Assembly: GCA_900450595.1 (NCBI GenBank)
Contig: UGGS01000001.1
Coordinates: forward strand, 1,798,001 to 1,862,000
Source: [Flavobacterium] thermophilum
GTDB lineage: Bacteria > Bacillota > Bacilli > Bacillales > Anoxybacillaceae
Reading direction: 5' to 3'
DNA length: 64,000 bases
The translations under genes and the position numbers were made by a program. This document shows positions 1-64,000 of the stretch, in pieces; position 1 is the stretch's first letter; each line of letters opens with the position of its first letter. The notes below the pieces were generated by a model. It saw nothing but the letters and a program-made list of their open reading frames with translations, was not told where the DNA came from and did no database searches.

Positions 1-158
1 CGTGGCTGAGGCAAGTGCGCGCCGTCTGCGCCCAAGTGATCATCCCGCTCACCATTTTTCAAGCCATTCGCACCATTTTTTTGCCGACGACATTTGACGT
101 CATTTTACTGGCTGTTTTTGTTTTGCTCGCTGTGGCGCTCCACTTGGAATGGATTTAA
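1..158 (+). CDS. C-terminal end of a small hydrophobic protein (partial)
   Basis: An open frame enters from the window edge (first full codon at base 3) and stops with TAA at 156-158, giving 51 residues. It contains two hydrophobic stretches (about residues 12-28 and 33-48) split by a short polar turn, so a small membrane protein is likely. It converges on ysxE, and the two genes overlap tail to tail by 4 bases. I do not recognise the family, and the start lies outside the window. In B. subtilis valS follows ysxE, so this gene is an addition at that position. Confidence 0.5.
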   Translation, partial: WLRQVRAVCAQVIIPLTIFQAIRTIFLPTTFDVILLAVFVLLAVALHLEWI

Positions 159-1186
159 CCGCTGCCGTCCTCTTCCGCTGGCGTTTCAGAGCCGGCCGTT
201 TCATCCTGCGGCTGCGCAGCATCGCGTTGGACAAGATGCATGACAACGGCCTCCATGTTTTTAAAAGCCATATAGCAGCGCAGCAGGGCAGCAACGTGCT
301 CACGCTCGTTCCGTTCCTTATGTGAAACGGCCTCATAGCGTTCGAGGCAGCGGACAAACCCACACGGTTCGGCCAAATGGCTGTAGAGAAACGCCCGTTC
401 TGCGGCGGACAACGGCAGTTCCGTTTCATACTCAGCAAGCCCATCGAACCATTCCCGTTCAAGCGGTGAAATTGTGCGCACATGGTTGCGAAAAATAGAA
501 ACTAAATCGTATACCGGAGAATTCCAATGCGCCCGCTCCCAGCTGATCCAATACGGCGCCACGTAATGAGAAAGGCGCGCCTTTCCGTGCACCCAGACGA
601 TTCGCCATTGCTTCGTTTCCTTCACCGCTTCCTCCCAAGCAGCAAGCTGCTCCTCGGCAAACCAATACGCGCGCATCACTTCATGGAAATACGTACAGCA
701 TTGCAGCTGAAACGGCGACATGTACCACGCTGTCTCGTACCGTTCGACCCGCTCCTCCCAAACGGCCCGCGCCCGTTGCCATTCGTCTTTTTTTTGTTTT
801 TGGTAGGCGTCGATCTCCTCTTCGCTCGCTTGCACGGTGCGGACCGTCATGCGGTGAAGGCGGGCGAGTTCGCGAAAAAAAGGGCGAACAGCGGTCTCTC
901 TCGACCCCGCTTCATCTTCACGCCATGCTTGCAAGTAATAAAGGCGCCCTCCCTCCGCTGCAAACAACGACCGCTGCCTCGTCCCATAAAGCGGGGGGCA
1001 GTGGCGGCCATAATAATGGAGCGACTGCCAAATGGCGGCTGCCTCTTGTTCGCTCTCAAGCGGCTTTAAAGCAAACAGCCCGCTGTCGGTGTATACTTTA
1101 GCCGCTTTGCCCCACTGCTCGATATGCCGCGGCCGAAGCCCATATTGCCTGAGCACAGCGCGGTACGTTTCAGACCGTATGGCCAT
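155..1186 (-). CDS. ysxE: Spore coat-associated kinase-like protein YsxE
   Basis: This 343-residue protein has the layout of the CotS/YsxE/YutH family, which shares the aminoglycoside-phosphotransferase (APH-like) fold and is linked to the spore coat. The N-terminal part (about 1-100) looks like the nucleotide-binding lobe. Around residues 196-216 the stretch WRIVWVHGKARLSHYV occupies the place of the APH catalytic loop, but it lacks the HxDxxxxN pattern, so catalytic activity is doubtful. Start ATG at 1186 follows a GAGGGGGC ribosome binding site. It lies 43 bases after spoVID, the same neighbour as in B. subtilis, and probably shares its mother-cell transcript. Identity rests on context plus length. 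Confidence 0.85.
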   Translation of the reverse strand: MAIRSETYRAVLRQYGLRPRHIEQWGKAAKVYTDSGLFALKPLESEQEAAAIWQSLHYYGRHCPPLYGTRQRSLFAAEGGRLYYLQAWREDEAGSRETAVRPFFRELARLHRMTVRTVQASEEEIDAYQKQKKDEWQRARAVWEERVERYETAWYMSPFQLQCCTYFHEVMRAYWFAEEQLAAWEEAVKETKQWRIVWVHGKARLSHYVAPYWISWERAHWNSPVYDLVSIFRNHVRTISPLEREWFDGLAEYETELPLSAAERAFLYSHLAEPCGFVRCLERYEAVSHKERNEREHVAALLRCYMAFKNMEAVVMHLVQRDAAQPQDETAGSETPAEEDGSG

Positions 1187-1229
1187 CGTTACGCCCCCTC
1201 ACCGGCAAAAGAAACGGAAAGCGTTCCTT

Positions 1230-2267
1230 TCAGGCGAAAGGACGGCTTCCCGCCATGGCCGGAATATATAACAGCTGCCCTTCGTGCACATCATCCGGGC
1301 TTTCCAAATCGTTGGCGCGCAAAAGTTGGGAAACGGTGACATCATATCGTTCGGCAATCTTGTCCAACGAGTCCCCTTGCTGGACGATGCAAATTTTGAC
1401 TTGTGTAAACTCTTCCGCCTCGCTTTTCGCAAACAGCTTTGTTAAATACAGGGCGTTTTCGCTTTTCGTTTCCGTTGCTTGCTCTTCCTTGTCTTCCTCG
1501 GCGGTTTTTTTCGCGGCGCCGATCGACACTTTCGCCTCGGTCGGCGGCAGCAAAGTCGCCATGTCTTCTTCCGCTTCCGCACTCACCGCTTTCGTTTCCG
1601 TCTCGATTGGCAAAAACGGCTCTTTTACACCCGCCTCTTCATCAGGCGGCGTTTCTTCATGACGCACAGCCGTCGGTTCAAAGGCGGAAGCCGGCAGTTC
1701 CTCGCCTGCAGCGGCGGGACGATCCTCGGGTATGAACGCTTCGTCGCCGGCTGCCTCCTTGCGGGCGATCGACTCAAACGGGGCCAAAAGCAGCTCTTCC
1801 TCTTCGTCATCAGCAGGCAAGTCATCGACAAGCGGCGCTTCGCTAATGCCGCTGATCGAAATGTCGGCGGTCACAAGCAGCCTGCCGTTGTCGCCAAGAT
1901 CATAGTCAAACGATTCCACTGTGACATATACATCGTCAAGGTCGCGAATGCGGTTTCGCGGAATGGTAATATCGATCGGAAACCGGTGCGACAGCTCGCT
2001 AATGCCATCCTCGCGCACGGAAATATGCTGGATGTAGCGGTAGCTGGCAAATTCGAACGCATCACTGTCTGCTTCCGTGGCCTCTCCCCCGTCCCCCGGA
2101 CGAAACTCTCCGTTTAATTCCAGCGCCCCGCGAATCGTAATATATTGATCGTACTCGTCGACAGAGATCACAGGATCAAGAGAAATCGACAAAAATTCGG
2201 CGACTTCCTGTCCGTTTTTAAACCAGACCGATTCTTCCAATGAAAACCGCAAATACGATTGCTCCAA
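1230..2267 (-). CDS. spoVID: Stage VI sporulation protein D (coat encasement)
   Basis: SpoVID works with SafA and SpoIVA to wrap coat layers around the forespore. The N-terminal 140 residues form the conserved beta-rich SpoVID domain. The middle (about 140-280) is a low-complexity acidic region rich in Glu, Ala and Asp, and residues about 290-337 form a LysM domain (QQGDSLDKIAERYDV, then NDLESP). At 345 residues it is much shorter than the roughly 575-residue B. subtilis protein, and the difference falls in the acidic linker. The TTG start follows a GGAGGAGG site at 5-base spacing. A sigma-E-type promoter lies upstream, separate from the hem operon. Confidence 0.92.
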   Translation of the reverse strand: MEQSYLRFSLEESVWFKNGQEVAEFLSISLDPVISVDEYDQYITIRGALELNGEFRPGDGGEATEADSDAFEFASYRYIQHISVREDGISELSHRFPIDITIPRNRIRDLDDVYVTVESFDYDLGDNGRLLVTADISISGISEAPLVDDLPADDEEEELLLAPFESIARKEAAGDEAFIPEDRPAAAGEELPASAFEPTAVRHEETPPDEEAGVKEPFLPIETETKAVSAEAEEDMATLLPPTEAKVSIGAAKKTAEEDKEEQATETKSENALYLTKLFAKSEAEEFTQVKICIVQQGDSLDKIAERYDVTVSQLLRANDLESPDDVHEGQLLYIPAMAGSRPFA

Positions 2268-2318
2268 CCGGGCCTCCTCCTTCCGTCCCTTCGCCTAATG
2301 GATTCTATGACATTATCC

Positions 2319-2347
2319 ATTGTATGAGCGAAAAAGAGACGGTATGA
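2319..2347 (-). promoter_or_regulatory. Sigma-E-type promoter of spoVID-ysxE
   Basis: On the minus strand the -10 box CATACAAT (2319-2326) fits the sigma-E consensus CATACANT exactly, with TCATA (2343-2347) 16 bases upstream as a plausible -35. The promoter lies downstream of the hemL terminator, so spoVID and ysxE should be transcribed in the mother cell independently of the haem genes. Confidence 0.7.
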
Positions 2348-2384
2348 TAAAAAAATCAGGCTGCCGTCGATCAGCAGCCTGATT
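2348..2384 (-). terminator. Rho-independent terminator of the hem operon
   Basis: A perfect 10-bp stem (ATCAGGCTGC / GCAGCCTGAT, 2355-2383) lies just after the hemL stop codon and is followed on the minus strand by a run of seven Ts. Confidence 0.92.
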
Positions 2385-2388
2385 GGGC

Positions 2389-3681
2389 TCACGCCCCGCG
2401 CAGGCGGGCAAACACCCGCTCCGCTGCGGCAATCGTATACTCGATATCTTCATCGCTGTGCGCCGTCGACAAAAACAGCCCTTCAAATTGCGAGGGGGGC
2501 AAGAAAATGCCTTCATTCGCCATTTCCCGGTAATAAGCGGCAAACAGCTCCAAGTCGGACGTTTTCGCCGTTTCGTAATTGACCACCGGTTCGTTCGTGA
2601 AGAACAAGCCGATCATCGACCCGGCGCGGTTGATCGTATGCGGAATGTCATATTTTTCGGCGGCCTGGTGCAACCCTTCTTCGAGGCGCGCCGCTTTGCG
2701 CTTGAACTCTTCATACGTTTCCGGCGTCAACTGGCGAAGCGTCTCGTAACCGGCGGTCATGGCAAGCGGATTGCCGGATAGCGTGCCTGCTTGGTACACC
2801 GGCCCGCTCGGTGCGACGAGCTCCATAATTTCTGCTTTTCCCCCATACGCTCCAACCGGCAGGCCGCCGCCGATCACTTTGCCGAGACACGTCAAATCCG
2901 GCTCAACGCCATAATACCCTTGGGCGCAATGGTAGTCCACGCGGAAGCCGGTCATGACCTCGTCGAAAATCAATAAGGCGCCGTATTGTTTCGTCACGTC
3001 CCGCAGCCCTTCCAAAAAACCAGGCACCGGCGGCACGACACCCATGTTGCCGGCGACCGGTTCGACGATCACCGCGGCGATGTCTTCGCCAAACCGCTCA
3101 AACGCGTAGCGAACGCTGTCTAAATCGTTATACGGAACGGTGATCGTATGCTGGGCGACCGACTCCGGCACGCCCGGGCTGTCCGGCAGGCCGAGCGTCG
3201 CCACGCCGGAGCCGGCTTTAATGAGCAGCGAATCGCCATGGCCATGGTAGCTGCCTTCGAATTTGATAATTTTGTTGCGCTTCGTGTAGCCGCGCGCGAG
3301 ACGAAGCGCGCTCATCGTCGCCTCCGTTCCGGAGTTGACCATGCGCACGATTTCAACCGACGGCACCCGCTCGATGACGAGTTTGGCCAACTCATTTTCG
3401 AGCAACGTCGGGGCGCCAAAGCTCGTCCCTTGTTCCGCCACGCGCTTTAACGCTTCCACAACGTGCGGATGGGCATGCCCTAAAATGAGCGGCCCCCACG
3501 ACAACACATAGTCGATATATTCGTTGCCGTCAATATCATAAATTTTCGAACCTTGGCCGCGCGCCATAAAGATCGGCGTCATGCCGACCGACTTGAAGGC
3601 GCGCACCGGGCTGTTCACCCCGCCCGGCATCAGCTTGAGCGCCTCGCTGTAGGCGCCTTTTGACCGTTCATAGCTTCGCAC
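2389..3681 (-). CDS. hemL: Glutamate-1-semialdehyde 2,1-aminomutase
   Basis: This PLP enzyme converts glutamate-1-semialdehyde to 5-aminolevulinate, the step after HemA in the C5 route to haem. The sequence has the class-III aminotransferase signature: SGTEATMSA (residues about 120-128), FDEVMTGFR, and the PLP lysine in [12 protein letters not shown] near residue 268. The frame is open further upstream, but the GTG at 3681 has an AGGAGG site 7 bases before it and gives 430 residues, the B. subtilis length. It is the last gene of hemAXCDBL, starts 17 bases after hemB and is closed by a strong terminator. Confidence 0.97.
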
Positions 3682-3698
3682 CGTTCCGCCTCCTCTCT

Positions 3699-4673
3699 TT
3701 ATTCTGCCAGCCAACGGGCGACGTCTTTCGCAAAATACGTGATGATCAAATCGGCGCCGGCCCGCTTCATGCCGGTCAGCATTTCCATGACGACCGCTTT
3801 TTCATCAATCCAGCCGTTTTGCGCCGCCGCCTTGACCATCGCATACTCGCCGCTGACGTTATAAGCGGCAAGCGGCAGCGGAAAGCGGTTTTTGATGTCG
3901 CGGATGATGTCCATGTAGGCAAGCGCCGGCTTGACCATCAAGAAATCGGCGCCTTCTTTCACATCCGACTCCGCTTCGCGAAACGCCTCAAGGCGGTTGG
4001 CCGGATCCATTTGATACGTTTTCCGGTCGCCAAACTGCGGCGCGCTGTTGGCGGCATCGCGGAACGGGCCGTAAAATGCCGAAGCGTATTTGATTGCATA
4101 CGACATGATCGGCACATACTCAAACCCTGCTTCATCAAGCCCACGGCGAATGGCGGCGACAAAGCCGTCCATCATGTTCGACGGCGCAATGATGTCAGCG
4201 CCCGCTTGCGCCTGGCTGACCGCTGTTTTGACGAGCAGCTCAAGCGACGGGTCGTTCAGCACTTGTTCGTTCTCGACGACGCCGCAATGGCCGTGGCTCG
4301 TATATTCACATAAACACGTATCCGCAATGACGACTAGATCTTTGTGTTCAGCTTTGATTTGGCGGATCGCCCGCTGCACAATCCCTGTTTCGCAATACGC
4401 CTGCGAACCGACTTCATCTTTTTCATTTGGCACGCCAAACACCATGACGGCGGGAATGCCAAGCTTGGCGATGTCGTCCACTTCCTCGGATAAACGGTCA
4501 AGCGATAAATGGTAAACCCCTGGCATCGACGGCACTTCCCGTTTAATGCCACTTCCCTCGACCACAAACAGCGGATAAATGAGATCCTCGACGCGAAGAT
4601 GCGTCTCGCGCACCATCGCCCGCAAGGCAGCCGTTTGCCGCAGGCGGCGGTGACGGTCAAATGTCAACGGCAT
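3699..4673 (-). CDS. hemB: Delta-aminolevulinic acid dehydratase (porphobilinogen synthase)
   Basis: HemB condenses two 5-aminolevulinate molecules to porphobilinogen. The 324-residue protein carries the cysteine zinc-site motif [14 protein letters not shown] (about 118-131), the first Schiff-base lysine in [15 protein letters not shown] (about 196), and the second in [10 protein letters not shown] (about 249). The cysteine-rich form indicates a zinc-dependent enzyme. ATG at 4673 follows GGAGGGAC. The hemD stop codon ends 1 base before this start, so translation is probably coupled. Confidence 0.98.
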
Positions 4674-4674
4674 T

Positions 4675-5445
4675 TTATCGTCCCTCCACTGAAAAATATT
4701 GTTCCATCGCTTTTATCATACCATCAGTTGTATAATCGGTTGGACAAATATGTACGGTGATCCCTTCCTGCACAGCTGCTCTTTTCGTCACCGGCCCGAT
4801 GCAGGCAATGGTGACGCCTTCAAGAAGAGTCGGCGCGTTGCTGCCGAGAAGACGGACAAGACTATGGACGGCCGAAGGGCTCATCAACGTGATCACATCG
4901 ATTTTCCGCTCGCATAGCAGCGCCAACAGCCGCTCACGTCCGCTTGCATCAGGCACCGTGCGGTACACCGTCAGCTCATCGACCAACGCCCCCGCTTCCC
5001 TTAGCGCTTCAGGCAACGTCGGGCGGGCCAAATCCCCTTTGACAAACAACACCCGGTCTCTATGGCGGAGGCGGGGCGCAAGGGCGGCTGCCAGCTGTTC
5101 GGCAGTGAAATCGTCCGGCATGAGCGCAGGCGAAAAGCCGAACTCAGCAAGCGCCGCCGCCGTCTTCCGACCGACAACAGCGATGTCCGGCACGGGCGCC
5201 GGCGAAGCGATATGCGGGCAAAAGAAGCGAACCGCATTGGCACTTGTAAAAATAAGCCAACGGTAACAATCGAGCCGTTCGGCTGCAGCGGCGATGTCTT
5301 CCGGCGCGGCGGCCGGCCTGATGGCAATGAACGGAATCTCCACCGGCACAGCGCCGGCAGCGCGCAGCTTGGCGGAAAACGGCGCTGCCTGCTCCTGCCC
5401 GCGGGTCACGAGCACGGTTTTGCCGGCAAGCGGGCTCTCAGGCAT
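4675..5445 (-). CDS. hemD: Uroporphyrinogen-III synthase
   Basis: HemD closes hydroxymethylbilane with inversion of ring D to give uroporphyrinogen III. The protein has 256 residues in the two-lobe HemD arrangement. The N-terminal [10 protein letters not shown] and [11 protein letters not shown] are typical family blocks, as are ITLMSPSAV and the C-terminal [12 protein letters not shown]. The family is poorly conserved, so position in the operon between hemC and hemB supports the call. Its start overlaps the end of hemC by 8 bases. Confidence 0.96.
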
Positions 5446-6373
5446 TATGGTCCAACCCCTTTTTCACTCGCTCGATGAGCGCCTTCGCCCCTTGCTCGCT
5501 CAACATGGCGGCCGCCTGCCGGCCGACCGCCTCCGGATCAACGCCGGCCACGATTTCTTTGTACATTTCGTTGCCATCCGGCGAGGCAACAAGCGCGGTG
5601 AGACGCACCGTTTCCCCTTGCACTTCCGCATAGCCGGCAATCGGCACTTGGCAGCCGCCTTCCATTTGCTGCAAAAAGGCGCGCTCCGCCCGCACCGCCC
5701 GTTCGGTTCGCTCATCGTTCAGGCGGTGTAACCATTCGCGCAGCTCCTCATCGTCTTCACGGCATTCCACAGCGAGCGCCCCTTGGCCGACCGCCGGGAC
5801 GCAAATGTCCGGCGACAAGTAGTCGCTGATCACCTCATCGCTCCAGCCCATGCGCGCCAGGCCGGCGGCCGCCAGCACGATCGCGTCGTAATCTTCGTTC
5901 TCCAGCTTCGCCAGCCTCGTATCAATATTACCGCGAACCCACTTGACCGTCAAATCCGGACGATAGGCAAGCAGCTGCGCCGAACGGCGCAGACTGCTCG
6001 TGCCGACGACCGCTCCCGGGGGCAAGTCAGACAGCGTCCGCTTTCCCTTGCTCACGAGCACGTCGCGCGCATCTTCGCGGCGCGGCACCGAGCCGATCAC
6101 CAATCCGTCCGGCAGCACCGCCGGCATGTCTTTCATGCTGTGAACCGCCATATCGATGCCGCCGGTGAGCAGTTCATGCTCGATCTCTTTCACAAACAGC
6201 CCTTTTCCGCCCACTTTGGAAAGCGTGATATCAAGGACGCGGTCCCCTTTTGTGACGATTTCTTTCACCTCAAACGTAAACGGCGCCCCGAGACGCTTCA
6301 ATTCGGCGATGACCCAGTTTGTCTGGGTCAAGGCGAGCTTGCTGCGCCGCGAGCCAACGACAATGTTCCGCAT
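5438..6373 (-). CDS. hemC: Porphobilinogen deaminase (hydroxymethylbilane synthase)
   Basis: HemC polymerises four porphobilinogen units into hydroxymethylbilane on a covalently bound dipyrromethane cofactor. The cofactor cysteine is in GGCQVPIAG near residue 241. Other landmarks are GSRRSKLAL (7-15), [17 protein letters not shown] with the catalytic Asp near residue 82, and [11 protein letters not shown] with its substrate-binding arginines. The length of 311 residues is normal. The ATG follows GGGGAGG. It overlaps hemD by 8 bases and follows hemX by 15 bases. Confidence 0.98.
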
Positions 6374-6388
6374 TTCGTTCCTCCCCAG

Positions 6389-7210
6389 TTACGCATACCA
6401 AAAATGAAATTTTGACAAACTGCCAAACAAGAAAAAGTTGACAAGCAAAAATAAAAACGAGCCGATGTTCCATAACGCGATCGCCTTTCCTTGCATCTGC
6501 CGGACGACCCGTTTGTAAAAGTAGATGCCATAAACAAGAAGAACGACAAACGATCCGAGCACTTTCGCGTCATACCAATGGAAGTGGTCAATTTGGATGT
6601 ACGCCCAGATGACGCCGAGAATCAGCCCTAGTAACAACATAGGCAAACCGAGCAAATTTAAAACATACGACAAAAAATCGAGCTTCGCCAAATCGGCCAT
6701 CCGCCATAGGCGCGCCCCCCATTTTTTTCTTTTCAGCAAACTGTATTGCAACATGTACAGCACCGAAAAAATAAAGGACAACGAAAACGCGGCGTATGCT
6801 CCGAGCGCGAGCGTAATATGGATGATCAAGAGCTCCGAGACGAGCCGTTCGGCGATGGCCGGCGACTGCGACGACGGCACGAACGTGTGAATGGCCAAAA
6901 TAAAAAAGGCAAGAACATTCGTGAAAAAAACGATAAAATCAACGCGCAGCAGCCGATTGATCACGAGCGACAGCGTGATGAGCAGCCAAGCGTAAAAATA
7001 AAGCCCTTCCGACATCGTCAAAATCGGAAAGCGCTTCGTTTCGATGATACGAAAGGCGAACACCAGCGTTTGCAGCAGCCAGACAACAGAAAGCAACCAG
7101 AAGGCGGTTTCGTTCGCCTTCCGGTTTTGCTGCAAAAAATCAATGAAGTATAGCAGGATGGACGCAATGTAAAGCAAAATCGACAGTTCGTACAACGGCG
7201 CCACAACCAT
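6389..7210 (-). CDS. hemX: HemX, CcsA-type integral membrane protein
   Basis: This 273-residue protein has about eight membrane segments and belongs to the cytochrome c assembly (CcsA/ResC-like) superfamily. In B. subtilis HemX lowers the cellular amount of HemA, so it acts as a regulator of haem synthesis rather than as an enzyme. It lies between hemA and hemC as expected, 6 bases after hemA. The ATG at 7210 has an AAGGTGGG site directly before it. Confidence 0.93.
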   Translation of the reverse strand: MVVAPLYELSILLYIASILLYFIDFLQQNRKANETAFWLLSVVWLLQTLVFAFRIIETKRFPILTMSEGLYFYAWLLITLSLVINRLLRVDFIVFFTNVLAFFILAIHTFVPSSQSPAIAERLVSELLIIHITLALGAYAAFSLSFIFSVLYMLQYSLLKRKKWGARLWRMADLAKLDFLSYVLNLLGLPMLLLGLILGVIWAYIQIDHFHWYDAKVLGSFVVLLVYGIYFYKRVVRQMQGKAIALWNIGSFLFLLVNFFLFGSLSKFHFWYA

Positions 7211-7216
7211 CCCACC

Positions 7217-8575
7217 TTACAGCTGCCACGATGGGCGGGCCGCTTCCGCTTGCTGCCGGTCGTTCCGCACGGTTTCTTCCCGTTTCATCCCTTGCTGCTG
7301 CGCTTTCACCGCATCTTCGATATTAAAAATTTTCATAAACAGCTCGAGTGCTTCCTCGGCATTCGGGCCGGCGGCAAGCTCTTTCGCCTGCAAAATCGGG
7401 TCGCGGAGCAGCTGGTTAATAATGCTTTTCGTATGCTTATTCAACACTTTCCAGTCGCGCTCCGACAAGTGCGGCAATTTCCGCTCCAAACTTTTCATCG
7501 TTTCCGCCTGAATGGCGAGCGCTTTTTCACGCAGCGCCGCAATAACCGGCACGACTCCGAGCGTCTGCAGCCATTGGCTGAACGCAACGAGTTCGGCCTC
7601 CATCATCGTTTCAATGCGGGCCGCTGCCTTTTGCCGCTCGGCCAAATTGGCGGCCACCACATCTTGCAAATCGTCAATATCATACAAAAAGACCGTCTCC
7701 AACTCGGCCAACGCCGGATCCAAATCGCGCGGCACCGCAATGTCAACCATAAAAAGCGGACGGCCTTTGCGCATTTTCTCAAGCGGCGCCACCATTTCCT
7801 TCGTCAACATGTAGCCTTTTGCCCCGGTCGAGCTGATGACGATATCGGCTTCCAGAAGCGCACACGACAGCTCGCTGAGCGGTTTTGCCTCGCCGGCGAA
7901 CTGCTTGGCGAGCTGCTTCGCTTTTTCGAGCGTCCGGTTGACGACTGTGACTTTGCCAACGCCGCTGCCATACAAGTTTTGCGCCGCCAACGCACCCATT
8001 TTGCCAGCGCCGATGATCAACACATGCTTATCCGCCAGACGGCCGAAAATTTTCTTTGCCAGCTCAACGGCTGCATAGCTGACCGATACCGCATGCGCGC
8101 CGATGCCTGTTTCTGAATGGGCGCGCTTGGCGAACGTCACCGCCTGTTTAAACAGATGGTTGAAAATCGTGCCAGTCGTCCCAATCTCTTGGGCGAGCAA
8201 ATAGCTGTCTTTCACTTGTCCTAAAATTTGCGTTTCCCCGAGCACCATCGAATCTAAGCCGGCGGCGACGCGGAACAAATGGCCAACGGCCGCCTCCCCT
8301 TCAAAGACAAGCAAATACGGAGCGATCGCTTCCGCCTCAAGGCCAAACCATTCAGCCAAAAACGCCTTAATATAGTAACGGCCGGTATGCGGTTGATCGA
8401 CGACCGCGTAAATTTCCGTCCGGTTGCATGTCGACACGATGACGTTTTCGAGCACACTTTTTTGCTTGGCGAGCCGCCGCATCGCCTCTCCAAGCTCTGC
8501 CTCGCCAAACGCCAGCTTTTCACGAATTTCTACAGGGGCGGTTTTGTAATTCACGCCGACAACGATGACTTGCAC
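7217..8575 (-). CDS. hemA: Glutamyl-tRNA reductase
   Basis: HemA reduces glutamyl-tRNA to glutamate-1-semialdehyde with NADPH and is the rate-limiting entry to haem synthesis. The catalytic cysteine lies in [11 protein letters not shown] near residue 50. The NADPH-binding glycine motif is LIIGAGKMG (about 185-193), and the C-terminal alpha-helical dimerisation domain covers about 320-420. The GTG at 8575 fits the ribosome binding site (AGGGGGGAT) and homologous N-termini better than the TTG eight codons upstream, giving 452 residues. It is the first gene of the operon. Confidence 0.97.
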
Positions 8576-8611
8576 AATGCCATCCCCCCTTTTAGCCAAA
8601 TCCCTTCTACT

Positions 8612-8639
8612 ATTATATCATGGCTGTCAGTCATTCCAG
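8612..8639 (-). promoter_or_regulatory. Vegetative promoter of the hem operon
   Basis: The minus strand shows an extended -10 TGATATAAT (hexamer 8612-8617) with a weak -35 CTGGAA (8634-8639) 16 bases away. I looked for a PerR box, known for hemA of B. subtilis, and found no convincing match. Confidence 0.6.
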
Positions 8640-8734
8640 TTTGAAAAAATTGTGAACATCCGTCGAAAGCTATGATAAACTGTATACAGTGACCATTCTA
8701 CCATAAACATGTCTATATGGGAAACGGGGGACAT

Positions 8735-9226
8735 ATGACCATGAAACAAAAAGCCGCTTTCTCCGGCATTCTGTTCATCGGCCTTGGGCTGTATTTCCTC
8801 GCCGGGCAACTGTCAATCCCGTTTTTGCGCCTTTTTCAAGGCTGGCCGGCTTTGCTTGCCATTTGCGGCGCCGCCCTGCTCGGCCAAGCGTATTCCGCGC
8901 GCGAATACCAGTATGTCTTCCCTGGCTTCCTTTTGCTCGGCTTCGGCGTCGAACTGCTGCTCGTTGAGGCGTTTCCGTCCTGGCCGCACGGGATGAACGT
9001 GTTTTTTTTCATTACGGCGCTTGCCTTTTTGGCCAGCAGCCGCAAGCAAAAAGGCGGGGCCGGCTTCGGCGTCTTTTTTTTCTTTCTCGCCGTTGTACTG
9101 ACGTTTTCCGGCCGCGGCCAGCCGCTCTTTCAACTGTTGCAGACCGGGCTTTCTTCAGTCTGGACATTTTGGCCGCTCGGGCTGATCGCCGTTGGAGTGT
9201 ATGTGCTATGGGCCAAACGGAAGTAA
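8735..9226 (+). CDS. YsxD-like integral membrane protein
   Basis: About 163 residues with five hydrophobic segments and repeated Gly-Trp-Pro turns (FQGWPALL, WTFWPLGLI). This resembles the small LiaF/DUF5668-type transmembrane modules and fits the position of ysxD between hemA and ysxC. The function is unknown. The gene runs against its neighbours and ends before a bidirectional terminator. Three in-frame ATGs compete: 8717 has no ribosome binding site, while 8735 and 8741 lie 4 and 10 bases after a GGGGG tract. I give 8735. Confidence 0.75.
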   Translation: MTMKQKAAFSGILFIGLGLYFLAGQLSIPFLRLFQGWPALLAICGAALLGQAYSAREYQYVFPGFLLLGFGVELLLVEAFPSWPHGMNVFFFITALAFLASSRKQKGGAGFGVFFFFLAVVLTFSGRGQPLFQLLQTGLSSVWTFWPLGLIAVGVYVLWAKRK

Positions 9227-9410
9227 GCAGGCGAAAAAGCGGTTTCCGCCAACAGAACGGCCAGCCCGCGGGCGGAAAAGGCTGGTGAAGAACAATAGAC
9301 TCGCTGAATTTGTCAACATCGCACGAAAATGACGTTATAGCGCCGCCAAGCGGTTCAACCCGAAAAAACCGTTTGGGGAGACCGTGTCTCCCCTCCGTCA
9401 TCAGCCTTCT

Positions 9411-9449
9411 AAAAAGGCGTCCCGCTCCAAAAAACGGGACGCCTTTTTT
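9411..9449. terminator. Bidirectional terminator between ysxD-like gene and ysxC
   Basis: The near-perfect inverted repeat AAAAAAGGCGTCCCG / CGGGACGCCTTTTTT provides a U-tract on both strands. It serves the plus-strand gene ending at 9226 and the minus-strand ysxC ending at 9453. Confidence 0.95.
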
Positions 9450-9452
9450 CCA

Positions 9453-10040
9453 TCATCCAGCTAAAAACGGCATGATCGCTGCCCATGCTTCCTCTTTTCC
9501 TTGTCCGGTCTCGGCGGAGAACAAAATGAGCGGGTCGCCGTCTGCTATGTTCAGCGTTTCACGCGCGATTTTCGCATGCTTTGCCTGCTTGCCGCGCGGC
9601 ACTTTGTCCGCTTTCGTGGCGATGACGACGACCGGAATGTCATAATGCTTCAAAAACTCGTACATCATCACATCGTCTTTTGTCGGCGGGTGGCGCAAGT
9701 CAACGAGCAAGAGCGCCGCCTGGAGCGTCTGGCGCGTCGTAAAATATGTTTCCATCATCTTCCCCCATTTTTGCCGCTCCTGCTTTGAAACGCGGGCAAA
9801 GCCGTAGCCGGGCACGTCGACGAAGTAAAACGAATCGTTAATCAAATAAAAGTTCAACGTCTGCGTTTTGCCCGGCTTCGATGAGGTGCGTGCCAAGTTT
9901 TTCCGGTTGATCATTTTGTTGATGAACGACGATTTTCCGACGTTTGAGCGGCCGGCGAGCGCCACTTCCGGCCGCCCGCCGTCCGGATATTGCTCCGGTT
10001 TGACAGCGCTGATCACGAGTTCCGCTTTCGTCACGTTCAC
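9453..10040 (-). CDS. ysxC: Ribosome biogenesis GTP-binding protein EngB/YsxC
   Basis: This essential GTPase is needed to assemble the large ribosomal subunit. The G motifs are all present: P-loop GRSNVGKSS (about 30-38), the switch region [11 protein letters not shown]3 [10 protein letters not shown]4 IATKADK and G5 FSAETG. The GTG at 10040 overlaps the lonA stop as GTGA, matches the B. subtilis N-terminus and gives 195 residues. A start three codons upstream is also open. The 4-base overlap indicates translational coupling to lonA. Confidence 0.97.
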
Positions 10041-12364
10041 CGTTTCCACCCCACAAGCGCATGCGGCAGCACCTCATCGAGATGGGAGACGAGCACAAAG
10101 CGCAAGTCGCGCTTCACCGTTTCCGGAATGTCCGCTAAATCTTTTTCATTGTCTTTTGGCAAAATGACCGTTTTCAGCCCGGCACGGTGGGCGCTTAACG
10201 TTTTCTCTTTCAAGCCGCCGATCGCAAGCACCCTGCCGCGCAGCGTGATTTCCCCAGTCATGCCGACAAAGCGGCTCACCGGCTTGCCCGTCAGCGCGGA
10301 AATGAGTGCGGTGGCGATCGTAATGCCTGCAGACGGCCCGTCTTTTGGCACCGCACCCTCCGGGACATGGATATGGATATCGTACATTTCATGGAATTTC
10401 GGATCGATGCCGAGTTCCTCAGCGCGCGATCGAACATAACTGAACGCCGCCTGCGCCGATTCTTTCATCACATCGCCGAGTTTTCCGGTCAACACAAGTT
10501 TGCCGTTACCTTTCGCGAGCGACACCTCAATGGCGAGCGTATCGCCGCCAAACGCGGTGTACGCAAGACCGGTCGCCACGCCGATCTGGTCCTCCGCTTC
10601 CGCCTGTCCATAGCGGTATTTTCGTTTTCCTAAAAATTCTTCGAGATTGTTTTCTGTGATGACGACCCGTTTTTTCTCACCGGAGACAATGAGGCGGGCC
10701 GCCTTCCGGCAAATCGCCGCCAACTGTCGCTCCAGCTCCCGCACTCCAGCTTCGCGCGTATAATGGCGGATGATGGCAAGCATCGCATCATCGCGCACTT
10801 GCAGCGCCGCTTTTTTCAAGCCGTGCTCATCGAGCTGCTTCGGCAGCAAATGCCGCTTCGCAATATGGAGCTTTTCAACTTCGGTATAGCCCGGAATCTC
10901 GATCACTTCCATCCGGTCCAACAGCGGCTGCGGAATCGCCGCCAAATAGTTGGCAGTCGCAATAAACATTACCTTCGACAAATCGTACGGCTCTTCAATA
11001 TAATGGTCGCTGAACGCATGGTTTTGTTCGGGATCGAGCACCTCGAGCATAGCGGCCGACGGATCGCCGCGAAAATCGCTTGACATTTTATCGATTTCAT
11101 CGAGCAAAAAAACCGGGTTGATCGTGCCCGCCTTTCTCATTCCTTGAATGATGCGGCCCGGCATCGCCCCCACGTATGTGCGGCGATGGCCGCGAATTTC
11201 CGATTCGTCGCGCACGCCGCCGAGCGACATGCGGACAAAGCGACGGCCGAGCGCTTTGGCGATCGAGCGGGCAAGCGACGTTTTGCCGACCCCCGGCGGT
11301 CCGGCAAGGCAAAGAATCGGACCTTTTAACGATTTCGTCAGCTGTTGCACCGACAAAAACTCGAGCACCCGCTCTTTCACCTTATCGAGTCCGTAATGTT
11401 CCTCATTTAAAATGGCTTCCGCCCGCTTAATATCGTGAATGTCTTCTGTCTCCTTCGACCACGGCAAGGCGAGAAGCCAATCCAAGTAGTTGCGGATGAC
11501 CGCGCTTTCCGCCGATGTCGCCGGGATTTTTTCATACCGGTCAAGCTCTTTGAGAGCCGTTTCTTTCACATGTTCAGGCATGCCGGCCGCCTCAATTTTT
11601 TCTTTCAACTCTTCCACTTCGCCCGTTTTTCCTTCTTTTTCGCCGAGCTCTTTTTGGATGGCTTTCATTTGTTCGCGCAAATAATATTCTTTTTGCGTCC
11701 GCTCCATCGATTGCTTGACGCGGGCGCTGATCTTTTTCTCGAGCTGAAGCACTTCTTTTTCGTTGTGCAAAATTTGAATGATTTTATTGAGGCGCTCTTT
11801 CACGTCGATCGTTTCCAAAATGCGCTGCTTTTCCTCGAGTTTGAGCGGCAAATGCGAGGCGATGATGTCGGCCATGCGTCCCGGCTCGTCAATGTCGACG
11901 ATCGACGCGTAAATATCGGCCGACAGCCGTTTCGACAAGTTTATGTACTGCTCAAAGTATTCGAGCATCGTCCGCTTGAGCGCCTCATCTTCCAAGTCTT
12001 TCACCGACCGGTCGGCAAACTTCTCAAACTTGACCGAAAAATACGGCTCCTCGCTGACGACTTCAGTGATAAGCGCCCGCGCGATGCCTTCCACAAGCAC
12101 GCGGAACGTGCCGTTCGGCAATTTGAGCAGCTGCTTGACGCGCGCGATCGTCCCCATTTTATACAAGTCGTCCATGTCTGGATCGTCGACGGCGACATCT
12201 TTTTGCGACGTCAGCAAAATCATATGATCCTCCACCATCGCCTGTTCGAGCGCTTTGACCGATTTCTCGCGCCCGACGTCCAAATGGAGCACCATCGTCG
12301 GAAACACGAGCAGCCCCCGCAGCGGCAAAAGCGGAACGACCGTCTCCTTTTTCTTTCCGTTCAC
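10037..12364 (-). CDS. lonA: ATP-dependent protease LonA
   Basis: LonA is a cytoplasmic AAA+ serine protease that degrades misfolded and regulatory proteins. Order of parts: N-terminal LON substrate domain (about 10-200), coiled coil (about 205-290), AAA+ module with Walker [10 protein letters not shown] near 355 and Walker [11 protein letters not shown], and C-terminal protease with the catalytic Ser in [13 protein letters not shown] near 677 and Lys in TGKPVSRF about 43 residues later. The GTG at 12364 has GGAGGTG 8 bases upstream. An in-frame ATG five codons earlier lies inside that ribosome binding site and is unlikely. The protein has 775 residues. Confidence 0.98.
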
Positions 12365-12400
12365 GCCGAACACCTCCATCTCTCGCTTCTATTCGTTTAT

Positions 12401-12428
12401 TGTATAGTACGGCAGCGGGGTTTGTAAA
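12401..12428 (-). promoter_or_regulatory. Candidate lonA promoter
   Basis: On the minus strand TTTACA (12423-12428) and TATACA (12401-12406) are 16 bases apart, about 35 bases before the lonA GTG. No HrcA (CIRCE) or CtsR operator is evident in the 190-bp gap. Confidence 0.5.
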
Positions 12429-12554
12429 ATTTGACGTTTGCAGGCAAACAAAAACCGACTTCGGCGGCGATTCGCCGGCGCCGAAGCCGTACATGGACCA
12501 CCTAAAAAACAGCCGCTTTCTATTCGCCATCAACCCTCCGTTGGCGCGTTGCCT

Positions 12555-14228
12555 TTATACAAGCTTTTTCCCTGGACGGTCGGCCGCCGCCGGCAAAAAG
12601 GCAGGCCCGCGGCGAAGCGCCTCCTCGCCGAACACGTGCATCAGCGCTTCTTCAAGACGGCGGACAGCAATAATTTGAATGCCGCTCACTTCCCGCAGCA
12701 GCGACTGCATGTTCTCAAGCGGAATTATCACCTTTTTCGCCCCCGCTTGTTTTGCCGCTTTGATTTTGGCAAATACACCGCCGACCGGTTTGACATAACC
12801 GCGGATGCTGATTTCCCCCGTCATCGCGATCGTATGATCAACCGGCAGCTGGTAAATGGCTGAATAAATGCCAACGGCGATCGCCACCCCGGCTGAAGGG
12901 CCGTCAACCGGCGCGCCGCCCGGAAAGTTGACATGAATGTCGTAACGGTCGGCCGGCACCCCCATCGCCCGCAGCACGGTGATGACGTTTTCTGCTGAAC
13001 CGCGCGCCATGCTTTTGCGGCGCACCGATTTTTCGGCGCTGCCGATGCTCTCTTCCTCAATAATGCCCGTGACGTTGATCGTCCCTTTTCCTTTCGCCGG
13101 CAAGGCTGTCACTTCAATTTCAAGAAGCGCGCCGGTGTTCGGGCCGTACACGGCAAGGCCATTGACGACGCCGACCGCCGGGGCGGACGCAATTTTCTTT
13201 TCATAGCGCGGAGCCATTTGGCTTGAATGAATGACCCATTCAATGTCTTTATCCAAAATTTTGTCACGGTTTTCCGTAATGGCAAGACCGGCGGCGATTT
13301 GCATCATGTTCACCGCCTCCCGCCCATTGCGCGCATAGGCGGCAAGCAGGCGGATTCCGCTTTCTGACACGTTCAGGCGGATTTTTTCCGCCGCCTTTTT
13401 GGCGATTAAGGCGATCTCGTCTTGATCGAGTTCACGGAAAAACACTTCCAAACAACGGGAGCGGATAGCCGGGGGAATTTCGTTCGGCGTGCGCGTCGTC
13501 GCCCCGACAAGACGGAAATCGGCTGGCAGCCCGTTTTGAAAAATATCGTGAATATGGCTTGGGATTTGCGGGTTTTCTTTGCTGTAATAGGCGCTTTCAA
13601 AAAACACTTTCCGATCCTCGAGCACTTTTAGCAGCTTGTTCATTTGGATCGGGTGAAGTTCGCCGATTTCGTCGATAAACAACACGCCGCCATGGGCGTT
13701 CGTCACCGCCCCTTGCTTCGGCTGGGGAATGCCCGCTTGGCCCATCGCCCCGGCCCCTTGGTAAATCGGATCGTGCACCGAACCGATGAGCGGATCGGCA
13801 ATGCCGCGCTCGTCAAAACGCGCCGTCGTCGCATCGAGCTCGACGAACACCGCATTTTTTTTGAACGGAGAAAGCGGGTTTTTTTTCGCTTCTTCCAACA
13901 CGAGCCGGGCGGCTGCCGTTTTGCCGACGCCAGGCGGGCCGTAAATGATGACATGCTGCGGATTCGGCCCACATAGCGCGGCTTTCAGCGCCTTAATGCC
14001 GTCTTCCTGGCCGACGATATCGTCAAAACTTTTCGGCCTCACCTTTTCAGCAAGCGGTTCGGTAAGGGAAATGGACCGCAGTTTACGGAGCTGCTCCATC
14101 TCTTTGCGCGACTCTTTATCGATGGATACTTTTTGCACGCGCTGTCCTTTTAACAAGTTCCAAAAGTAAAGGCCGATAATGACGCCGAAAAACAGCTGAA
14201 TGACAAGCACGATGTTTGTCCAGTCCAT
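12555..14228 (-). CDS. lonB: ATP-dependent protease LonB (membrane-anchored, sporulation Lon)
   Basis: LonB is a forespore Lon homologue. It lacks the large LonA N-domain and starts with one membrane segment (about residues 5-24, IVLVIQLFFGVIIGLYFW). The AAA+ part has Walker [12 protein letters not shown] (about 95-105) and VLFIDEIGELH. The protease part has the catalytic serine in VDGPSAGVAIAVG and ends in the usual KPVGGVFAKIKAA region. The ATG at 14228 follows AGGAGGATG and gives 557 residues. An open frame extends upstream into clpX but has no coding character there. A sigma-F-like promoter precedes it. Confidence 0.95.
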   Translation of the reverse strand: MDWTNIVLVIQLFFGVIIGLYFWNLLKGQRVQKVSIDKESRKEMEQLRKLRSISLTEPLAEKVRPKSFDDIVGQEDGIKALKAALCGPNPQHVIIYGPPGVGKTAAARLVLEEAKKNPLSPFKKNAVFVELDATTARFDERGIADPLIGSVHDPIYQGAGAMGQAGIPQPKQGAVTNAHGGVLFIDEIGELHPIQMNKLLKVLEDRKVFFESAYYSKENPQIPSHIHDIFQNGLPADFRLVGATTRTPNEIPPAIRSRCLEVFFRELDQDEIALIAKKAAEKIRLNVSESGIRLLAAYARNGREAVNMMQIAAGLAITENRDKILDKDIEWVIHSSQMAPRYEKKIASAPAVGVVNGLAVYGPNTGALLEIEVTALPAKGKGTINVTGIIEEESIGSAEKSVRRKSMARGSAENVITVLRAMGVPADRYDIHVNFPGGAPVDGPSAGVAIAVGIYSAIYQLPVDHTIAMTGEISIRGYVKPVGGVFAKIKAAKQAGAKKVIIPLENMQSLLREVSGIQIIAVRRLEEALMHVFGEEALRRGPAFLPAAADRPGKKLV

Positions 14229-14269
14229 GCCCCGACATCCTCCTGACTTCGATTTAGTATGTAGTATGA

Positions 14270-14299
14270 TAGTATCCCCGCGAACTGGCGGGAATAAAC
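14270..14299 (-). promoter_or_regulatory. Sigma-F-type promoter of lonB
   Basis: On the minus strand GTTTA (14295-14299) and GGGGATACTA (14270-14279) are separated by 15 bases, close to the sigma-F/sigma-G consensus. In B. subtilis lonB is a sigma-F-dependent forespore gene, which agrees. Confidence 0.6.
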
Positions 14300-14338
14300 A
14301 AAAAAGCGCCGGCCGGCGCCCGGGGCATGGCGCCGGCC
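14300..14338 (-). terminator. Second terminator-like hairpin after clpX
   Basis: A 10-bp perfect stem GGCCGGCGCC / GGCGCCGGCC (14311-14338) is followed on the minus strand by GGCGCTTTTTT. It forms a tandem with the hairpin at 14346-14369. Confidence 0.75.
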
Positions 14339-14369
14339 AAAAAAAGAAACCGCCGTTTATGGCGGTTTC
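14339..14369 (-). terminator. Terminator of clpX
   Basis: Stem GAAACCGCC / GGCGGTTTC with a 6-base loop lies 4 bases after the clpX stop and is followed by seven Ts on the minus strand. Confidence 0.92.
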
Positions 14370-14373
14370 TTGA

Positions 14374-15639
14374 TTAAGCGGATGTTTTCCGTTCATGCTC
14401 AATGACCGTGCCGTCGTGACGGATGAGTTTCGGCGGTTTTGTGCCGCGCACGGTATCGAGCGTAATGATGCATTTTTGCACATCTTCGCGCGATGGAAGC
14501 TCAAACATGACATCGAGCATAATTCCTTCGATGATCGAACGGAGGCCGCGCGCACCCGTTTTCCGTTCGATCGCTCTTTTCGCGATTTCCCGGAGCGCCG
14601 CTTCTTCAAACTCGAGTTCAACGCCGTCAAGCTCCAGCATTTTTTGGTATTGTTTCACGATCGCGTTTTTCGGCTTCGTCAAAATATCGATCAACGCCTG
14701 TTCGTCAAGCGGCTCAAGCGTCGTAATGACCGGCAGACGGCCGATGAACTCCGGAATAAGCCCGAACTTGAGCAAGTCTTCCGGCAGCACTTTCGACAGC
14801 AAGTTTTTCTCATCAACATCGGCTTGGTTCATTTCCGCACCGAATCCGATCACTTTTTTGCCGAGGCGGCGCTTAATGATCGGCTCGATGCCATCAAACG
14901 CCCCGCCGCAAATGAACAAAATGTTCGTTGTGTCGATTTGGATGAACTCCTGATGCGGATGTTTGCGGCCGCCCTGCGGTGGAACGCTGGCGATCGTTCC
15001 CTCCAAAATTTTGAGCAGCGCCTGTTGCACCCCTTCACCGGAAACATCGCGGGTGATGGAAGGGTTTTCCGATTTGCGGGCGATTTTATCGATTTCATCG
15101 ATATAAATAATGCCTTTTTCTGCCCGTTCCACATCATAATCGGCCGCTTGGATGAGCTTCAGCAAAATGTTTTCGACGTCCTCGCCGACATAGCCTGCCT
15201 CCGTGAGCGATGTCGCATCGGCGATGGCAAACGGCACGTTTAAAATGCGCGCCAATGTTTGCGCCAACAGCGTTTTCCCGCTCCCGGTCGGCCCGATCAT
15301 CAAAATGTTGCTTTTCGACAGCTCGACATCATCGATTTTGCTGCCGGAATTGATCCGTTTATAATGGTTGTAAACCGCAACGGCGAGCGATTTTTTCGCC
15401 TCATCTTGGCCGATGACGTATTCATCTAAAATTTCCCTGATCTCCATCGGCTTCGGCACGTCTTTAAATTCAAATTCTTCCTCGTTTCCAAGCTCTTCCT
15501 CGACGATCTCCGTGCACAATTCAATGCATTCATCACAAATGTAAACGCCCGGGCCGGCGACGAGCTTGCGCACTTGGTCTTGCGTTTTGCCGCAAAACGA
15601 ACACTTTAGCTGCCCTTTTTCATCATTAAATTTAAACAT
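14374..15639 (-). CDS. clpX: ATP-dependent Clp protease ATP-binding subunit ClpX
   Basis: ClpX unfolds substrates and feeds them to the ClpP protease. The N-terminal zinc-binding domain has four cysteines in CSFCGK and YICDEC (about 13-39). The AAA+ core carries Walker [12 protein letters not shown] near 120, Walker [11 protein letters not shown], and the ClpP-docking loop KVIGFGAEM near 268. The ATG at 15639 has AAGGGGTGA 5 bases before it and gives 421 residues, the B. subtilis length. Transcription runs from tig towards lonB, with terminators after clpX. Confidence 0.98.
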
Positions 15640-15822
15640 GTCATTCACCCCTTGCTAACAAAATCGCACCTGCGTTATGTATCATGTCTCGCCATCCCAT
15701 GTTGCAAAAAACTTATGTATTCGCTATTTTACCATACATGCGTCAAAAAAAGCGAATGAAAAACCTGTAATGTATTAGAAAAGTTTGAAAAATTACCTCC
15801 AGGCGCCAATGACTGAGATAAA

Positions 15823-15853
15823 GAACAAGGCACGAACGTCTCGCGCCTTGTTC
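15823..15853 (-). terminator. Probable terminator of tig
   Basis: Stem GAACAAGG / CCTTGTTC lies about 15 bases after the tig stop. The following tract (TTTAT) is short, so termination may be partial. Confidence 0.65.
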
Positions 15854-15868
15854 CTTCTACCTTTATTA

Positions 15869-17155
15869 TTATGCCGCAACCGTGCTGTGCTCCACAAGAA
15901 AATCGATCGTTTTCCGCCATTTTAAATCTTCTTTGACGCCATCCAAGCTGCCGAGCAGCTCTTTTAACTTGTCCACGCTCAAGTTGTAGGCTTCCGCCAT
16001 TTTTTGGAGTTCTTCCTCCACCTCTTCATCGGTTACCTCGATGTTTTCTGCTTTGGCGATCGCTTCGAGCGTCAAGGCCGCACGCACCCGTTTTTCGGCG
16101 TCTTCTTTCATTTGCTCACGCAGCGCCGCTTCATCCTGACCTGAGAATTGATAGTACAGCTGCAAGTTCAGCCCTTGCATTTGCAGTCGTTGATCAAATT
16201 CGCGAAGCATCCGGTCCGTCTCGTTTTGCACCATGACAGCCGGAATATCGATTTCCGCATTGGCTGCCGCTTTTTCGACGACCGCATTGCGCAACGCCGT
16301 TTCCGCTTCATTCTTTTTCGCTTCTTCCAGACGGGCGCGGATTTTCGCTTTCAGTTCGTCAAGCGTTTCAACTTCTTCATCGACGTCTTTCGCAAACTCG
16401 TCGTCCAAAGCCGGCAATTGCTTCGCTTTCACTTCATGCACTTTCACTTTGAACGTCGCCGGTTTGCCAGCCAGCTGCTCAGCGTGGTATTCTTCCGGGA
16501 ACGTCACTTGAATTTCTTTTTCTTCGCCGGCTTTCATACCGACAAGCTGTTCTTCAAACCCCGGGATAAAGGTGCCTGAACCGATTTCGAGCGAATAGTT
16601 TTCCGCCTTGCCACCTTCAAACGGTTCACCGTCGACAAATCCCTCGAAATCGATGACGGCCGTATCGCCGTTTTCCACCGTTCCGTCTTCTTTCACGACG
16701 AGTTCGGCGTAATTTTCTTGCAGGCGTTTCAGCTCGTTTTCGACGTCTTCATCCGTTACCGTCGCATCCATTTTTTCCACTTCAAGCCCTTTGTATTGGC
16801 CGAGCTTCACTTCCGGTTTTACCGTCACTTTCGCTTTAAAAATCAGGCTTTTCCCTTTTTCCATTTGCTCAATGTCGATTTCCGGCATCGACACTGGTTC
16901 AATGCCTGCTTCTTCGACCGCTTTCGCATACGCTTCCGGCAGCAAAATATCGAGCGCGTCTTGATAGAGCGCCTCAACGCCAAACCGTTTTTCAAACAGG
17001 ACGCGCGGCACTTTCCCTTTGCGGAAGCCCGGCAGCGCAATATTTTTCACCACTTTTTTAAATGCGGCATCCAAGCCTTTGTTCACTTGCTCGGCGTCGA
17101 CTTCAACCGTCAATACGCCCTCATTTCCTTCGAGCTTTTCCCATTTGACTGACAT
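15869..17155 (-). CDS. tig: Trigger factor (ribosome-associated chaperone and prolyl isomerase)
   Basis: Trigger factor binds nascent chains at the ribosomal exit tunnel. The ribosome-docking signature [10 protein letters not shown] is at about residues 40-49, the FKBP-type prolyl isomerase domain at about 155-240, and the helical C-terminal cradle follows. The ATG at 17155 follows TTGGAGGGAA at good spacing and gives 428 residues. An upstream ATG eight codons earlier lacks a ribosome binding site. tig is followed by clpX, as in many Firmicutes. Confidence 0.98.
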
Positions 17156-17278
17156 ACTGTTCCCTCCAACTAAAATCATTGCGCGGATCCATCATGCCAT
17201 CCGCTTGTCCATTATCCTCTTATTATGCTCTGATTATGTAGCAAGTATGCGAAAACAGATACATAGCACAGCCATTAT

Positions 17279-17306
17279 ATTATAACATATGAAAGCCATG
17301 TTTCAA
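17279..17306 (-). promoter_or_regulatory. tig promoter
   Basis: On the minus strand TTGAAA (17301-17306) and an extended -10 TGTTATAAT (hexamer 17279-17284) are 16 bases apart, giving a leader of about 115 bases before the ATG. Confidence 0.75.
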
Positions 17307-17321
17307 CATCGAACCCTCTAT

Positions 17322-18305
17322 TTAAAAAAAGGAAAGTTTCTCTACCTCGTGCAACTTTTTGCAAAGTTCCGCCATCTCCGCTTCTGTGACACCGTAGCGA
17401 GCCGCCACGTCATTCGTTTCGACGTCGATGCCTTGAAACCGGCTCGCCATCCAGTGAAGGGCAGCCATCCATGCCTCGGCATTGGCGGGCTCCGGTGGAA
17501 ACGGATATAAGATGTAGGCATAACGGAGCCAAATTTCCGCCGCTGTCTCATATAGGCTCGGGCTGTCTGCAGAAAGCCGCTGTTCCAGCAGGCGAAGCAA
17601 CATGGAAGCAAACTCCGTCTCCGTCTGCTCGTTTAGCGCGGATGGCACCACGTCAATGCGGCGGCCGAATTTTTCGACCGTCACCGCTTCGTCGACCCGT
17701 TTGACGGTCAGCAGGCGAAGCAGCATCGTTTTGGCCATCGGGCTTTTGTCCGGCTCGCGCAAATATTGCTTAAGCAGCGGCAATACGGGGCTGATTTCTT
17801 CTTTTTCCAACTGCTTGATAAGCTGCATTTGCTCGGCGATGTCTCCTGACTCAAGCAGCCGCTTAGCCTGTTTCCATTCGGCAGGCGGCAGCGGGCGAGC
17901 GCTCATTTTTTCGCTGAAGCGGAGAAGCTGGCGAAGCTGTCCGCGCAGCGAAACGGAAAGCGAAGGACGCTGCAAAGCGGCGCGAATGGCTGCTTCCGCT
18001 TCGCTGTACCGGTTCGTCTGCAACAAAAGCGCAATATACATCTGCAACAGTTCGCTGTTGTCCGGCTGTTCCTCAAGCAAAGCCGCCAAGCGCCATTCGG
18101 CTTCGTCGTGCTCCCCGAGCTCGTAGCAGCAAACAGCGAGCCCGAGCCGAACCGGAAAGCTGCTGTCGCCGAGCTGCTCGGCGGCGCGCAAAAAGCGGAA
18201 CGCTTCCTTGTACCGCTTCGCCTCAAGCGCCATAAACGCTTCTTCGATCAGCCGTTCCTTTGTTTGTGGAAACATAATGATTTTTCCTTTTTTTTCGTTT
18301 CCCAT
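17322..18305 (-). CDS. ysoA: YsoA, TPR-repeat protein
   Basis: This 327-residue cytoplasmic protein contains tetratricopeptide-like helical pairs in its first half (about 15-125). One clear repeat spans AFMALEAKRYKEAFRFLRAA, followed by LAVCCYELGEHDEAEWRL. The C-terminal half is less regular. TPR proteins act as protein-binding scaffolds, and no partner is evident here. It sits between the leu genes and tig, as ysoA does in B. subtilis, and has its own promoter. ATG at 18305 follows AGGAGCGGGC. Confidence 0.88.
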   Translation of the reverse strand: MGNEKKGKIIMFPQTKERLIEEAFMALEAKRYKEAFRFLRAAEQLGDSSFPVRLGLAVCCYELGEHDEAEWRLAALLEEQPDNSELLQMYIALLLQTNRYSEAEAAIRAALQRPSLSVSLRGQLRQLLRFSEKMSARPLPPAEWKQAKRLLESGDIAEQMQLIKQLEKEEISPVLPLLKQYLREPDKSPMAKTMLLRLLTVKRVDEAVTVEKFGRRIDVVPSALNEQTETEFASMLLRLLEQRLSADSPSLYETAAEIWLRYAYILYPFPPEPANAEAWMAALHWMASRFQGIDVETNDVAARYGVTEAEMAELCKKLHEVEKLSFF

Positions 18306-18335
18306 CTTCGCCCGCTCCTATTTTCATTTACTACA

Positions 18336-18364
18336 AGTGTAGCAAGTTTTCCCCAGCGACACAA
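18336..18364 (-). promoter_or_regulatory. ysoA promoter
   Basis: On the minus strand TTGTGT (18359-18364) and TACACT (18336-18341) are exactly 17 bases apart, about 30 bases before the ATG. Confidence 0.65.
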
Positions 18365-18651
18365 GCTGTGGATTGCAGCACACCGCAGCGACATGATGGA
18401 AGCACGCCCATACGTTCACAACCGGACAAAGAAACGGGGCGGCGTTAAAAGGCGGTCTGCCTTCAGACGGGAGGCAAATATAGCCCGAAAGGCCGGAGGA
18501 AAATGACGGATTCGCCGGATTGATAAGAAATCGCCAGAAGATGAGGGGATGGCGCCGCGATATTTCTGAATAGAAAAAACGTTGCAGGAGGGCCATGTCC
18601 CTTTTGACGATCGACTCGTTATAAAGAAGCGCCAGCGCGTGAACGGACGAT
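18365..18651. other. Intergenic stretch with no recognised gene
   Basis: Between the ysoA promoter and the leuD terminator lie about 290 bases. A minus-strand frame is open across much of it, but it lacks a ribosome binding site and normal codon character. I see no repeat or structured RNA motif I can name. Confidence 0.4.
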
Positions 18652-18684
18652 AAAAAGGGTGCCCCGTCGCTTTTGGGACACCCT
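18652..18684 (-). terminator. Terminator of the ilv-leu operon
   Basis: Stem GGGTGTCCC / GGGGCACCC (one G-U pair) with a 9-base loop is followed by TTTTTA on the minus strand, about 40 bases after the leuD stop. Confidence 0.88.
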
Positions 18685-18721
18685 TCGTCCATCCCGCCTT
18701 GCCGCGCCAAACGCACAACGG

Positions 18722-19315
18722 CTACGGCCGCGGGCAATGTTTTTGTTCGTACGCGGCAATGTAAGGTTCATATACAAACGTCAAATCGATTTCATCCCAT
18801 CCTTTTAACAGCAGCTGCTTCCGATACGGGTCAATGTCAAACGGACGCGAAAATCCTTCATCGTCAAATACCCGCTGTTCTTCAAGCGAAACCGTCAGTT
18901 CATAGTCTGCGCGCTCGCTTTGGCGCAATAAGTAGCGGACATCTTCCCGATCGAGCCGGATCGGCAGCAGTCCATTCTTTAAACAGTTATTGTAAAAAAT
19001 ATCAGCAAATGACGGGGCGATGATCGCGCGAAATCCGTAATCTTGAAGCGCCCAGGGCGCGTGCTCGCGCGACGAGCCGCATCCGAAGTTTTCATCGGCG
19101 ATCAAAATCGTCGCTCCTTCGTTCTCCGGGCGATTCAGCTCAAACTCCGGATTTGGCGTGCCATCGCTCAAATACCGCCAATCATAAAATAGAAACTGGC
19201 CGAATCCGGTGCGCTCGATTCGTTTTAAAAACTGCTTCGGAATGATCTGGTCCGTATCGATGTTCGCCCGGTCGATGCCGGCGGTTTTCCCGCGGTGAAT
19301 CGTAAACGGCTTCAT
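18722..19315 (-). CDS. leuD: 3-isopropylmalate dehydratase small subunit
   Basis: LeuD pairs with LeuC to isomerise 2-isopropylmalate to 3-isopropylmalate in leucine synthesis. The aconitase swivel-domain motifs are present: DRANIDTDQIIPKQFL (about 16-31) and DENFGCGSSREHAPWAL (about 76-92). The ATG at 19315 follows GGGGAGAGA and gives 197 residues. A longer upstream open frame has no family similarity. It is the last gene of ilvBNC-leuABCD. Confidence 0.97.
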   Translation of the reverse strand: MKPFTIHRGKTAGIDRANIDTDQIIPKQFLKRIERTGFGQFLFYDWRYLSDGTPNPEFELNRPENEGATILIADENFGCGSSREHAPWALQDYGFRAIIAPSFADIFYNNCLKNGLLPIRLDREDVRYLLRQSERADYELTVSLEEQRVFDDEGFSRPFDIDPYRKQLLLKGWDEIDLTFVYEPYIAAYEQKHCPRP

Positions 19316-19411
19316 CCCGTCTCTCCCCTTCCGTCCCGTGTATCGTTCGTTTCTATGCCGCTTTTGAGAAGATAGCCCCAAAACGGGGGCGGCCATATCA
19401 AGGAGCACCCG

Positions 19412-20827
19412 TCATCGGACCGGCTCGGCTTCAAGCTGGCGCACATCGACAAAATGTCCGTAAATCGCAGCCGCCGCGGCCATCACCGGGCTGACGAGAT
19501 GCGTGCGCGCCCCTTTTCCTTGCCGCCCTTCAAAGTTGCGGTTCGACGTTGACGCACAGTGCTCGCCTTCCGGAATGATGTCCGGGTTCATGCCCAAACA
19601 GGCGCTGCAGCCGGAGTCGCGCCATTCAAAACCGGCGTCGATGAAAATTTGCGCCAACCCTTCCGCCTCGGCTTGTTTTTTCACTTGCTGCGATCCAGGC
19701 ACGACGAGCGCCCGTACACCCGGAGCCACTTTTTTCCCTTTCACGATGCTCGCCGCCGCGCGCAAATCGCTGAGGCGTGAGTTGGTGCACGAACCGATGA
19801 AGACGTGCTGCACCGGAATATCCGTAATCGGCGTGCCCGGCTTGAGCCCCATGTACTCAAGCGCCCGGCGCACCGCGTTTTGCTCTGTTTTGCTTTCAAA
19901 CTGCTCGGGATGCGGCACGACGCCATCGACCGATGTGCTCATCGCCGGGGTTGTACCCCATGTCACCATCGGGGCGATCGTCGACGCGTCGATTTCAATC
20001 GTCTTGTCGTATTCCGCCCCCTCATCGCTGGCAAGCGCCCGCCACCGTTCGACCGCTTGCTCAAACGCTTCGCCTTTTGGCGCATATTTGCGGCCGCGCA
20101 AATAGGCAAACGTCGTTTCATCCGGGCTGATGAGGCCGGCTCTCGCCCCCGCTTCAATCGACATGTTGCAAATCGTCATCCGTTCTTCCATCGACATGCG
20201 GCGGATCGCCTCACCGGTAAACTCAATAATATAGCCGGTGCCGACGCCGACGCCATAGCGGCCGATAATGGCCAAGATGACGTCTTTGGCGGTCACCCCT
20301 TTGCCGAGGCGGCCGTTGATGCGGATTTGCAGCGTTTTCGGTTTATGCTGCCAAAGCGTTTGCGTCGCCAGCACGTGCTCGACCTCGCTCGTGCCGATGC
20401 CAAACGCCAACGCGCCAAACGCCCCGTGCGTCGACGTATGGCTGTCGCCGCAGACGATCGTTTTCCCCGGTTGGGTCAAGCCGAGCTCCGGACCGATGAC
20501 GTGCACGATTCCTTGCTCTTCGCTATGCAAATCTGCCAGTGGGATGCCGAACTCGCGGCAGTTGCGCTCGAGCGCTGCAATTTGGTTGCGCGCCACCTCA
20601 TCGGTGATGACAAACCGATTGACAGTGGGCACGTTATGGTCCATCGTCGCAAACGTCAAATCCGGACGCCGCACTTTCCGCCCGTTTTGCCGCAGCCCCT
20701 CAAACGCCTGCGGCGAGGTCACTTCATGCACTAAGTGCAAATCGATGTACAATAAATCCGGTTTGCCCTCCTCACGGTAGACGACGTGGTTTTCCCAAAT
20801 TTTATCGATAATCGTTTTCGGCTTCAT
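19412..20827 (-). CDS. leuC: 3-isopropylmalate dehydratase large subunit
   Basis: This is the iron-sulfur subunit of isopropylmalate isomerase. The [4Fe-4S] ligands are the cysteines in IGSCTNSRL (near residue 347) and in [10 protein letters not shown] (near 407-410). The aconitase motif [12 protein letters not shown] is at about 130. It has 471 residues, the normal length. ATG at 20827 follows CGAGGTGAAA. It is 20 bases from leuB. Confidence 0.98.
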
Positions 20828-20847
20828 TGGTTTTCACCTCGCACGTC

Positions 20848-21963
20848 TTAGGCATAAACGGTCCTAATTTGAGCAATGGTCGTATAATCCAGCACCGCCG
20901 CTTTGATTTCTTCGACCATTTCGTTCGTGGATACGATGCGGCCGCCGCTTGGCGCCAAGTCGGCGGTGCGCAAACCTTGATCGAGCGCCTGCCACACCGC
21001 GTGCTCTACCGCCTCCGCTTCCGCGGTGAGCCCGAACGACAGGCGAAGCATCATCGCGGCCGACAAAATCGCCGCAATCGGATTGGCTTTGTTCATGCCG
21101 GCGATATCAGGCGCTGAACCGTGCACCGGCTCATACAAGCTCGGACCGGAAGCGGATAAGCTGGCTGACGGCAGCATCCCGAGCGAACCGGACAGCATCG
21201 AGGCCTCGTCGCTCAAAATATCGCCAAACATGTTTTCTGTCACAATGACATCAAACTGCTTCGGCGCGCGGATGAGCTGCATCGCGGCATTGTCAACAAG
21301 CATATGCTCAAGCGTGACGTCCGGAAATTCCTTCGCCACCTCTTCGGCCACTTCTCGCCATAATCGGCTTGACGACAGGACGTTCGCCTTGTCGACCGAC
21401 GTCACTTTTTTCTTCCTCCCGCGCGCAAGCATAAACGCCATGCGCACGATCCGTTCGATTTCTTCCTTTTTATATAAGAGAGTGTCAACCGCTCTTTCTT
21501 CCCCGTTTTCCACGACGCGGCCGCTCGGCTGGCCAAAGTAAATGCCGCCGGTCAGCTCGCGGACGATGACAAAATCGACGCCTTGCACGAGATCCGGTTT
21601 TAACGGCGAAGCGGAAACCAAACTGTCATAGCAAACAACCGGCCGCAAGTTGGCATATAAGTCGAGCTGCTTGCGAATGGCAAGCAATCCTTTTTCCGGG
21701 CGCAAATGCGGAGGGTTGTCGTCCCACTTCGGACCGCCGACCGCCCCGAGCAGCACCGCATCGCTCTGTTGGCAAAGGCGAAGCGTCTCTTCTGGGAGCG
21801 GCGTCCCGGCTTCATCGATCGCGGCTCCGCCAATCAATCCATACTCAAACGCAAACTCGTGGCCAAACCGGATGCCGACCGCTTTCAAAACCTCGACCGC
21901 TCCGGACGTCACTTCCTTGCCGATGCCATCGCCCGGCAAGACGGCAATCCGATAGTTTCCCAT
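20848..21963 (-). CDS. leuB: 3-isopropylmalate dehydrogenase
   Basis: LeuB oxidises and decarboxylates 3-isopropylmalate with NAD+. Family motifs: [10 protein letters not shown] (8-17), the substrate arginines in the [10 protein letters not shown] and [13 protein letters not shown] regions, the metal-binding aspartates in [12 protein letters not shown] (near 248-252), and the NAD site [12 protein letters not shown]. The protein has 371 residues. The start has GGAGGG 9 bases upstream. Confidence 0.98.
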
Positions 21964-21980
21964 GTTTGAATCCCTCCGTT

Positions 21981-24576
<2,596 letters not shown>

Positions 24577-24642
24577 CTACGCTTGGCCGCCCCTTGTTTG
24601 GCGGTTCCATGAAGCAATCAGCGCTGTTTTGTATGATAGCTG

Positions 24643-25161
24643 TTAAATAATGAACGCCGTTTTCTGATTCGTCGTCGCTTTTTGCGCCCCGCGGGTGAAC
24701 GCGGTCGTTCCCGTGCGCGCCACTTCCTTAATGCCGTACGGGCGCAATAGTTCAATCAACGCCTCGACTTTTTCCGGCTCGCCGGTGACTTGAATGACGA
24801 GGCTGTCTTTGCTGACGTCGACGATCGAGGCGCGGAACGGCTCAATGAGCGTGTAGATTTCTTGGCGGATCGCCGGAGCAGCCGCCACTTTCACAAGCGC
24901 CAGCTCACGGGCGACGATCGCCTGATCCGTGATGTCATTGACTTTCAATACATCGATCTGCTTGTTTAGCTGTTTGATAATTTGTTCCGCGGTCCGTTCG
25001 TCGTCGACATTGACGACAAATGTCATCCGCGAGACTCCATCGATTTCCGTATGCCCGACGGTGATGCTTTCGATATTGTAATGCCGCTTCGTAAACAGCC
25101 CGGTGATGCGGTTTAACACGCCCGGGCGGTTGTTGACCGTCATCGTGATAATTCTTCGCAC
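24643..25161 (-). CDS. ilvN: Acetolactate synthase small (regulatory) subunit
   Basis: This subunit activates the catalytic IlvB and confers feedback inhibition by valine. It has 172 residues with an N-terminal ACT domain (about 1-78; [19 protein letters not shown] binds the effector at the dimer interface) and a C-terminal ferredoxin-like domain ending in [15 protein letters not shown]. The GTG start at 25161 overlaps ilvB by 22 bases, consistent with coupled synthesis of the two subunits. The name ilvH is also used for this gene. Confidence 0.97.
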
Positions 25162-26873
25162 GCTTTCACCCCCACCATTTCATGAAGCCCTTTGCCGGGA
25201 GCCACCATCGGATACACGTTCTCGTCGGCGCGGACATGGAAATCCAACAGCACCGGGCCGTCCATCGCAAACGCTTGTTTTAACACTTCAGCTGCTTCCG
25301 CCTCCGTCTTCGCCCGCAGCCCCGGTATGCCGTATGCTTCAGCGAGTTTTACAAAATCCGGCTGATTCGGGATGAGCGAATGGGAGTACCGTTTTTCGTA
25401 AAACAACTCCTGCCATTGCCGCACCATGCCGAGCGCCTGGTTGTTGACGATGACGATTTTAATTGGCAACCCCAGCTCTTGAATGACCGACAGCTCTTGA
25501 AGCGTCATTTGGAAACCGCCGTCGCCGACGATGGAAACGACGGTCGCGCTCCGATCCGCCAGCTGGGCGCCGATCGCTGCCGGAAGCCCAAAGCCCATCG
25601 TGCCGAGCCCCCCGGACGTCACCCACCGGTGCGGCCGGTTGAACTTGTAATATTGCGCCGCCCACATTTGATGCTGGCCGACGTCCGTCGTCACGATCGC
25701 CTCGCCGTTTGTCATTTCATAGATCATCTCGATCAGTTTTTGCGGCTTGATCGTGCCGGCTTCCGGCTCGTAATGGAGCGGGAAGCGCCGCTTCCATTCA
25801 TCAAGCTGCGCGAGCCACGCCGCCGTGTCCGCCGGCTTGCCTTGCTGGGCGATCAGCTCTTGCAAGGCGGCTTTTGCATCGCTGACGATTGGAATTTTCG
25901 TCGGCACGTTTTTGCCGATTTCCGCCGGGTCGATGTCGATATGAGCGACAGTCGCCTTTGGCGCGAAGTATTTCAAGTTGCCGGTGACCCGGTCGTCAAA
26001 ACGGGCGCCGATGTTGATAAGCAAATCGCACTCATAGAGCGCCATGTTCGCCGTGTACGTCCCGTGCATGCCCGCCATCCCCAAGAAAAGCGGATGGTCT
26101 GCCGGGAAGCCGCCAAGGCCAAGAAGCGTATGAACGACCGGAATGTTTTGCTGCTCGGCGTACTGCCGCAATTCGTTTGCCGCGTCGGCGTGCAAGACGC
26201 CGGCGCCGGCTAAAATGACCGGCCGCTTCGACTGGCTGACCGCCTCGACAAGACGGCGGATTTGCCAATGGTTCGGCTGCGTCGTCGGCTGATACCCAGG
26301 CAAGCAAACTTCTTCATCGTAATCGAATTCCCCTTCGGCCGTTGTGATGTCTTTCGGAATATCGATCAACACCGGCCCCGGCCGTCCAGTCGTTGCGATG
26401 TGGAACGCCTCTTTGATGATTTTCGGCAGCTCACTGATGTCGCGCACTTGGTAGTTGTGTTTCGTAATCGGCATCGTAATCCCGACGACATCGGCTTCCT
26501 GAAAGGCGTCCGAGCCGATGACGCTCGTCGCTACTTGCCCAGTGAACACGACGAGCGGCAACGAATCCATCATGGCGTCGGTCAGTCCGGTGACGATGTT
26601 GGTCGCTCCCGGCCCCGATGTTGCGATGACGACCCCCGGTTTTCCCGAAATGCGCGCGTACCCTTCCGCCGCATGAATGGCTCCCTGCTCGTGCCGCGTC
26701 AAGACGTGAAACACACCGGCTTTATACAGCTCATCGTAAAGCGGAAGCACCGCGCCGCCCGGATAGCCGAAAATGACTTCGACTTGCTCCGCCTTCAGCG
26801 CTTCGATCAACATCATCGACCCGCTCATCCTCGTCTTCGTCTTCGCCTGCTCCTCCACGTTCATCTTTGCCAT
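25140..26873 (-). CDS. ilvB: Acetolactate synthase large (catalytic) subunit
   Basis: IlvB is the thiamine-diphosphate and FAD enzyme for the first common step of branched-chain amino acid synthesis. The ThDP-activating glutamate is in [16 protein letters not shown] (near 66). The C-terminal ThDP motif runs from [12 protein letters not shown] to IVIVNN (near 450-480), and [16 protein letters not shown] is the usual N-terminal block. The ATG at 26873 follows GGGGAGGATC and gives 577 residues. Upstream in-frame codons belong to the T-box leader. First gene of ilvBNC-leuABCD. Confidence 0.98.
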
Positions 26874-26904
26874 CGTCGATCCTCCCCGTTGGTTGTGATC
26901 CATA

Positions 26905-27212
26905 TAAAAAACCTTTTCACCCACCATGACTGGCATTTCCAGCCAAAGGGGCGAAAAGGTTTCCTTTCCGCGGTACCACCCTTCTTCACGGCCATGACGG
27001 CCGCCTCAGGAGCAGCCAGCCGAAACCGGCTGCTCGTTTTTTGTAACGGGTGAAGCGCACATCCCCACCCGTCCGGCCCTACTGGCGAATCTGCGTTCAA
27101 GCCGGCGCTCGGAGGTGAGTTCATCAAGCGGCAACATCACCGGTTCGCAGCTCCCCCGGCTCTCTGTGGATGTTGGCCCCGCTGACTACTTATCCTCGTC
27201 AACGCTTTCTCG
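26905..27212 (-). promoter_or_regulatory. T-box leader of ilvBNC-leuABCD, leucine specifier
   Basis: The minus strand carries all parts of a T-box riboswitch. Stem I shows the conserved AGAGAGC and GAACCGG elements. The specifier loop is GAACTCACC, with specifier codon CTC (Leu) at 27117-27119 followed by the usual purine. The antiterminator T-box sequence is GGGTGGTACCGCGG (26969-26982), whose TGGT would pair with an ACCA-ended tRNA. The terminator stem AACCTTTTC / GAAAAGGTT with a T-run is at 26905-26961. Uncharged tRNA-Leu should permit read-through. I found no clear promoter of its own; the nearest candidate, TTGAGC at the ilvE stop codon, has poor spacing. Confidence 0.95.
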
Positions 27213-27233
27213 CTATATGGTTGTCATTCTTGC

Positions 27234-28133
27234 TCAACTGACACTGGCGTTCGTCGGATACACCTTTACTCCTTCGACGACTACGCGGCGGCGGAATTCT
27301 TCAAGCAGCCGCTTCGTATGCGGACCCGGCGTCCCGTCGCCGATCGTCCGGCCATCGACTTTAATGACGGAAATGACTTCGGCTGCCGTCCCGGTTAAAA
27401 ACACTTCATCTGCCACATACACGTCATGGCGGGTGAACGGCTCCTCTTTCACCGTATAGCCGAGATCAACGGCAATTTCCATAATCGCCTGACGCGTGAT
27501 GCCTTCCAGCGCCCCGACATACCCTGGAGGCGTGTAAATGACGCCGTTTTTAATGATGAAGACGTTGTCGCCGGAACCTTCGGCCACATATCCTTGGTCG
27601 TTTAAGATCAGCGCCTCGCTCACGTTGGCCAAATGCGCTTCGATCTTCACGAGAACATTGTTCAAATAGTTGAGCGATTTGACCTTCGGACTCAGCACAT
27701 CAGAGCGGTTGCGGCGCGTCGCTACTGTCACCACTTCGATGCCGGTTTCATATAAATGTTTTGGAAAGAGCGCGAGCGGCTCCACGATAATGACGATTTG
27801 CGGCGTTTTGCATTTGTACGGATCAAGGCCCAAATCGCCGACCCCGCGCGAAACGACTAAGCGAATGTATGCATCCTGATAGCCGTTGCGGCGGACGGTT
27901 TCAAGCACATGGCCGATCATTTCGTCCTTCTTATATGGAATGTCGAGCAAAATCGACTTGGCCGAATTGTATAGCCGATCTATGTGCTCCTCAAGGCGGA
28001 ATACGTTGCCGCTATAGACGCGAATGCCTTCAAATACGCCGTCCCCATACAAAAATCCATGGTCATACACAGAAATTTTGGCGTTTTCTTTTGTCACAAA
28101 TTCTCCGTTTAAAAAGATCCATTGTTCGCCCAC
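27234..28133 (-). CDS. ilvE: Branched-chain amino acid aminotransferase (class IV)
   Basis: IlvE transaminates the 2-oxo acids of valine, leucine and isoleucine with glutamate. Motifs: YDHGFLYGDGVFEGIRVY (about 24-41) and the PLP lysine in SPKVKSLNYLNN near residue 160. The phosphate and cofactor site is in ALEGITRQAI and LTGTAAEVISV. The protein has 299 residues. The GTG at 28133 follows AGAGGGGAAC. It lies directly upstream of the T-box leader, so ilvE may be transcribed without attenuation while also feeding read-through into ilvB. Confidence 0.96.
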   Translation of the reverse strand: MGEQWIFLNGEFVTKENAKISVYDHGFLYGDGVFEGIRVYSGNVFRLEEHIDRLYNSAKSILLDIPYKKDEMIGHVLETVRRNGYQDAYIRLVVSRGVGDLGLDPYKCKTPQIVIIVEPLALFPKHLYETGIEVVTVATRRNRSDVLSPKVKSLNYLNNVLVKIEAHLANVSEALILNDQGYVAEGSGDNVFIIKNGVIYTPPGYVGALEGITRQAIMEIAVDLGYTVKEEPFTRHDVYVADEVFLTGTAAEVISVIKVDGRTIGDGTPGPHTKRLLEEFRRRVVVEGVKVYPTNASVS

Positions 28134-28218
28134 TTCGGTTCCCCTCTTCCTTGATCAGTCAACGGTTGCTTTAAACGGCTCGGTGATGTGTTTGAGTCGT
28201 TTCTCTTGTTTGAAAATT

Positions 28219-28247
28219 ATAATAATCCGAAACGACCGCGCCGTCAA
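28219..28247 (-). promoter_or_regulatory. ilvE promoter
   Basis: On the minus strand TTGACG (28242-28247) and TATTAT (28219-28224) are 17 bases apart, giving a leader of about 80 bases. Confidence 0.75.
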
Positions 28248-28251
28248 TAAC

Positions 28252-28266
28252 GTTTTTTTGAAAATT
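28252..28266 (-). promoter_or_regulatory. CodY-box-like site upstream of ilvE
   Basis: The minus strand AATTTTCAAAAAAAC matches the CodY consensus AATTTTCNGAAAATT at 11 of 14 defined positions and sits just upstream of the -35 box. A poorer copy (AATTTTCAAACAAGA) overlaps the -10 region. CodY control of ilv genes is known in B. subtilis; here it is inferred. Confidence 0.45.
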
Positions 28267-28362
28267 TCGATTGGTCGAACTATTTGAATGCGCTTACATT
28301 ATGATAGAATCAAGGTTTTGCCGATTCAAAAAATTTTTTCTTTCTTGGCGGCTCATAGAAAA

Positions 28363-28428
28363 CGCCCTTGAGCGCAGTTCGCTCCTCATTCGATATGAAC
28401 ATAACGGGCTCAAGGCGCGCTCATTTTT
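28363..28428 (+). other. Hairpin followed by T-run in the ilvE-ysnB gap (possible small RNA end)
   Basis: Stem CGCCCTTGAGC / GCTCAAGGCG (one bulged C) encloses a 34-base loop and is followed by a TTTTT at 28424-28428. About 75 bases upstream on the plus strand TTGAAT and TAGAAT are 15 bases apart. The 28.27-28.62 kb gap otherwise holds no gene I recognise. Confidence 0.3.
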
Positions 28429-28487
28429 CTGATAGAAAAGATCCGTAAGCAACGTTCGCTTCTCACTCGGACATGAAAATGACGAAT
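28373..28487 (+). repeat. Pair of imperfect direct repeats
   Basis: Two roughly 34-base segments (28373-28406 and 28453-28487) share the blocks GTTCGCT, CTCA, TCG and ATGAA in the same order and spacing. The first fills the loop of the hairpin at 28363-28417. Origin and function are unknown. Confidence 0.4.
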
Positions 28488-28623
28488 CAAAACGATGCGC
28501 CTTTTTCCACTTCATCTCCCCAAAACGAAAAAAGGCGGCCCAAACACAGCCCCCCTTTCCAAACACGCTATATGGCACTTCCATTTTGAAAGCGAACCTG
28601 TTGAAGCGGCCTTGCTTACCGTG

Positions 28624-28648
28624 AAAAAGCCGGCGGTTTTGCCGGCTT
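28624..28648 (-). terminator. Terminator of rph-rdgB-ysnB
   Basis: The inverted repeat AGCCGGC / GCCGGCT overlaps the ysnB stop codon and is followed by TTTTTC on the minus strand. Confidence 0.85.
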
Positions 28649-29156
28649 AGATAGAAAACGTTTGTTCCATTTTGAGAATAGGCTGTCCATCCACTTCATA
28701 AAACTGGACGTGCGCCCGTCCGCTGTCGACCGTCAGCACCGCGTACGTTTTTTCTTTTCTTCCCCGCGGCAAGGCGATGCTGCCGGGATTGATGAACAGC
28801 ACCCCCTCGATTTGCTCGGCCCCAGCCAGGTGGGAATGGCCGAAACAAACGACATGGGCGCTCGTTTCTTTCGCCCGGTAGTAGAGGCGCAGCAGCGACG
28901 TTTTGACGCCGTACAAATGGCCGTGCGTGATGAGAAAGCGAAGGCCTTCCGCCTCCTCGGTCCGCTCATTCGGAAACGCCGCTTCAACATCGCAGTTGCC
29001 GCGCACGACAACAAATGGAGCAAGTTCGGCCGCTTGAGCCGACAGCTCGGAATCGCCGCAATGAATAAACAGATCGGCTTCATGGCGATGGCGCTCGACA
29101 ATGGCGGAGAGTTCGCCGCTGAGCCCGTGGCTGTCGCTTACAACGACCGCTTTCAT
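28647..29156 (-). CDS. ysnB: YsnB, metallophosphoesterase (MJ0936/YfcE type)
   Basis: This 169-residue protein is a small calcineurin-like phosphodiesterase. All metal-site motifs are present: DSHG (8-11), HCGD (32-35), GNCD near 53, THGH near 77 and GHSH near 105. The physiological substrate is unknown. Its ATG overlaps the rdgB stop as ATGA, and it is the last gene of rph-rdgB-ysnB, the same order as rph-ysnA-ysnB in B. subtilis. Confidence 0.92.
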   Translation of the reverse strand: MKAVVVSDSHGLSGELSAIVERHRHEADLFIHCGDSELSAQAAELAPFVVVRGNCDVEAAFPNERTEEAEGLRFLITHGHLYGVKTSLLRLYYRAKETSAHVVCFGHSHLAGAEQIEGVLFINPGSIALPRGRKEKTYAVLTVDSGRAHVQFYEVDGQPILKMEQTFSI

Positions 29157-29767
29157 TCCGTCCGTCCCTCCCCTCCCATGATGTCATCCCATTGCTCGTC
29201 AAGCTTGGCCAGCGCCTTCGCCCGGTGGCTGATCTCATTTTTCTCTTCCGGGGTGAGTTCCGCCATCGTCTTCCCCTTTTCCGGAAGATAAAAGACGGGG
29301 TCATAGCCAAAACCGCCTTCTCCCCGCGGCGCTTCGGCGATGTACCCTTCGCACGCCGCCTCCACAACGGCCGTCGGCCGCCCGGGGATGGCGACCGCCA
29401 GTGCGCAATGAAACCGGGCGGTGCGCTGTTCTATCGGCACGCCTTCCAACTCGTGAAGCAGCTTCGCGATGTTGCGCGCATCGTTTTTGTCTTCACCGGC
29501 ATAGCGGGCTGAATAGACGCCCGGCCGGCCGCCGAGCGCATCGACCACGAGCCCGGAATCATCGGCGATCACCGGGCAGCCGAAACGGCGAGATATGGCT
29601 TCCGCTTTTAACCGGGCGTTTTCGGCAAACGTGCTTCCCGTCTCCTCGACGTCCGGAACGTCCGGAAAATCAAGCAGCGATTTGACGTCGATGCCCCGCT
29701 TCGCAAACAAAGCGGCAAATTCGCGCACTTTTCCGGCATTTTTCGTCGCGATCACAATCTTGTTCAC
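29153..29767 (-). CDS. rdgB: Non-canonical purine NTP pyrophosphatase (RdgB/HAM1)
   Basis: The enzyme hydrolyses dITP, dXTP and ITP to the monophosphates and so keeps deaminated purines out of DNA and RNA. Motifs: [12 protein letters not shown] (4-15), [13 protein letters not shown] with the catalytic Asp near 69, [14 protein letters not shown] and [10 protein letters not shown]. The GTG at 29767 follows AGGAGGGGAC and gives 204 residues. It overlaps the rph stop as GTGA. The B. subtilis name is ysnA. Confidence 0.95.
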
Positions 29768-30537
29768 TCTGTCCCCTCCTCCTGCTTCGCTTCTTGCTTC
29801 GTCCCGATGCGAGCCGCCCAATCGCCCAAAACGCGGCGCTGCACGGCGATCAGCTGTTCAATGCCGATGTGCGCCGCCTCAAGCAATTCATCGAGCTCGG
29901 CGCGAGAAAAAGTCGCTTCTTCCCCGGTCCCTTGAATTTCAACAAACTGGCCGGATCCGGTCATGACGACGTTCATATCGACTTTTGCCCGCGCGTCTTC
30001 ATCGTAATTCAAATCGAGCACAACGCCATGCTCCGGATCGATGCCAACGGACGTAGCGGCAAGAAAATCGCGGATTGGAAGCGCCTCGAGCTTCCCTTCG
30101 TCAACGAACTTGGAAAGCGCCAGCACGAGCGCCACGTAGCCGCCGGTGATCGAGGCGGTGCGCGTTCCGCCGTCCGCCTGAATGACGTCGCAATCGATCC
30201 AAACCGTTCGTTCGCCAAGCCGCTCCAACTCAACGACCGAGCGGAGCGCGCGGCCGATCAGGCGTTGAATTTCCATCGTCCTCCCCGACACTTTCCCTTT
30301 GCTTGCCTCCCTCGCATTCCGCTGCTCTGTCGCCCGCGGCAGCATCCCATATTCGGCGGTGATCCATCCTTTTCCGCCGCCGCGCATAAACGGCGGCACT
30401 TTTTCTTCCACCGTCGCCGTGCAAATCACTTTCGTGTCGCCGATTTCAATCAACACGGACCCTTCGGCATGTTTCACATAATGCGGCTGTATATGTACAG
30501 GGCGCAGCTCACGGTTATGTCGTCCGTCTGCTCTCAT
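29764..30537 (-). CDS. rph: Ribonuclease PH
   Basis: RNase PH is a phosphorolytic exonuclease that trims tRNA 3' ends. Motifs: the phosphate-binding [14 protein letters not shown] (about 65-78), GRALRSVV, and the conserved [18 protein letters not shown] (near 115-132). The 257-residue protein has a charged tail ([11 protein letters not shown]) that is slightly longer than the catalytic fold. ATG at 30537 follows AAGGAGGAAGAG. It heads a three-gene set with 4-base overlaps and is separated from gerM by a terminator and a mobile element. Confidence 0.97.
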
Positions 30538-30626
30538 TCACTCTTCCTCCTTTTTCCTTCCCGTTTGCCAGCAGGAGCCGGTCGGTCCTGCCTCCTTCCT
30601 TGCATCACGACTCCGTGCCGCCGTTG

Positions 30627-30667
30627 CCAAAAAACAAAGAGGCGGAGCACGCTTCCACCTCTTTGTT
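30627..30667 (-). terminator. Original terminator of gerM, now displaced
   Basis: Stem AACAAAGAGG / CCTCTTTGTT (30633-30667, extended by a few pairs) is followed by TTTTTTGG on the minus strand. It lies 255 bases after the gerM stop because the palindromic element at 30700-30921 intervenes. Confidence 0.85.
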
Positions 30668-30699
30668 ATACCATAACAGCCTATTCGTTTCCAGCTTGG

Positions 30700-30921
30700 G
30701 TGAACACCCCACCACCTACGCTTCGCTTAGAGGCGGGGGCTTCAAGCGACTTGTGCGTGTTCGCCGAACGGTAAGCCACACACAAGAACCCTTTACGCTT
30801 TCCTTCGTTCCGAAGGGGTCCGTTCTAACCTTATTTTATCCTATTCGTTGGCTAACGCCAACCGACATTCATCTCCCACTTTCACTTTGCTTAGAAGCGG
30901 GAGACTTCTTTCGGAAAGATG
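30700..30921 (-). mobile_element. Palindrome-ended non-autonomous element (IS200/IS605-like), copy 1
   Basis: This 222-bp non-coding element starts, on the minus strand, directly after the TTTAA that contains the gerM stop codon, and ends in GTTCAC. It has subterminal palindromes at both ends: TCTCCCGCTT / AAGTGGGAGA on the left and CCCCGCCTC / GGTGGTGGGG on the right. It has no terminal inverted repeat and no target duplication. A second copy of about 80% identity lies after gerE at 33566-33804, in the same orientation and with the same boundaries. These traits fit the single-strand IS200/IS605 family and its palindrome-associated non-autonomous derivatives. The assignment is by architecture, not by a database match. 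Confidence 0.75.
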
Positions 30922-31998
30922 TTAAAACGCCCCGGTATTGACGTTTTGTGGGCGGGCGACCGGTTTTGTGAGCGGTTTGCCGTCTTCCGTAACAAGATCG
31001 GCTTTGCCGTTCACCGTAATCGTGACGCTCTCAACGCCGCTTTGCTCGGTGAGCGACAACACAAGCGAGTTCAAGACGACGTCAGAAATCACATTTTTCT
31101 TGTTGCTGCCAAAAATGCCTTCGTTAAAATTGAGCGTGACTTGGCCATCTTCGTATTTTGGCTTGTCAAGCAGCTTGGCGTCCGGCTGGAAGACGCCGAC
31201 AAGCCCGCTGCCATGTTCCGGCCCTTGAATAAGTTCATGGACCGCCGCCGCGATATCATCTTTCTCTTGGTTGGAAACACGTCTTGTCACAGGGACATAA
31301 TACGTCGTTTCTCCCTGTTGGGCAACAAAATACACGGTGACGGGATGCGTATTCGTAATGTCCGGCACACCGCCCGCCTCCATGTTGATGCCGTCGGCGC
31401 GGCTCACCCCGTCTTGAATCGGCGTTTTATTGACCGGCATCACCTCTTGGTCATAACCGTTAATGCGGATTTTGACGCGCTTAATGTTGTCAAACTGCGT
31501 CAACGTCCACACAATGGCTTGCAAAATCCGCTTTTCGTCTTCCGGTTTGTATTGCTTGAATTCCGGTGAAAAATCGGCGATCAACGTCCCGTCTTTTTCA
31601 AGTTTGGTGCCAAGCACGGTTGTCCCTGCCGGAATGACGGCGCGGAAACCGTTCGGCAACATATTCGACACCGGGCCGTCTTCAACCAAATACTCAAGCA
31701 CTTGTTTCGCAACAGCCTGCGTTTTTGGCAACTCAACCGTTTGCGGCACGACATATCCGTTTTTGTCAATCAGGTAAAGCTCTCGCTTGACCGTCTCGGT
31801 CGCCTTCGCTTCCTCTTTGGCCCCCTCTTTCCCTTTCGTTGCCTCCTCGAGCGCCTGGCCGTCTTTTACATAGCTCGTGTCTTGCGGCGGATCAATTTCC
31901 TTCACTGCTTCATCTTGGCCAAACAAGCCGCAGCCGCCGAGCAGCAAAAGCGAAGCGAGCACCGGCGCCGTCCATCTATGAACCGTCCGTTTGCCCAT
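30922..31998 (-). CDS. gerM: Spore germination lipoprotein GerM
   Basis: GerM is needed for spore germination and cortex-related functions and is made in the mother cell. The 358-residue protein starts with a lipoprotein signal (lipobox LLGGC, Cys near residue 24), then a charged linker to about 70, and two GerMN domains (about 85-205 and 225-345). Each shows the family pattern of an L/VPVTR-type entry and a V-x-I-x-VNG-type strand end (KIRINGYDQ; TITVNGKAD). ATG follows GTAGGAGGGA. The last codons run straight into a mobile element. Confidence 0.93.
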   Translation of the reverse strand: MGKRTVHRWTAPVLASLLLLGGCGLFGQDEAVKEIDPPQDTSYVKDGQALEEATKGKEGAKEEAKATETVKRELYLIDKNGYVVPQTVELPKTQAVAKQVLEYLVEDGPVSNMLPNGFRAVIPAGTTVLGTKLEKDGTLIADFSPEFKQYKPEDEKRILQAIVWTLTQFDNIKRVKIRINGYDQEVMPVNKTPIQDGVSRADGINMEAGGVPDITNTHPVTVYFVAQQGETTYYVPVTRRVSNQEKDDIAAAVHELIQGPEHGSGLVGVFQPDAKLLDKPKYEDGQVTLNFNEGIFGSNKKNVISDVVLNSLVLSLTEQSGVESVTITVNGKADLVTEDGKPLTKPVARPQNVNTGAF

Positions 31999-32061
31999 TG
32001 ACGTTCCCTCCTACTCGTGGTTTGTACTACTATGTATACGAGCCGCTGTCCAAAATAGAAT

Positions 32062-32101
32062 AAAAAAATCCTTTAGCGTCTATGCGCTAAAGGATTTTTT
32101 T
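32062..32101 (-). terminator. Terminator of ysmB-racE
   Basis: Near-perfect inverted repeat AAAAATCCTTTAGCG / CGCTAAAGGATTTTT with T-runs on both sides, directly after the racE stop. Confidence 0.95.
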
Positions 32102-32103
32102 GC

Positions 32104-32898
32104 CTACAGGCGAATCGATTCCACCGTGCCGATCGGTCTGCCAAACCACTTTCTTGAAATCTTTTCAAAAAGCTCTTTCGGACCGGTCGTAAAAAACAAA
32201 TGCTCCGGCTCGCGCTGGCCCGTATAAAGAAGGTGGCTGTGATGCAAAATGGCGCTCACTTCGCGGGCCGTTTCACCGCCCGAGCAAATCAGTTTCACTT
32301 TTTTGCCCATGTAGGCCCGGATCAGCGGGGCAAGCAGCGGATAATGCGTACAGCCTAAAATAAGCACGTCAATCGGCAGCGGGCGCAGCGGAGCAAGCGA
32401 CTCGGCGACGACCGCCTTCGCTTTCTCCCCTTCAAAATCGCCGCTTTCGACCAGAGGGACAAACTTCGGGCACGCCAAGCTTTCGACATGGACGTGCGGA
32501 TTGATCGATTGGAGCGCCTTTTCGTACGCCTTGCTTCTCACCGTGCCGATCGTGCCGATCACGCCAATATGCCCATTTTTTGTCGCCTTCAAGGCGGCGC
32601 GGGCGCCGGGATGAACGACGCCGAGCACCGGAATGTCAAGCCGCTCCCGCACTTCATCGAGCGCGACCGCGGTTGCCGTGTTGCAGGCAATGACAAGCAT
32701 TTTCAACGGATATTGCCGCAAGTAGTGAATCATCTGCCATGTAAATCGGCGAATTTCTTCAACCGGGCGCGGCCCGTACGGACAGCGGGCGGTGTCGCCA
32801 AGGTAAATGATCTGTTCCTTTGGCAGCTGCCGCATAATTTCTTTGGCGACGGTTAAGCCGCCGACTCCTGAATCAATGACACCAATTGCTCTTTCCAA
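32104..32898 (-). CDS. racE: Glutamate racemase
   Basis: RacE makes D-glutamate for peptidoglycan. The 264-residue protein contains [16 protein letters not shown] (5-20), the two catalytic cysteines in [11 protein letters not shown] (near 74) and [11 protein letters not shown] (near 185), and the usual DTARCPYG. The TTG start follows GAGGCGATC. It is 9 bases after ysmB and closed by a strong terminator, so ysmB-racE form one unit as in B. subtilis. The name murI is also used. Confidence 0.97.
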
Positions 32899-32907
32899 GT
32901 GATCGCC

Positions 32908-33351
32908 TCATTCTTTCGTCATTTCTTGATGCAATTTGCGCAAACAACGCTCAAAAACGACAATTTCTTCATCCGAAAAGTTTTCCAGCACTTGGGCCAA
33001 ATCGCGCTGGCGTTTTTCAATCACTTCCTCAATGATGCGCTCGCCTTTTTCGAGCAGGTGAATGCGGACGACGCGCCGATCATGTTCATCACGCACTCGG
33101 GCGACGAGACCGTTTCGCTCCATGCGATCGACCAAGTCGGTCGTCGTGCTGCACGCCAAATACATTTTGTTCGATAACTCGCCAACCGTCAAGTCCCCTT
33201 CTTCAAGCAGCCATTGCAACGCGACAAACTGCGGAGGCGTGATGGGGTAGTTCGTTAAAATTTCGCGGCCGCGCTGTTTTAAGTTGGCGGCGATATAGCG
33301 AAGCAATTTTTCCAACTCGGCAACCGTTTTTTCGTTCATCGCAGACGGCAT
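32908..33351 (-). CDS. ysmB: MarR-family transcription regulator YsmB
   Basis: A 147-residue winged-helix protein with MarR layout: N-terminal helices for dimerisation, recognition helix in LACSTTTDLVDRMERNGLV (about 70-88), and the wing RVRDEHDRRVVRIHLLEKG. The target and ligand are unknown. Its co-transcription with racE is conserved with B. subtilis but unexplained. ATG at 33351 follows GGGGAGATTG. Confidence 0.9.
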   Translation of the reverse strand: MPSAMNEKTVAELEKLLRYIAANLKQRGREILTNYPITPPQFVALQWLLEEGDLTVGELSNKMYLACSTTTDLVDRMERNGLVARVRDEHDRRVVRIHLLEKGERIIEEVIEKRQRDLAQVLENFSDEEIVVFERCLRKLHQEMTKE

Positions 33352-33480
33352 ACAATCTCCCCTTGATCATTTTCGCGGCCTGGCCCCAAAACAACGTGCC
33401 TCAGCCAACGGCCATTCTATTTTTCATTTTACAATACCGGGGGACATAATCAATACAAAATATAGAACGCCGCTGCAGAC

Positions 33481-33515
33481 AAAAGGCCAGACAGGCGGCA
33501 AAGCCTCGTCCGGCC
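33481..33515 (-). terminator. Probable original terminator of gerE, now displaced
   Basis: Stem GGCCGGAC / GTCTGGCC (one mismatch) followed by TTTTG on the minus strand lies about 290 bases after gerE, on the far side of the palindromic element. The rest of the 33.36-33.56 kb gap shows only an additional GCCGGC inverted repeat. Confidence 0.6.
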
Positions 33516-33565
33516 GCAAAGGAACATAACAGCCGGCCACCCGGAAAGGGAAAAGCCGGCATTGT

Positions 33566-33804
33566 GTGAACTACCCACCACCTACGCTTCGCTTAGAGGT
33601 GGGGGCTTCAAGCGACTTGTGTGTGTTCGCTGAACGGTAAGCCACACACAAGAACCCTTTACGCTTCCCTTCGTTCCGAAGGTGTCCGTTCTAGCCATAT
33701 TCTATCCTATTCGTTGGCTAACGCCAACCGAAATTCATCTCCCACTTTCACTGGTGCTGGCGCACCTTCACGTTTAGAAGTAGGAGACTTCTTTCGGAGG
33801 GAAG
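33566..33804 (-). mobile_element. Palindrome-ended non-autonomous element (IS200/IS605-like), copy 2
   Basis: This 239-bp element begins directly after the TTTAA containing the gerE stop codon and ends in GTTCAC, like copy 1. The internal blocks, such as GTCGCTTGAAGCCCCC and GGTTGGCGTTAGCCAACG, are nearly identical in both copies. Copy 2 carries an extra block of about 20 bases with the small palindrome GGTGCTGGCGCACC between its left-end arms. It has no open frame and is mobilised, if at all, by a transposase in trans. Confidence 0.75.
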
Positions 33805-34029
33805 TTAAAGTTTCAGTTCGCCCATTCGAAGCAATTCAATCACAGCTTGCGAGCGCCCCTTGACCCCAAGCTTTTGCATCGCATTCGAAATATGGTTGCG
33901 AACGGTTTTTTCACTGATGAACAGTTCTTTGGCGATTTCCTTCGTCGTCTTATCTTGCACGAGCAATTCGAAGACTTCTTTTTCTCTCTTTGTCAGCAGC
34001 GGCTTCGATTGAAACGATTGATCCTTCAA
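33805..34029 (-). CDS. gerE: Spore germination/coat regulator GerE
   Basis: GerE is the last mother-cell regulator of sporulation and tunes sigma-K-dependent coat genes. The 74-residue protein is a LuxR-type helix-turn-helix alone: LTKREKEVFELLVQDKTTKE (about 12-31), then IAKELFISEKTVRNHISNAMQKLGV. The length equals B. subtilis GerE. The TTG start is 9 bases after AAGGAGGG. A sigma-K-type promoter lies upstream, and an inverted repeat covers part of the ribosome binding site. Confidence 0.97.
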   Translation of the reverse strand: MKDQSFQSKPLLTKREKEVFELLVQDKTTKEIAKELFISEKTVRNHISNAMQKLGVKGRSQAVIELLRMGELKL

Positions 34030-34042
34030 CGGTGGTAACCCT

Positions 34043-34109
34043 CCTTGCTCTCAATGGGCCCGAACTGCCGGATGGGTATTTCCTCACCATATCGTATGTG
34101 AGAGCAAGG
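34043..34109 (-). repeat. Inverted repeat over the gerE ribosome binding site
   Basis: A perfect 11-bp inverted repeat (CCTTGCTCTCA at 34099-34109 and TGAGAGCAAGG at 34043-34053, minus-strand reading) overlaps the AAGGAGG site. The distal arm lies upstream of the sigma-K -10 box, so the hairpin can form only in longer transcripts. Confidence 0.6.
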
Positions 34110-34117
34110 GCGGCGGT
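34090..34117 (-). promoter_or_regulatory. Sigma-K-type promoter of gerE
   Basis: On the minus strand the -10 CATACGATA (34090-34098) fits CATANNNTA, and the -35 AC (34116-34117) is 17 bases upstream. gerE is sigma-K-dependent in B. subtilis. Confidence 0.7.
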
Positions 34118-34201
34118 GACGAAATTTTGCTTATCTAATAGAAAAATAGGTCTTTTTTTCGCCTCCCCACCTGATCAAAGACAAGGGGGCTGGGCAAGCG
34201 C

Positions 34202-34234
34202 AAAATCCCCTCCATGGCTGGCCACGGAGGGGAT
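34202..34234 (-). terminator. Terminator of sdhCAB
   Basis: Stem ATCCCCTCC / GGAGGGGAT lies about 15 bases after the sdhB stop, with a short TTTT tract on the minus strand. Confidence 0.8.
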
Positions 34235-34248
34235 GAGAGGTCCAACTG

Positions 34249-35010
34249 TTACGCTTCGTCGCTGCCAAAGAAATCGCGGAACATTTGAATCGTCGTTTCG
34301 CGGTTTAACGCCGCGATCGATGTCGTCAACGGAATGCCCTTCGGGCACGATTGCACGCAGTTTTGCGAGTTGCCGCAGTTGGCCAGTCCGCCGTCGCCCA
34401 TAATCGCCCGCAGCCGCTCAGCTTTATGCATCGCTCCGGTCGGATGGGCGTTAAACAGCCGCACCTGCGACAGCGGCGCCGGGCCGATAAAGTTCGACTT
34501 GCTGTTGACGTTCGGGCACGCTTCAAGACAGACCCCGCACGTCATGCATTTTGACAGCTCGTACGCCCATTGCCGCTTCCGCTCTGGCATGCGCGGACCC
34601 GGACCCAAGTCGTACGTTCCGTCGATTGGAATCCATGCTTTGACGCGTTTTAGCGCATCAAACATCCGGCTCCGGTCGATGACCAAGTCGCGGATGACAG
34701 GGAATGTGCGCATCGGCTCCAGGCGGATCGGCTGCTCGAGTTTGTCAATGAGCGCGGCGCACGCCTGGCGCGGCTTTCCGTTAATGACCATCGAACAGGC
34801 CCCGCACACTTCTTCCAGACAGTTCATTTCCCAAGCGACCGGCGTCGTTTTTTCCCCTTTGGCGTTGACTGGATTGCGGCGAATTTCCATGAGCGCCGAA
34901 ATGACGTTCATGTTCGGGCGGTACGGAATGACAAACTCCTCTTCATATGGAGCGGAATCCGGACGATCTTGGCGCGTGATGATGAACCGAACCGTTTTGT
35001 TTTCGCTCAT
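34249..35010 (-). CDS. sdhB: Succinate dehydrogenase iron-sulfur subunit
   Basis: SdhB carries electrons from the flavoprotein to the membrane anchor. The [2Fe-2S] cysteines are in CLEEVCGACSM and the later RQAC (about 65-85). The [4Fe-4S] and [3Fe-4S] ligands are in CMTCGVCLEACP (near 155-166) and GNSQNCVQSCPKGIP (near 218-230). The protein has 253 residues. It starts 1 base after sdhA and is followed by a terminator. Confidence 0.98.
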   Translation of the reverse strand: MSENKTVRFIITRQDRPDSAPYEEEFVIPYRPNMNVISALMEIRRNPVNAKGEKTTPVAWEMNCLEEVCGACSMVINGKPRQACAALIDKLEQPIRLEPMRTFPVIRDLVIDRSRMFDALKRVKAWIPIDGTYDLGPGPRMPERKRQWAYELSKCMTCGVCLEACPNVNSKSNFIGPAPLSQVRLFNAHPTGAMHKAERLRAIMGDGGLANCGNSQNCVQSCPKGIPLTTSIAALNRETTIQMFRDFFGSDEA

Positions 35011-35011
35011 C

Positions 35012-36769
35012 TTACTTCACTTCCTCTTTCTTTTTGCTGTAGTCGCGTTTGCGCGGCTTAATCAACGAGACATCGACATCTTCGTAATGGAACGCCGGAC
35101 CGTCTGGCGTATAGCGGGCCATCGTCGTTTTCAGCCATTCTTCGTCATTGCGCTCCGGAAACTCCGGCTTGTAGTGCGCCCCGCGGCTTTCGTTGCGATG
35201 GTACGCGCCGAGCGTAATGACGCGGGCAAGCTGGAGCATGTTGTACAGCTGGCGGATAAACGTCGCCCCTTGGTTGCTCCATCTCGACGTATCGGTGACG
35301 CTGATGTTTTTATACCGCTCCATCAGCTCTTGAATTTTCTCATCGGTCTTCAGCAGCCGGTCGTTGTAGCGGACGATCGTCACGTTTGCCGTCATCCATT
35401 CACCGAGCTCTTTATGCAGCACGTAGGCGTTTTCCGTGCCGTCCATCGCCAAAATGTTTTCCCATTTTTCCTGCTCTTGTTTGACATAACGGTCGTACAG
35501 CGTCGACGGCATCGCATCGGCCGATTTCTCGAGGCCGCGGATGTAGCGGACTGCATTCGGGCCGGCGACCATTCCACCGTAAATCGCCGACAGAAGCGAG
35601 TTTGCCCCGAGACGGTTGGCGCCATGAATGGAATAATCGCACTCACCGGCGGCAAACAACCCTTTGATGTTCGTCATTTGGTCATAGTCGACCCATAAGC
35701 CGCCCATCGAATAGTGAACGGCCGGAAATACTTTCATCGGCACTTTGCGTGGGTCTTCGCCCATGAACTTCTCATAAATTTCGATAATGCCGCCGAGCTT
35801 GATATCGAGCTCTTTCGGATCTTTATGGGAAAGATCGAGGTACACCATGTTTTCGCCGTTGATGCCAAGCTTCAAGTCGACGCACACATGGAAAATTTCC
35901 CGGGCGGCGATATCGCGCGGCACCAAGTTTCCGTAAGCCGGATATTTTTCCTCAAGGAAATACCATGGTTTTCCATCTTTATACGTCCAGACGCGGCCGC
36001 CTTCCCCGCGCGCCGATTCGCTCATCAACCGAAGCTTGTCATCGCCTGGAATCGCGGTCGGATGGATTTGGATAAACTCGCCGTTCGCGTAGTAAACGCC
36101 TTGCTGATAGGCGATCGAAGCCGCTGAACCAGTGTTGATGACCGAGTTCGTCGATTTCCCAAAAATGATCCCCGGGCCGCCGGTCGCCAAAATGACGGCA
36201 TCGGCTGGAAACGCTTTGATTTCCATGGACCGCAAATCTTGTGCGACGATGCCGCGGCAGATTTGCTCGTCATCCAAAACGATCCCTAAAAATTCCCAAT
36301 GCTCATATTTCGTCACAAGCCCCGCTACTTCATGGCGGCGCACTTGTTCGTCAAGCGCATACAAAATTTGCTGTCCGGTCGTCGCCCCGGCGTACGCCGT
36401 GCGGTGGTGCTGCGTCCCCCCGAAACGACGGAAATCAAGCAACCCTTCCGGCGTCCGGTTGAACATGACGCCCATCCGGTCGAGCATGTAAATGATCCCT
36501 GGCGCCGCCTCACACATCGCTTTGACCGGAGGCTGGTTCGCCAAAAAGTCGCCGCCGTAGACGGTATCGTCAAAGTGTTCCCACGGCGAATCGCCTTCCC
36601 CTTTCGTGTTGACCGCTCCGTTAATGCCGCCTTGGGCACAGACGGAGTGAGAACGCTTTACCGGAACGAGCGAAAACAACTCAACAGGCACTCCTGCTTC
36701 GGCGATTTTAATCGTGGCCATCAAGCCGGCCAACCCGCCGCCGACAACGATGATTTTTCCTTTTTTCAT
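35012..36769 (-). CDS. sdhA: Succinate dehydrogenase flavoprotein subunit
   Basis: SdhA oxidises succinate to fumarate with covalently bound FAD. Motifs: VVGGGLAGLMATIKIAE (8-24), SHSVCAQGGINGAVN around the FAD-binding region (the usual His is in RSHSV, near 41), QIHPTAIPG, RGEGGRVW, and the catalytic arginine region with HGANRLGANSLL. It has 585 residues, as in B. subtilis. ATG at 36769 follows AGGGAGTGAG. The 151-base gap after sdhC is longer than usual and holds nothing I recognise. Confidence 0.98.
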   Translation of the reverse strand: MKKGKIIVVGGGLAGLMATIKIAEAGVPVELFSLVPVKRSHSVCAQGGINGAVNTKGEGDSPWEHFDDTVYGGDFLANQPPVKAMCEAAPGIIYMLDRMGVMFNRTPEGLLDFRRFGGTQHHRTAYAGATTGQQILYALDEQVRRHEVAGLVTKYEHWEFLGIVLDDEQICRGIVAQDLRSMEIKAFPADAVILATGGPGIIFGKSTNSVINTGSAASIAYQQGVYYANGEFIQIHPTAIPGDDKLRLMSESARGEGGRVWTYKDGKPWYFLEEKYPAYGNLVPRDIAAREIFHVCVDLKLGINGENMVYLDLSHKDPKELDIKLGGIIEIYEKFMGEDPRKVPMKVFPAVHYSMGGLWVDYDQMTNIKGLFAAGECDYSIHGANRLGANSLLSAIYGGMVAGPNAVRYIRGLEKSADAMPSTLYDRYVKQEQEKWENILAMDGTENAYVLHKELGEWMTANVTIVRYNDRLLKTDEKIQELMERYKNISVTDTSRWSNQGATFIRQLYNMLQLARVITLGAYHRNESRGAHYKPEFPERNDEEWLKTTMARYTPDGPAFHYEDVDVSLIKPRKRDYSKKKEEVK

Positions 36770-36920
36770 GGCTACTCACTCCCTAGAAAATTGCTGCTTT
36801 TGCTTCAATGTCCCTCGGTTTGCCTCTGTCGATCAAGCGTTCGTTCGACAAACGGCTGCAGCGTGATCCATCAAGAGCCAACGCAGCGGTTCATGTCATC
36901 CAACAGCTGAAATCAATTTT

Positions 36921-37529
36921 TTACGCAAAAGCCAAAATGGCGCGAATGCCGACAATCGAAAGCGCGACAAAGATGATCATCGTAATGTACGTGAACACTT
37001 GCTGTGAACGAGGGGATACCGTTAAACCCCAGCTGACGAAGAACGACCATAAACCGTTGGCGAAGTGAAAGACGGTCGACAAAATGCCGATAATATAAAA
37101 CCAAAGCATAAACGGATTATCGACAATATTGGCCATCATATCATAATTCACTTCAGCGCCAAACGCGGCTTGCACCCTTGTTTCATACACGTGCCAGACG
37201 ACAAAAATCAATGTGATAATGCCCGTAATCCGCTGAAGCATGAACATCCAGTTGCGGAAATAGCCGTACTGGCGCGTGTTGAATTTGGCTGTAAACGCGA
37301 TGTAAATGCCGTATACCGCGTGGAACAGCAATGGAAGGAAAATAATGAAAATTTCCAAAAAAATACGGAACGGCAAGTTTTCCATAAACGCAGCCGCCCG
37401 GTTAAACGCTTCCGGCCCGCGCGTCGCAAAATGGTTGACGACCAAGTGCTGCACTAAAAACACCCCAACGGGGATAACCCCGAGCAGCGAATGGAGCCGG
37501 CGATAATAAAACTCGCGATTCCCTGCCAT
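36921..37529 (-). CDS. sdhC: Succinate dehydrogenase cytochrome b558 subunit
   Basis: This five-helix membrane anchor binds two haems b and reduces menaquinone. Conserved histidines lie in RRLHSLLG (near 13), VQHLVVNHF (near 27), LLFHAVYG (near 70), VVWHVYETR (near 112) and TVFHFANG (near 155). ATG at 37529 follows AAAGGGGG and gives 202 residues, the B. subtilis length. The frame is open further upstream through the leader but without coding character. First gene of sdhCAB. Confidence 0.97.
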   Translation of the reverse strand: MAGNREFYYRRLHSLLGVIPVGVFLVQHLVVNHFATRGPEAFNRAAAFMENLPFRIFLEIFIIFLPLLFHAVYGIYIAFTAKFNTRQYGYFRNWMFMLQRITGIITLIFVVWHVYETRVQAAFGAEVNYDMMANIVDNPFMLWFYIIGILSTVFHFANGLWSFFVSWGLTVSPRSQQVFTYITMIIFVALSIVGIRAILAFA

Positions 37530-37578
37530 TATGTAAACCCCCTTTAACGTAAGTAAAAATAAATTCCCCTCGTTACAG

Positions 37579-37609
37579 GATGGAAATAGAAACGCCTTCC
37601 ATTTCCATC
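37579..37609 (-). promoter_or_regulatory. Stable hairpin in the sdhC leader
   Basis: A perfect 9-bp stem GATGGAAAT / ATTTCCATC with a 13-base loop begins about 10 bases after the predicted start of transcription. There is no T-run, so it is not a terminator. It could protect the 5' end or be a binding site. Confidence 0.55.
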
Positions 37610-37626
37610 TTGCATTTGTCACATTC

Positions 37627-37655
37627 ATTGTACTCCCACATTGTATAAGCGTCAA
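37627..37655 (-). promoter_or_regulatory. sdhCAB promoter
   Basis: On the minus strand TTGACG (37650-37655) and TACAAT (37627-37632) are exactly 17 bases apart. The leader would be about 90 bases long. Confidence 0.8.
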
Positions 37656-37769
37656 GAAAACATTGTCACAAAGTGTTCAAACATTCTCCGTTCACGTTTT
37701 TTGCAAGAAAGAGAGTGCATGCCGGCGGCTGTTTGGCTATAATGGGAAAATGGATAGAAAGAGGGGAAC

Positions 37770-38225
37770 ATGATGAGACAGCCATCATTGGAAAAACAGT
37801 ACGAAACATTTCGATCAATTACCCAATCGGCGTTTGGCGCTGAGCTGCTCCGCCATTCGCTTCTTCCCGAGCTGCTCGGCAAAAACGCCCCGTCCCTTTT
37901 ATACTGGGCGGGCAGACAGCTGGCGCGTCGCTATCCGCTTCGCGACTTGGAACAAATCGCCGCTTTTTTTGAGGAGGCCGGCTGGGGAACGCTGACGGCC
38001 GGCGAAGAACGGAACGACGAGCTGCCCATCGAGCTGTCCGGCTCTATCATCGCCGCTCGCTTTTCCTTGTACGGCAGCTGCTCGTTTCAGCTCGAAGCCG
38101 GATTTCTTGCCGAACAGATTGAGCAGCAAAAACGTCTTGTCACCGAAGCGGTTGAACTGCCGGCCAAGCGAGCCGGCCAGGCGCGCATTTTAGTCAAATG
38201 GGACCGGAAGCAGCCCATCGAGTAA
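37770..38225 (+). CDS. yslB: YslB, DUF2507 family protein
   Basis: A 151-residue cytoplasmic protein of the YslB (DUF2507) family, whose function is not known. The fold resembles the V4R/heme-NO-binding-like domain seen in some sensory proteins. FGAELLRHSLLPELLGK and LYWAGRQLARRYPL are the recognisable blocks. It has the same place as in B. subtilis, divergent from sdhC and convergent with uvrC. ATG at 37770 (or the adjacent 37773) follows AGAGGGGAA. Confidence 0.88.
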   Translation: MMRQPSLEKQYETFRSITQSAFGAELLRHSLLPELLGKNAPSLLYWAGRQLARRYPLRDLEQIAAFFEEAGWGTLTAGEERNDELPIELSGSIIAARFSLYGSCSFQLEAGFLAEQIEQQKRLVTEAVELPAKRAGQARILVKWDRKQPIE

Positions 38226-38264
38226 CGAAAGGGCGTCCCGGCTCGGCCGGACGCCCTTTCGTTT
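38225..38264. terminator. Bidirectional terminator between yslB and uvrC
   Basis: Stem ACGAAAGGGCGTCC / GGACGCCCTTTCGT with a 10-base GC-rich loop serves both convergent genes. Confidence 0.85.
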
Positions 38265-38274
38265 CCGTTTGCAG

Positions 38275-40047
38275 TTATTCATGCAGCTTCTCATAAATCT
38301 TCTCCGCCACCGCCCGCGGAATGTTCGCCTGTTGCAGCTCTTCCACCGTCGCCTCTTTCATCTTTTTCACCGAGCCGAAATAATTCAAGAGTGCTTTTTT
38401 CCGCTTTTCCCCAACACCCGGGATGTCATCAAGCACGGAATGGAACATCGTCTTCTGCCGCGCCTGGCGGTGGAACGTGACCGCAAACCGGTGCACTTCG
38501 TCTTGAATGCGCTGCAATAAATAAAACTCTTGGCTTTGCCGGTCAAGCGGCACGACCGTTGGCGGGTCGCCGGCCAAAAGCTCGGATGTGCGGTGTTTTT
38601 CGTCTTTCGCCAGCCCGGCCAGCGGCACATCGAGGCCAAGCTCGTTTTCCAATACATCCCGCACCGCCGACAAGTGGCCTTTACCGCCGTCGATGATGAT
38701 CAAATCGGGAAGCGGCAATCCTTCTTTCAACACGCGCGTATAGCGGCGGCGCACAACTTCGCGCATCGTTTCATAATCGTTCGGTCCCGCCACTGTTTTT
38801 ACCTTATATTTCCGGTATTCTTTTTTCGCTGGCTTGCCGTCAAGGAACACGACGAGCGCCGAGACCGGATCGGCCCCGTAAATGTTCGAGTTGTCAAACG
38901 CCTCGATGCGACGCGGCGCTGGAATGCCGAGGCGCTCTCCGAGACGCTCGATGGCTTTGATCGTCCGTTCTTCGTCCCGCTCGATGAAATAAAATTTTTC
39001 TTTCAGAGCAATGGCCGCGTTTTTGCTCGCCAGCTCAACAAGCTCTTTTTTCTTCCCTTTTTTCGGCTGGACGACGGCAACGCCGAGCAATTCGCGGGCG
39101 AGCTCGCCGTCAATGTCGGACGGGAGGACGACTTCTTTTGGCTTCAAATGATGCGCTTTCGCATAAAACTGACCCAAAAACGTCAGCATTTCCTCATCCG
39201 GGTCTTGGTAAAGCGGAAAAATGGACACGTCGCGCTCGATCAGCTTTCCTTGGCGGAGGAAAAACACTTGCACGCACATCCAGCCTTTGTCGTACGCATA
39301 GCCGAATACATCGCGGTCGATGAAATCATTGAACATCATTTTTTGCTTTTCCATCGTCATCTCAATCGCCGCGATTTGGTCGCGGTATTCTTTCGCCCGC
39401 TCAAATTCGAGCGCTTCCGCCGCCTCGTGCATTTTCTCGGCCAACTCCCGCTTTACGTCTTCATAGCCGCCGTTTAAAAAGCGGACGATTTGTTCAACCA
39501 TCGCCTTATTTTGTTCGTCCGACACCGGGTTGACGCACGGGGCGAGGCATTGGCCCATATGGTAATACAAACAGGCGCGCGAAGGCATCGTCGAACATTT
39601 GCGGAGCGGATACAAACGGTCGAGCAGCTTTTTCGTTTCGTTCGCCGCCTGCACGTTCGGATACGGGCCGAAATATTTGCCGCCGTCTTTTTTCACTTTG
39701 CGGGTGATGAGCAAGCGCGGATGTTGTTCCGCGGTGATTTTAATAAACGGGTAGCTTTTATCATCCTTGAGCATGACGTTGTATTTCGGATCATGCTTTT
39801 TGATCAAATTCATCTCCAAAATGAGCGCCTCGGCGTTTGACGAGGTGACGATGTATTCGAAATCGGCGATTTCCTCCACAAGCCGCTGCGTTTTGCCATC
39901 ATGCGTCCCGGTAAAATACGAACGGACGCGCGCTTTCAGCGACTTCGCTTTGCCGACGTAAATGACCGTTCCGTGTTTGTCTTTCATTAAATAGCAGCCC
40001 GGCTGCTCTGGCAGCACGGACAGCTTTTCTTTCAGCCGGTCGTTCAT
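38275..40047 (-). CDS. uvrC: Excinuclease ABC subunit C
   Basis: UvrC makes both incisions in nucleotide excision repair. Order: GIY-YIG nuclease (about 12-95; [20 protein letters not shown]), the UVR helical UvrB-binding motif (near 195-230), the C-terminal RNase-H-like endonuclease ([21 protein letters not shown] near 395 and [12 protein letters not shown] near 460), and a helix-hairpin-helix pair (about 535-590; [22 protein letters not shown]). ATG at 40047 follows GTGAGGGG and gives 590 residues. It starts 10 bases after a GT-C-like gene, so it may share that transcript. Confidence 0.97.
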
Positions 40048-40057
40048 GGCCATCCCC

Positions 40058-41497
40058 TCACTCTCCGTCCACCCATTCATACAGTGTAATCGTTCCATAC
40101 ACCGGGTCGGCAAGCGGACTGGAACGATACGTTTTCACTTTGCGCACATGGTGAGAAACATCGACTCCTTGGGCCCGAAACCCGTCAACAACATGATTGG
40201 TCATATAAATTGTAGCATGACGATAGTTTTCTTTGTCTTGCAAAAAGAAGGAAAAATGAAGCACATCTTTATGTGGAAACGGAACGTGCAAATAATCGAA
40301 CACGCGCGTCTCTTCCCACGTATATACCACAAACGGCTGCGGCTTGTCACGCAAATCGTCGGCAAGCTGATACACTGCCGGGGGCGTCTTTGCCTGCTCG
40401 TGCAGCAGCCCGATGCCGATTGCAGACTGCAACAGCACAACCGCCGCTGCCAGCGCTAATCTCCATGCCTTCGGCGCAGCCAAAAAGCGGCCCCACACAT
40501 AAAACAGCGCAAAATGAACCAACGGAAGAAGGTGGCGCGGCTTGTCAATATTTTGTCCAAACAGCGCCCACAAAGCATACAGCAACGCGGAAACGACAAG
40601 CGCGCGCGGCAGCTGAAACCGCCCCGTGCGCCAGGCGATGGCACCGATTGCCGCATAGGCGGACAGCAATGAAACGTGCTGGCTGGCGATGCCGGTCCAA
40701 ACAAAGTTGTGGACGACAAAGCGGTACAATCGCTCAGAAAACGGCAGCGGGCTCGTTGCCGCCGTTCCGCCCCATTCGCTGAAATGACCGGCAACAAACG
40801 CAAAGCCAAGCTTGAAAAACGGCCAAAGGCCGCCTTCCGTCGCCGCGACCGCCGCCACCCAAACAAATTGAAAGGCGGCCGCCGCCAACAGCGATGCCGC
40901 CACGCGGCCGAGGCGGCGGTGCGTTTTCCAGTCTTCATACCAAAGGATCAACAACGCGGCAGCAAACGGGGCATAAGACAAACGGATGCCCATGAGGATG
41001 CTAAACAACGCGGACGGCCAAAGCTGCGCCGGCCATGTCATCCGCCGCCGCGCCCATTCCACCGCCCATATGTACCACCAAAGCACGCCAAGCGCCGCGC
41101 CGTCCGACATCGGTCTGGCGGCGGCCAGGAGCACGTAGCTTGAAGAAAACACCGAAAGCGCTGCCCATAGCGCCGCTGAGCGCGGCATATGGCGAGCGAG
41201 CAGCCAAACGATGGGAAAGACAGCGGAATACAACACAAGCACGTTCAAAATCGAAAGCGCTTTGGCTGGATTAGCGATTGCGGCATGAACAGCCATCCCG
41301 CCCAAAACGAAATATGGATAGCCTGGAAAATGCGGCTGCATCGCCAACAAATCATAGCGCTCCAGCGCCCGCGCAAAGTCAACTTCGTCCCACGAGGCCG
41401 CGTACGGGCTGGCGTAACGCAGGCCGGCCCCCAACAAAACGGCAGCCAAGCCGATGCTGAAGCCAAACCAAACGCGGTCAAGAAACGGTCGTTTCAT
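40058..41497 (-). CDS. GT-C-like polytopic membrane protein (putative glycosyltransferase)
   Basis: The 479-residue protein has about ten membrane segments followed by a soluble tail (about 380-479). The first outer loop carries [15 protein letters not shown] (about 36-50) with paired acidic residues, and HFPGYPYFV follows, as in lipid-linked-sugar GT-C transferases (PMT/ArnT/DUF2029-like). I infer transfer of a sugar from a polyprenyl-phosphate donor at the outer membrane face. The polyprenol-type glycosyltransferase gene nearby (43486-44247) could supply such a donor. Acceptor unknown. It lies after the FTR1 terminator with its own weak promoter. ATG follows AGGGGGGATG. Confidence 0.6.
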
Positions 41498-41650
41498 CGC
41501 ATCCCCCCTAAAGGGCTGGTGATTTAATACAAAATACTGCTATTCCCATCTGTTTCTCAATTAGATAAACCTTGCGAAATCAACCTTCTTTTTTGGGGCG
41601 AAATGCCACTGATTTACCGGTGGCCGCGGTTTTTCACCAGCCTTCTAAAG

Positions 41651-41679
41651 AAAAAGTACAAGGCATCCGCGCCTTGTAC
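41651..41679 (-). terminator. Terminator of the FTR1 iron-uptake unit
   Basis: Stem GTACAAGGC / GCCTTGTAC with a 6-base loop, then TTTTTC on the minus strand, directly at the end of the FTR1 gene. Confidence 0.92.
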
Positions 41680-41680
41680 C

Positions 41681-42604
41681 TTACATCACCCGTTTTGTCT
41701 GTTCCTCCAATGCCGCCGATGGTTGCTCCTGTTTGCCGCTTTGTTGCCCATGGCGGCTCGTCACGAGCAAGTAAATCACGACAAAATAACCGATATAGGC
41801 GATCATTTCCTCGAGCGACGGCATTGATGAATAGCCAAACAACGCTTTTAAAAAGACGCCGACTTCGCCGGAAAAGACAGGGGCGACGCCATGGTCGCGC
41901 ACGTAATGTTCGTAATCGATCGGATGTTCCGGAAGCAGCCACGTCAAATCGTATACATGCGGCATGACGCTGCCGATGAGGCCGATATCCTGCATCATCG
42001 AAATGGCTTGCACGAGCAGTCCAGCGGCAATTAGGACGATAAACGCGCCGGTGACTTTAAAGAACGTCTTCAACGGAATGCGCATCGTCCCTTTAAAGAA
42101 GAAGTAGCTGACGAAAGCAGCAATGGCAACCCCAGTTGCCGCTCCCCATCCTTGCATCGCCGCTCCGATGTTGCCGTGCGTAATCGCAGCGAAGAAGAAG
42201 ACCGTTTCCACTCCTTCACGCAACACGACCAAAAACGAGTGAATGACCATGCCGACGACATTGCCGGCGGTGACAAACTGATCCATTTTCCCTTCCAAGC
42301 TTTTTTTCATGTCCCGGCTGTGTTCGGCCATCCAGAACACCATTTGCGTCAACAGCAGCGTGGAAACGATCATGATGCCGATCTTTAAATATATCTCGCT
42401 TCCCATTGCCGCAAAACCGGTAAAGACAAGCTGAAACAACATGGCGACACCGACGCTCGCCGCCACAGCGAGAGCGGCGCCAAGCCATACGTATTTCGTG
42501 TATTCGCGGTGACCGACCCGTTTCAAATACGAGGTGATGATGCCAACGATCAGCAGCGCTTCCAGTGCTTCGCGAAACGTAATGAGCAGCGCTTGAACTT
42601 CCAT
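41681..42604 (-). CDS. FTR1-family high-affinity iron permease
   Basis: This 307-residue membrane protein has about seven helices. The two iron-passage motifs REALE (in TFREALEALLIVG, near 11-15) and REGVE (in VVLREGVETVFFF, near 134-138) are the hallmark REXXE signatures of EfeU/Ftr1. It would move Fe(III) across the membrane. It lies 26 bases after the Fur-controlled membrane-anchored protein gene, and the pair ends in a strong terminator. No adjacent EfeB-type peroxidase is visible. A loop of about 40 residues (near 225-265) is longer than I expect. Confidence 0.9.
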   Translation of the reverse strand: MEVQALLITFREALEALLIVGIITSYLKRVGHREYTKYVWLGAALAVAASVGVAMLFQLVFTGFAAMGSEIYLKIGIMIVSTLLLTQMVFWMAEHSRDMKKSLEGKMDQFVTAGNVVGMVIHSFLVVLREGVETVFFFAAITHGNIGAAMQGWGAATGVAIAAFVSYFFFKGTMRIPLKTFFKVTGAFIVLIAAGLLVQAISMMQDIGLIGSVMPHVYDLTWLLPEHPIDYEHYVRDHGVAPVFSGEVGVFLKALFGYSSMPSLEEMIAYIGYFVVIYLLVTSRHGQQSGKQEQPSAALEEQTKRVM

Positions 42605-42630
42605 GCCCCCGCCTCCCCTTCACATGTAAA

Positions 42631-43392
42631 CTAAGCCCGTTTCCGACGTCGCACATAAATCAAGGCAGTGCCAATGATGATCGCAACGATGATAATGAGA
42701 GGAATCCAGTTTTTTGGTTTCGACAAATCCGTCCATTCCTTTTTTTTCACTTCATCCGGTTTTTCTGTAGCACTGTCCGAAAAATGGCCAACTTCTAAGC
42801 TTTTCAAACCGAATTGTTGTTGCAGCACGGTTAAAATAGTCTCTTTGCTTTTTTTAAACGCATTGATGTCCGATTTTTTCTCGCCGACGCCAAATAACCC
42901 CGGGTTGCCAAGCGACTGCAGAGCCTTGTCAAACTCGGTGCGCAGCTGTTTGTCAAGCGCAGGGTCTTTCCCTTGGATGATTGGCGACAGCGCCTCATAC
43001 GTCGCAAACGCCTTCGCCAACAGCCGCTTGCTCGTGTCGTACTGATCAAAGTTCGCCTCAATATTGTCCAAACGTCGGGCGATATTGAGCACTAAAATTT
43101 TTTCCATGTCTTTGATCACTGCCTGGCGGTCCTTCGCTTCGATGGCTGCAAGCACGGCCTTGGACGGCTCAGGTCCCATATGCATGTCGATTTCTTCTTT
43201 TATGGTTCCGAAAATTTCCTTCGCTGCGGCAAAGTTCGGCGGCTGCTCGTTCAACTTTTCTTTCATCTCTTTATACGCCTCAGCAACCGCTTCTTTGTTC
43301 GGATCTCCATACGAATAGGCGAACACTTTCAGCGGAATGAGATTGAGAATAATGATCACTGCTATGTAAAAAAAGAAACGGGATGTTTTCAC
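42631..43392 (-). CDS. Membrane-anchored extracellular helical protein, Fur-controlled (FTR1 partner)
   Basis: The 253-residue protein has an N-terminal signal segment (about 5-26, ending KVFA), an extracellular alpha-helical part (about 27-215) and one C-terminal membrane helix (about 228-246) with a basic RRRKRA tail. It has no PepSY or cupredoxin motif. The helical part seems to hold two related modules, each with a long helix pair. I expect it to present iron to the FTR1 permease, but that is inference from the shared Fur-box promoter. GTG at 43392 follows AGGAGGGGC. Upstream codons overlap the promoter. Confidence 0.6.
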   Translation of the reverse strand: MKTSRFFFYIAVIIILNLIPLKVFAYSYGDPNKEAVAEAYKEMKEKLNEQPPNFAAAKEIFGTIKEEIDMHMGPEPSKAVLAAIEAKDRQAVIKDMEKILVLNIARRLDNIEANFDQYDTSKRLLAKAFATYEALSPIIQGKDPALDKQLRTEFDKALQSLGNPGLFGVGEKKSDINAFKKSKETILTVLQQQFGLKSLEVGHFSDSATEKPDEVKKKEWTDLSKPKNWIPLIIIVAIIIGTALIYVRRRKRA

Positions 43393-43417
43393 GTTTCTGC
43401 CCCTCCTATCAAGAACA

Positions 43418-43446
43418 ATGATAATCATTATCATCATCGTTGTCAA
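43418..43446 (-). promoter_or_regulatory. Promoter with perfect Fur box (FTR1 unit)
   Basis: On the minus strand TTGACA (43441-43446) and TATCAT (43418-43423) are 17 bases apart. The palindrome TGATAATCATTATCA (43419-43433; plus-strand reading) is a perfect core Fur box and covers the -10 and half the spacer, so iron-loaded Fur should block RNA polymerase. Confidence 0.9.
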
Positions 43447-43485
43447 TATAGAAAAAAACGGCCGGCGGCCAGATGCGGCCGCCCC

Positions 43486-44247
43486 TCACGAACAATGGCG
43501 CTCCCGCTCCAAAGAAAGCACATGCGCTTTGGGGTCAATGACAGCTTTTTTGACCGGGCGGCGCATTTCCTTCCAGATGGCCGGGATGACCGCGGTTATA
43601 TAAGCGGTGAACTTGATGAACGAACGGCCGGTCGTCCGCACTTGATAGCGGATCGGCACTTCTTTCAAGCGAAACCCTTTGCGCACTAAATTGAGCGTCA
43701 GCACTTGGGCGTAATTGTAATCATGAATGATTTCCGCCTCTTCCATCGCTTGGCGGGAAAACGCGCGCATCCCCGACTGCCCGTCATACAACCGCTGGCC
43801 GAGAAGGAGCGACTGCAGCCACGTAAAGGCATAGTTGCCGAGGCGTCGGTGCCATTTCATGCCGCGAATCGTGCCAAGGAAGCGCGAGCCGATCGTATAG
43901 TCCGCTTCACCGGTGAAAATCGGCGCCAAAAGGTCAGGAATTTGTTCCGGCGGATATTCGTTGTCAGCATCGATCATCACGCCGATATCCGCGCCAAGAC
44001 GGACACACTCTTCAAGCCCTCGCCGCACCGCCGCCCCGAGGCCGCGGTTTTCCGGCCAGCGGCAAATGTAGTCCGCTCCCGCTTCTTTCGCCGCTTCAGC
44101 GGTCCGGTCGGTTGACCCGTCATCAATGACCAAGACGCTGACCTCTACATCGGGATGGAAATGACGCGGAATGCGGCGGATGACATCTCCAATCGCTTCT
44201 TCTTCATTGTGCGCCGGCAAAAAGACGATGACGCGCTGCTTCTTCAT
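43486..44247 (-). CDS. Family 2 glycosyltransferase, dolichol/polyprenol-phosphate sugar synthase type
   Basis: The 253-residue GT-A enzyme has FLPAHNEEEAIGDVI (9-23), VLVIDDGSTDRTAE with a DDGS motif (near 40-53), the catalytic DXD variant MIDADNEYPP (near 90) and a DGQSGMRAFSRQAM block. This is the DPM1-like pattern of enzymes that move a sugar from a nucleotide to a polyprenyl phosphate. It has no C-terminal membrane domain, so it is cytoplasmic or peripheral. ATG follows AAAGGAGGAG and overlaps the preceding phosphatase gene by 44 bases. It is last in a four-gene set. Confidence 0.85.
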   Translation of the reverse strand: MKKQRVIVFLPAHNEEEAIGDVIRRIPRHFHPDVEVSVLVIDDGSTDRTAEAAKEAGADYICRWPENRGLGAAVRRGLEECVRLGADIGVMIDADNEYPPEQIPDLLAPIFTGEADYTIGSRFLGTIRGMKWHRRLGNYAFTWLQSLLLGQRLYDGQSGMRAFSRQAMEEAEIIHDYNYAQVLTLNLVRKGFRLKEVPIRYQVRTTGRSFIKFTAYITAVIPAIWKEMRRPVKKAVIDPKAHVLSLERERHCS

Positions 44248-45700
44248 CGCTCTCCTCCTTTCTCATCGCCTCGATCAAAACCGGACCACGGCTATGGCTC
44301 GGATACGGCGCGCCGAGCAAATAGGCGATCGTCGGCGCCAGCGAAACGAGGCTTTTTTTCTCATCGACTCGTTTTCCTGCCTCAATCGCCGGGCCGTATA
44401 GAAAAAACGGCACATACCTCTCCCCTTCATCGAGGTGGCCGTGGCCGCCGATGCCATCCGCTTGGCCATGGTCGGCGCAGACAATCAATGTCGCGCGCTC
44501 GAGCTCGCCCCGTTCCTCAAGCCAGCCGACAAACTCCGCGATCAACGCATCGGCTTCTTCAATTTTTTCGATATACTCGTCATACAGCACACCGCGGCTA
44601 TGGCCGGTCTGGTCGGTGGCGATCAATTGCACGACAAGCAAGTCCGGGTGCTGCTCTTCCACAATGCGTTTCGCCCGCTCGATAATATAGCGGTCAGCTA
44701 GTTCGTTAGGCATGACGGCCGTCACCGTTTCGACATCGTCGCCGAACGAATCGACCAAATGAGCGATGCCAAGCAAGCGGCCCGTTTTCCCTGCCTTGCG
44801 GAGCGAATCGAAAATCGTCTCCACTTTCGCCCCAAGCTTCCATACCATATTGGACCGGATGCCGTGCTCAAACGGATACGTCCCCGTCAGCATCGAGGTG
44901 AAGCAAACGACCGTGCGCGCCGGATAGACGGTTTCCATTTGCGCAAATTCCGTCCCTTGCGCGCGCAGCCGCTTTAAAAACGGGGCGTTGGCCGCTTCAA
45001 ACCGGTCTTTGCGCATCCCATCAATCACGATGACATACACTTTGTCACTGACCGGCACGGTTGGACTCGGCACATTGTTCGTATAAGTCGGAATGATCTC
45101 CGGCTGCCAGTCGAACAAATTCCGATGCAAAATCCATGAAAACAGCCACACCCCAGCGGCAAACAGCCAAAGCGCCCCGCACAGCGGCGCCAAAGCCGCT
45201 CCTTGATCGATCTGCTGCGAAGCGTATTCCCATACAGACAAAAGAAGAAAACATTTTGGCAGCTGCTCTTGGGCGTTGCCGCTCGTCGAATCGCTGTTTT
45301 TCAGCACCAGCTTCCAAAAGCGGGTGAAATTCCACCACGACGTGCCGATGCGCAAATGGTAATAAAGCGTTCCCCAAAAAAAGACGGTAAAGAAAAAGTA
45401 AAGCCCCGACGCCAACAACAACAACGACGCATCAGCGAACGACCAAACGATGAGAAACACGACATAAGGGATCCATAAATAATTGCGCAAAAACAATGGA
45501 TAATCGTAGACATAGTAGATGACAAACAGCGGCAACGCCGCCGCCAGACCGAGCAGCCACCCCCATGAGCCGCCCATCCAATCAGCGGCATGGTAGATCA
45601 TCATCGTTCCCACGACAAAAATCGGCGTGAACGGTTTCCCTTCGTTCAACAAATTCCAGCAGCGCGCCGCGATTTTTTCGAATCGTGATGCTTCTTTCAT
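44204..45700 (-). CDS. Membrane-bound alkaline-phosphatase-superfamily phosphodiesterase
   Basis: The 498-residue protein has an N-terminal membrane domain with about six helices (25-205), then an extracytoplasmic domain of the type-I phosphodiesterase/nucleotide pyrophosphatase group. Metal and nucleophile motifs: VIVIDGMRKDR (near 223), ARTVVCFTSMLTGTYP with Thr or Ser as nucleophile (near 262), TDQTGHSRG (near 370) and VCADHGQAD (near 415). The substrate could be a lipid-linked phosphate group. The ATG at 45700 overlaps the previous stop as ATGA and follows GGGAGAGG. Confidence 0.78.
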   Translation of the reverse strand: MKEASRFEKIAARCWNLLNEGKPFTPIFVVGTMMIYHAADWMGGSWGWLLGLAAALPLFVIYYVYDYPLFLRNYLWIPYVVFLIVWSFADASLLLLASGLYFFFTVFFWGTLYYHLRIGTSWWNFTRFWKLVLKNSDSTSGNAQEQLPKCFLLLSVWEYASQQIDQGAALAPLCGALWLFAAGVWLFSWILHRNLFDWQPEIIPTYTNNVPSPTVPVSDKVYVIVIDGMRKDRFEAANAPFLKRLRAQGTEFAQMETVYPARTVVCFTSMLTGTYPFEHGIRSNMVWKLGAKVETIFDSLRKAGKTGRLLGIAHLVDSFGDDVETVTAVMPNELADRYIIERAKRIVEEQHPDLLVVQLIATDQTGHSRGVLYDEYIEKIEEADALIAEFVGWLEERGELERATLIVCADHGQADGIGGHGHLDEGERYVPFFLYGPAIEAGKRVDEKKSLVSLAPTIAYLLGAPYPSHSRGPVLIEAMRKEESDEEAARHRLFAGAQ

Positions 45701-46629
45701 CGCCTCTCCCTTTCCTTTCTCCATACGCTCCGCACCGCCTGCCAGTCGGACCGCCAAAACCACAATACCGCGGCACCAGCGGCGTAAGAAAACAGAAATT
45801 TAAAGGCATGTGTCAACACCGCGGCCATATACGCCACATCCCACGGTGCACCAACCGTAGTTAAGGCAAACCCCATCACCGCCTCATACGTTCCGAGTCC
45901 ACCGGGAGCGATTTGGGCAATTTGTCCGGAAACGGTCGCGCTGTTTGCCCACACCGCCTGTCCAAAGGAAAGCGGGATGCCGACTGCTTTCGCGATCACG
46001 CCAATGACGGCCGCTTCACACAACCAGCTCGCCGCCACAGCCGCAGCGATCTCCACACCGCGGCGGCCCTGCAACACCGTCCGCCACCGGCGCCATAACC
46101 GTTCGAGGCGGAGCGGACGGCGAAACACGATCACGGTCAGCATGAACCCGGCCGCAACGGCCGCTGCCAAGAGAGAAATGCGGGGAATGTAATGCATATA
46201 CGCATACATCCCAATGACAGTCAATCCACCAAGCACCGCCATATCAAGGAGCCGCATCACCGCCACCGATTCAATGGCCTCGCTGGCTGAAACACCGGGC
46301 TGGCGGGCAAGCAAAGCCATACGCACAGCATCACCGATTTTCACTGGGGCTAGATGGTTAACAAACAAACTAAGCAGCACGGCACGCCAATAAACAGAGA
46401 AGGCGATTGGCTTTCCGACATATCGCTTCCACGCCCACGCCCGCAGCCAAAACGACAAGCCATATACGAAAGCAGCGGCAGCCATCTCGATCGGGCGGCT
46501 GACTAGCCTGGATAGATGATGGAGCATCTGCCGGCCGTCAAAGTAGCGGTATGTCAACCAAGCGGAAAAGAAAAGAAGCGCGAGCCCAGCTGCTTGCAAC
46601 GCCGCTTTAGCCGCCGGTTTACCGCTCAT
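45697..46629 (-). CDS. Flippase-like membrane protein (UPF0104/LPG synthase TM family)
   Basis: The 310-residue protein has eight or nine membrane helices. Family landmarks are the loop LFVNHLAPVKIGDAVRMALL (near 78-97) and the motif AQIAPGGLGTYEAVMGFAL (near 238-256), both typical of the YbhN/AglD/MprF-N-like family. Members take part in lipid glycosylation or lipid aminoacylation. It starts inside the epimerase gene (11-base overlap) and shares an ATGA junction with the next gene, so the four genes are translationally linked. Confidence 0.82.
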   Translation of the reverse strand: MSGKPAAKAALQAAGLALLFFSAWLTYRYFDGRQMLHHLSRLVSRPIEMAAAAFVYGLSFWLRAWAWKRYVGKPIAFSVYWRAVLLSLFVNHLAPVKIGDAVRMALLARQPGVSASEAIESVAVMRLLDMAVLGGLTVIGMYAYMHYIPRISLLAAAVAAGFMLTVIVFRRPLRLERLWRRWRTVLQGRRGVEIAAAVAASWLCEAAVIGVIAKAVGIPLSFGQAVWANSATVSGQIAQIAPGGLGTYEAVMGFALTTVGAPWDVAYMAAVLTHAFKFLFSYAAGAAVLWFWRSDWQAVRSVWRKERERR

Positions 46630-47563
46630 ATTCACGCGCCCACGCCACCGTGTGGGCGAGCCCTTCGGCAAACGCCACCTTCGGCTTGTAACCAAACGCC
46701 CGCTCCGCCTTCGTGATGTCCGCCCATGTCGCTTTCACATCGCCTTTCCGCTCCGGCGCGTGCACGATTTTCAGATCGGGAAAGTGCTTCCGCAACTCAG
46801 CGAGCAGCTGCTCCATGGTGACGGGCGCCCCGGCGCCCAAGTTGAACACTTCGCTTCGCCCACCGCTGCGGTGAAGTGCTGCGATCATGCCCTCCACAAT
46901 ATCATCGATGTACGTATAATCACGCGCCGTTCCTTTGCCATATACGACAATCTCCTCGCCCGCCAGCAATCGGCGCAAAAACGTGCCGATCGCCATATCC
47001 GGACGACCCCACGGCCCGTAAACGGTGAAATAGCGAAAAATCGTCATTTGGTAGCCATACAAATGGGCATAGGCATGACAAAACGACTCCGCTCCGTATT
47101 TCGCCGCCGCATACGGCGAAACGACGCGGCCGTCAGCCATCTCTTCCCGGAGCGGGACGTTGCCGCGGTCGCCGTACACCGATGACGATGAGGCAAACAG
47201 CACGTGCGCCGCACCCGCTTCCCCCGCCGCCGCCAACACATTGACCGTCGCTTTGATGTCATAATCGATATACGCGAGCGGCTCCTCGAGGGAATACGGC
47301 ACGCCCGGCAGCGCCGCCAAATGGTAGACGACATCGGGGCGAAACTCGACCAGCCACCTTTTCGTTCGCTCCCCATCAAGCAAATCCAAGCGGACAAGCG
47401 GCACCCGACCGCCGGTGAGCGCGTGAAACTGCCGCTCCTTCCGCTCAACAGGATAGTACGGATGAAAACAATCGATCGCTGCCACTTCATGACCTTGTTC
47501 ATGCAGATGAGCGGCCAAATGACTGCCAATAAATCCCGCTCCCCCGGTCACCACCACTTTCAT
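46619..47563 (-). CDS. NAD-dependent sugar-nucleotide epimerase/dehydratase (GalE/UDP-glucuronate epimerase type)
   Basis: An extended short-chain dehydrogenase of 314 residues. The NAD motif VTGGAGFIGSH is at 5-15, the catalytic pair is in SPYAAAKYGAE (Tyr and Lys near 143-147), and the serine lies in FASSSSVYGD. The block AIDCFHPYYPVERKERQ resembles UDP-glucuronate 4-epimerases more than plain GalE. It probably supplies the activated sugar used by the following glycosyltransferases. ATG at 47563 follows GAGGTGAAGG. It heads the four-gene set; an extended -10 TGGTAAGAT lies about 45 bases upstream. Confidence 0.85.
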   Translation of the reverse strand: MKVVVTGGAGFIGSHLAAHLHEQGHEVAAIDCFHPYYPVERKERQFHALTGGRVPLVRLDLLDGERTKRWLVEFRPDVVYHLAALPGVPYSLEEPLAYIDYDIKATVNVLAAAGEAGAAHVLFASSSSVYGDRGNVPLREEMADGRVVSPYAAAKYGAESFCHAYAHLYGYQMTIFRYFTVYGPWGRPDMAIGTFLRRLLAGEEIVVYGKGTARDYTYIDDIVEGMIAALHRSGGRSEVFNLGAGAPVTMEQLLAELRKHFPDLKIVHAPERKGDVKATWADITKAERAFGYKPKVAFAEGLAHTVAWAREYER

Positions 47564-47731
47564 CGCCTTCACCTCATCATCGAATTCCATTGTCCATTAG
47601 CATCTTACCATAAACCGTCGGGGAACGTCGTGGCCAATCGGCAAAAACCAAATGTTTTCATTTCCCGCCTTGGCTCGGTGAGGCAAGCGGCAGCCCAGCC
47701 ATCGCTGCCTTCGCCCCGGATGGACGCCTGC

Positions 47732-47757
47732 AAAAAAGGGCGCCGCGCCGGACACCC
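47732..47757 (-). terminator. Terminator of the Fur-controlled lipoprotein gene
   Basis: Stem GGGTGTC / GGCGCCC (with G-U pairs) followed by TTTTTTG on the minus strand, about 12 bases after the stop codon. Confidence 0.8.
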
Positions 47758-47768
47758 TTGCTGATCAT

Positions 47769-48974
47769 TTAGTTCGCTTTCTGGATCACTTGCTGAAGCG
47801 CAGCCTCGATTTGCGGCAGCCATTTGTCACCCTCAGCTTTGTTTTTTGCCTTTGCCGCCTCTAGGTAGCGTGTCGCCTGTTCGTTCAAGTCGGTGTATGC
47901 TTTGTCGCCGAGCAGCGTTTTGATATCCTGTTCGATCATGTTAATAAAGAGCGCGCCTTCTAAGGCGGTGATCACCGACTTGTCTTGCCCCCAATTTTCT
48001 TTGCTTTCTTCATATTCGTGAAGCGCCACTTTCGCCCATCCGCGCACGAACGCATGGTTCACCGCTTTCGGATCGAGCGTTTTGACATCGGTTTGCAGGT
48101 CAAACTGTTTCAAAATGTAGTCCGCCTCCTCCGCAGCATGCCGTTTCATATACGGATAGACGGACTGATAAAACGCCCAGCCTTCCGCCTGCTCCACTTT
48201 GGCTTCTTCGGCGTTTTCCTTGGCCGCAGCCGCCGCCTTCGCCGCATAGCCGTGCGGCAGCGCTCCGCTCGCTAAATAGAATGTTTTCATCAATGTTTTG
48301 TCCACGACTTGCTTGCCGAGGGCAAATGAGAGCGCATCATCGTTTTGGACCGCTTGCTCCATTTGGGCAAACGCCCCGTTGATCGCGTCAACCAACTTCG
48401 TTCCGTAAGCCGCATCGCGCTTTTCCACAGTCGACTGCAAAATCGCGTAAAAGGTTTTGGCTTCCTCAAGCTCTTCCTTTACTTCTTCCTTATTGGCCCA
48501 ATGTTCTTCTGCTTCGGTAAACTCATGCTTGATCGTCGTGTAAAACACTTTTTGCATCAGCTTGTCAAAAATTTGCTTGACAACCAACGGCTCAAGCGAC
48601 CCGTCTTTGCCGGCGGCCAGTGCGTTGGTAATATGTTGGTCAAGCGTATCTTCAAATTCCGCGTCACGTTTTTGTACAAGCGGCTGCAGCTTTTCTTTGT
48701 AGATGCTCTCCACTTTGCCGAAGTCGACCGCCCCGCCTTGCTTCGCCTTCTCAAGCTCCGCGAGCGCTTCGCTGAACGCCCCCGCATAATCGACTTCCGC
48801 TTCTTCCTTCTCGTTCTCCGCCTTCTCTTCCTCTTTCGGCTTTTCTTGTTTTTCCACAGCCGTTTGGTTGCTGCTTTCTTTTTCTGTTCCCGCCGTCTGT
48901 TTGCTCTGGCCGCACGCGCCAAGCGCCAACGCCGCGGCGGCGAACACGGCGAGCCACTTCCATTTCAATGACAT
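47769..48974 (-). CDS. Fur-controlled lipoprotein with repeated helical modules
   Basis: The 401-residue protein starts with a lipoprotein signal (lipobox ALGAC, Cys 21), then a Glu/Lys-rich linker (22-60), then an all-helical part. Three similar modules appear near 82-165, 175-245 and 265-330. The marks are LVQKRDAEFED... and STVEKRDAAYGT..., each followed by KQIFDKLMQKVFYTT or KQVVDKTLMKTFYLA. It is not a clear EfeO (no obvious M75 HxxE signature) and I do not recognise a named family. Iron binding is inferred only from the Fur box upstream. ATG follows GGGGGGATAC. Confidence 0.62.
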   Translation of the reverse strand: MSLKWKWLAVFAAAALALGACGQSKQTAGTEKESSNQTAVEKQEKPKEEEKAENEKEEAEVDYAGAFSEALAELEKAKQGGAVDFGKVESIYKEKLQPLVQKRDAEFEDTLDQHITNALAAGKDGSLEPLVVKQIFDKLMQKVFYTTIKHEFTEAEEHWANKEEVKEELEEAKTFYAILQSTVEKRDAAYGTKLVDAINGAFAQMEQAVQNDDALSFALGKQVVDKTLMKTFYLASGALPHGYAAKAAAAAKENAEEAKVEQAEGWAFYQSVYPYMKRHAAEEADYILKQFDLQTDVKTLDPKAVNHAFVRGWAKVALHEYEESKENWGQDKSVITALEGALFINMIEQDIKTLLGDKAYTDLNEQATRYLEAAKAKNKAEGDKWLPQIEAALQQVIQKAN

Positions 48975-49005
48975 TATGTATCCCCCCGTTCACACATCCA
49001 AAAAA

Positions 49006-49020
49006 TGATAATCAATATCA
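49006..49020 (-). promoter_or_regulatory. Fur box upstream of the lipoprotein gene
   Basis: TGATAATCAATATCA differs from the perfect palindrome by one base. It lies just downstream of the -10 box at 49031-49036, a position suited to blocking early elongation. Confidence 0.85.
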
Positions 49021-49030
49021 ATACAATAAG

Positions 49031-49060
49031 ATTATAATAGAAAATGAATTTCAATGTCAA
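49031..49060 (-). promoter_or_regulatory. Promoter of the lipoprotein gene
   Basis: On the minus strand TTGACA (49055-49060) and TATAAT (49031-49036) both match consensus, with an 18-base spacer. Confidence 0.75.
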
Positions 49061-49069
49061 CACATGATG

Positions 49070-49107
49070 AAAAAGAGAGGACTCCCCTCTTGCTGAAAAT
49101 CCTCTCT
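49070..49107 (-). terminator. Second terminator after trxA
   Basis: Stem AGAGAGGA / TCCTCTCT (49074-49107), followed by TTTTC on the minus strand, directly after the first trxA terminator. Confidence 0.65.
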
Positions 49108-49130
49108 TCCTGGCTGATCACACCTTAAAT

Positions 49131-49165
49131 AAAAAAAATCCAGAGGCTTCTTCCCCTCTGGATTT
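49131..49165 (-). terminator. Terminator of trxA
   Basis: Stem AAATCCAGAGG / CCTCTGGATTT (49136-49165) followed by a further T-run on the minus strand. Confidence 0.92.
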
Positions 49166-49178
49166 CCTTCTTTCTCCG

Positions 49179-49496
49179 TTATGACACATGTTTGCCAACC
49201 AGCTGCACAAGCGCCTCTTTCGGCTGATAGCCGATCGCTTTATCGACAAGTTCGCCGTTTTTGAACACGAGCAGCGTCGGAATGCTCATGACGCCGAACT
49301 TCGACGCTGTTTCTTGGTTTTCATCGACATTCACTTTGACGATTTTCACTTTGTCGCCCATTTCGCGGTCAAGCTCTTCCAGCACCGGAGCGATCATGCG
49401 GCACGGGCCGCACCATGGCGCCCAAAAGTCAACGAGCGTGAGGCCGTCTTTCGTTTCTGCGGCGAACGTTTGGTCAGTGGCGTTGACAATCGCCAT
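49179..49496 (-). CDS. trxA: Thioredoxin
   Basis: TrxA is the main cytoplasmic disulfide reductant, recycled by thioredoxin reductase. The 105-residue protein has the active site WAPWCGPCRM (near 26-35), the cis-proline in MSIPTLLVF and the C-terminal GKHV helix. ATG at 49496 follows GGGAGGGAAT. The longer frame upstream has no ribosome binding site. It lies after the etf genes as in B. subtilis and is followed by tandem terminators. Confidence 0.98.
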   Translation of the reverse strand: MAIVNATDQTFAAETKDGLTLVDFWAPWCGPCRMIAPVLEELDREMGDKVKIVKVNVDENQETASKFGVMSIPTLLVFKNGELVDKAIGYQPKEALVQLVGKHVS

Positions 49497-49612
49497 ATGG
49501 ATTCCCTCCCATCTTCTTGAATGCTGCAAGCAAAGTATACCATGGAATGCATGTCGGCGCGAATGTTTTGCTTCGTTTCTACTATTCGCTTTTGCTGCGG
49601 AATTTATCCGTC

Positions 49613-49639
49613 AAAAAACGGGCGGCTGCAGCCGCCCGT
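49613..49639 (-). terminator. Terminator of the fadR-fadB-etfBA unit
   Basis: The perfect palindrome ACGGGCGGCTGCAGCCGCCCGT is followed by TTTTTTG on the minus strand, about 8 bases after the etfA stop. Confidence 0.92.
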
Positions 49640-49647
49640 GTTGTTCA

Positions 49648-50625
49648 TTACGAATGCACTTTCAGTTTTTTGAACTCTTCGGTGAGGAGCGGAACGACTT
49701 CGAACAAATCGCCGACAATGCCGTAGTCCGCGACTTTAAAGATGTTGGCTTCCGGGTCTTTGTTAATGGCGACGATGACTTTCGAGTTGGACATCCCCGC
49801 TAAATGCTGGATGGCGCCTGAGATGCCGCAAGCGATGTAAAGGTCCGGCGTGACGACTTTTCCTGTTTGCCCGATTTGCAGCGAGTAGTCGCAATAGCCG
49901 GCATCGCACGCCCCGCGCGAAGCGCCGACCGCACCGCCCAACACTTCGGCGAGCTCTTGGAGCGGCTTAAAGCCTTCGGCGCTTTTGACGCCGCGGCCGC
50001 CGGCGACGATCACTTTCGCCTCCGTCAAGTCGACGCCTTCCGCCGTTTTGCGGACGACCTCTTTGACAATCGCGCGCAAGTCTTTGATCTCGACGGCGAG
50101 CGCTTCCACGCTGCCTGAGCGCGACTCGTCGCGCTCAAGCGGCGCGATGTTGTTCGGACGCACGGTCGCGAAGATGATGCCATCGGTGACGATTTTCTTT
50201 TCAAACGCTTTTCCGGAGTAGATCGGACGCGTGAAAACGATGTTGCCGCCCGCCTCTTCGACGGCGATGACGTCGGACACAAGGCCGGCGTCGAGCTTGA
50301 TGGCCAATTTCGGCGACAAGTCTTTGCCAAGCGCCGTATGGCCGAAGACGATGCCTTCCGGCTGCTCTTTGTCAATCACGGCTTTTAACGCTTGCGAATA
50401 GCCATCTGATGTATAAAATTTCAAATTCGGATGTTCGATGACGACGACGCGGTCCGCACCGCGGTAAATGAGTTCGTTCGCATGCGCCTGCACTTGGTCG
50501 CCGACGAGCACCGAGACGACTTCCCCGCCTTCGGCGATCGTTTTGGCGGCCGCAATAGCCTCAAACGAAACGTTCCGCAGCGATCCGTCCCGCACTTCTG
50601 CTAAGGTCAATACTTTACGTGCCAT
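49648..50625 (-). CDS. etfA: Electron transfer flavoprotein alpha subunit
   Basis: EtfA holds the FAD of the ETF heterodimer, which takes electrons from acyl-CoA dehydrogenase in fatty-acid oxidation. The C-terminal FAD domain shows [13 protein letters not shown] (near 207-219), [39 protein letters not shown] and [16 protein letters not shown]. The 325-residue length is typical. ATG follows ATAGGGGGAC. It is 65 bases after etfB and is the last gene of the unit. Confidence 0.97.
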
Positions 50626-50690
50626 GTTTCAGTCCCCCTATCCTTTGATTCCCCGTTGTGCTTCATCCGAACGCCGACAGCGGTTTCCGC

Positions 50691-51467
50691 TTATACCACT
50701 TTCGCTTCGGAGCGGAGCAGCTGAACGAGTTCCTTCACTTGATCGGCGATCTCGCCTTGCAAAATTTTGCCCGCTTCGCGCTTCGGCGGCAAGAACACTT
50801 CAATCGTTTTCGTCTTCGCTTCAACATCGTCTTCGTCGAGGTCCAAATCGTCAAGCTCTAGCTCTTCAAGCGGTTTCTTTTTCGCTTTCATGATCCCCGG
50901 CAGCGACGGATAGCGCGGTTCGTTCAAGCCTTGTTGAGCGGTGACAAGGAGCGGCAGCGACGTTTCGATGATTTCCTCATCCCCTTCGACATCGCGCACG
51001 ACGGTCACTTTGCCGCCGTCGGCAATGTCGAGCTTCGTGATCGTCGTCACATACGGAATGCCGAGCAATTCCGCAACGCGCGGGCCGACTTGCCCGGAAC
51101 CGCCGTCAATGGCGACGTTGCCGGCTAAAATCAAGTCCGGGTTTTTGTCTTTTAAGTATTCAGCGAGCACTTTCGCCGTCGTATATTGGTCTTGTTCTTC
51201 GACATCATCGTCAATGTTGATGAGCACCGCTTTGTCGCAACCCATGGCGAGCGCTGTGCGGAGTTCTTTTTCCGCCTCTTCGCTGCCGACGGTGACGACC
51301 GTCACTTCGCCGCCGTGTTTGTCGCGCACTTGAATCGCTTCTTCAATGGCGTATTCGTCGTACGGATTGATGATGAATTCTGCCCCTTCCTCGTTAATCT
51401 TGCCGTTGACGATGGAGATTTTTTCTTCCGTGTCAAACGTGCGTTTCATCAACACAAAAATGTTCAT
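50691..51467 (-). CDS. etfB: Electron transfer flavoprotein beta subunit
   Basis: EtfB binds AMP and forms the ETF heterodimer with EtfA. The 258-residue protein starts NIFVLMKRTFDTEEKI and carries INPYDEYAIEEAIQ. The signature block VAIDGGSGQVGPRVAELLGIP lies near 119-139. ATG at 51467 follows GAGGAGGGAA. It stands between fadB and etfA, the B. subtilis order. Confidence 0.97.
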   Translation of the reverse strand: MNIFVLMKRTFDTEEKISIVNGKINEEGAEFIINPYDEYAIEEAIQVRDKHGGEVTVVTVGSEEAEKELRTALAMGCDKAVLINIDDDVEEQDQYTTAKVLAEYLKDKNPDLILAGNVAIDGGSGQVGPRVAELLGIPYVTTITKLDIADGGKVTVVRDVEGDEEIIETSLPLLVTAQQGLNEPRYPSLPGIMKAKKKPLEELELDDLDLDEDDVEAKTKTIEVFLPPKREAGKILQGEIADQVKELVQLLRSEAKVV

Positions 51468-51531
51468 GTCGTTCCCTCCTCGGTTTGATTGAACATTGTT
51501 TCATGTTCCAACATTCAGATATTGACAAAGA

Positions 51532-52305
51532 TTATTTTCCTTTAAAGACGGGCGGCCGTTTTTCCAAAAACGCCTGCACGCCTTCTTTTGCATCCTCGGA
51601 TCCAAACACGCGGCCAAACCATTCCGCTTCCTCGCGCACGGCCTCAACGAACGTTTTTTCCTTGGCGGCGTTAAGCAACTCAATAACCGCCCGAACGGAA
51701 AGCGGACTTTTGGCGGCGATCTTTTTCGCCAGCGCTTTGGCCTCGTCAAGAAGCCGCTCTTCCGGCACCGCCTTGTTGGCAAGCCCCCATTGCACAGCCT
51801 CTGCGCCGGTAATCGGCTCGCTCGTCCACATCATTTCGGCTGCCTTGCCAAAGCCGACGTAGCGCACAAGCCGCTGCGTGCCAGCAAATCCGGGGATGAT
51901 GCCGAGCTGCAGCTCCGGCAGGCCGAGTTTAGCGTTTTCCGCCACGATGCGGATATGGCAGCTCATGGCCAACTCCAATCCACCGCCAAGCGCCGCGCCG
52001 TGAATCGCCGCAATGACTGGTTTGGAAAAGCGTTCGATCCGCTCCATCACGAGTTGGCCGTTGCGCGACAAGCCGGATGCCTCCTCGACGGAAGCGATGG
52101 ACGTGAATTCTTTGATGTCAGCGCCGGCTGAGAAAAATCTTCCTTCGCCATGGAGCAGCACGACGCGCACGTCCGGGTCGATCTCAAGCTCGTCCAACAA
52201 GGTTGAAAGCTCTTTCAAAACAGCGGATGCAAGAGCGTTCGCCGGCGGCCGCGAAAACGTCACGACGGCGACGAACTCCTCTTTCGCTACGCGAAAAAAA
52301 TTCAT
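51532..52305 (-). CDS. fadB: Enoyl-CoA hydratase/isomerase FadB
   Basis: This crotonase-fold enzyme hydrates trans-2-enoyl-CoA in beta-oxidation. The 257-residue protein has the oxyanion-hole block FSAGADIKEF (near 61-70). The catalytic region IHGAALGGGLELAMSCHIRI (near 97-116) precedes LGLPELQLGIIPGFAGTQRL, which holds the usual glutamates. ATG at 52305 follows AAAGGGGAGAGG. A longer upstream frame overlaps fadR and is not coding. The B. subtilis alias is ysiB. It follows fadR by 25 bases. Confidence 0.94.
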   Translation of the reverse strand: MNFFRVAKEEFVAVVTFSRPPANALASAVLKELSTLLDELEIDPDVRVVLLHGEGRFFSAGADIKEFTSIASVEEASGLSRNGQLVMERIERFSKPVIAAIHGAALGGGLELAMSCHIRIVAENAKLGLPELQLGIIPGFAGTQRLVRYVGFGKAAEMMWTSEPITGAEAVQWGLANKAVPEERLLDEAKALAKKIAAKSPLSVRAVIELLNAAKEKTFVEAVREEAEWFGRVFGSEDAKEGVQAFLEKRPPVFKGK

Positions 52306-52330
52306 GAAGCCTCTCCCCTTTCTGCCTTTC

Positions 52331-52918
52331 CTAACGTCCGGCGGCGCACCCTTTGACGAGCAGTTCGTACACCGGATCGGCGAGGGCGGCCAAGTCATAC
52401 TTTTGCTCGTTCATCACCCACGTCGTCACCGTTTCATCCAGGGTGCCAAAGATCATTTGCCGAGTGAGCCGGACGTCTAAATCTTGGCGAAACTCCCCTT
52501 TTTCCATCCCCTCCATGATGATGCGGTCGATGAGCCGCAAATATCCTTTCAGCACCTCATTGATGCGATGGCGCAGCTCTTTGTTCGACTGGCGCAGCTC
52601 AAGCTGCGTCACGACCGCCATATGCGGATCGGCAGCGAGGGCGGAAAAATGAGTTTTCACCAACACATACAATTTCTCTAAGGGGCTTGAAATTCCTTCT
52701 GTCTCTTGTTCAATTTTCTCGATGAACGCCCCCATCTTTTCCTGAAAAAGCGAAATTAAAATATCCTCTTTGTTTTTAAAATAAAGATAGATCGTGCCGT
52801 CGGCGACGCCGGCCTGCTTGGCGATTTTCGACACTTGCGCTTGATGGTAGCCATGCTCGGCGATGACGACGACGGCCGCGTCAATAATTTGCTTGAACTT
52901 CGGCTTTTCTCTGCGCAA
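52331..52918 (-). CDS. fadR: TetR-family fatty-acid degradation repressor FadR
   Basis: FadR represses fatty-acid degradation genes and is released by long-chain acyl-CoA. The 195-residue protein has the N-terminal TetR helix-turn-helix (about 8-55; AGVADGTIYLYFKNKEDILISLF), and LTRQMIFGTLDETVTTWVMN is a conserved block of the ligand domain. The start is TTG at 52918 after GGAGAATGAC. The length equals B. subtilis FadR (YsiA) within one residue. A consensus FadR operator lies 38 bases upstream. Confidence 0.94.
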   Translation of the reverse strand: MRREKPKFKQIIDAAVVVIAEHGYHQAQVSKIAKQAGVADGTIYLYFKNKEDILISLFQEKMGAFIEKIEQETEGISSPLEKLYVLVKTHFSALAADPHMAVVTQLELRQSNKELRHRINEVLKGYLRLIDRIIMEGMEKGEFRQDLDVRLTRQMIFGTLDETVTTWVMNEQKYDLAALADPVYELLVKGCAAGR

Positions 52919-52955
52919 TCGTCATTCTCCTTTGCTTCCGATCCCCATCTTCAAA

Positions 52956-53010
52956 TGAATGAATCATCATTCATATTCCTATTTTACGAATTGTTCCGAC
53001 GATTTGTCAA
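52956..53010 (-). promoter_or_regulatory. Internal promoter and FadR operator before fadR
   Basis: On the minus strand TTGACA (53005-53010) and TAAAAT (52981-52986) are 18 bases apart, inside the end of lcfA. The perfect 18-bp palindrome TGAATGAATCATCATTCA (52956-52973) matches the FadR consensus and covers the expected transcription start. fadR-fadB-etfBA should thus be autoregulated from here. Confidence 0.85.
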
Positions 53011-54679
53011 GCCTTATTTTTTCTTGCTCTGCGAGAACACGGCGCAAAATTTTGCCGACCGCCGTCTTCGGCAATTCGCTGCGGAACTCGTAGATGCGCG
53101 GCACTTTGTAAGCAGCCAGGCGCTGGCGCATAAACGCGTCAAGCTCCTGTTCGCTGCACATCTCCCCCGGCTTTAACACGACGAACGCTTTCACCGTCTC
53201 GCCGCGGTACGGATCCGGAACGCCGATCACGGCCGCTTCCTGCACTTTCGGGTGCTCATACAGCGCTTCTTCGACTTCGCGCGGGTAAATGTTGTAACCG
53301 CCGGCGATAATGACATCTTTCTTGCGGTCGACGATATAAAAATACCCCCGCTCATCCATATAGCCGATGTCACCTGTATACAGCCATCCGTCGCGCAGCA
53401 CTTGCTCAGTCTCCTCCGGCTGATTCCAGTAGCCTTTCATCACTTGCGGCCCGCGCACGACGAGTTCTCCACGCTCGCCGGGCTTTGCTTCCTCACCCGT
53501 TTCCAAGGAAACGATTTTCGCGTCCGTATCCGGCCACGGAACACCGATGCTTCCTTTCACCCGCTCCCCGTCCCAAAGGAAGTTGCTATGGGTGACAGGG
53601 GATGCCTCGGTCAACCCGTATCCTTCAATCAATTTTCCGCCCGTCACCTGTTCAAACTGCTCCTGCACCTCAACCGGTAGCGGAGCGGAGCCGCTGATGC
53701 AGACGTTGATCGAGGATAAATCATATTTGGCCAAGTCGGGCTCATTCAACAAAGCGATATACATCGTCGGCGCGCCAGGAAACATCGTCGGGCGGGTGCG
53801 TTCGATCGTCTTCAACGTTTGCTTCACGTCAAAGCGAGGAAGCAACACCATTTTGCTCGCCATCATCACGGACAAATTCATCACCGTCGTCATGCCGTAC
53901 ACGTGGAAAAACGGAAGCACACCGAGCACCGTTTCTTTTCCTTTTTCGCATTTATACACCCAATGGGCGCACATGAGCGTATTGGCGATCAAGTTGCGAT
54001 GCGTCAACATGGCCGCTTTCGGATGTCCCGTCGTGCCGCCTGTATATTGCAGCAGCGCCACATCTTCCACGGGGTCGATGTCCACCCCGATCGGAGCGGT
54101 TTCCTTGCGGCTCATGATCGTGCGGAACATATGAACGGTTTCGCTTTCCGCGATGCGGACGATGGGCATGTTTTGCTTCCGCTGCACAAGCGGATACAGC
54201 CATTTCTTCACCGTGGGCAAATACTCTTGCATTCTCGTGACAATCCAATGCTTGACCGGCGTCCTCCCTTTCACCTTTTCCGCCTTTGGATACAGAAGAT
54301 CCATCGTCACGAGCACCGAGGCGCCGCTGTCGTTCAGCTGGTATTCAAGCTCATACTCGGTGTAAAGCGGGTTCGTCTGCACGACGATGCCGCCGGCTAG
54401 GAGCGTCCCGTAGTAGCTGATGACCGCCTGCGGGCAGTTCGGCAGCATCACCGCCACCCGGTCTCCTTTTTGAACACCAAGGCGGCGCAAAAAGTGGGCG
54501 AATGTGAGCGCCTGTTCGTACACTTGGCGGAACGTCATCGTCTTTCCGAAAAAATCGATGGCGTCTTTGTCGCCATATTGTTCCGCCGTCTCCCGCAAAT
54601 AGTCAGAAAGCGTTTTCTTTGGATAGTCGAGCGTAGCAGGAATGGACGGCGGATAATGAGCGAGCCACGGTTTTTCCAT
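52979..54679 (-). CDS. lcfA: Long-chain fatty-acid-CoA ligase
   Basis: The enzyme activates fatty acids to acyl-CoA, the entry to beta-oxidation and the step that makes the FadR ligand. ANL-superfamily motifs: LQYTGGTTGHPKAAML (P-loop, near 210-225), GYGLTEASPVTHSNF, the hinge YFYIVDRKKDVIIAGGYNIY (near 441-460) and the catalytic lysine in PKTAVGKILRR near 549. ATG at 54679 has AAGGAGGG 6 bases upstream. The ATG two codons earlier abuts the Shine-Dalgarno and is unlikely. 566 residues. No FadR box is visible upstream of this gene. Confidence 0.96.
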   Translation of the reverse strand: MEKPWLAHYPPSIPATLDYPKKTLSDYLRETAEQYGDKDAIDFFGKTMTFRQVYEQALTFAHFLRRLGVQKGDRVAVMLPNCPQAVISYYGTLLAGGIVVQTNPLYTEYELEYQLNDSGASVLVTMDLLYPKAEKVKGRTPVKHWIVTRMQEYLPTVKKWLYPLVQRKQNMPIVRIAESETVHMFRTIMSRKETAPIGVDIDPVEDVALLQYTGGTTGHPKAAMLTHRNLIANTLMCAHWVYKCEKGKETVLGVLPFFHVYGMTTVMNLSVMMASKMVLLPRFDVKQTLKTIERTRPTMFPGAPTMYIALLNEPDLAKYDLSSINVCISGSAPLPVEVQEQFEQVTGGKLIEGYGLTEASPVTHSNFLWDGERVKGSIGVPWPDTDAKIVSLETGEEAKPGERGELVVRGPQVMKGYWNQPEETEQVLRDGWLYTGDIGYMDERGYFYIVDRKKDVIIAGGYNIYPREVEEALYEHPKVQEAAVIGVPDPYRGETVKAFVVLKPGEMCSEQELDAFMRQRLAAYKVPRIYEFRSELPKTAVGKILRRVLAEQEKIRLDKSSEQFVK

Positions 54680-54729
54680 ATGCATCCCTCCTTGTTTCTA
54701 TTTTATTTCACTTTTTGTAATTTTTCATC

Positions 54730-54761
54730 AAAAAAAAAACGCCTCGCCTGAGCGAGACGTC
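54730..54761 (-). terminator. Terminator upstream of lcfA
   Basis: Stem ACGTCTCGC / GCGAGGCGT with a long T-run on the minus strand closes the zapA-cvpA-polX-mutS2 group and the two small membrane genes. Confidence 0.88.
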
Positions 54762-54924
54762 ACCAAAACCAGTACACCAAACCAATGAAGAAAAAGCACG
54801 CGCAAATGACAAACAAGATTTTCGCCAGCACATCGACCGACCGGTTGCGCACGGCCATATAGACGATGCCGGCGATCAAAAGCAGCCCGACGGCGATCAA
54901 CAACCATTTGACTACTGCGTTCAT
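54760..54924 (-). CDS. Small two-helix membrane protein
   Basis: A 54-residue protein with two membrane helices (about 4-24 and 32-53) joined by a short basic loop (VRNRSVD). ATG at 54924 has AAAGGGGAAC upstream. The frame is open further 5' but crosses the end of the preceding gene. I do not recognise the family. It lies 13 bases after the DUF350 gene and ends at the terminator stem, so it is cotranscribed with it. Confidence 0.65.
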   Translation of the reverse strand: MNAVVKWLLIAVGLLLIAGIVYMAVRNRSVDVLAKILFVICACFFFIGLVYWFW

Positions 54925-54937
54925 TCGTTGTTCCCCT

Positions 54938-55348
54938 TTACTGAATCCCTTCGCCGATGACAAACGACAAACCGACGGAAATGACCATCGAGATAAAGCC
55001 GACCGCCCGGTTGTCGTTGGCAATTTCATCATCGATGTTAAACTTCGGCGTCAAAAATTCATAAATAAAATACGCTGCGAGCAGAAGCAAAAACCCGTAC
55101 ACGCCCCAGCCGACCATCGACAACAGCGACTCATGGTGGGCGAGCGCGTAACGAAAAATATTGGCAATGCCAAAAATCTTTCCGCCGGTTGCCATCGCCA
55201 CCGCCATATTGCCTTTTTGAATTTCTTCCCAGTTTTTATACTTCGTGACGAGTTCAAACACGGCCAAAAACACCACGATGCACAGCACGGCGACGCTGAA
55301 ATTGGCAGCGGTTCTCACCATTTCGTGCTCCCAAAACGGTGCCATCAT
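54938..55348 (-). CDS. DUF350 membrane protein (YshE-like)
   Basis: About 136 residues with four membrane segments, consistent with the DUF350 family, which usually has two pairs of helices. Landmarks are LAVFELVTKYKNWEEIQKGN (near 28-47) and FNIDDEIANDNRAVGFI (near 104-120). The function is unknown. Two adjacent ATGs (55348, 55345) have GGGGGCGAGA directly upstream. An ATG at 55363 overlaps the mutS2 stop as ATGA and could also be used. Position after mutS2 fits yshE of B. subtilis. Confidence 0.75.
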   Translation of the reverse strand: MMAPFWEHEMVRTAANFSVAVLCIVVFLAVFELVTKYKNWEEIQKGNMAVAMATGGKIFGIANIFRYALAHHESLLSMVGWGVYGFLLLLAAYFIYEFLTPKFNIDDEIANDNRAVGFISMVISVGLSFVIGEGIQ

Positions 55349-55359
55349 TCTCGCCCCCA

Positions 55360-57714
55360 TCATTTCAGTTCCACGACCGTCACCCCGGTCCCGCCTTCAT
55401 TCGCCTCACCAAATCGGAAGCTTTTGACCGCCCGGTGCTGCTTTAAAAACTGCTGCACCCCTTGGCGGAGCGCGCCTGTCCCTTTGCCGTGGATGATGGA
55501 GACGCGCGCATATCCGGCGAGCACGGCGTCATCCAAGTATTTCTCAAGCCGAAGGAGCGCGTCTTCGTACCGTTCGCCGCGCAAATCAAGCTCAAGGCTC
55601 ACATGGGCGTCCTTGCCTTTCACCGTCGCAATCGGCGTCACGTCGTTCACCGGCGCGCTGCCGATGTATTCTAAGTCACGCTCGTGAATTTTCATTTTCA
55701 AAATGCCGAGCTGCACTTGCCATTCATCGTCCGACACTTTTTCGATCAAGTAGCCTTTTTGGTTGAGGCTCGTCACCTTCACTTCATCACCCGGCTGGAA
55801 TACATGGCGCGGCGCCTGTTTTTTTGCTCTTTTCCGTTTCTCGACTTTCGGCACGGCGGCGGCGAGCCGCTGTTTTGCCTCGGCGAGCTCGTGTTCTTTC
55901 ACTTCCGCCTGCTTTTCTTTTTGCAGGCGGCGCAGTTCATGGATCACCCGCTCGGCTTCGCGCTCGGCGGCGCGGATGATGTCCGTTGCCTGCTTCGCCG
56001 CTTCAGCCAGCCGCTCTTCTTTTTCCTCTTCGAGCGCTTCGAGCTTTTGCTCCCACTCGGCGCGCAGCCGCTCCGCTTCCTCCAGCGCCGCGCGCGCCCG
56101 CGCTTCGTCTTCCTCGGCTTGCTTTTTGCTTCGTTCGAGCGACGCGATCATGTTTTCCACGTTATGGCTTTCCGCGCTCACTTGCGCTTTCGCCCGCTCG
56201 ATAATCCGCTCATCCAACCCCAAGCGGCGTGAGATGTCAAAGGCGTTGCTGCGGCCGGGAATGCCGATCAATAGTTTATACGTCGGACGGAGCGTTTCGG
56301 TGTCAAATTCAACGCTCGCGTTCACCACCCCGGGGCGGTTGTAGCCGTACGCTTTCAATTCGGGATAATGCGTCGTCGCCACCGTCCGCGCCCCGCGCCC
56401 GTGCACTTCATCCAAGATGGCGATGGCAAGCGCCGCCCCTTCCTGCGGGTCGGTGCCCGCTCCGAGCTCATCAAACAGCACAAGGCTTTGGCCATCGACA
56501 TGGCGCAAAATGTCGACAATATTGACCATATGGGACGAGAACGTGCTCAAGCTTTGTTCGATCGACTGCTCGTCGCCGATATCCGCGTACACTGCGCGGA
56601 ACACCGCCGCTTCCGATCCGTCGGCCGCCGGGATAAACAGCCCCGCTTGCGCCATTAATGTCAACAAGCCGACCGTTTTCAACGTCACCGTTTTCCCGCC
56701 GGTGTTTGGGCCTGTTATGACGATCGTCGTATAATCGCCGCCGAGTTCAATGTCATTCGGCACCGCCTTTTCTTGATCAAGCAGCGGATGGCGGGCCTGC
56801 ACAAAGCGAAGATAGCCTCGGTTATTGACCGCTGGCTTCGCGGCTTGCAGCCGGCGGGCGTATTTCGCCTTGGCAAACGCAAAATCGAGCGCCGCAAGCG
56901 ACTCAACCGCCCGCGCAAGCGGTTCAGCCTGCTCAGCGACTTTTGCCGACAGTTCGCGCAAAATGCGTTCGATTTCTTGCTTTTCTTTCGCCCGCGCTTC
57001 GCGGAGTGCGTTGTTCAACTCGACGACCGCCTGCGGCTCGATAAACAGCGTCGCCCCGGACGCCGACTGGTCGTGGACGATGCCGCCATAGGCACTGCGA
57101 TACTCTTGTTTCACCGGAATGACATAGCGGTCGTTGCGGATCGTAATGATGGCGTCCGACAGCCGCTTTTGCGCCGACGGCGAGCGAATGATGCTCTCAA
57201 GCTTCTCGCGGATGCGCGTTTCCACTGACCGAATTTGCCCGCGGAGCGAACGGAGGCGGTCGCTTGCGGCATCCAATACCTCGCCATGATCGTCGATCGA
57301 ACGGCGAATGTCATGCTCGAGTTCCGGCGCTTCAGCCAATGTGTCCGCATAACGGAAAAGCCGCTCAAGTCCGCCATGCTCGTCATAGAGACCCGCGATC
57401 AGCCGCTTCATTTGCCGGCTTGCGGCCGAGGTGGCCGCCACTTCAAGCATCTCTTGCGGGCTGAGCGTGCCGCCGATCGCCGCCCGCTTGAGATGCGGAC
57501 GGATGTCGACTACTCCGTCAAGCGGCGCATAGCCAGCAAGTCGCAAAACAGCGGCCGCTTCATCCGTTTCCTCAAGCCAAGCGGCCACCTCCTCCAAATC
57601 GGATGACGGCATGAGCGCCTCGATTTTTTCCAAACCGAGCGGCGAGGACGCATGCTCAGCCAACTGCTCTTTCACTTTATCGAACTCCAAGGTGTGAAGC
57701 ACTTTTCGTTGCAC
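55360..57714 (-). CDS. mutS2: MutS2, DNA/ribosome-acting ATPase with Smr domain
   Basis: MutS2 resembles MutS but lacks the mismatch-recognition domain; it has roles in recombination control and in rescue of collided ribosomes. Order: helical core (about 1-300), ATPase with Walker [15 protein letters not shown] (near 330) and [19 protein letters not shown] (near 408), coiled coil (about 510-620; Glu/Ala-rich), KOW-like region (about 640) and C-terminal Smr nuclease domain ([28 protein letters not shown]). GTG at 57714 follows GGGGGTCAG and matches the homologous N-terminus (784 residues). An ATG eight codons upstream overlaps the polX stop. Confidence 0.96.
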
Positions 57715-57734
57715 GTATCTGACCCCCAGCTCAT

Positions 57735-59459
57735 TCATTTCGTTCGTTTGTCGCGCAAAAACTGCCGCAGCTTGTCAAGCGGCCATGTGTTGATGACCGT
57801 TTCGTTCTTGATCCAGCCTTTCCTTGCCGTCGCCACGCCAATAGCCATATCATCAAGCATGTCCAAATGGTGGGCGTCCGTGTTAATGGCAATATACGCC
57901 CCCGCTTCCTCGGCTTTTTTCACGTAGGCCGCCGACAAGTCGAGCCGGTTTGGGTTGGCGTTTAACTCAAGCACCGTGTTCGTCTCCGCCGCCAGCTCGA
58001 TGAGCCGCTCGATATCGACGTCATAGCCGTCGCGCTGGCCGATGAGCCTTCCGGTCGGATGGGCGATGACATCGACGTACGGATTGCGAAGCGCCGCCTC
58101 GAGCCGCTTCATGATCGCCTCGCGCGGCTGTTTGAACGCAGAGTGAATGGCGGCGATGACAAAATCCAGCTCCTTGAGCACGTCATCATCGTAATCGAGC
58201 GTCCCGTCCGGCAAAATATCCATCTCAATGCCGGCGAGGATGGTAAAATCCGAATAGCGCGCGTTCAGCCGTTCGATTTCCTCGCGCTGGCGCCGCAATC
58301 GATCCGGCGTCAAACCGTTGGCGACTTTCAAAAATTGCGAATGGTCGGTGATGGCCATATACCGATAGCCGCGGCGGCGGCACGCCTCAACGAGCTCCTC
58401 AAGCGAACACGCCCCGTCGCTCCATGCCGAATGCATATGCAAATCGCCTTGAATGTCTTCAAGGCGGACAAGCGGATATCGGTCCGAATAGCGCTCGATT
58501 TCCGTGCCGTCTTCACGCAGCTCCGGGGGAATGTGCGGCAGCCCGAAATGGGCGTAAAACGCCGCTTCATCCGGGAACGTTTTCACCTTGCCGGTCGCTT
58601 CGTCTTCCACGCCGTATTCGCTGATTTTCTCCCCGCGCTCTTTGGCGAGCTGGCGCATGCGCACGTTATGCTCCTTCGATCCGGTGAAATGATGGAGCGC
58701 GGTCGCAAACTGCGCCCCACTGACCAGCCGGAAGTCGACGGCCACATCGTCGTCATAGCGAAGCAGAAGCGACACTTTTGTCTCCCCAGCAGCGATGACC
58801 TCGCGGACACGCTCAAAACGAAGAAGCCCGTCGCGCACCGCAGCCGGACGGTCGGTGGCGATGACATAATCCAAATCTTTCACCGTTTCGTTTACGCGCC
58901 GCAAACTGCCGGCCCGCGAGAAGCGAATCACGCCGTCAAGACAAGCAAGCTGGCGTTCCACATCCGCCGCGGCGGCGAGCACCCGAGCGAGCGGCAGCCG
59001 CTCGGGGCGTTTGCCTGCCTTTTCAATGGCCGCAAGCAGCTTTTCTTCCGTTTTCGCGCCAAAACCGGCAAGCGCGCGCACTTTTCTAGCCAAGCACGCT
59101 TCTTTCAATCCATCCATATCGACAATGCCAAGCTCTTGATGCAGCTTGGCGATTTTTTTGCCGCCAAGCCCCGGGATCTTAAGCAAGGAAAGAAGCGTTT
59201 CCGGAATATCGCGCTTTAATTCCTCGAGCACCGATGATGAACCGGTTTCGACAAACTCGGTGATGATCGCCGCCGTGCTTTTGCCGATGCCGGGAATGGC
59301 GGTGAAGTCGCCGATTTCCGCGAGGCTCCGCTCATCCGTTTCCAAGGCGTTCGCCGCTTTGCGGAAGGCGTTGACCTTAAATGGATTTTCTCCTTTGATC
59401 TCCATATACAGTGCGATCGTTTCAAGCAGGCGGATGACCTCTTTTTTATGGACGCTCAT
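57735..59459 (-). CDS. polX: DNA polymerase X with PHP exonuclease domain
   Basis: Bacterial PolX fills short gaps and has 3'-5' exonuclease activity for base-excision repair. Order: 8-kDa helix-hairpin-helix domain (about 1-90; [18 protein letters not shown]), second HhH ([15 protein letters not shown]) and polymerase palm. The palm has [16 protein letters not shown] with the metal-binding Asp pair (near 186-201) and the third Asp in VAVDFRLV. The C-terminal PHP domain has [12 protein letters not shown] near 340 and ITDHSQF. ATG at 59459 follows GGGAGGAAAT and gives 574 residues. All catalytic residues seen are intact. Confidence 0.96.
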
Positions 59460-59501
59460 CCCCATTTCCTCCCTTTCCCGCAAAACCGCGGCCGCGCCCG
59501 G

Positions 59502-60041
59502 TCAGACGCGGCCATGAATCCACCAATGATTAAGCATGTCCGACAACACCGGCGTATGTTTCACAATCACGGTCGCCATAAGCGAACGCTGCAGCTGCTC
59601 CTGCACGCTGTCAATCGGCACGAGCGCCCCGATATACAACAGCAAAAAGACGAGCAAATACACTTCCGCAAATCCGAGCGCCGCCCCCGCCAGACGGTTG
59701 ACGCTTCGCAACAGCGGCAGCTGGGCGACGAAATCAAGCATCGAGCCGATGATTTGCAGGACGATTTTCACAGCAAAAAACAAAAGCGCAAAGGAAATCG
59801 CCCGATAATAGGCATCGTCCAAATGCGTGCTCTGAAACAGCAGCTTCATCGTCTCCGGGTCTCCGAACGTCGGATACGGAATCCAAAGGCGCAATGTCGG
59901 CACAAACCGTTCATAATAGCGATAGGCGACGAAAAAGGCGATCAGAAACCCGGCCATATGAATGAATTGAAGGATAAAGCCGCGCTTCAGCCCGATCATC
60001 GCCCCCATCAACAGGACAAACAGCAGCACGACATCAATCAT
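59502..60041 (-). CDS. yshB: CvpA-family membrane protein YshB
   Basis: The 179-residue protein has four or five membrane segments and the CvpA/colicin V production family pattern (LLFVLLMGAMIGLKRGFILQFI near the N-terminus, LAGAALGFAEVYLLVFLLLYIG near 126-147). The role is unknown; in other bacteria CvpA affects cell envelope stress. The ATG overlaps zapA by 8 bases and has only a weak ribosome binding site, so translation is coupled. Confidence 0.88.
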   Translation of the reverse strand: MIDVVLLFVLLMGAMIGLKRGFILQFIHMAGFLIAFFVAYRYYERFVPTLRLWIPYPTFGDPETMKLLFQSTHLDDAYYRAISFALLFFAVKIVLQIIGSMLDFVAQLPLLRSVNRLAGAALGFAEVYLLVFLLLYIGALVPIDSVQEQLQRSLMATVIVKHTPVLSDMLNHWWIHGRV

Positions 60042-60309
60042 CCTGTTTCCCGTCCTTTTCCTGTTTCAGCTGTTCCGCCAGCCGTTGATATTGTTCTTTC
60101 AGTTTGAGATACTCACTGGCGATGTTGACGGCTGTCAACACGGCCAGCTTCGGCACATCAAGGAGCGGATTTTTCTCGCTGAATTCATGCATTTTATCAT
60201 CAACGAACGCCGCCACGAGCCGGATGTGGGCCGGGCTTTCCGCGCCGACGATCGTGTAGTCTTGTCCATAGATGCGGACGCTCACTCGCGTTTTTGGCTG
60301 TTCTGTCAA
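60034..60309 (-). CDS. zapA: Cell division protein ZapA
   Basis: ZapA bundles FtsZ filaments at the division ring. The 91-residue protein has the N-terminal beta domain (RVSVRIYGQDYTIVGAESPAHIRLVAAFVDDKM, split here as motif RIYGQDYTIVG then HIRLVAAFVDDKM) and a C-terminal coiled coil (about 60-88). The TTG at 60309 follows GGGGGAGAAAGC and matches homologues. The longer frame upstream overlaps the rnhC promoter region and is not coding. It leads the zapA-yshB-polX-mutS2 series. Confidence 0.94.
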   Translation of the reverse strand: MTEQPKTRVSVRIYGQDYTIVGAESPAHIRLVAAFVDDKMHEFSEKNPLLDVPKLAVLTAVNIASEYLKLKEQYQRLAEQLKQEKDGKQDD

Positions 60310-60420
60310 GCTTTCTCCCCCATTTCGCCAAATCCTACTGTTTATCATATCATGAACGCTGGTATAATGGAAAGAAGCGACACACAGCAACGATAGAGAA
60401 GATAAAGGAGCGATCGAACG

Positions 60421-61350
60421 TTGTCAAACTATGTGATTCAAGCCGACCAACAGCTGCTTGACGCCTTGCGCGCCCACTACCAAGACGCCTTATCCGACCG
60501 GCTTCCGGCCGGAGCGTTGTTTGCCGTCAAGCGCCCGGATGTCGTGATCACCGCCTACCGCTCAGGCAAAGTGCTGTTTCAAGGGAAAGCGGCGGAGCAA
60601 GAAGCAGCGAAATGGATATCAGGGGCGAGCGCCTCAAACGAAACAGCTGACCACCAGCCGTCCGCTTTGGCAGCTCATCAACTCGGGTCTCTTTCCGCCA
60701 TCGGTTCCGATGAAGTCGGCACCGGCGATTATTTCGGCCCGATCGTCGTCGCCGCCGCCTACGTGGATCGGCCGCATATCGCCAAAATCGCGGCGCTTGG
60801 CGTGAAAGATTCGAAACAATTGAACGATGAGGCAATCAAACGGATCGCCCCCGCCATCATGGAAACGGCGCCGTATGCCGTCACTGTGCTTGATAACGCC
60901 GAATACAACCGCTGGCAGCGAAGCGGCATGCCGCAGACGAAAATGAAGGCGCTGCTTCACAACCGGACGCTCGCGAAACTTGTTGACGCCATCGCGCCCG
61001 CCGAACCAGAAGCAATCATCATCGACGAATTTTTAAAACGGGATTCGTATTTCCGTTACCTTTCCGATGAAGATCGCATTATCCGCGAGCGGGTGCATTG
61101 CCTGCCAAAAGCAGAAAGCGTGCACGTGGCGGTCGCCGCCGCCTCGATCATCGCCCGCTATGTGTTTTTAGAAGAGATGGAGCGATTATCCCGCGCCGTC
61201 GGCCTCCTGCTTCCAAAAGGTGCCGGCGCCATCGTTGACGAAGCCGCCGCCCGGATCATCCGCGCGCGGGGGGAAGAAGCGCTTGAGACGTGCGCCAAGC
61301 TTCATTTCGCCAATACGAAAAAGGCGCTTGCCATCGCCAAGCGCCGGTAA
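60421..61350 (+). CDS. rnhC: Ribonuclease HIII
   Basis: RNase HIII cleaves the RNA strand of RNA/DNA hybrids. The 309-residue protein has the N-terminal TBP-like substrate-binding domain (about 1-80) and a C-terminal RNase H domain. The DEDE-type active site is seen in GSDEVGTGDYFGPI (Asp-Glu near 97-98), EAIIIDEFLK (near 202) and ESVHVAVAAASIIAR. The TTG start follows AAAGGAGCG. The remembered G. stearothermophilus protein ends with one more lysine, and here the stop abuts a mobile element. It is divergent from zapA. Confidence 0.97.
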   Translation: MSNYVIQADQQLLDALRAHYQDALSDRLPAGALFAVKRPDVVITAYRSGKVLFQGKAAEQEAAKWISGASASNETADHQPSALAAHQLGSLSAIGSDEVGTGDYFGPIVVAAAYVDRPHIAKIAALGVKDSKQLNDEAIKRIAPAIMETAPYAVTVLDNAEYNRWQRSGMPQTKMKALLHNRTLAKLVDAIAPAEPEAIIIDEFLKRDSYFRYLSDEDRIIRERVHCLPKAESVHVAVAAASIIARYVFLEEMERLSRAVGLLLPKGAGAIVDEAAARIIRARGEEALETCAKLHFANTKKALAIAKRR

Positions 61351-61354
61351 TTGT

Positions 61355-61900
61355 TTCCATCACACCCATGGGAAACGGCAGCGTTGGCTCCGTTGCACAG
61401 GTCGACCCGTAGTAGCTGAACGACACCGTTTCCCATCCTTTCCACATGTTTCGTTTTACGTATGAAGAAAATGGCTTTTCATCCGCAAACAACCAAAAGG
61501 CTGTCCCCACCCAGCCTAGTGAGCCGGGATCATTAGACGGCCTATTCTGCCGCGCCATCGATAGCGATCACCGTTTTAATCACAGATTGCGCCATTTGCG
61601 AACGCAAAGCGTAGTTTGATCGAAGTAGACGATAGGTCATGTCGTGTAACTTGGCTTGTACAAGCACTTTTGTGTCAAAAATCACAACAGATACAGCGTT
61701 GCACGCTTGTCGATAAGCGGAAAGGGTGGCTTTCAATACTTCTGCTTGTTCCGCTGTTGGGTAAATTTTGATTTTGGCTGTTAACGTCATGTCCATTTGT
61801 CTCACCTCTCTTTCACTAAATATATTTTTTAGTGATACAAAAACAAAAAAAGCGATTCCTCCCCCACTTACTCCCTTTGGTCGTTGAAGTGGGGGGCTCC
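61355..61900 (-). mobile_element. Internally deleted IS605-type (tnpB) element
   Basis: Read on the minus strand: a left-end-like palindrome (GGGGGCTCC... arms GAGCCCCCCACTTC / GTAAGTGGGGGAGG, 61857-61900), a short AT hairpin (61814-61834), a tnpB start with ribosome binding site, 75-80 codons of tnpB, then an abrupt switch to a structured GC-rich right part (61355-61540). The right part contains nested stems, including GGAAACGG / CCGTTTCC, as expected for the right end and guide-RNA scaffold of tnpB elements. The catalytic core is missing. Exact ends are uncertain, and no transposase tnpA is present. Confidence 0.6.
61542..61796 (-). pseudogene. Truncated tnpB (RNA-guided nuclease of IS605-type element)
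   Basis: The 84-residue frame starts at ATG 61796 after GAGAGGTGAG. Residues 1-77 show the N-terminal pattern of TnpB (LTAKIKIYPTAEQAEVLKAT, then YRLLRSNYALRSQMAQSV). Full TnpB proteins have about 370-400 residues; here the frame ends after IAIDGAAE, so the RuvC-like catalytic residues and zinc finger are lost. The break suggests an internal deletion near codon 77. It is not expected to be an active nuclease. Confidence 0.75.
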
Positions 61901-62102
61901 TCGCCAAAGACGATGAAAGTCCAAAAACGCTTACGATATCAATACATAAAAATGGTTTGCTAACTGGTGGGCGACAACATACGTGGTGAACCGAAAAGAG
62001 TTCTCCACAAACTCTTGACTGACCGACCAAACATTTCATTCTTGACAAAAAAAAGGTTACTATACGCTATTATTATAAATTTTTGCACAAAAAGGAGGTT
62101 TT

Positions 62103-62495
62103 ATGATGTTTAGAAAAATATTGGCTTTCAGTTTTTTAGCTGTTGTTTTATTCTCCTCGGTATTGACAGCTTTTGCAGCAAGCGGTACGTACGAATCGAC
62201 GTACAGTTTGACCGGAGGGCTTAACAGCCGCACGTTTGATGCAAGTGCGACGCCAAAGTTTGTTGTGACAACATATCCATCAAAAGGATTAAAAGGAACA
62301 ACCATGACTTTATATCTAAAGAAACAAGGATTCTTTGGAGATTCTGATATTGATAGCGGTACGGTTTCATCAACAGAAGTGGATAGCGTCACCCTTTATA
62401 AATCCGGTTCAGGTTCCGGTAAATATTATATAAGATTCAGAAACTTCACTGGAATCTTATTTGAGGGAAAAGTAAAAATTGATTACAGTTGGTAA
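62103..62495 (+). CDS. Secreted protein of unknown function
   Basis: The 130-residue product has a clear signal peptide (about 1-25, with cleavage expected after AFA) and a mature part of about 105 residues. That part is rich in Ser, Thr, Gly and Tyr with alternating hydrophobic positions, suggesting a beta-sandwich. It has no cysteine and no membrane helix. ATG at 62103 (or 62106) follows AAGGAGGTTTT. The DNA is more AT-rich than the core genome, which suggests transfer. A TTGACA lies 55 bases upstream, but the -10 is unclear. It lies 27 bases before a VanZ-like gene. I do not recognise the family. Confidence 0.7.
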   Translation: MMFRKILAFSFLAVVLFSSVLTAFAASGTYESTYSLTGGLNSRTFDASATPKFVVTTYPSKGLKGTTMTLYLKKQGFFGDSDIDSGTVSSTEVDSVTLYKSGSGSGKYYIRFRNFTGILFEGKVKIDYSW

Positions 62496-62522
62496 ATTCA
62501 TGAACCAGGATTGGTGACATGC

Positions 62523-63113
62523 ATGAAAACGATTGGATTCTCATTTGACTTACATCCACCGCTATTTATGATCGTTTTTGTCATATTATGTGGTATCACT
62601 TGCTTCATTTTGAAAAAAAGGAAAGCGAATATGACCGTTAAACAACTCTTCTTTGTCGCAACTACGATATTTTATTCTTTGTCTGTTGTCAAACTGACCT
62701 TACTCCCGATAACGATCAGCTTTGATAAAACAAGCTATCCGGACATGCCTTGGAAATACTATTATCAGTTGATCCCGTTTCAAACCATTATCTCTGCGTG
62801 GAAGCAAGGCAACCTTTTGCAAGTCGTGGGGAATATTGTTCTCCTTCTCCCGTTGCCGATTTTAATAGGACTATTGAAAAAACGCAGCACAGGCTTTTTT
62901 CGAACTTTGACTGTCGTCATTTCCGTAAGTTTGGGCATTGAATTGACCCAATTACTCATTAATTGTTTAACTGGAATTCCAAACAAAGTAGCGGACGTAG
63001 ACGATTTTATATTAAATTCCATTGGTGGTTTGGTTGGATGGGCAACCATAAAACTATATTTTGTTTTGATAAGGGAGAAGAAGGATCAATCTTTTCACCT
63101 TCCCAATTCGTAA
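62523..63113 (+). CDS. VanZ-like family membrane protein
   Basis: The 196-residue protein has four or five membrane helices and the VanZ-like pattern. An N-terminal helix is followed by KLTLLPI, NIVLLLPLPILIGLL in the middle, and IELTQLLINCLTGIPNKVADVDDFILNSIGG near the end (motif ends IELTQ and DVDDFILNSIGG). VanZ itself gives low teicoplanin resistance by an unknown route; most homologues have no known role. ATG at 62523 is preceded by GGTGAC only; TTG at 62511 and GTG at 62514 are alternatives. AT-rich like its upstream partner. Confidence 0.82.
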   Translation: MKTIGFSFDLHPPLFMIVFVILCGITCFILKKRKANMTVKQLFFVATTIFYSLSVVKLTLLPITISFDKTSYPDMPWKYYYQLIPFQTIISAWKQGNLLQVVGNIVLLLPLPILIGLLKKRSTGFFRTLTVVISVSLGIELTQLLINCLTGIPNKVADVDDFILNSIGGLVGWATIKLYFVLIREKKDQSFHLPNS

Positions 63114-63210
63114 CTATTCAGCCGTTACATAGAAAAAGTTTACGAGATCGGGTTTATTCTCGCTTCCCTTGTCTATACTAGTACCATCCAAGACAAGGGA
63201 GGTGAACAGG

Positions 63211-63357
63211 ATGGCAAACGTTGTTTTTGATTTCCAACAAGCGGTCTTCACACTCGAAAGCATGGTGGCAAAAATCGAGCGCCAAGCGCAAACAATCGAA
63301 AAACTCATCAAAGAAAACGAGCAGCTAAGACAAGAAAACCAACAATTCGGGGCGTGA
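63211..63357 (+). pseudogene. Transposase N-terminal remnant (IS66/ISBst12-like, tentative)
   Basis: A 48-residue frame begins at ATG 63211 after an excellent AGGGAGGTGA site. It contains a heptad-rich coiled coil (SMVAKIERQAQTIEKLIKEN, then EQLRQENQQ) typical of the start of IS66-type (ISBst12 group) transposases, and stops right where the full protein would continue with a Ser/Lys-rich linker. No downstream catalytic domain is present. The family name rests on memory of the coiled-coil start and is not certain. It might instead be a short intact coiled-coil protein. Confidence 0.45.
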
Positions 63358-63577
63358 CAGGCACCACGCCCAGGATGACGATCATAATCGTCGGTGGAAG
63401 TGCGGCATACCGTTGTCCTTGCAAAAGAGAGGACGAAAACAGCCGCGCCCAATAGTACAACAGGCGTTCTGACATACTATACTGTAAGGAAGAAGAGAAA
63501 TGCAAATGTAGAAATATGGGTTTGTAAGGAAAAGTAAGGAGAGAACGATCGGTGAGCATAGGAGAGTATAATGTTTC
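63358..63577. other. Non-coding debris between gene remnants
   Basis: This 220-bp stretch between the transposase remnant and the next gene fragment has no ribosome binding site with a credible frame and no clear terminal repeat. It contains a small palindrome, GACGATCATAATCGTC, near 63377. Confidence 0.35.
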
Positions 63578-63670
63578 TTTGAAAAACTCACCATCGCAAA
63601 AAGCTTGCGTGACAAAGACATTGAATTAGAAGACAGCATCATGCACATGTTTCGAAAAAGGTCTAAATGA
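63578..63670 (+). pseudogene. C-terminal fragment of an unidentified gene
   Basis: A frame of 30 codons, closed by TGA at 63668-63670 and opened only by a stop just upstream, reads like a helical, charged protein tail (LRDKDIELEDSIMHMFRKRS). It has no start or ribosome binding site. It may be the remaining end of a gene destroyed by the nearby insertions. No family recognised. Confidence 0.35.
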
Positions 63671-63682
63671 ATTGCAACGGTC

Positions 63683-64000
63683 TTATAACAGCTTATTAAG
63701 AAATTTTTGCAAGTCTTCTGGATCTTGAATAGGATTCACATAATTCAATCCCCATTTTTGCAAACGTACAAAATCTTTATCATTATTGCTAAACAATGTC
63801 ATTCCTTTTGCAATCGCTGTAGCAGCAATAAGCGCATCCCCTGCTTTTAATGTTTTTCCGGTTTCCATCTTACATTTTCTTCGTAATTCCGCTGCTTTTT
63901 CTGCTATTTCGAAGTCCACGTTGTATAGCGTTGATGCCCGAATATAGCTGTATCGCTTATGACGAATGGCTTCGTTCGTTTCTACCTTTTCATATGAAAG
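63683..64000 (-). CDS. PIN-domain toxin, VapC type (5' end outside window)
   Basis: The frame is open to the window edge, giving the C-terminal 105 residues. The PIN fold is seen in RKCKMETGKTLKAGDALIAATA (split: ETGKTLKAGDALIAATA near the middle), where the Asp of GDALIAA is a metal ligand, and in LFSNNDKDFVRL, where NDKDF carries the final acidic residues. PIN proteins of this type are RNA-cleaving toxins paired with an upstream antitoxin, which would lie beyond 64000. The N-terminal first Asp is not visible, so activity cannot be judged. AT-rich like the rest of the accessory end. Confidence 0.8.
   Translation of the reverse strand, partial: LSYEKVETNEAIRHKRYSYIRASTLYNVDFEIAEKAAELRRKCKMETGKTLKAGDALIAATAIAKGMTLFSNNDKDFVRLQKWGLNYVNPIQDPEDLQKFLNKLL

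Follow-up and report, generated by a model that had tools for sequence, protein, structure and literature searches.

Putative IS200/IS605-type elements without genes behind TTTAA, and their frequent position at stop codons in Geobacillus

Two short elements that lie directly behind the stop codons of the spore genes gerM and gerE in a heat-loving Geobacillus are best explained as TTTAA-targeted, gene-less PATEs that are likely to be mobilised in trans by TnpA and that persist at stop codons because they are harmless there, a reading to which we give a probability of about 0.8. Under this explanation an element would insert immediately 3' of TTTAA, the Y1 transposase (TnpA) would probably come in trans from tnpA-tnpB elements whose ends are the same, and harmful insertions would be lost while copies at stop codons would tend to persist, TTTAA at the 3' end of a gene being a rare harmless spot. 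It draws on a fixed target, insertion without duplication at gerM, relatives that are empty, ends common to larger elements and three branches of copies at gerM. IS605-family elements and PATEs, short elements with IS605-type ends, have reportedly been described in a Geobacillus stearothermophilus genome by Meers et al. in 2023. The window (the whole stretch of DNA analysed) is 64,000 nucleotides long, and the features that matter here, including ends matched to the tnpA-tnpB element L381 of genome G110, are as follows.

30700..30921, minus strand: element E1, 222 nt, base 1 right after the gerM stop, ending in GTTCAC
30922..30926, minus strand: TTTAA target of E1, its TAA being the gerM stop codon
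30922..31998, minus strand: gerM (Pfam Germane, PF10646)
30700..30826, minus strand: predicted folded core and right-end hairpin of E1, the same as in E2
33566..33804, minus strand: element E2, 239 nt, base 1 right after the gerE stop, ending in GTTCAC
33805..33809, minus strand: TTTAA target of E2, its TAA being the gerE stop codon
33805..34029, minus strand: gerE (Pfam PF00196)
33726..33804, minus strand: left end of E2 with hairpin, 77/79 identical to the left end of L381
33566..33609, minus strand: right end of E2 with hairpin, 44/44 identical to the right end of L381
33566..33692, minus strand: predicted folded core and right-end hairpin of E2, 127 nt, with pseudoknot GAACGG/CCGTTC and three core helices
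33699..33727, minus strand: TTGGCG-17-TAGAAT, a predicted promoter-like pair immediately upstream of the E2 core

E1 is preceded by ...GCGTTTTAA and E2 by ...GAAACTTTAA. The first-pass annotation of this DNA had placed both elements correctly in coordinates, orientation, ends and stop-codon junctions, and its naming of gerM and gerE is borne out by the Pfam matches. It was also right that the two are related, but its figure of about 80% identity was slightly low, as 203 of 222 aligned bases (91.4%) are identical, or 84.9% with the 17-nt gap included.

The same genome contains at least 24 matches resembling E1 and E2 (E<=1e-5; 40 of 69 candidates scored), and at least 115 places were found in 13 of 14 genomes of the genus (E<=1e-20; up to 40 candidates per genome scored). 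When these genus places and same-genome matches were reduced to 97 distinct left junctions, by merging identical 55-nt flanks in sister genomes and omitting unresolvable left ends, 83 had exactly TTTAA. For this count a junction could be shifted by as much as 6 nt to where TTTAAC matched best, and the set contains one tnpA-tnpB element and a small number of partial copies. A chance repeat is excluded by these three counts. The left flanks of other copies are thus not random, and the earlier proposal of a short fixed target, TTTAA, with insertion right behind it, holds.

Empty orthologous sites exist at both loci. The gerM site is occupied in 4 of the 14 genomes and the gerE site in 2, and a host-conserved feature of gerM or gerE, which would have undone the earlier proposal, is ruled out by the majority of relatives that carry no element at either locus. 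Eight of the ten relatives without the gerM element read TTTTAA directly joined to the flank, so that comparison of TTTTAA-flank with TTTTAA-element-flank reveals insertion without target duplication. At gerE the twelve relatives without the element have CTATAA (11) or TTATAA (1) and none has TTTAA, from which it follows either that the target arose in the lineage of G000 and G006 or that a near-match was used. On the element tree, which is drawn without support values, the copies at gerM from G000/G006, G008 and G012 form three separate branches, and G008 itself nests among species that lack the element.

The TTTAA target, the lack of duplication and the ends held in common with tnpA-tnpB elements agree with the IS200/IS605-type identity first suggested for E1 and E2, which we take, on these features, to be non-autonomous members of that group (PATEs). 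Hairpins are predicted at the left and right ends across 45 aligned copies. No transposase gene is present in either element, 222 or 239 nt being too short for a tnpA of 132 aa. The tnpA-tnpB elements L090 and, in genome G110, L381 and L382 have the same ends and the same target as the short elements, following TTTTAA or ATTTAA, but in the short elements tnpA and tnpB are missing and the interior is replaced by the core. L090, which is in the same genome and carries Y1_Tnp (PF01797), matches the element ends over 62 nt on the left and 36 nt on the right; its own end is GTATGTCAC, and the matched right ends of its type finish GTATGTCAC or GCATGTCAC, unlike the GTAGTTCAC of the short elements. 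An L090-like tnpA was missing from 8 of the 14 genomes (E<=1e-20), among them G006 with its 22 element places, so the helper is often absent today, which speaks against the preferred explanation. A MITE of a TIR transposon was also considered and rejected, since the ends, CATCTTTCCG and ...GTTCAC, are not inverted repeats and there is no duplication at gerM.

According to passages in two papers, the PATEs of Haloquadratum walsbyi (PMC3119063) and Halanaerobium (PMC7290912) are short, have no transposase gene, contain subterminal IS605-like palindromes, cause no target duplication and are presumed to be mobilised in trans. E1 and E2 resemble the PATEs of these passages in being short, in their palindromic ends, in the lack of duplication and in the presumed mobilisation in trans. 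They differ from them, as far as those passages describe PATEs, in the conserved covarying core of ~86 nt, and our treatment differs from the same accounts in that copies at stop codons were counted against a background. Neither blastn nor covariance models found the core in those tnpA-tnpB elements that have the same ends.

The core is a conserved predicted fold with a covarying pseudoknot (GAACGG/CCGTTC), other families of the order have it too, and it is probably an RNA. In its helices G.U occupies 54 cells compared with 37 for A.C, which weakly favours a top-strand RNA over DNA. The promoter score reaches at least 8/12 hexamer matches in 28 of 45 copies as against ~10% of shuffles, an excess that is not independent evidence because the copies are related. 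Searches of Rfam 15 gave no match to the core at E<=1 in positions 30000-34500 of the window and none at E<=5 in five core loci, where the neighbouring FMN riboswitch was found. Searches of open-licence PMC papers turned up no mention of the core, nor of such elements inserting at stop codons. With its covariation, its lack of an Rfam 15 match and its occurrence in further families of the order, the core makes a concrete candidate RNA of a mobile element, one with a searchable partner protein.

What such an RNA might do can be considered with TnpB in mind. It may be an omega-RNA-type scaffold that stems from tnpB elements and serves a TnpB in trans, with the right-end flank as guide and TTTAA as TAM, an idea that we regard as unlikely. 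The core lies next to the right end, just as a TnpB reRNA does, it has the covarying fold with its pseudoknot, and a hairpin with a GGAAC loop was seen by eye in several tnpB 3' ends as well; moreover, passages in PMC11043419 give TTTAA as the TAM and TTCAC as the ending motif of the tested archaeal SisTnpB, the same pair as the element's target and end. As set against that source, core and TnpB omega-RNA/reRNA are therefore alike in position, motifs and hairpin-rich folding, but they differ in that no tnpB is attached to the core and that without the right end covariance models match in neither direction. Model R3, built from tnpB 3' ends without the right end, matched none of 26 core loci at E<=10 (of 8 tnpB loci it recovers 4 at E<1e-8, and two of those are near its training set), and the core model R1 reached no significant score, at best 0.8 and 4.8 bits, on the 3' ends of two tnpB genes from which the right end had been cut. 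A further model, R2, which lacks the right end and is effectively sequence plus helix A only, gave no tnpB matches and is weak evidence. None of 90 copies follows a same-strand tnpB in the fetched flank; a TnpB-like match was present there in two, both on the opposite strand and 303 and 714 nt away, and among 39 further or overlapping loci only one (L411) had a TnpB match, of 27% and again on the opposite strand. Genome G001 has cores, and an L090-like TnpB was not found in it. A broader form of the idea, quite unlikely in our estimation, would make the element a transposable guide-RNA gene, in which core, right-end hairpin and ~16-20 nt of flank constitute a new class of scaffold for a TnpB-like nuclease acting in trans and cutting behind TTTAA; the host stop codon would then be both landing site and TAM, and empty sister alleles, once cut, would regain the element at that same stop codon.

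The position of the elements relative to genes was examined for the 90 copies in which both ends could be resolved; of these, 89 are 210-250 nt long. Genes were called throughout with a purpose-built dicodon-scored caller that was correct on gerM and gerE (a length-only caller missed gerM), and the background leaves out TTTAA sites no more than 900 nt from a chunk end as well as the element junctions themselves. A stop codon lies at the junction of 27/90 copies as against 20/1634 ordinary TTTAA sites, so that the earlier view of stop codons as landing sites is borne out, and 9/90 copies are in gene interiors compared with 1369/1634 ordinary sites; these counts held when the gene caller was set to four different thresholds. 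Treating a site shared between species as one brought the 90 copies down to 81, and at non-disruptive sites alone stops still account for 21/72 copies versus 20/265 background sites (p = 5e-6). Positions at a stop, or no more than 60 nt from the end of a gene on the same strand, account for 34/72 versus 36/265 (p = 6e-9), while positions no more than 100 nt from a gene start are rarer among the copies (15/72 versus 101/265, p = 0.008). Gene interiors are thus avoided, and gene starts more weakly. Stops are no commoner relative to TTTAA 1-60 nt behind genes among the copies (21:13) than in the background (20:16, p = 0.63). Stop codons therefore receive elements by virtue of their location at the 3' ends of genes, and a fixed target combined with the loss of harmful insertions can explain the pattern; the first-pass suggestion of a self-limiting strategy that spares host genes, if meant as an evolved one, is not supported. 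About one third of copies are at stops by way of gene 3' ends with no special preference for the stop itself, and, as TTTAA is common to target and stops, it is predictable that elements find refuge at stop codons, where insertion is easy to monitor.

The mirror position, immediately ahead of the 3' end of a gene on the other strand, holds 3/72 copies versus 22/265 background sites; it should be equally harmless, yet it is not enriched, which hints at an orientation bias of insertion or at damage done by the promoter-like site that points outward. Orientation fits the lagging-strand template in 39/57 copies (p = 0.0075; terminus assumed, orthologous copies not merged), mainly through G006 (18:4), G004 (8:3) and G007 (6:3), with no preference in G012 (4:4), G005 (2:3) or G010 (1:1). 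This modest preference would fit, as indirect evidence, TnpA-driven insertion into the lagging-strand template. The stop fraction is 6/22 in near-identical, young copies and 21/68 in older ones, no difference and no sign of filtering over time, and on this equality selection after insertion is not separable from bias at insertion. Active targeting, in which TnpA would prefer single-stranded TTTAA where transcription ends and the bias would be present at insertion, is in keeping with a stop fraction that does not rise with age and with 3' ends enriched on the same strand only, but we consider it decidedly improbable, as exact stops are not favoured over sites just behind genes and the replication-strand preference and the promoter-like site can also give strand asymmetry. 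That the elements are domesticated 3'-UTR features (e.g. terminators or RNA stabilisers) kept for the benefit of the host gene is very improbable indeed, for although they recur behind gerM in several genomes and fold strongly (z -4.0 as RNA), the gerM copies belong to different element subfamilies, 10 of 14 genomes have none there, and near-identical copies lie behind unrelated genes or between genes. The Geobacillus phage phiOH2 carries a 99.6% copy after TTTTAA that starts one base past the annotated end of the CDS BAN62876.1, an independent annotation that agrees with placement behind a gene end.

The two gene-less palindromic elements E1 and E2 stand behind gerM and gerE, whose identities were confirmed by Pfam, and reading the coordinates in the sequence bore out the observation that both start directly after a stop codon and finish in GTTCAC:

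30921 down to 30700, minus strand: E1, first base directly after the gerM TAA, last bases GTTCAC
33804 down to 33566, minus strand: E2, first base directly after the gerE TAA, last bases GTTCAC
30700-30826 and 33566-33692, minus strand: folded core with a covarying pseudoknot, present also in further families of the order

E1 and E2 are identical at 203 of 222 aligned bases, the left-end hairpin of E2 carrying 17 extra bases. Five of the 59 genes called in the window end in TTTAA, and an element is present at two of these. Their ends are common to tnpA-tnpB elements, which makes them palindrome-associated transposable elements (PATEs). One such element in the same genome, L090, encodes a Y1 TnpA of 132 aa and a TnpB of 369 aa, and the ends flanking these genes match E1 over the left 62 nt (93.5%) and over 36 nt of the right end. 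Genome G110 holds two more, L381 and L382, inserted after TTTTAA and ATTTAA, with left ends 97.5% (79 nt) and 93% (90 nt) identical to that of E2 and right ends both identical to it over 44 nt. E1 and E2 have at least 24 matches in their own genome, and at least 115 element places were found at E<=1e-20 in 13 of the 14 genomes of the genus, Geobacillus. The proposed fixed target held, exact TTTAA preceding the element at 83 of the 97 left junctions whose flanks differ, most others being one base off. A 99.6% copy lies in Geobacillus phage phiOH2 (AB823818.1, 2001-2239), after TTTTAA and directly behind an annotated CDS, and this phage is a possible vehicle between strains.

An important consideration is whether stop codons themselves are favoured. 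Using a purpose-built dicodon gene caller, 90 copies with both ends were compared with 1634 ordinary TTTAA sites in 944 kb: the copies lay at an in-frame stop in 27 cases, inside called genes in 9 and elsewhere in 54, against 20, 1369 and 245 for the background. Among non-disruptive sites stops were clearly in excess, also with shared sites merged (21/72 versus 20/265, p = 5e-6), and this was stable across four gene-caller thresholds. The first-pass interpretation is partly supported: it stands as to IS200/IS605-type ends, TTTAA target and stop excess, but that excess disappears when the comparison is with TTTAA sites lying 1-60 nt past the end of a gene on the same strand (21:13 versus 20:16, p = 0.63, on small numbers). 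Since stops and the 60 nt that follow a gene, taken together, are nevertheless enriched (34/72 copies, 36/265 background), the elements gather at gene 3' ends, where the TAA stop is simply a common TTTAA. For 15/72 copies and 101/265 background sites a gene start was no more than 100 nt away. The pattern most likely reflects loss of harmful insertions combined with a strand preference; less probably, sites are already targeted at insertion. The stop share is the same in near-identical (6/22) and older copies (21/68), and no enrichment is seen at mirror-image sites ahead of the 3' end of a gene on the other strand (3/72 copies, 22/265 background). With the origin taken from dnaA and the terminus assumed opposite, the lagging-strand-template orientation was seen in 39 of 57 copies from six genomes, chiefly owing to G006 (18/22), with 4/8 in G012 and 2/5 in G005.

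Empty orthologous sites, the check suggested at first pass, were found at both genes. The gerM site is occupied in 4 of 14 genomes (G000, which holds the window, G006, G008 and G012) and lacks an element in ten, reading TTTTAA in eight and TTTTAG in two, with flanks that run on without duplication; in one of the ten, G004, a segment of 44 nt lying some 150 nt further downstream shows a weak similarity to the right end (79.5%) and may be a remnant of an older element. In a tree taken without branch support values the gerM copies are split over three branches: G000 and G006 share one, the G008 copy groups with further copies from G008 and G013, and the G012 copy pairs with a second one from its own genome. 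The most plausible reading is that elements inserted three times at exactly this position. Given a preference for gene 3' ends, such recurrence would be likely by chance alone, with about 70-75 TTTAA stops estimated per genome by extrapolation from 20 in 944 kb. The gerE site is occupied in two genomes and empty in twelve, and since the latter read CTATAA (11) or TTATAA (1), either the target arose in the lineage of G000 and G006 or the element accepted an imperfect one; the sequence fits both.

The elements represent a known type; their conserved interior, a core of about 86 nt between the ends, could not be placed in a known family, and Rfam 15 gave no match. It was not found in the tnpA-tnpB elements compared (L090, L381 and L382), and many copies have a predicted promoter-like pair immediately ahead of it. 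Across 50 distinct copies the paired share of helix cells is 93.4%; it is 89.7% in a wider set including other families of the order (n=27). Against shuffles that do not preserve the relatedness of the copies, the 50 copies had both-side changes in 19 cells (6.6 in shuffles; 0/500 reaching 19) and at 11 pairs (5.6; 5/500 reaching 11), and the wider set in 28 cells (9.7; 0/500). With the wider set slid by -2, both-side changes are seen at 14 pairs and in 23 cells, near the unshifted values of 13 and 28, but the share of cells that pair is then only 44.9%. A pseudoknot, GAACGG/CCGTTC, absent from every model used for aligning, is paired in 96.8% of its cells, and three of its six pairs show changes on both sides. 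Searches free of the right end gave matches outside the family at E<=1e-5 in G305 (two) and G051 (one), and a weak match in G170. In L308 (1501-1571 and 1629-1761) a weak, divergent match to the core (E = 0.012) directly precedes an FMN riboswitch (RF00050).

For SisTnpB a TAM of TTTAA and an element end TTCAC are reported (PMC11043419), both identical here, where the core likewise adjoins the right end. By this analogy the core might at most be called guide-RNA-like. A model of tnpB 3' ends without the right end recovered 4 of 8 tnpB loci, of which two are close to the sequences it was trained on, and matched 0 of 26 core loci; the covariance model of the core had no convincing hit in two tnpB 3' ends truncated ahead of the right end, though it does find the divergent core in G305 (E = 3e-14). 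No tnpB runs into a core in the flanks of 90 copies, two of which have a tnpB, both on the opposite strand (L005 at 303 nt, L066 at 714 nt).

An L090-like tnpA, whole or broken, occurs in 6 of the 14 genus genomes searched. None was found in G006 despite its 22 element places, many of them near-identical copies, and a burst may have been followed there by loss of the helper. The genome of the window also has a TnpB family in high copy, whose right end in L043 and L049 likewise finishes GGGGGTAGTTCAC, and, on a different element, a further short palindrome, CCCCCGCCT...AGGCGGGGG, present in three copies (L020, L021, L024) whose flanks are similar.
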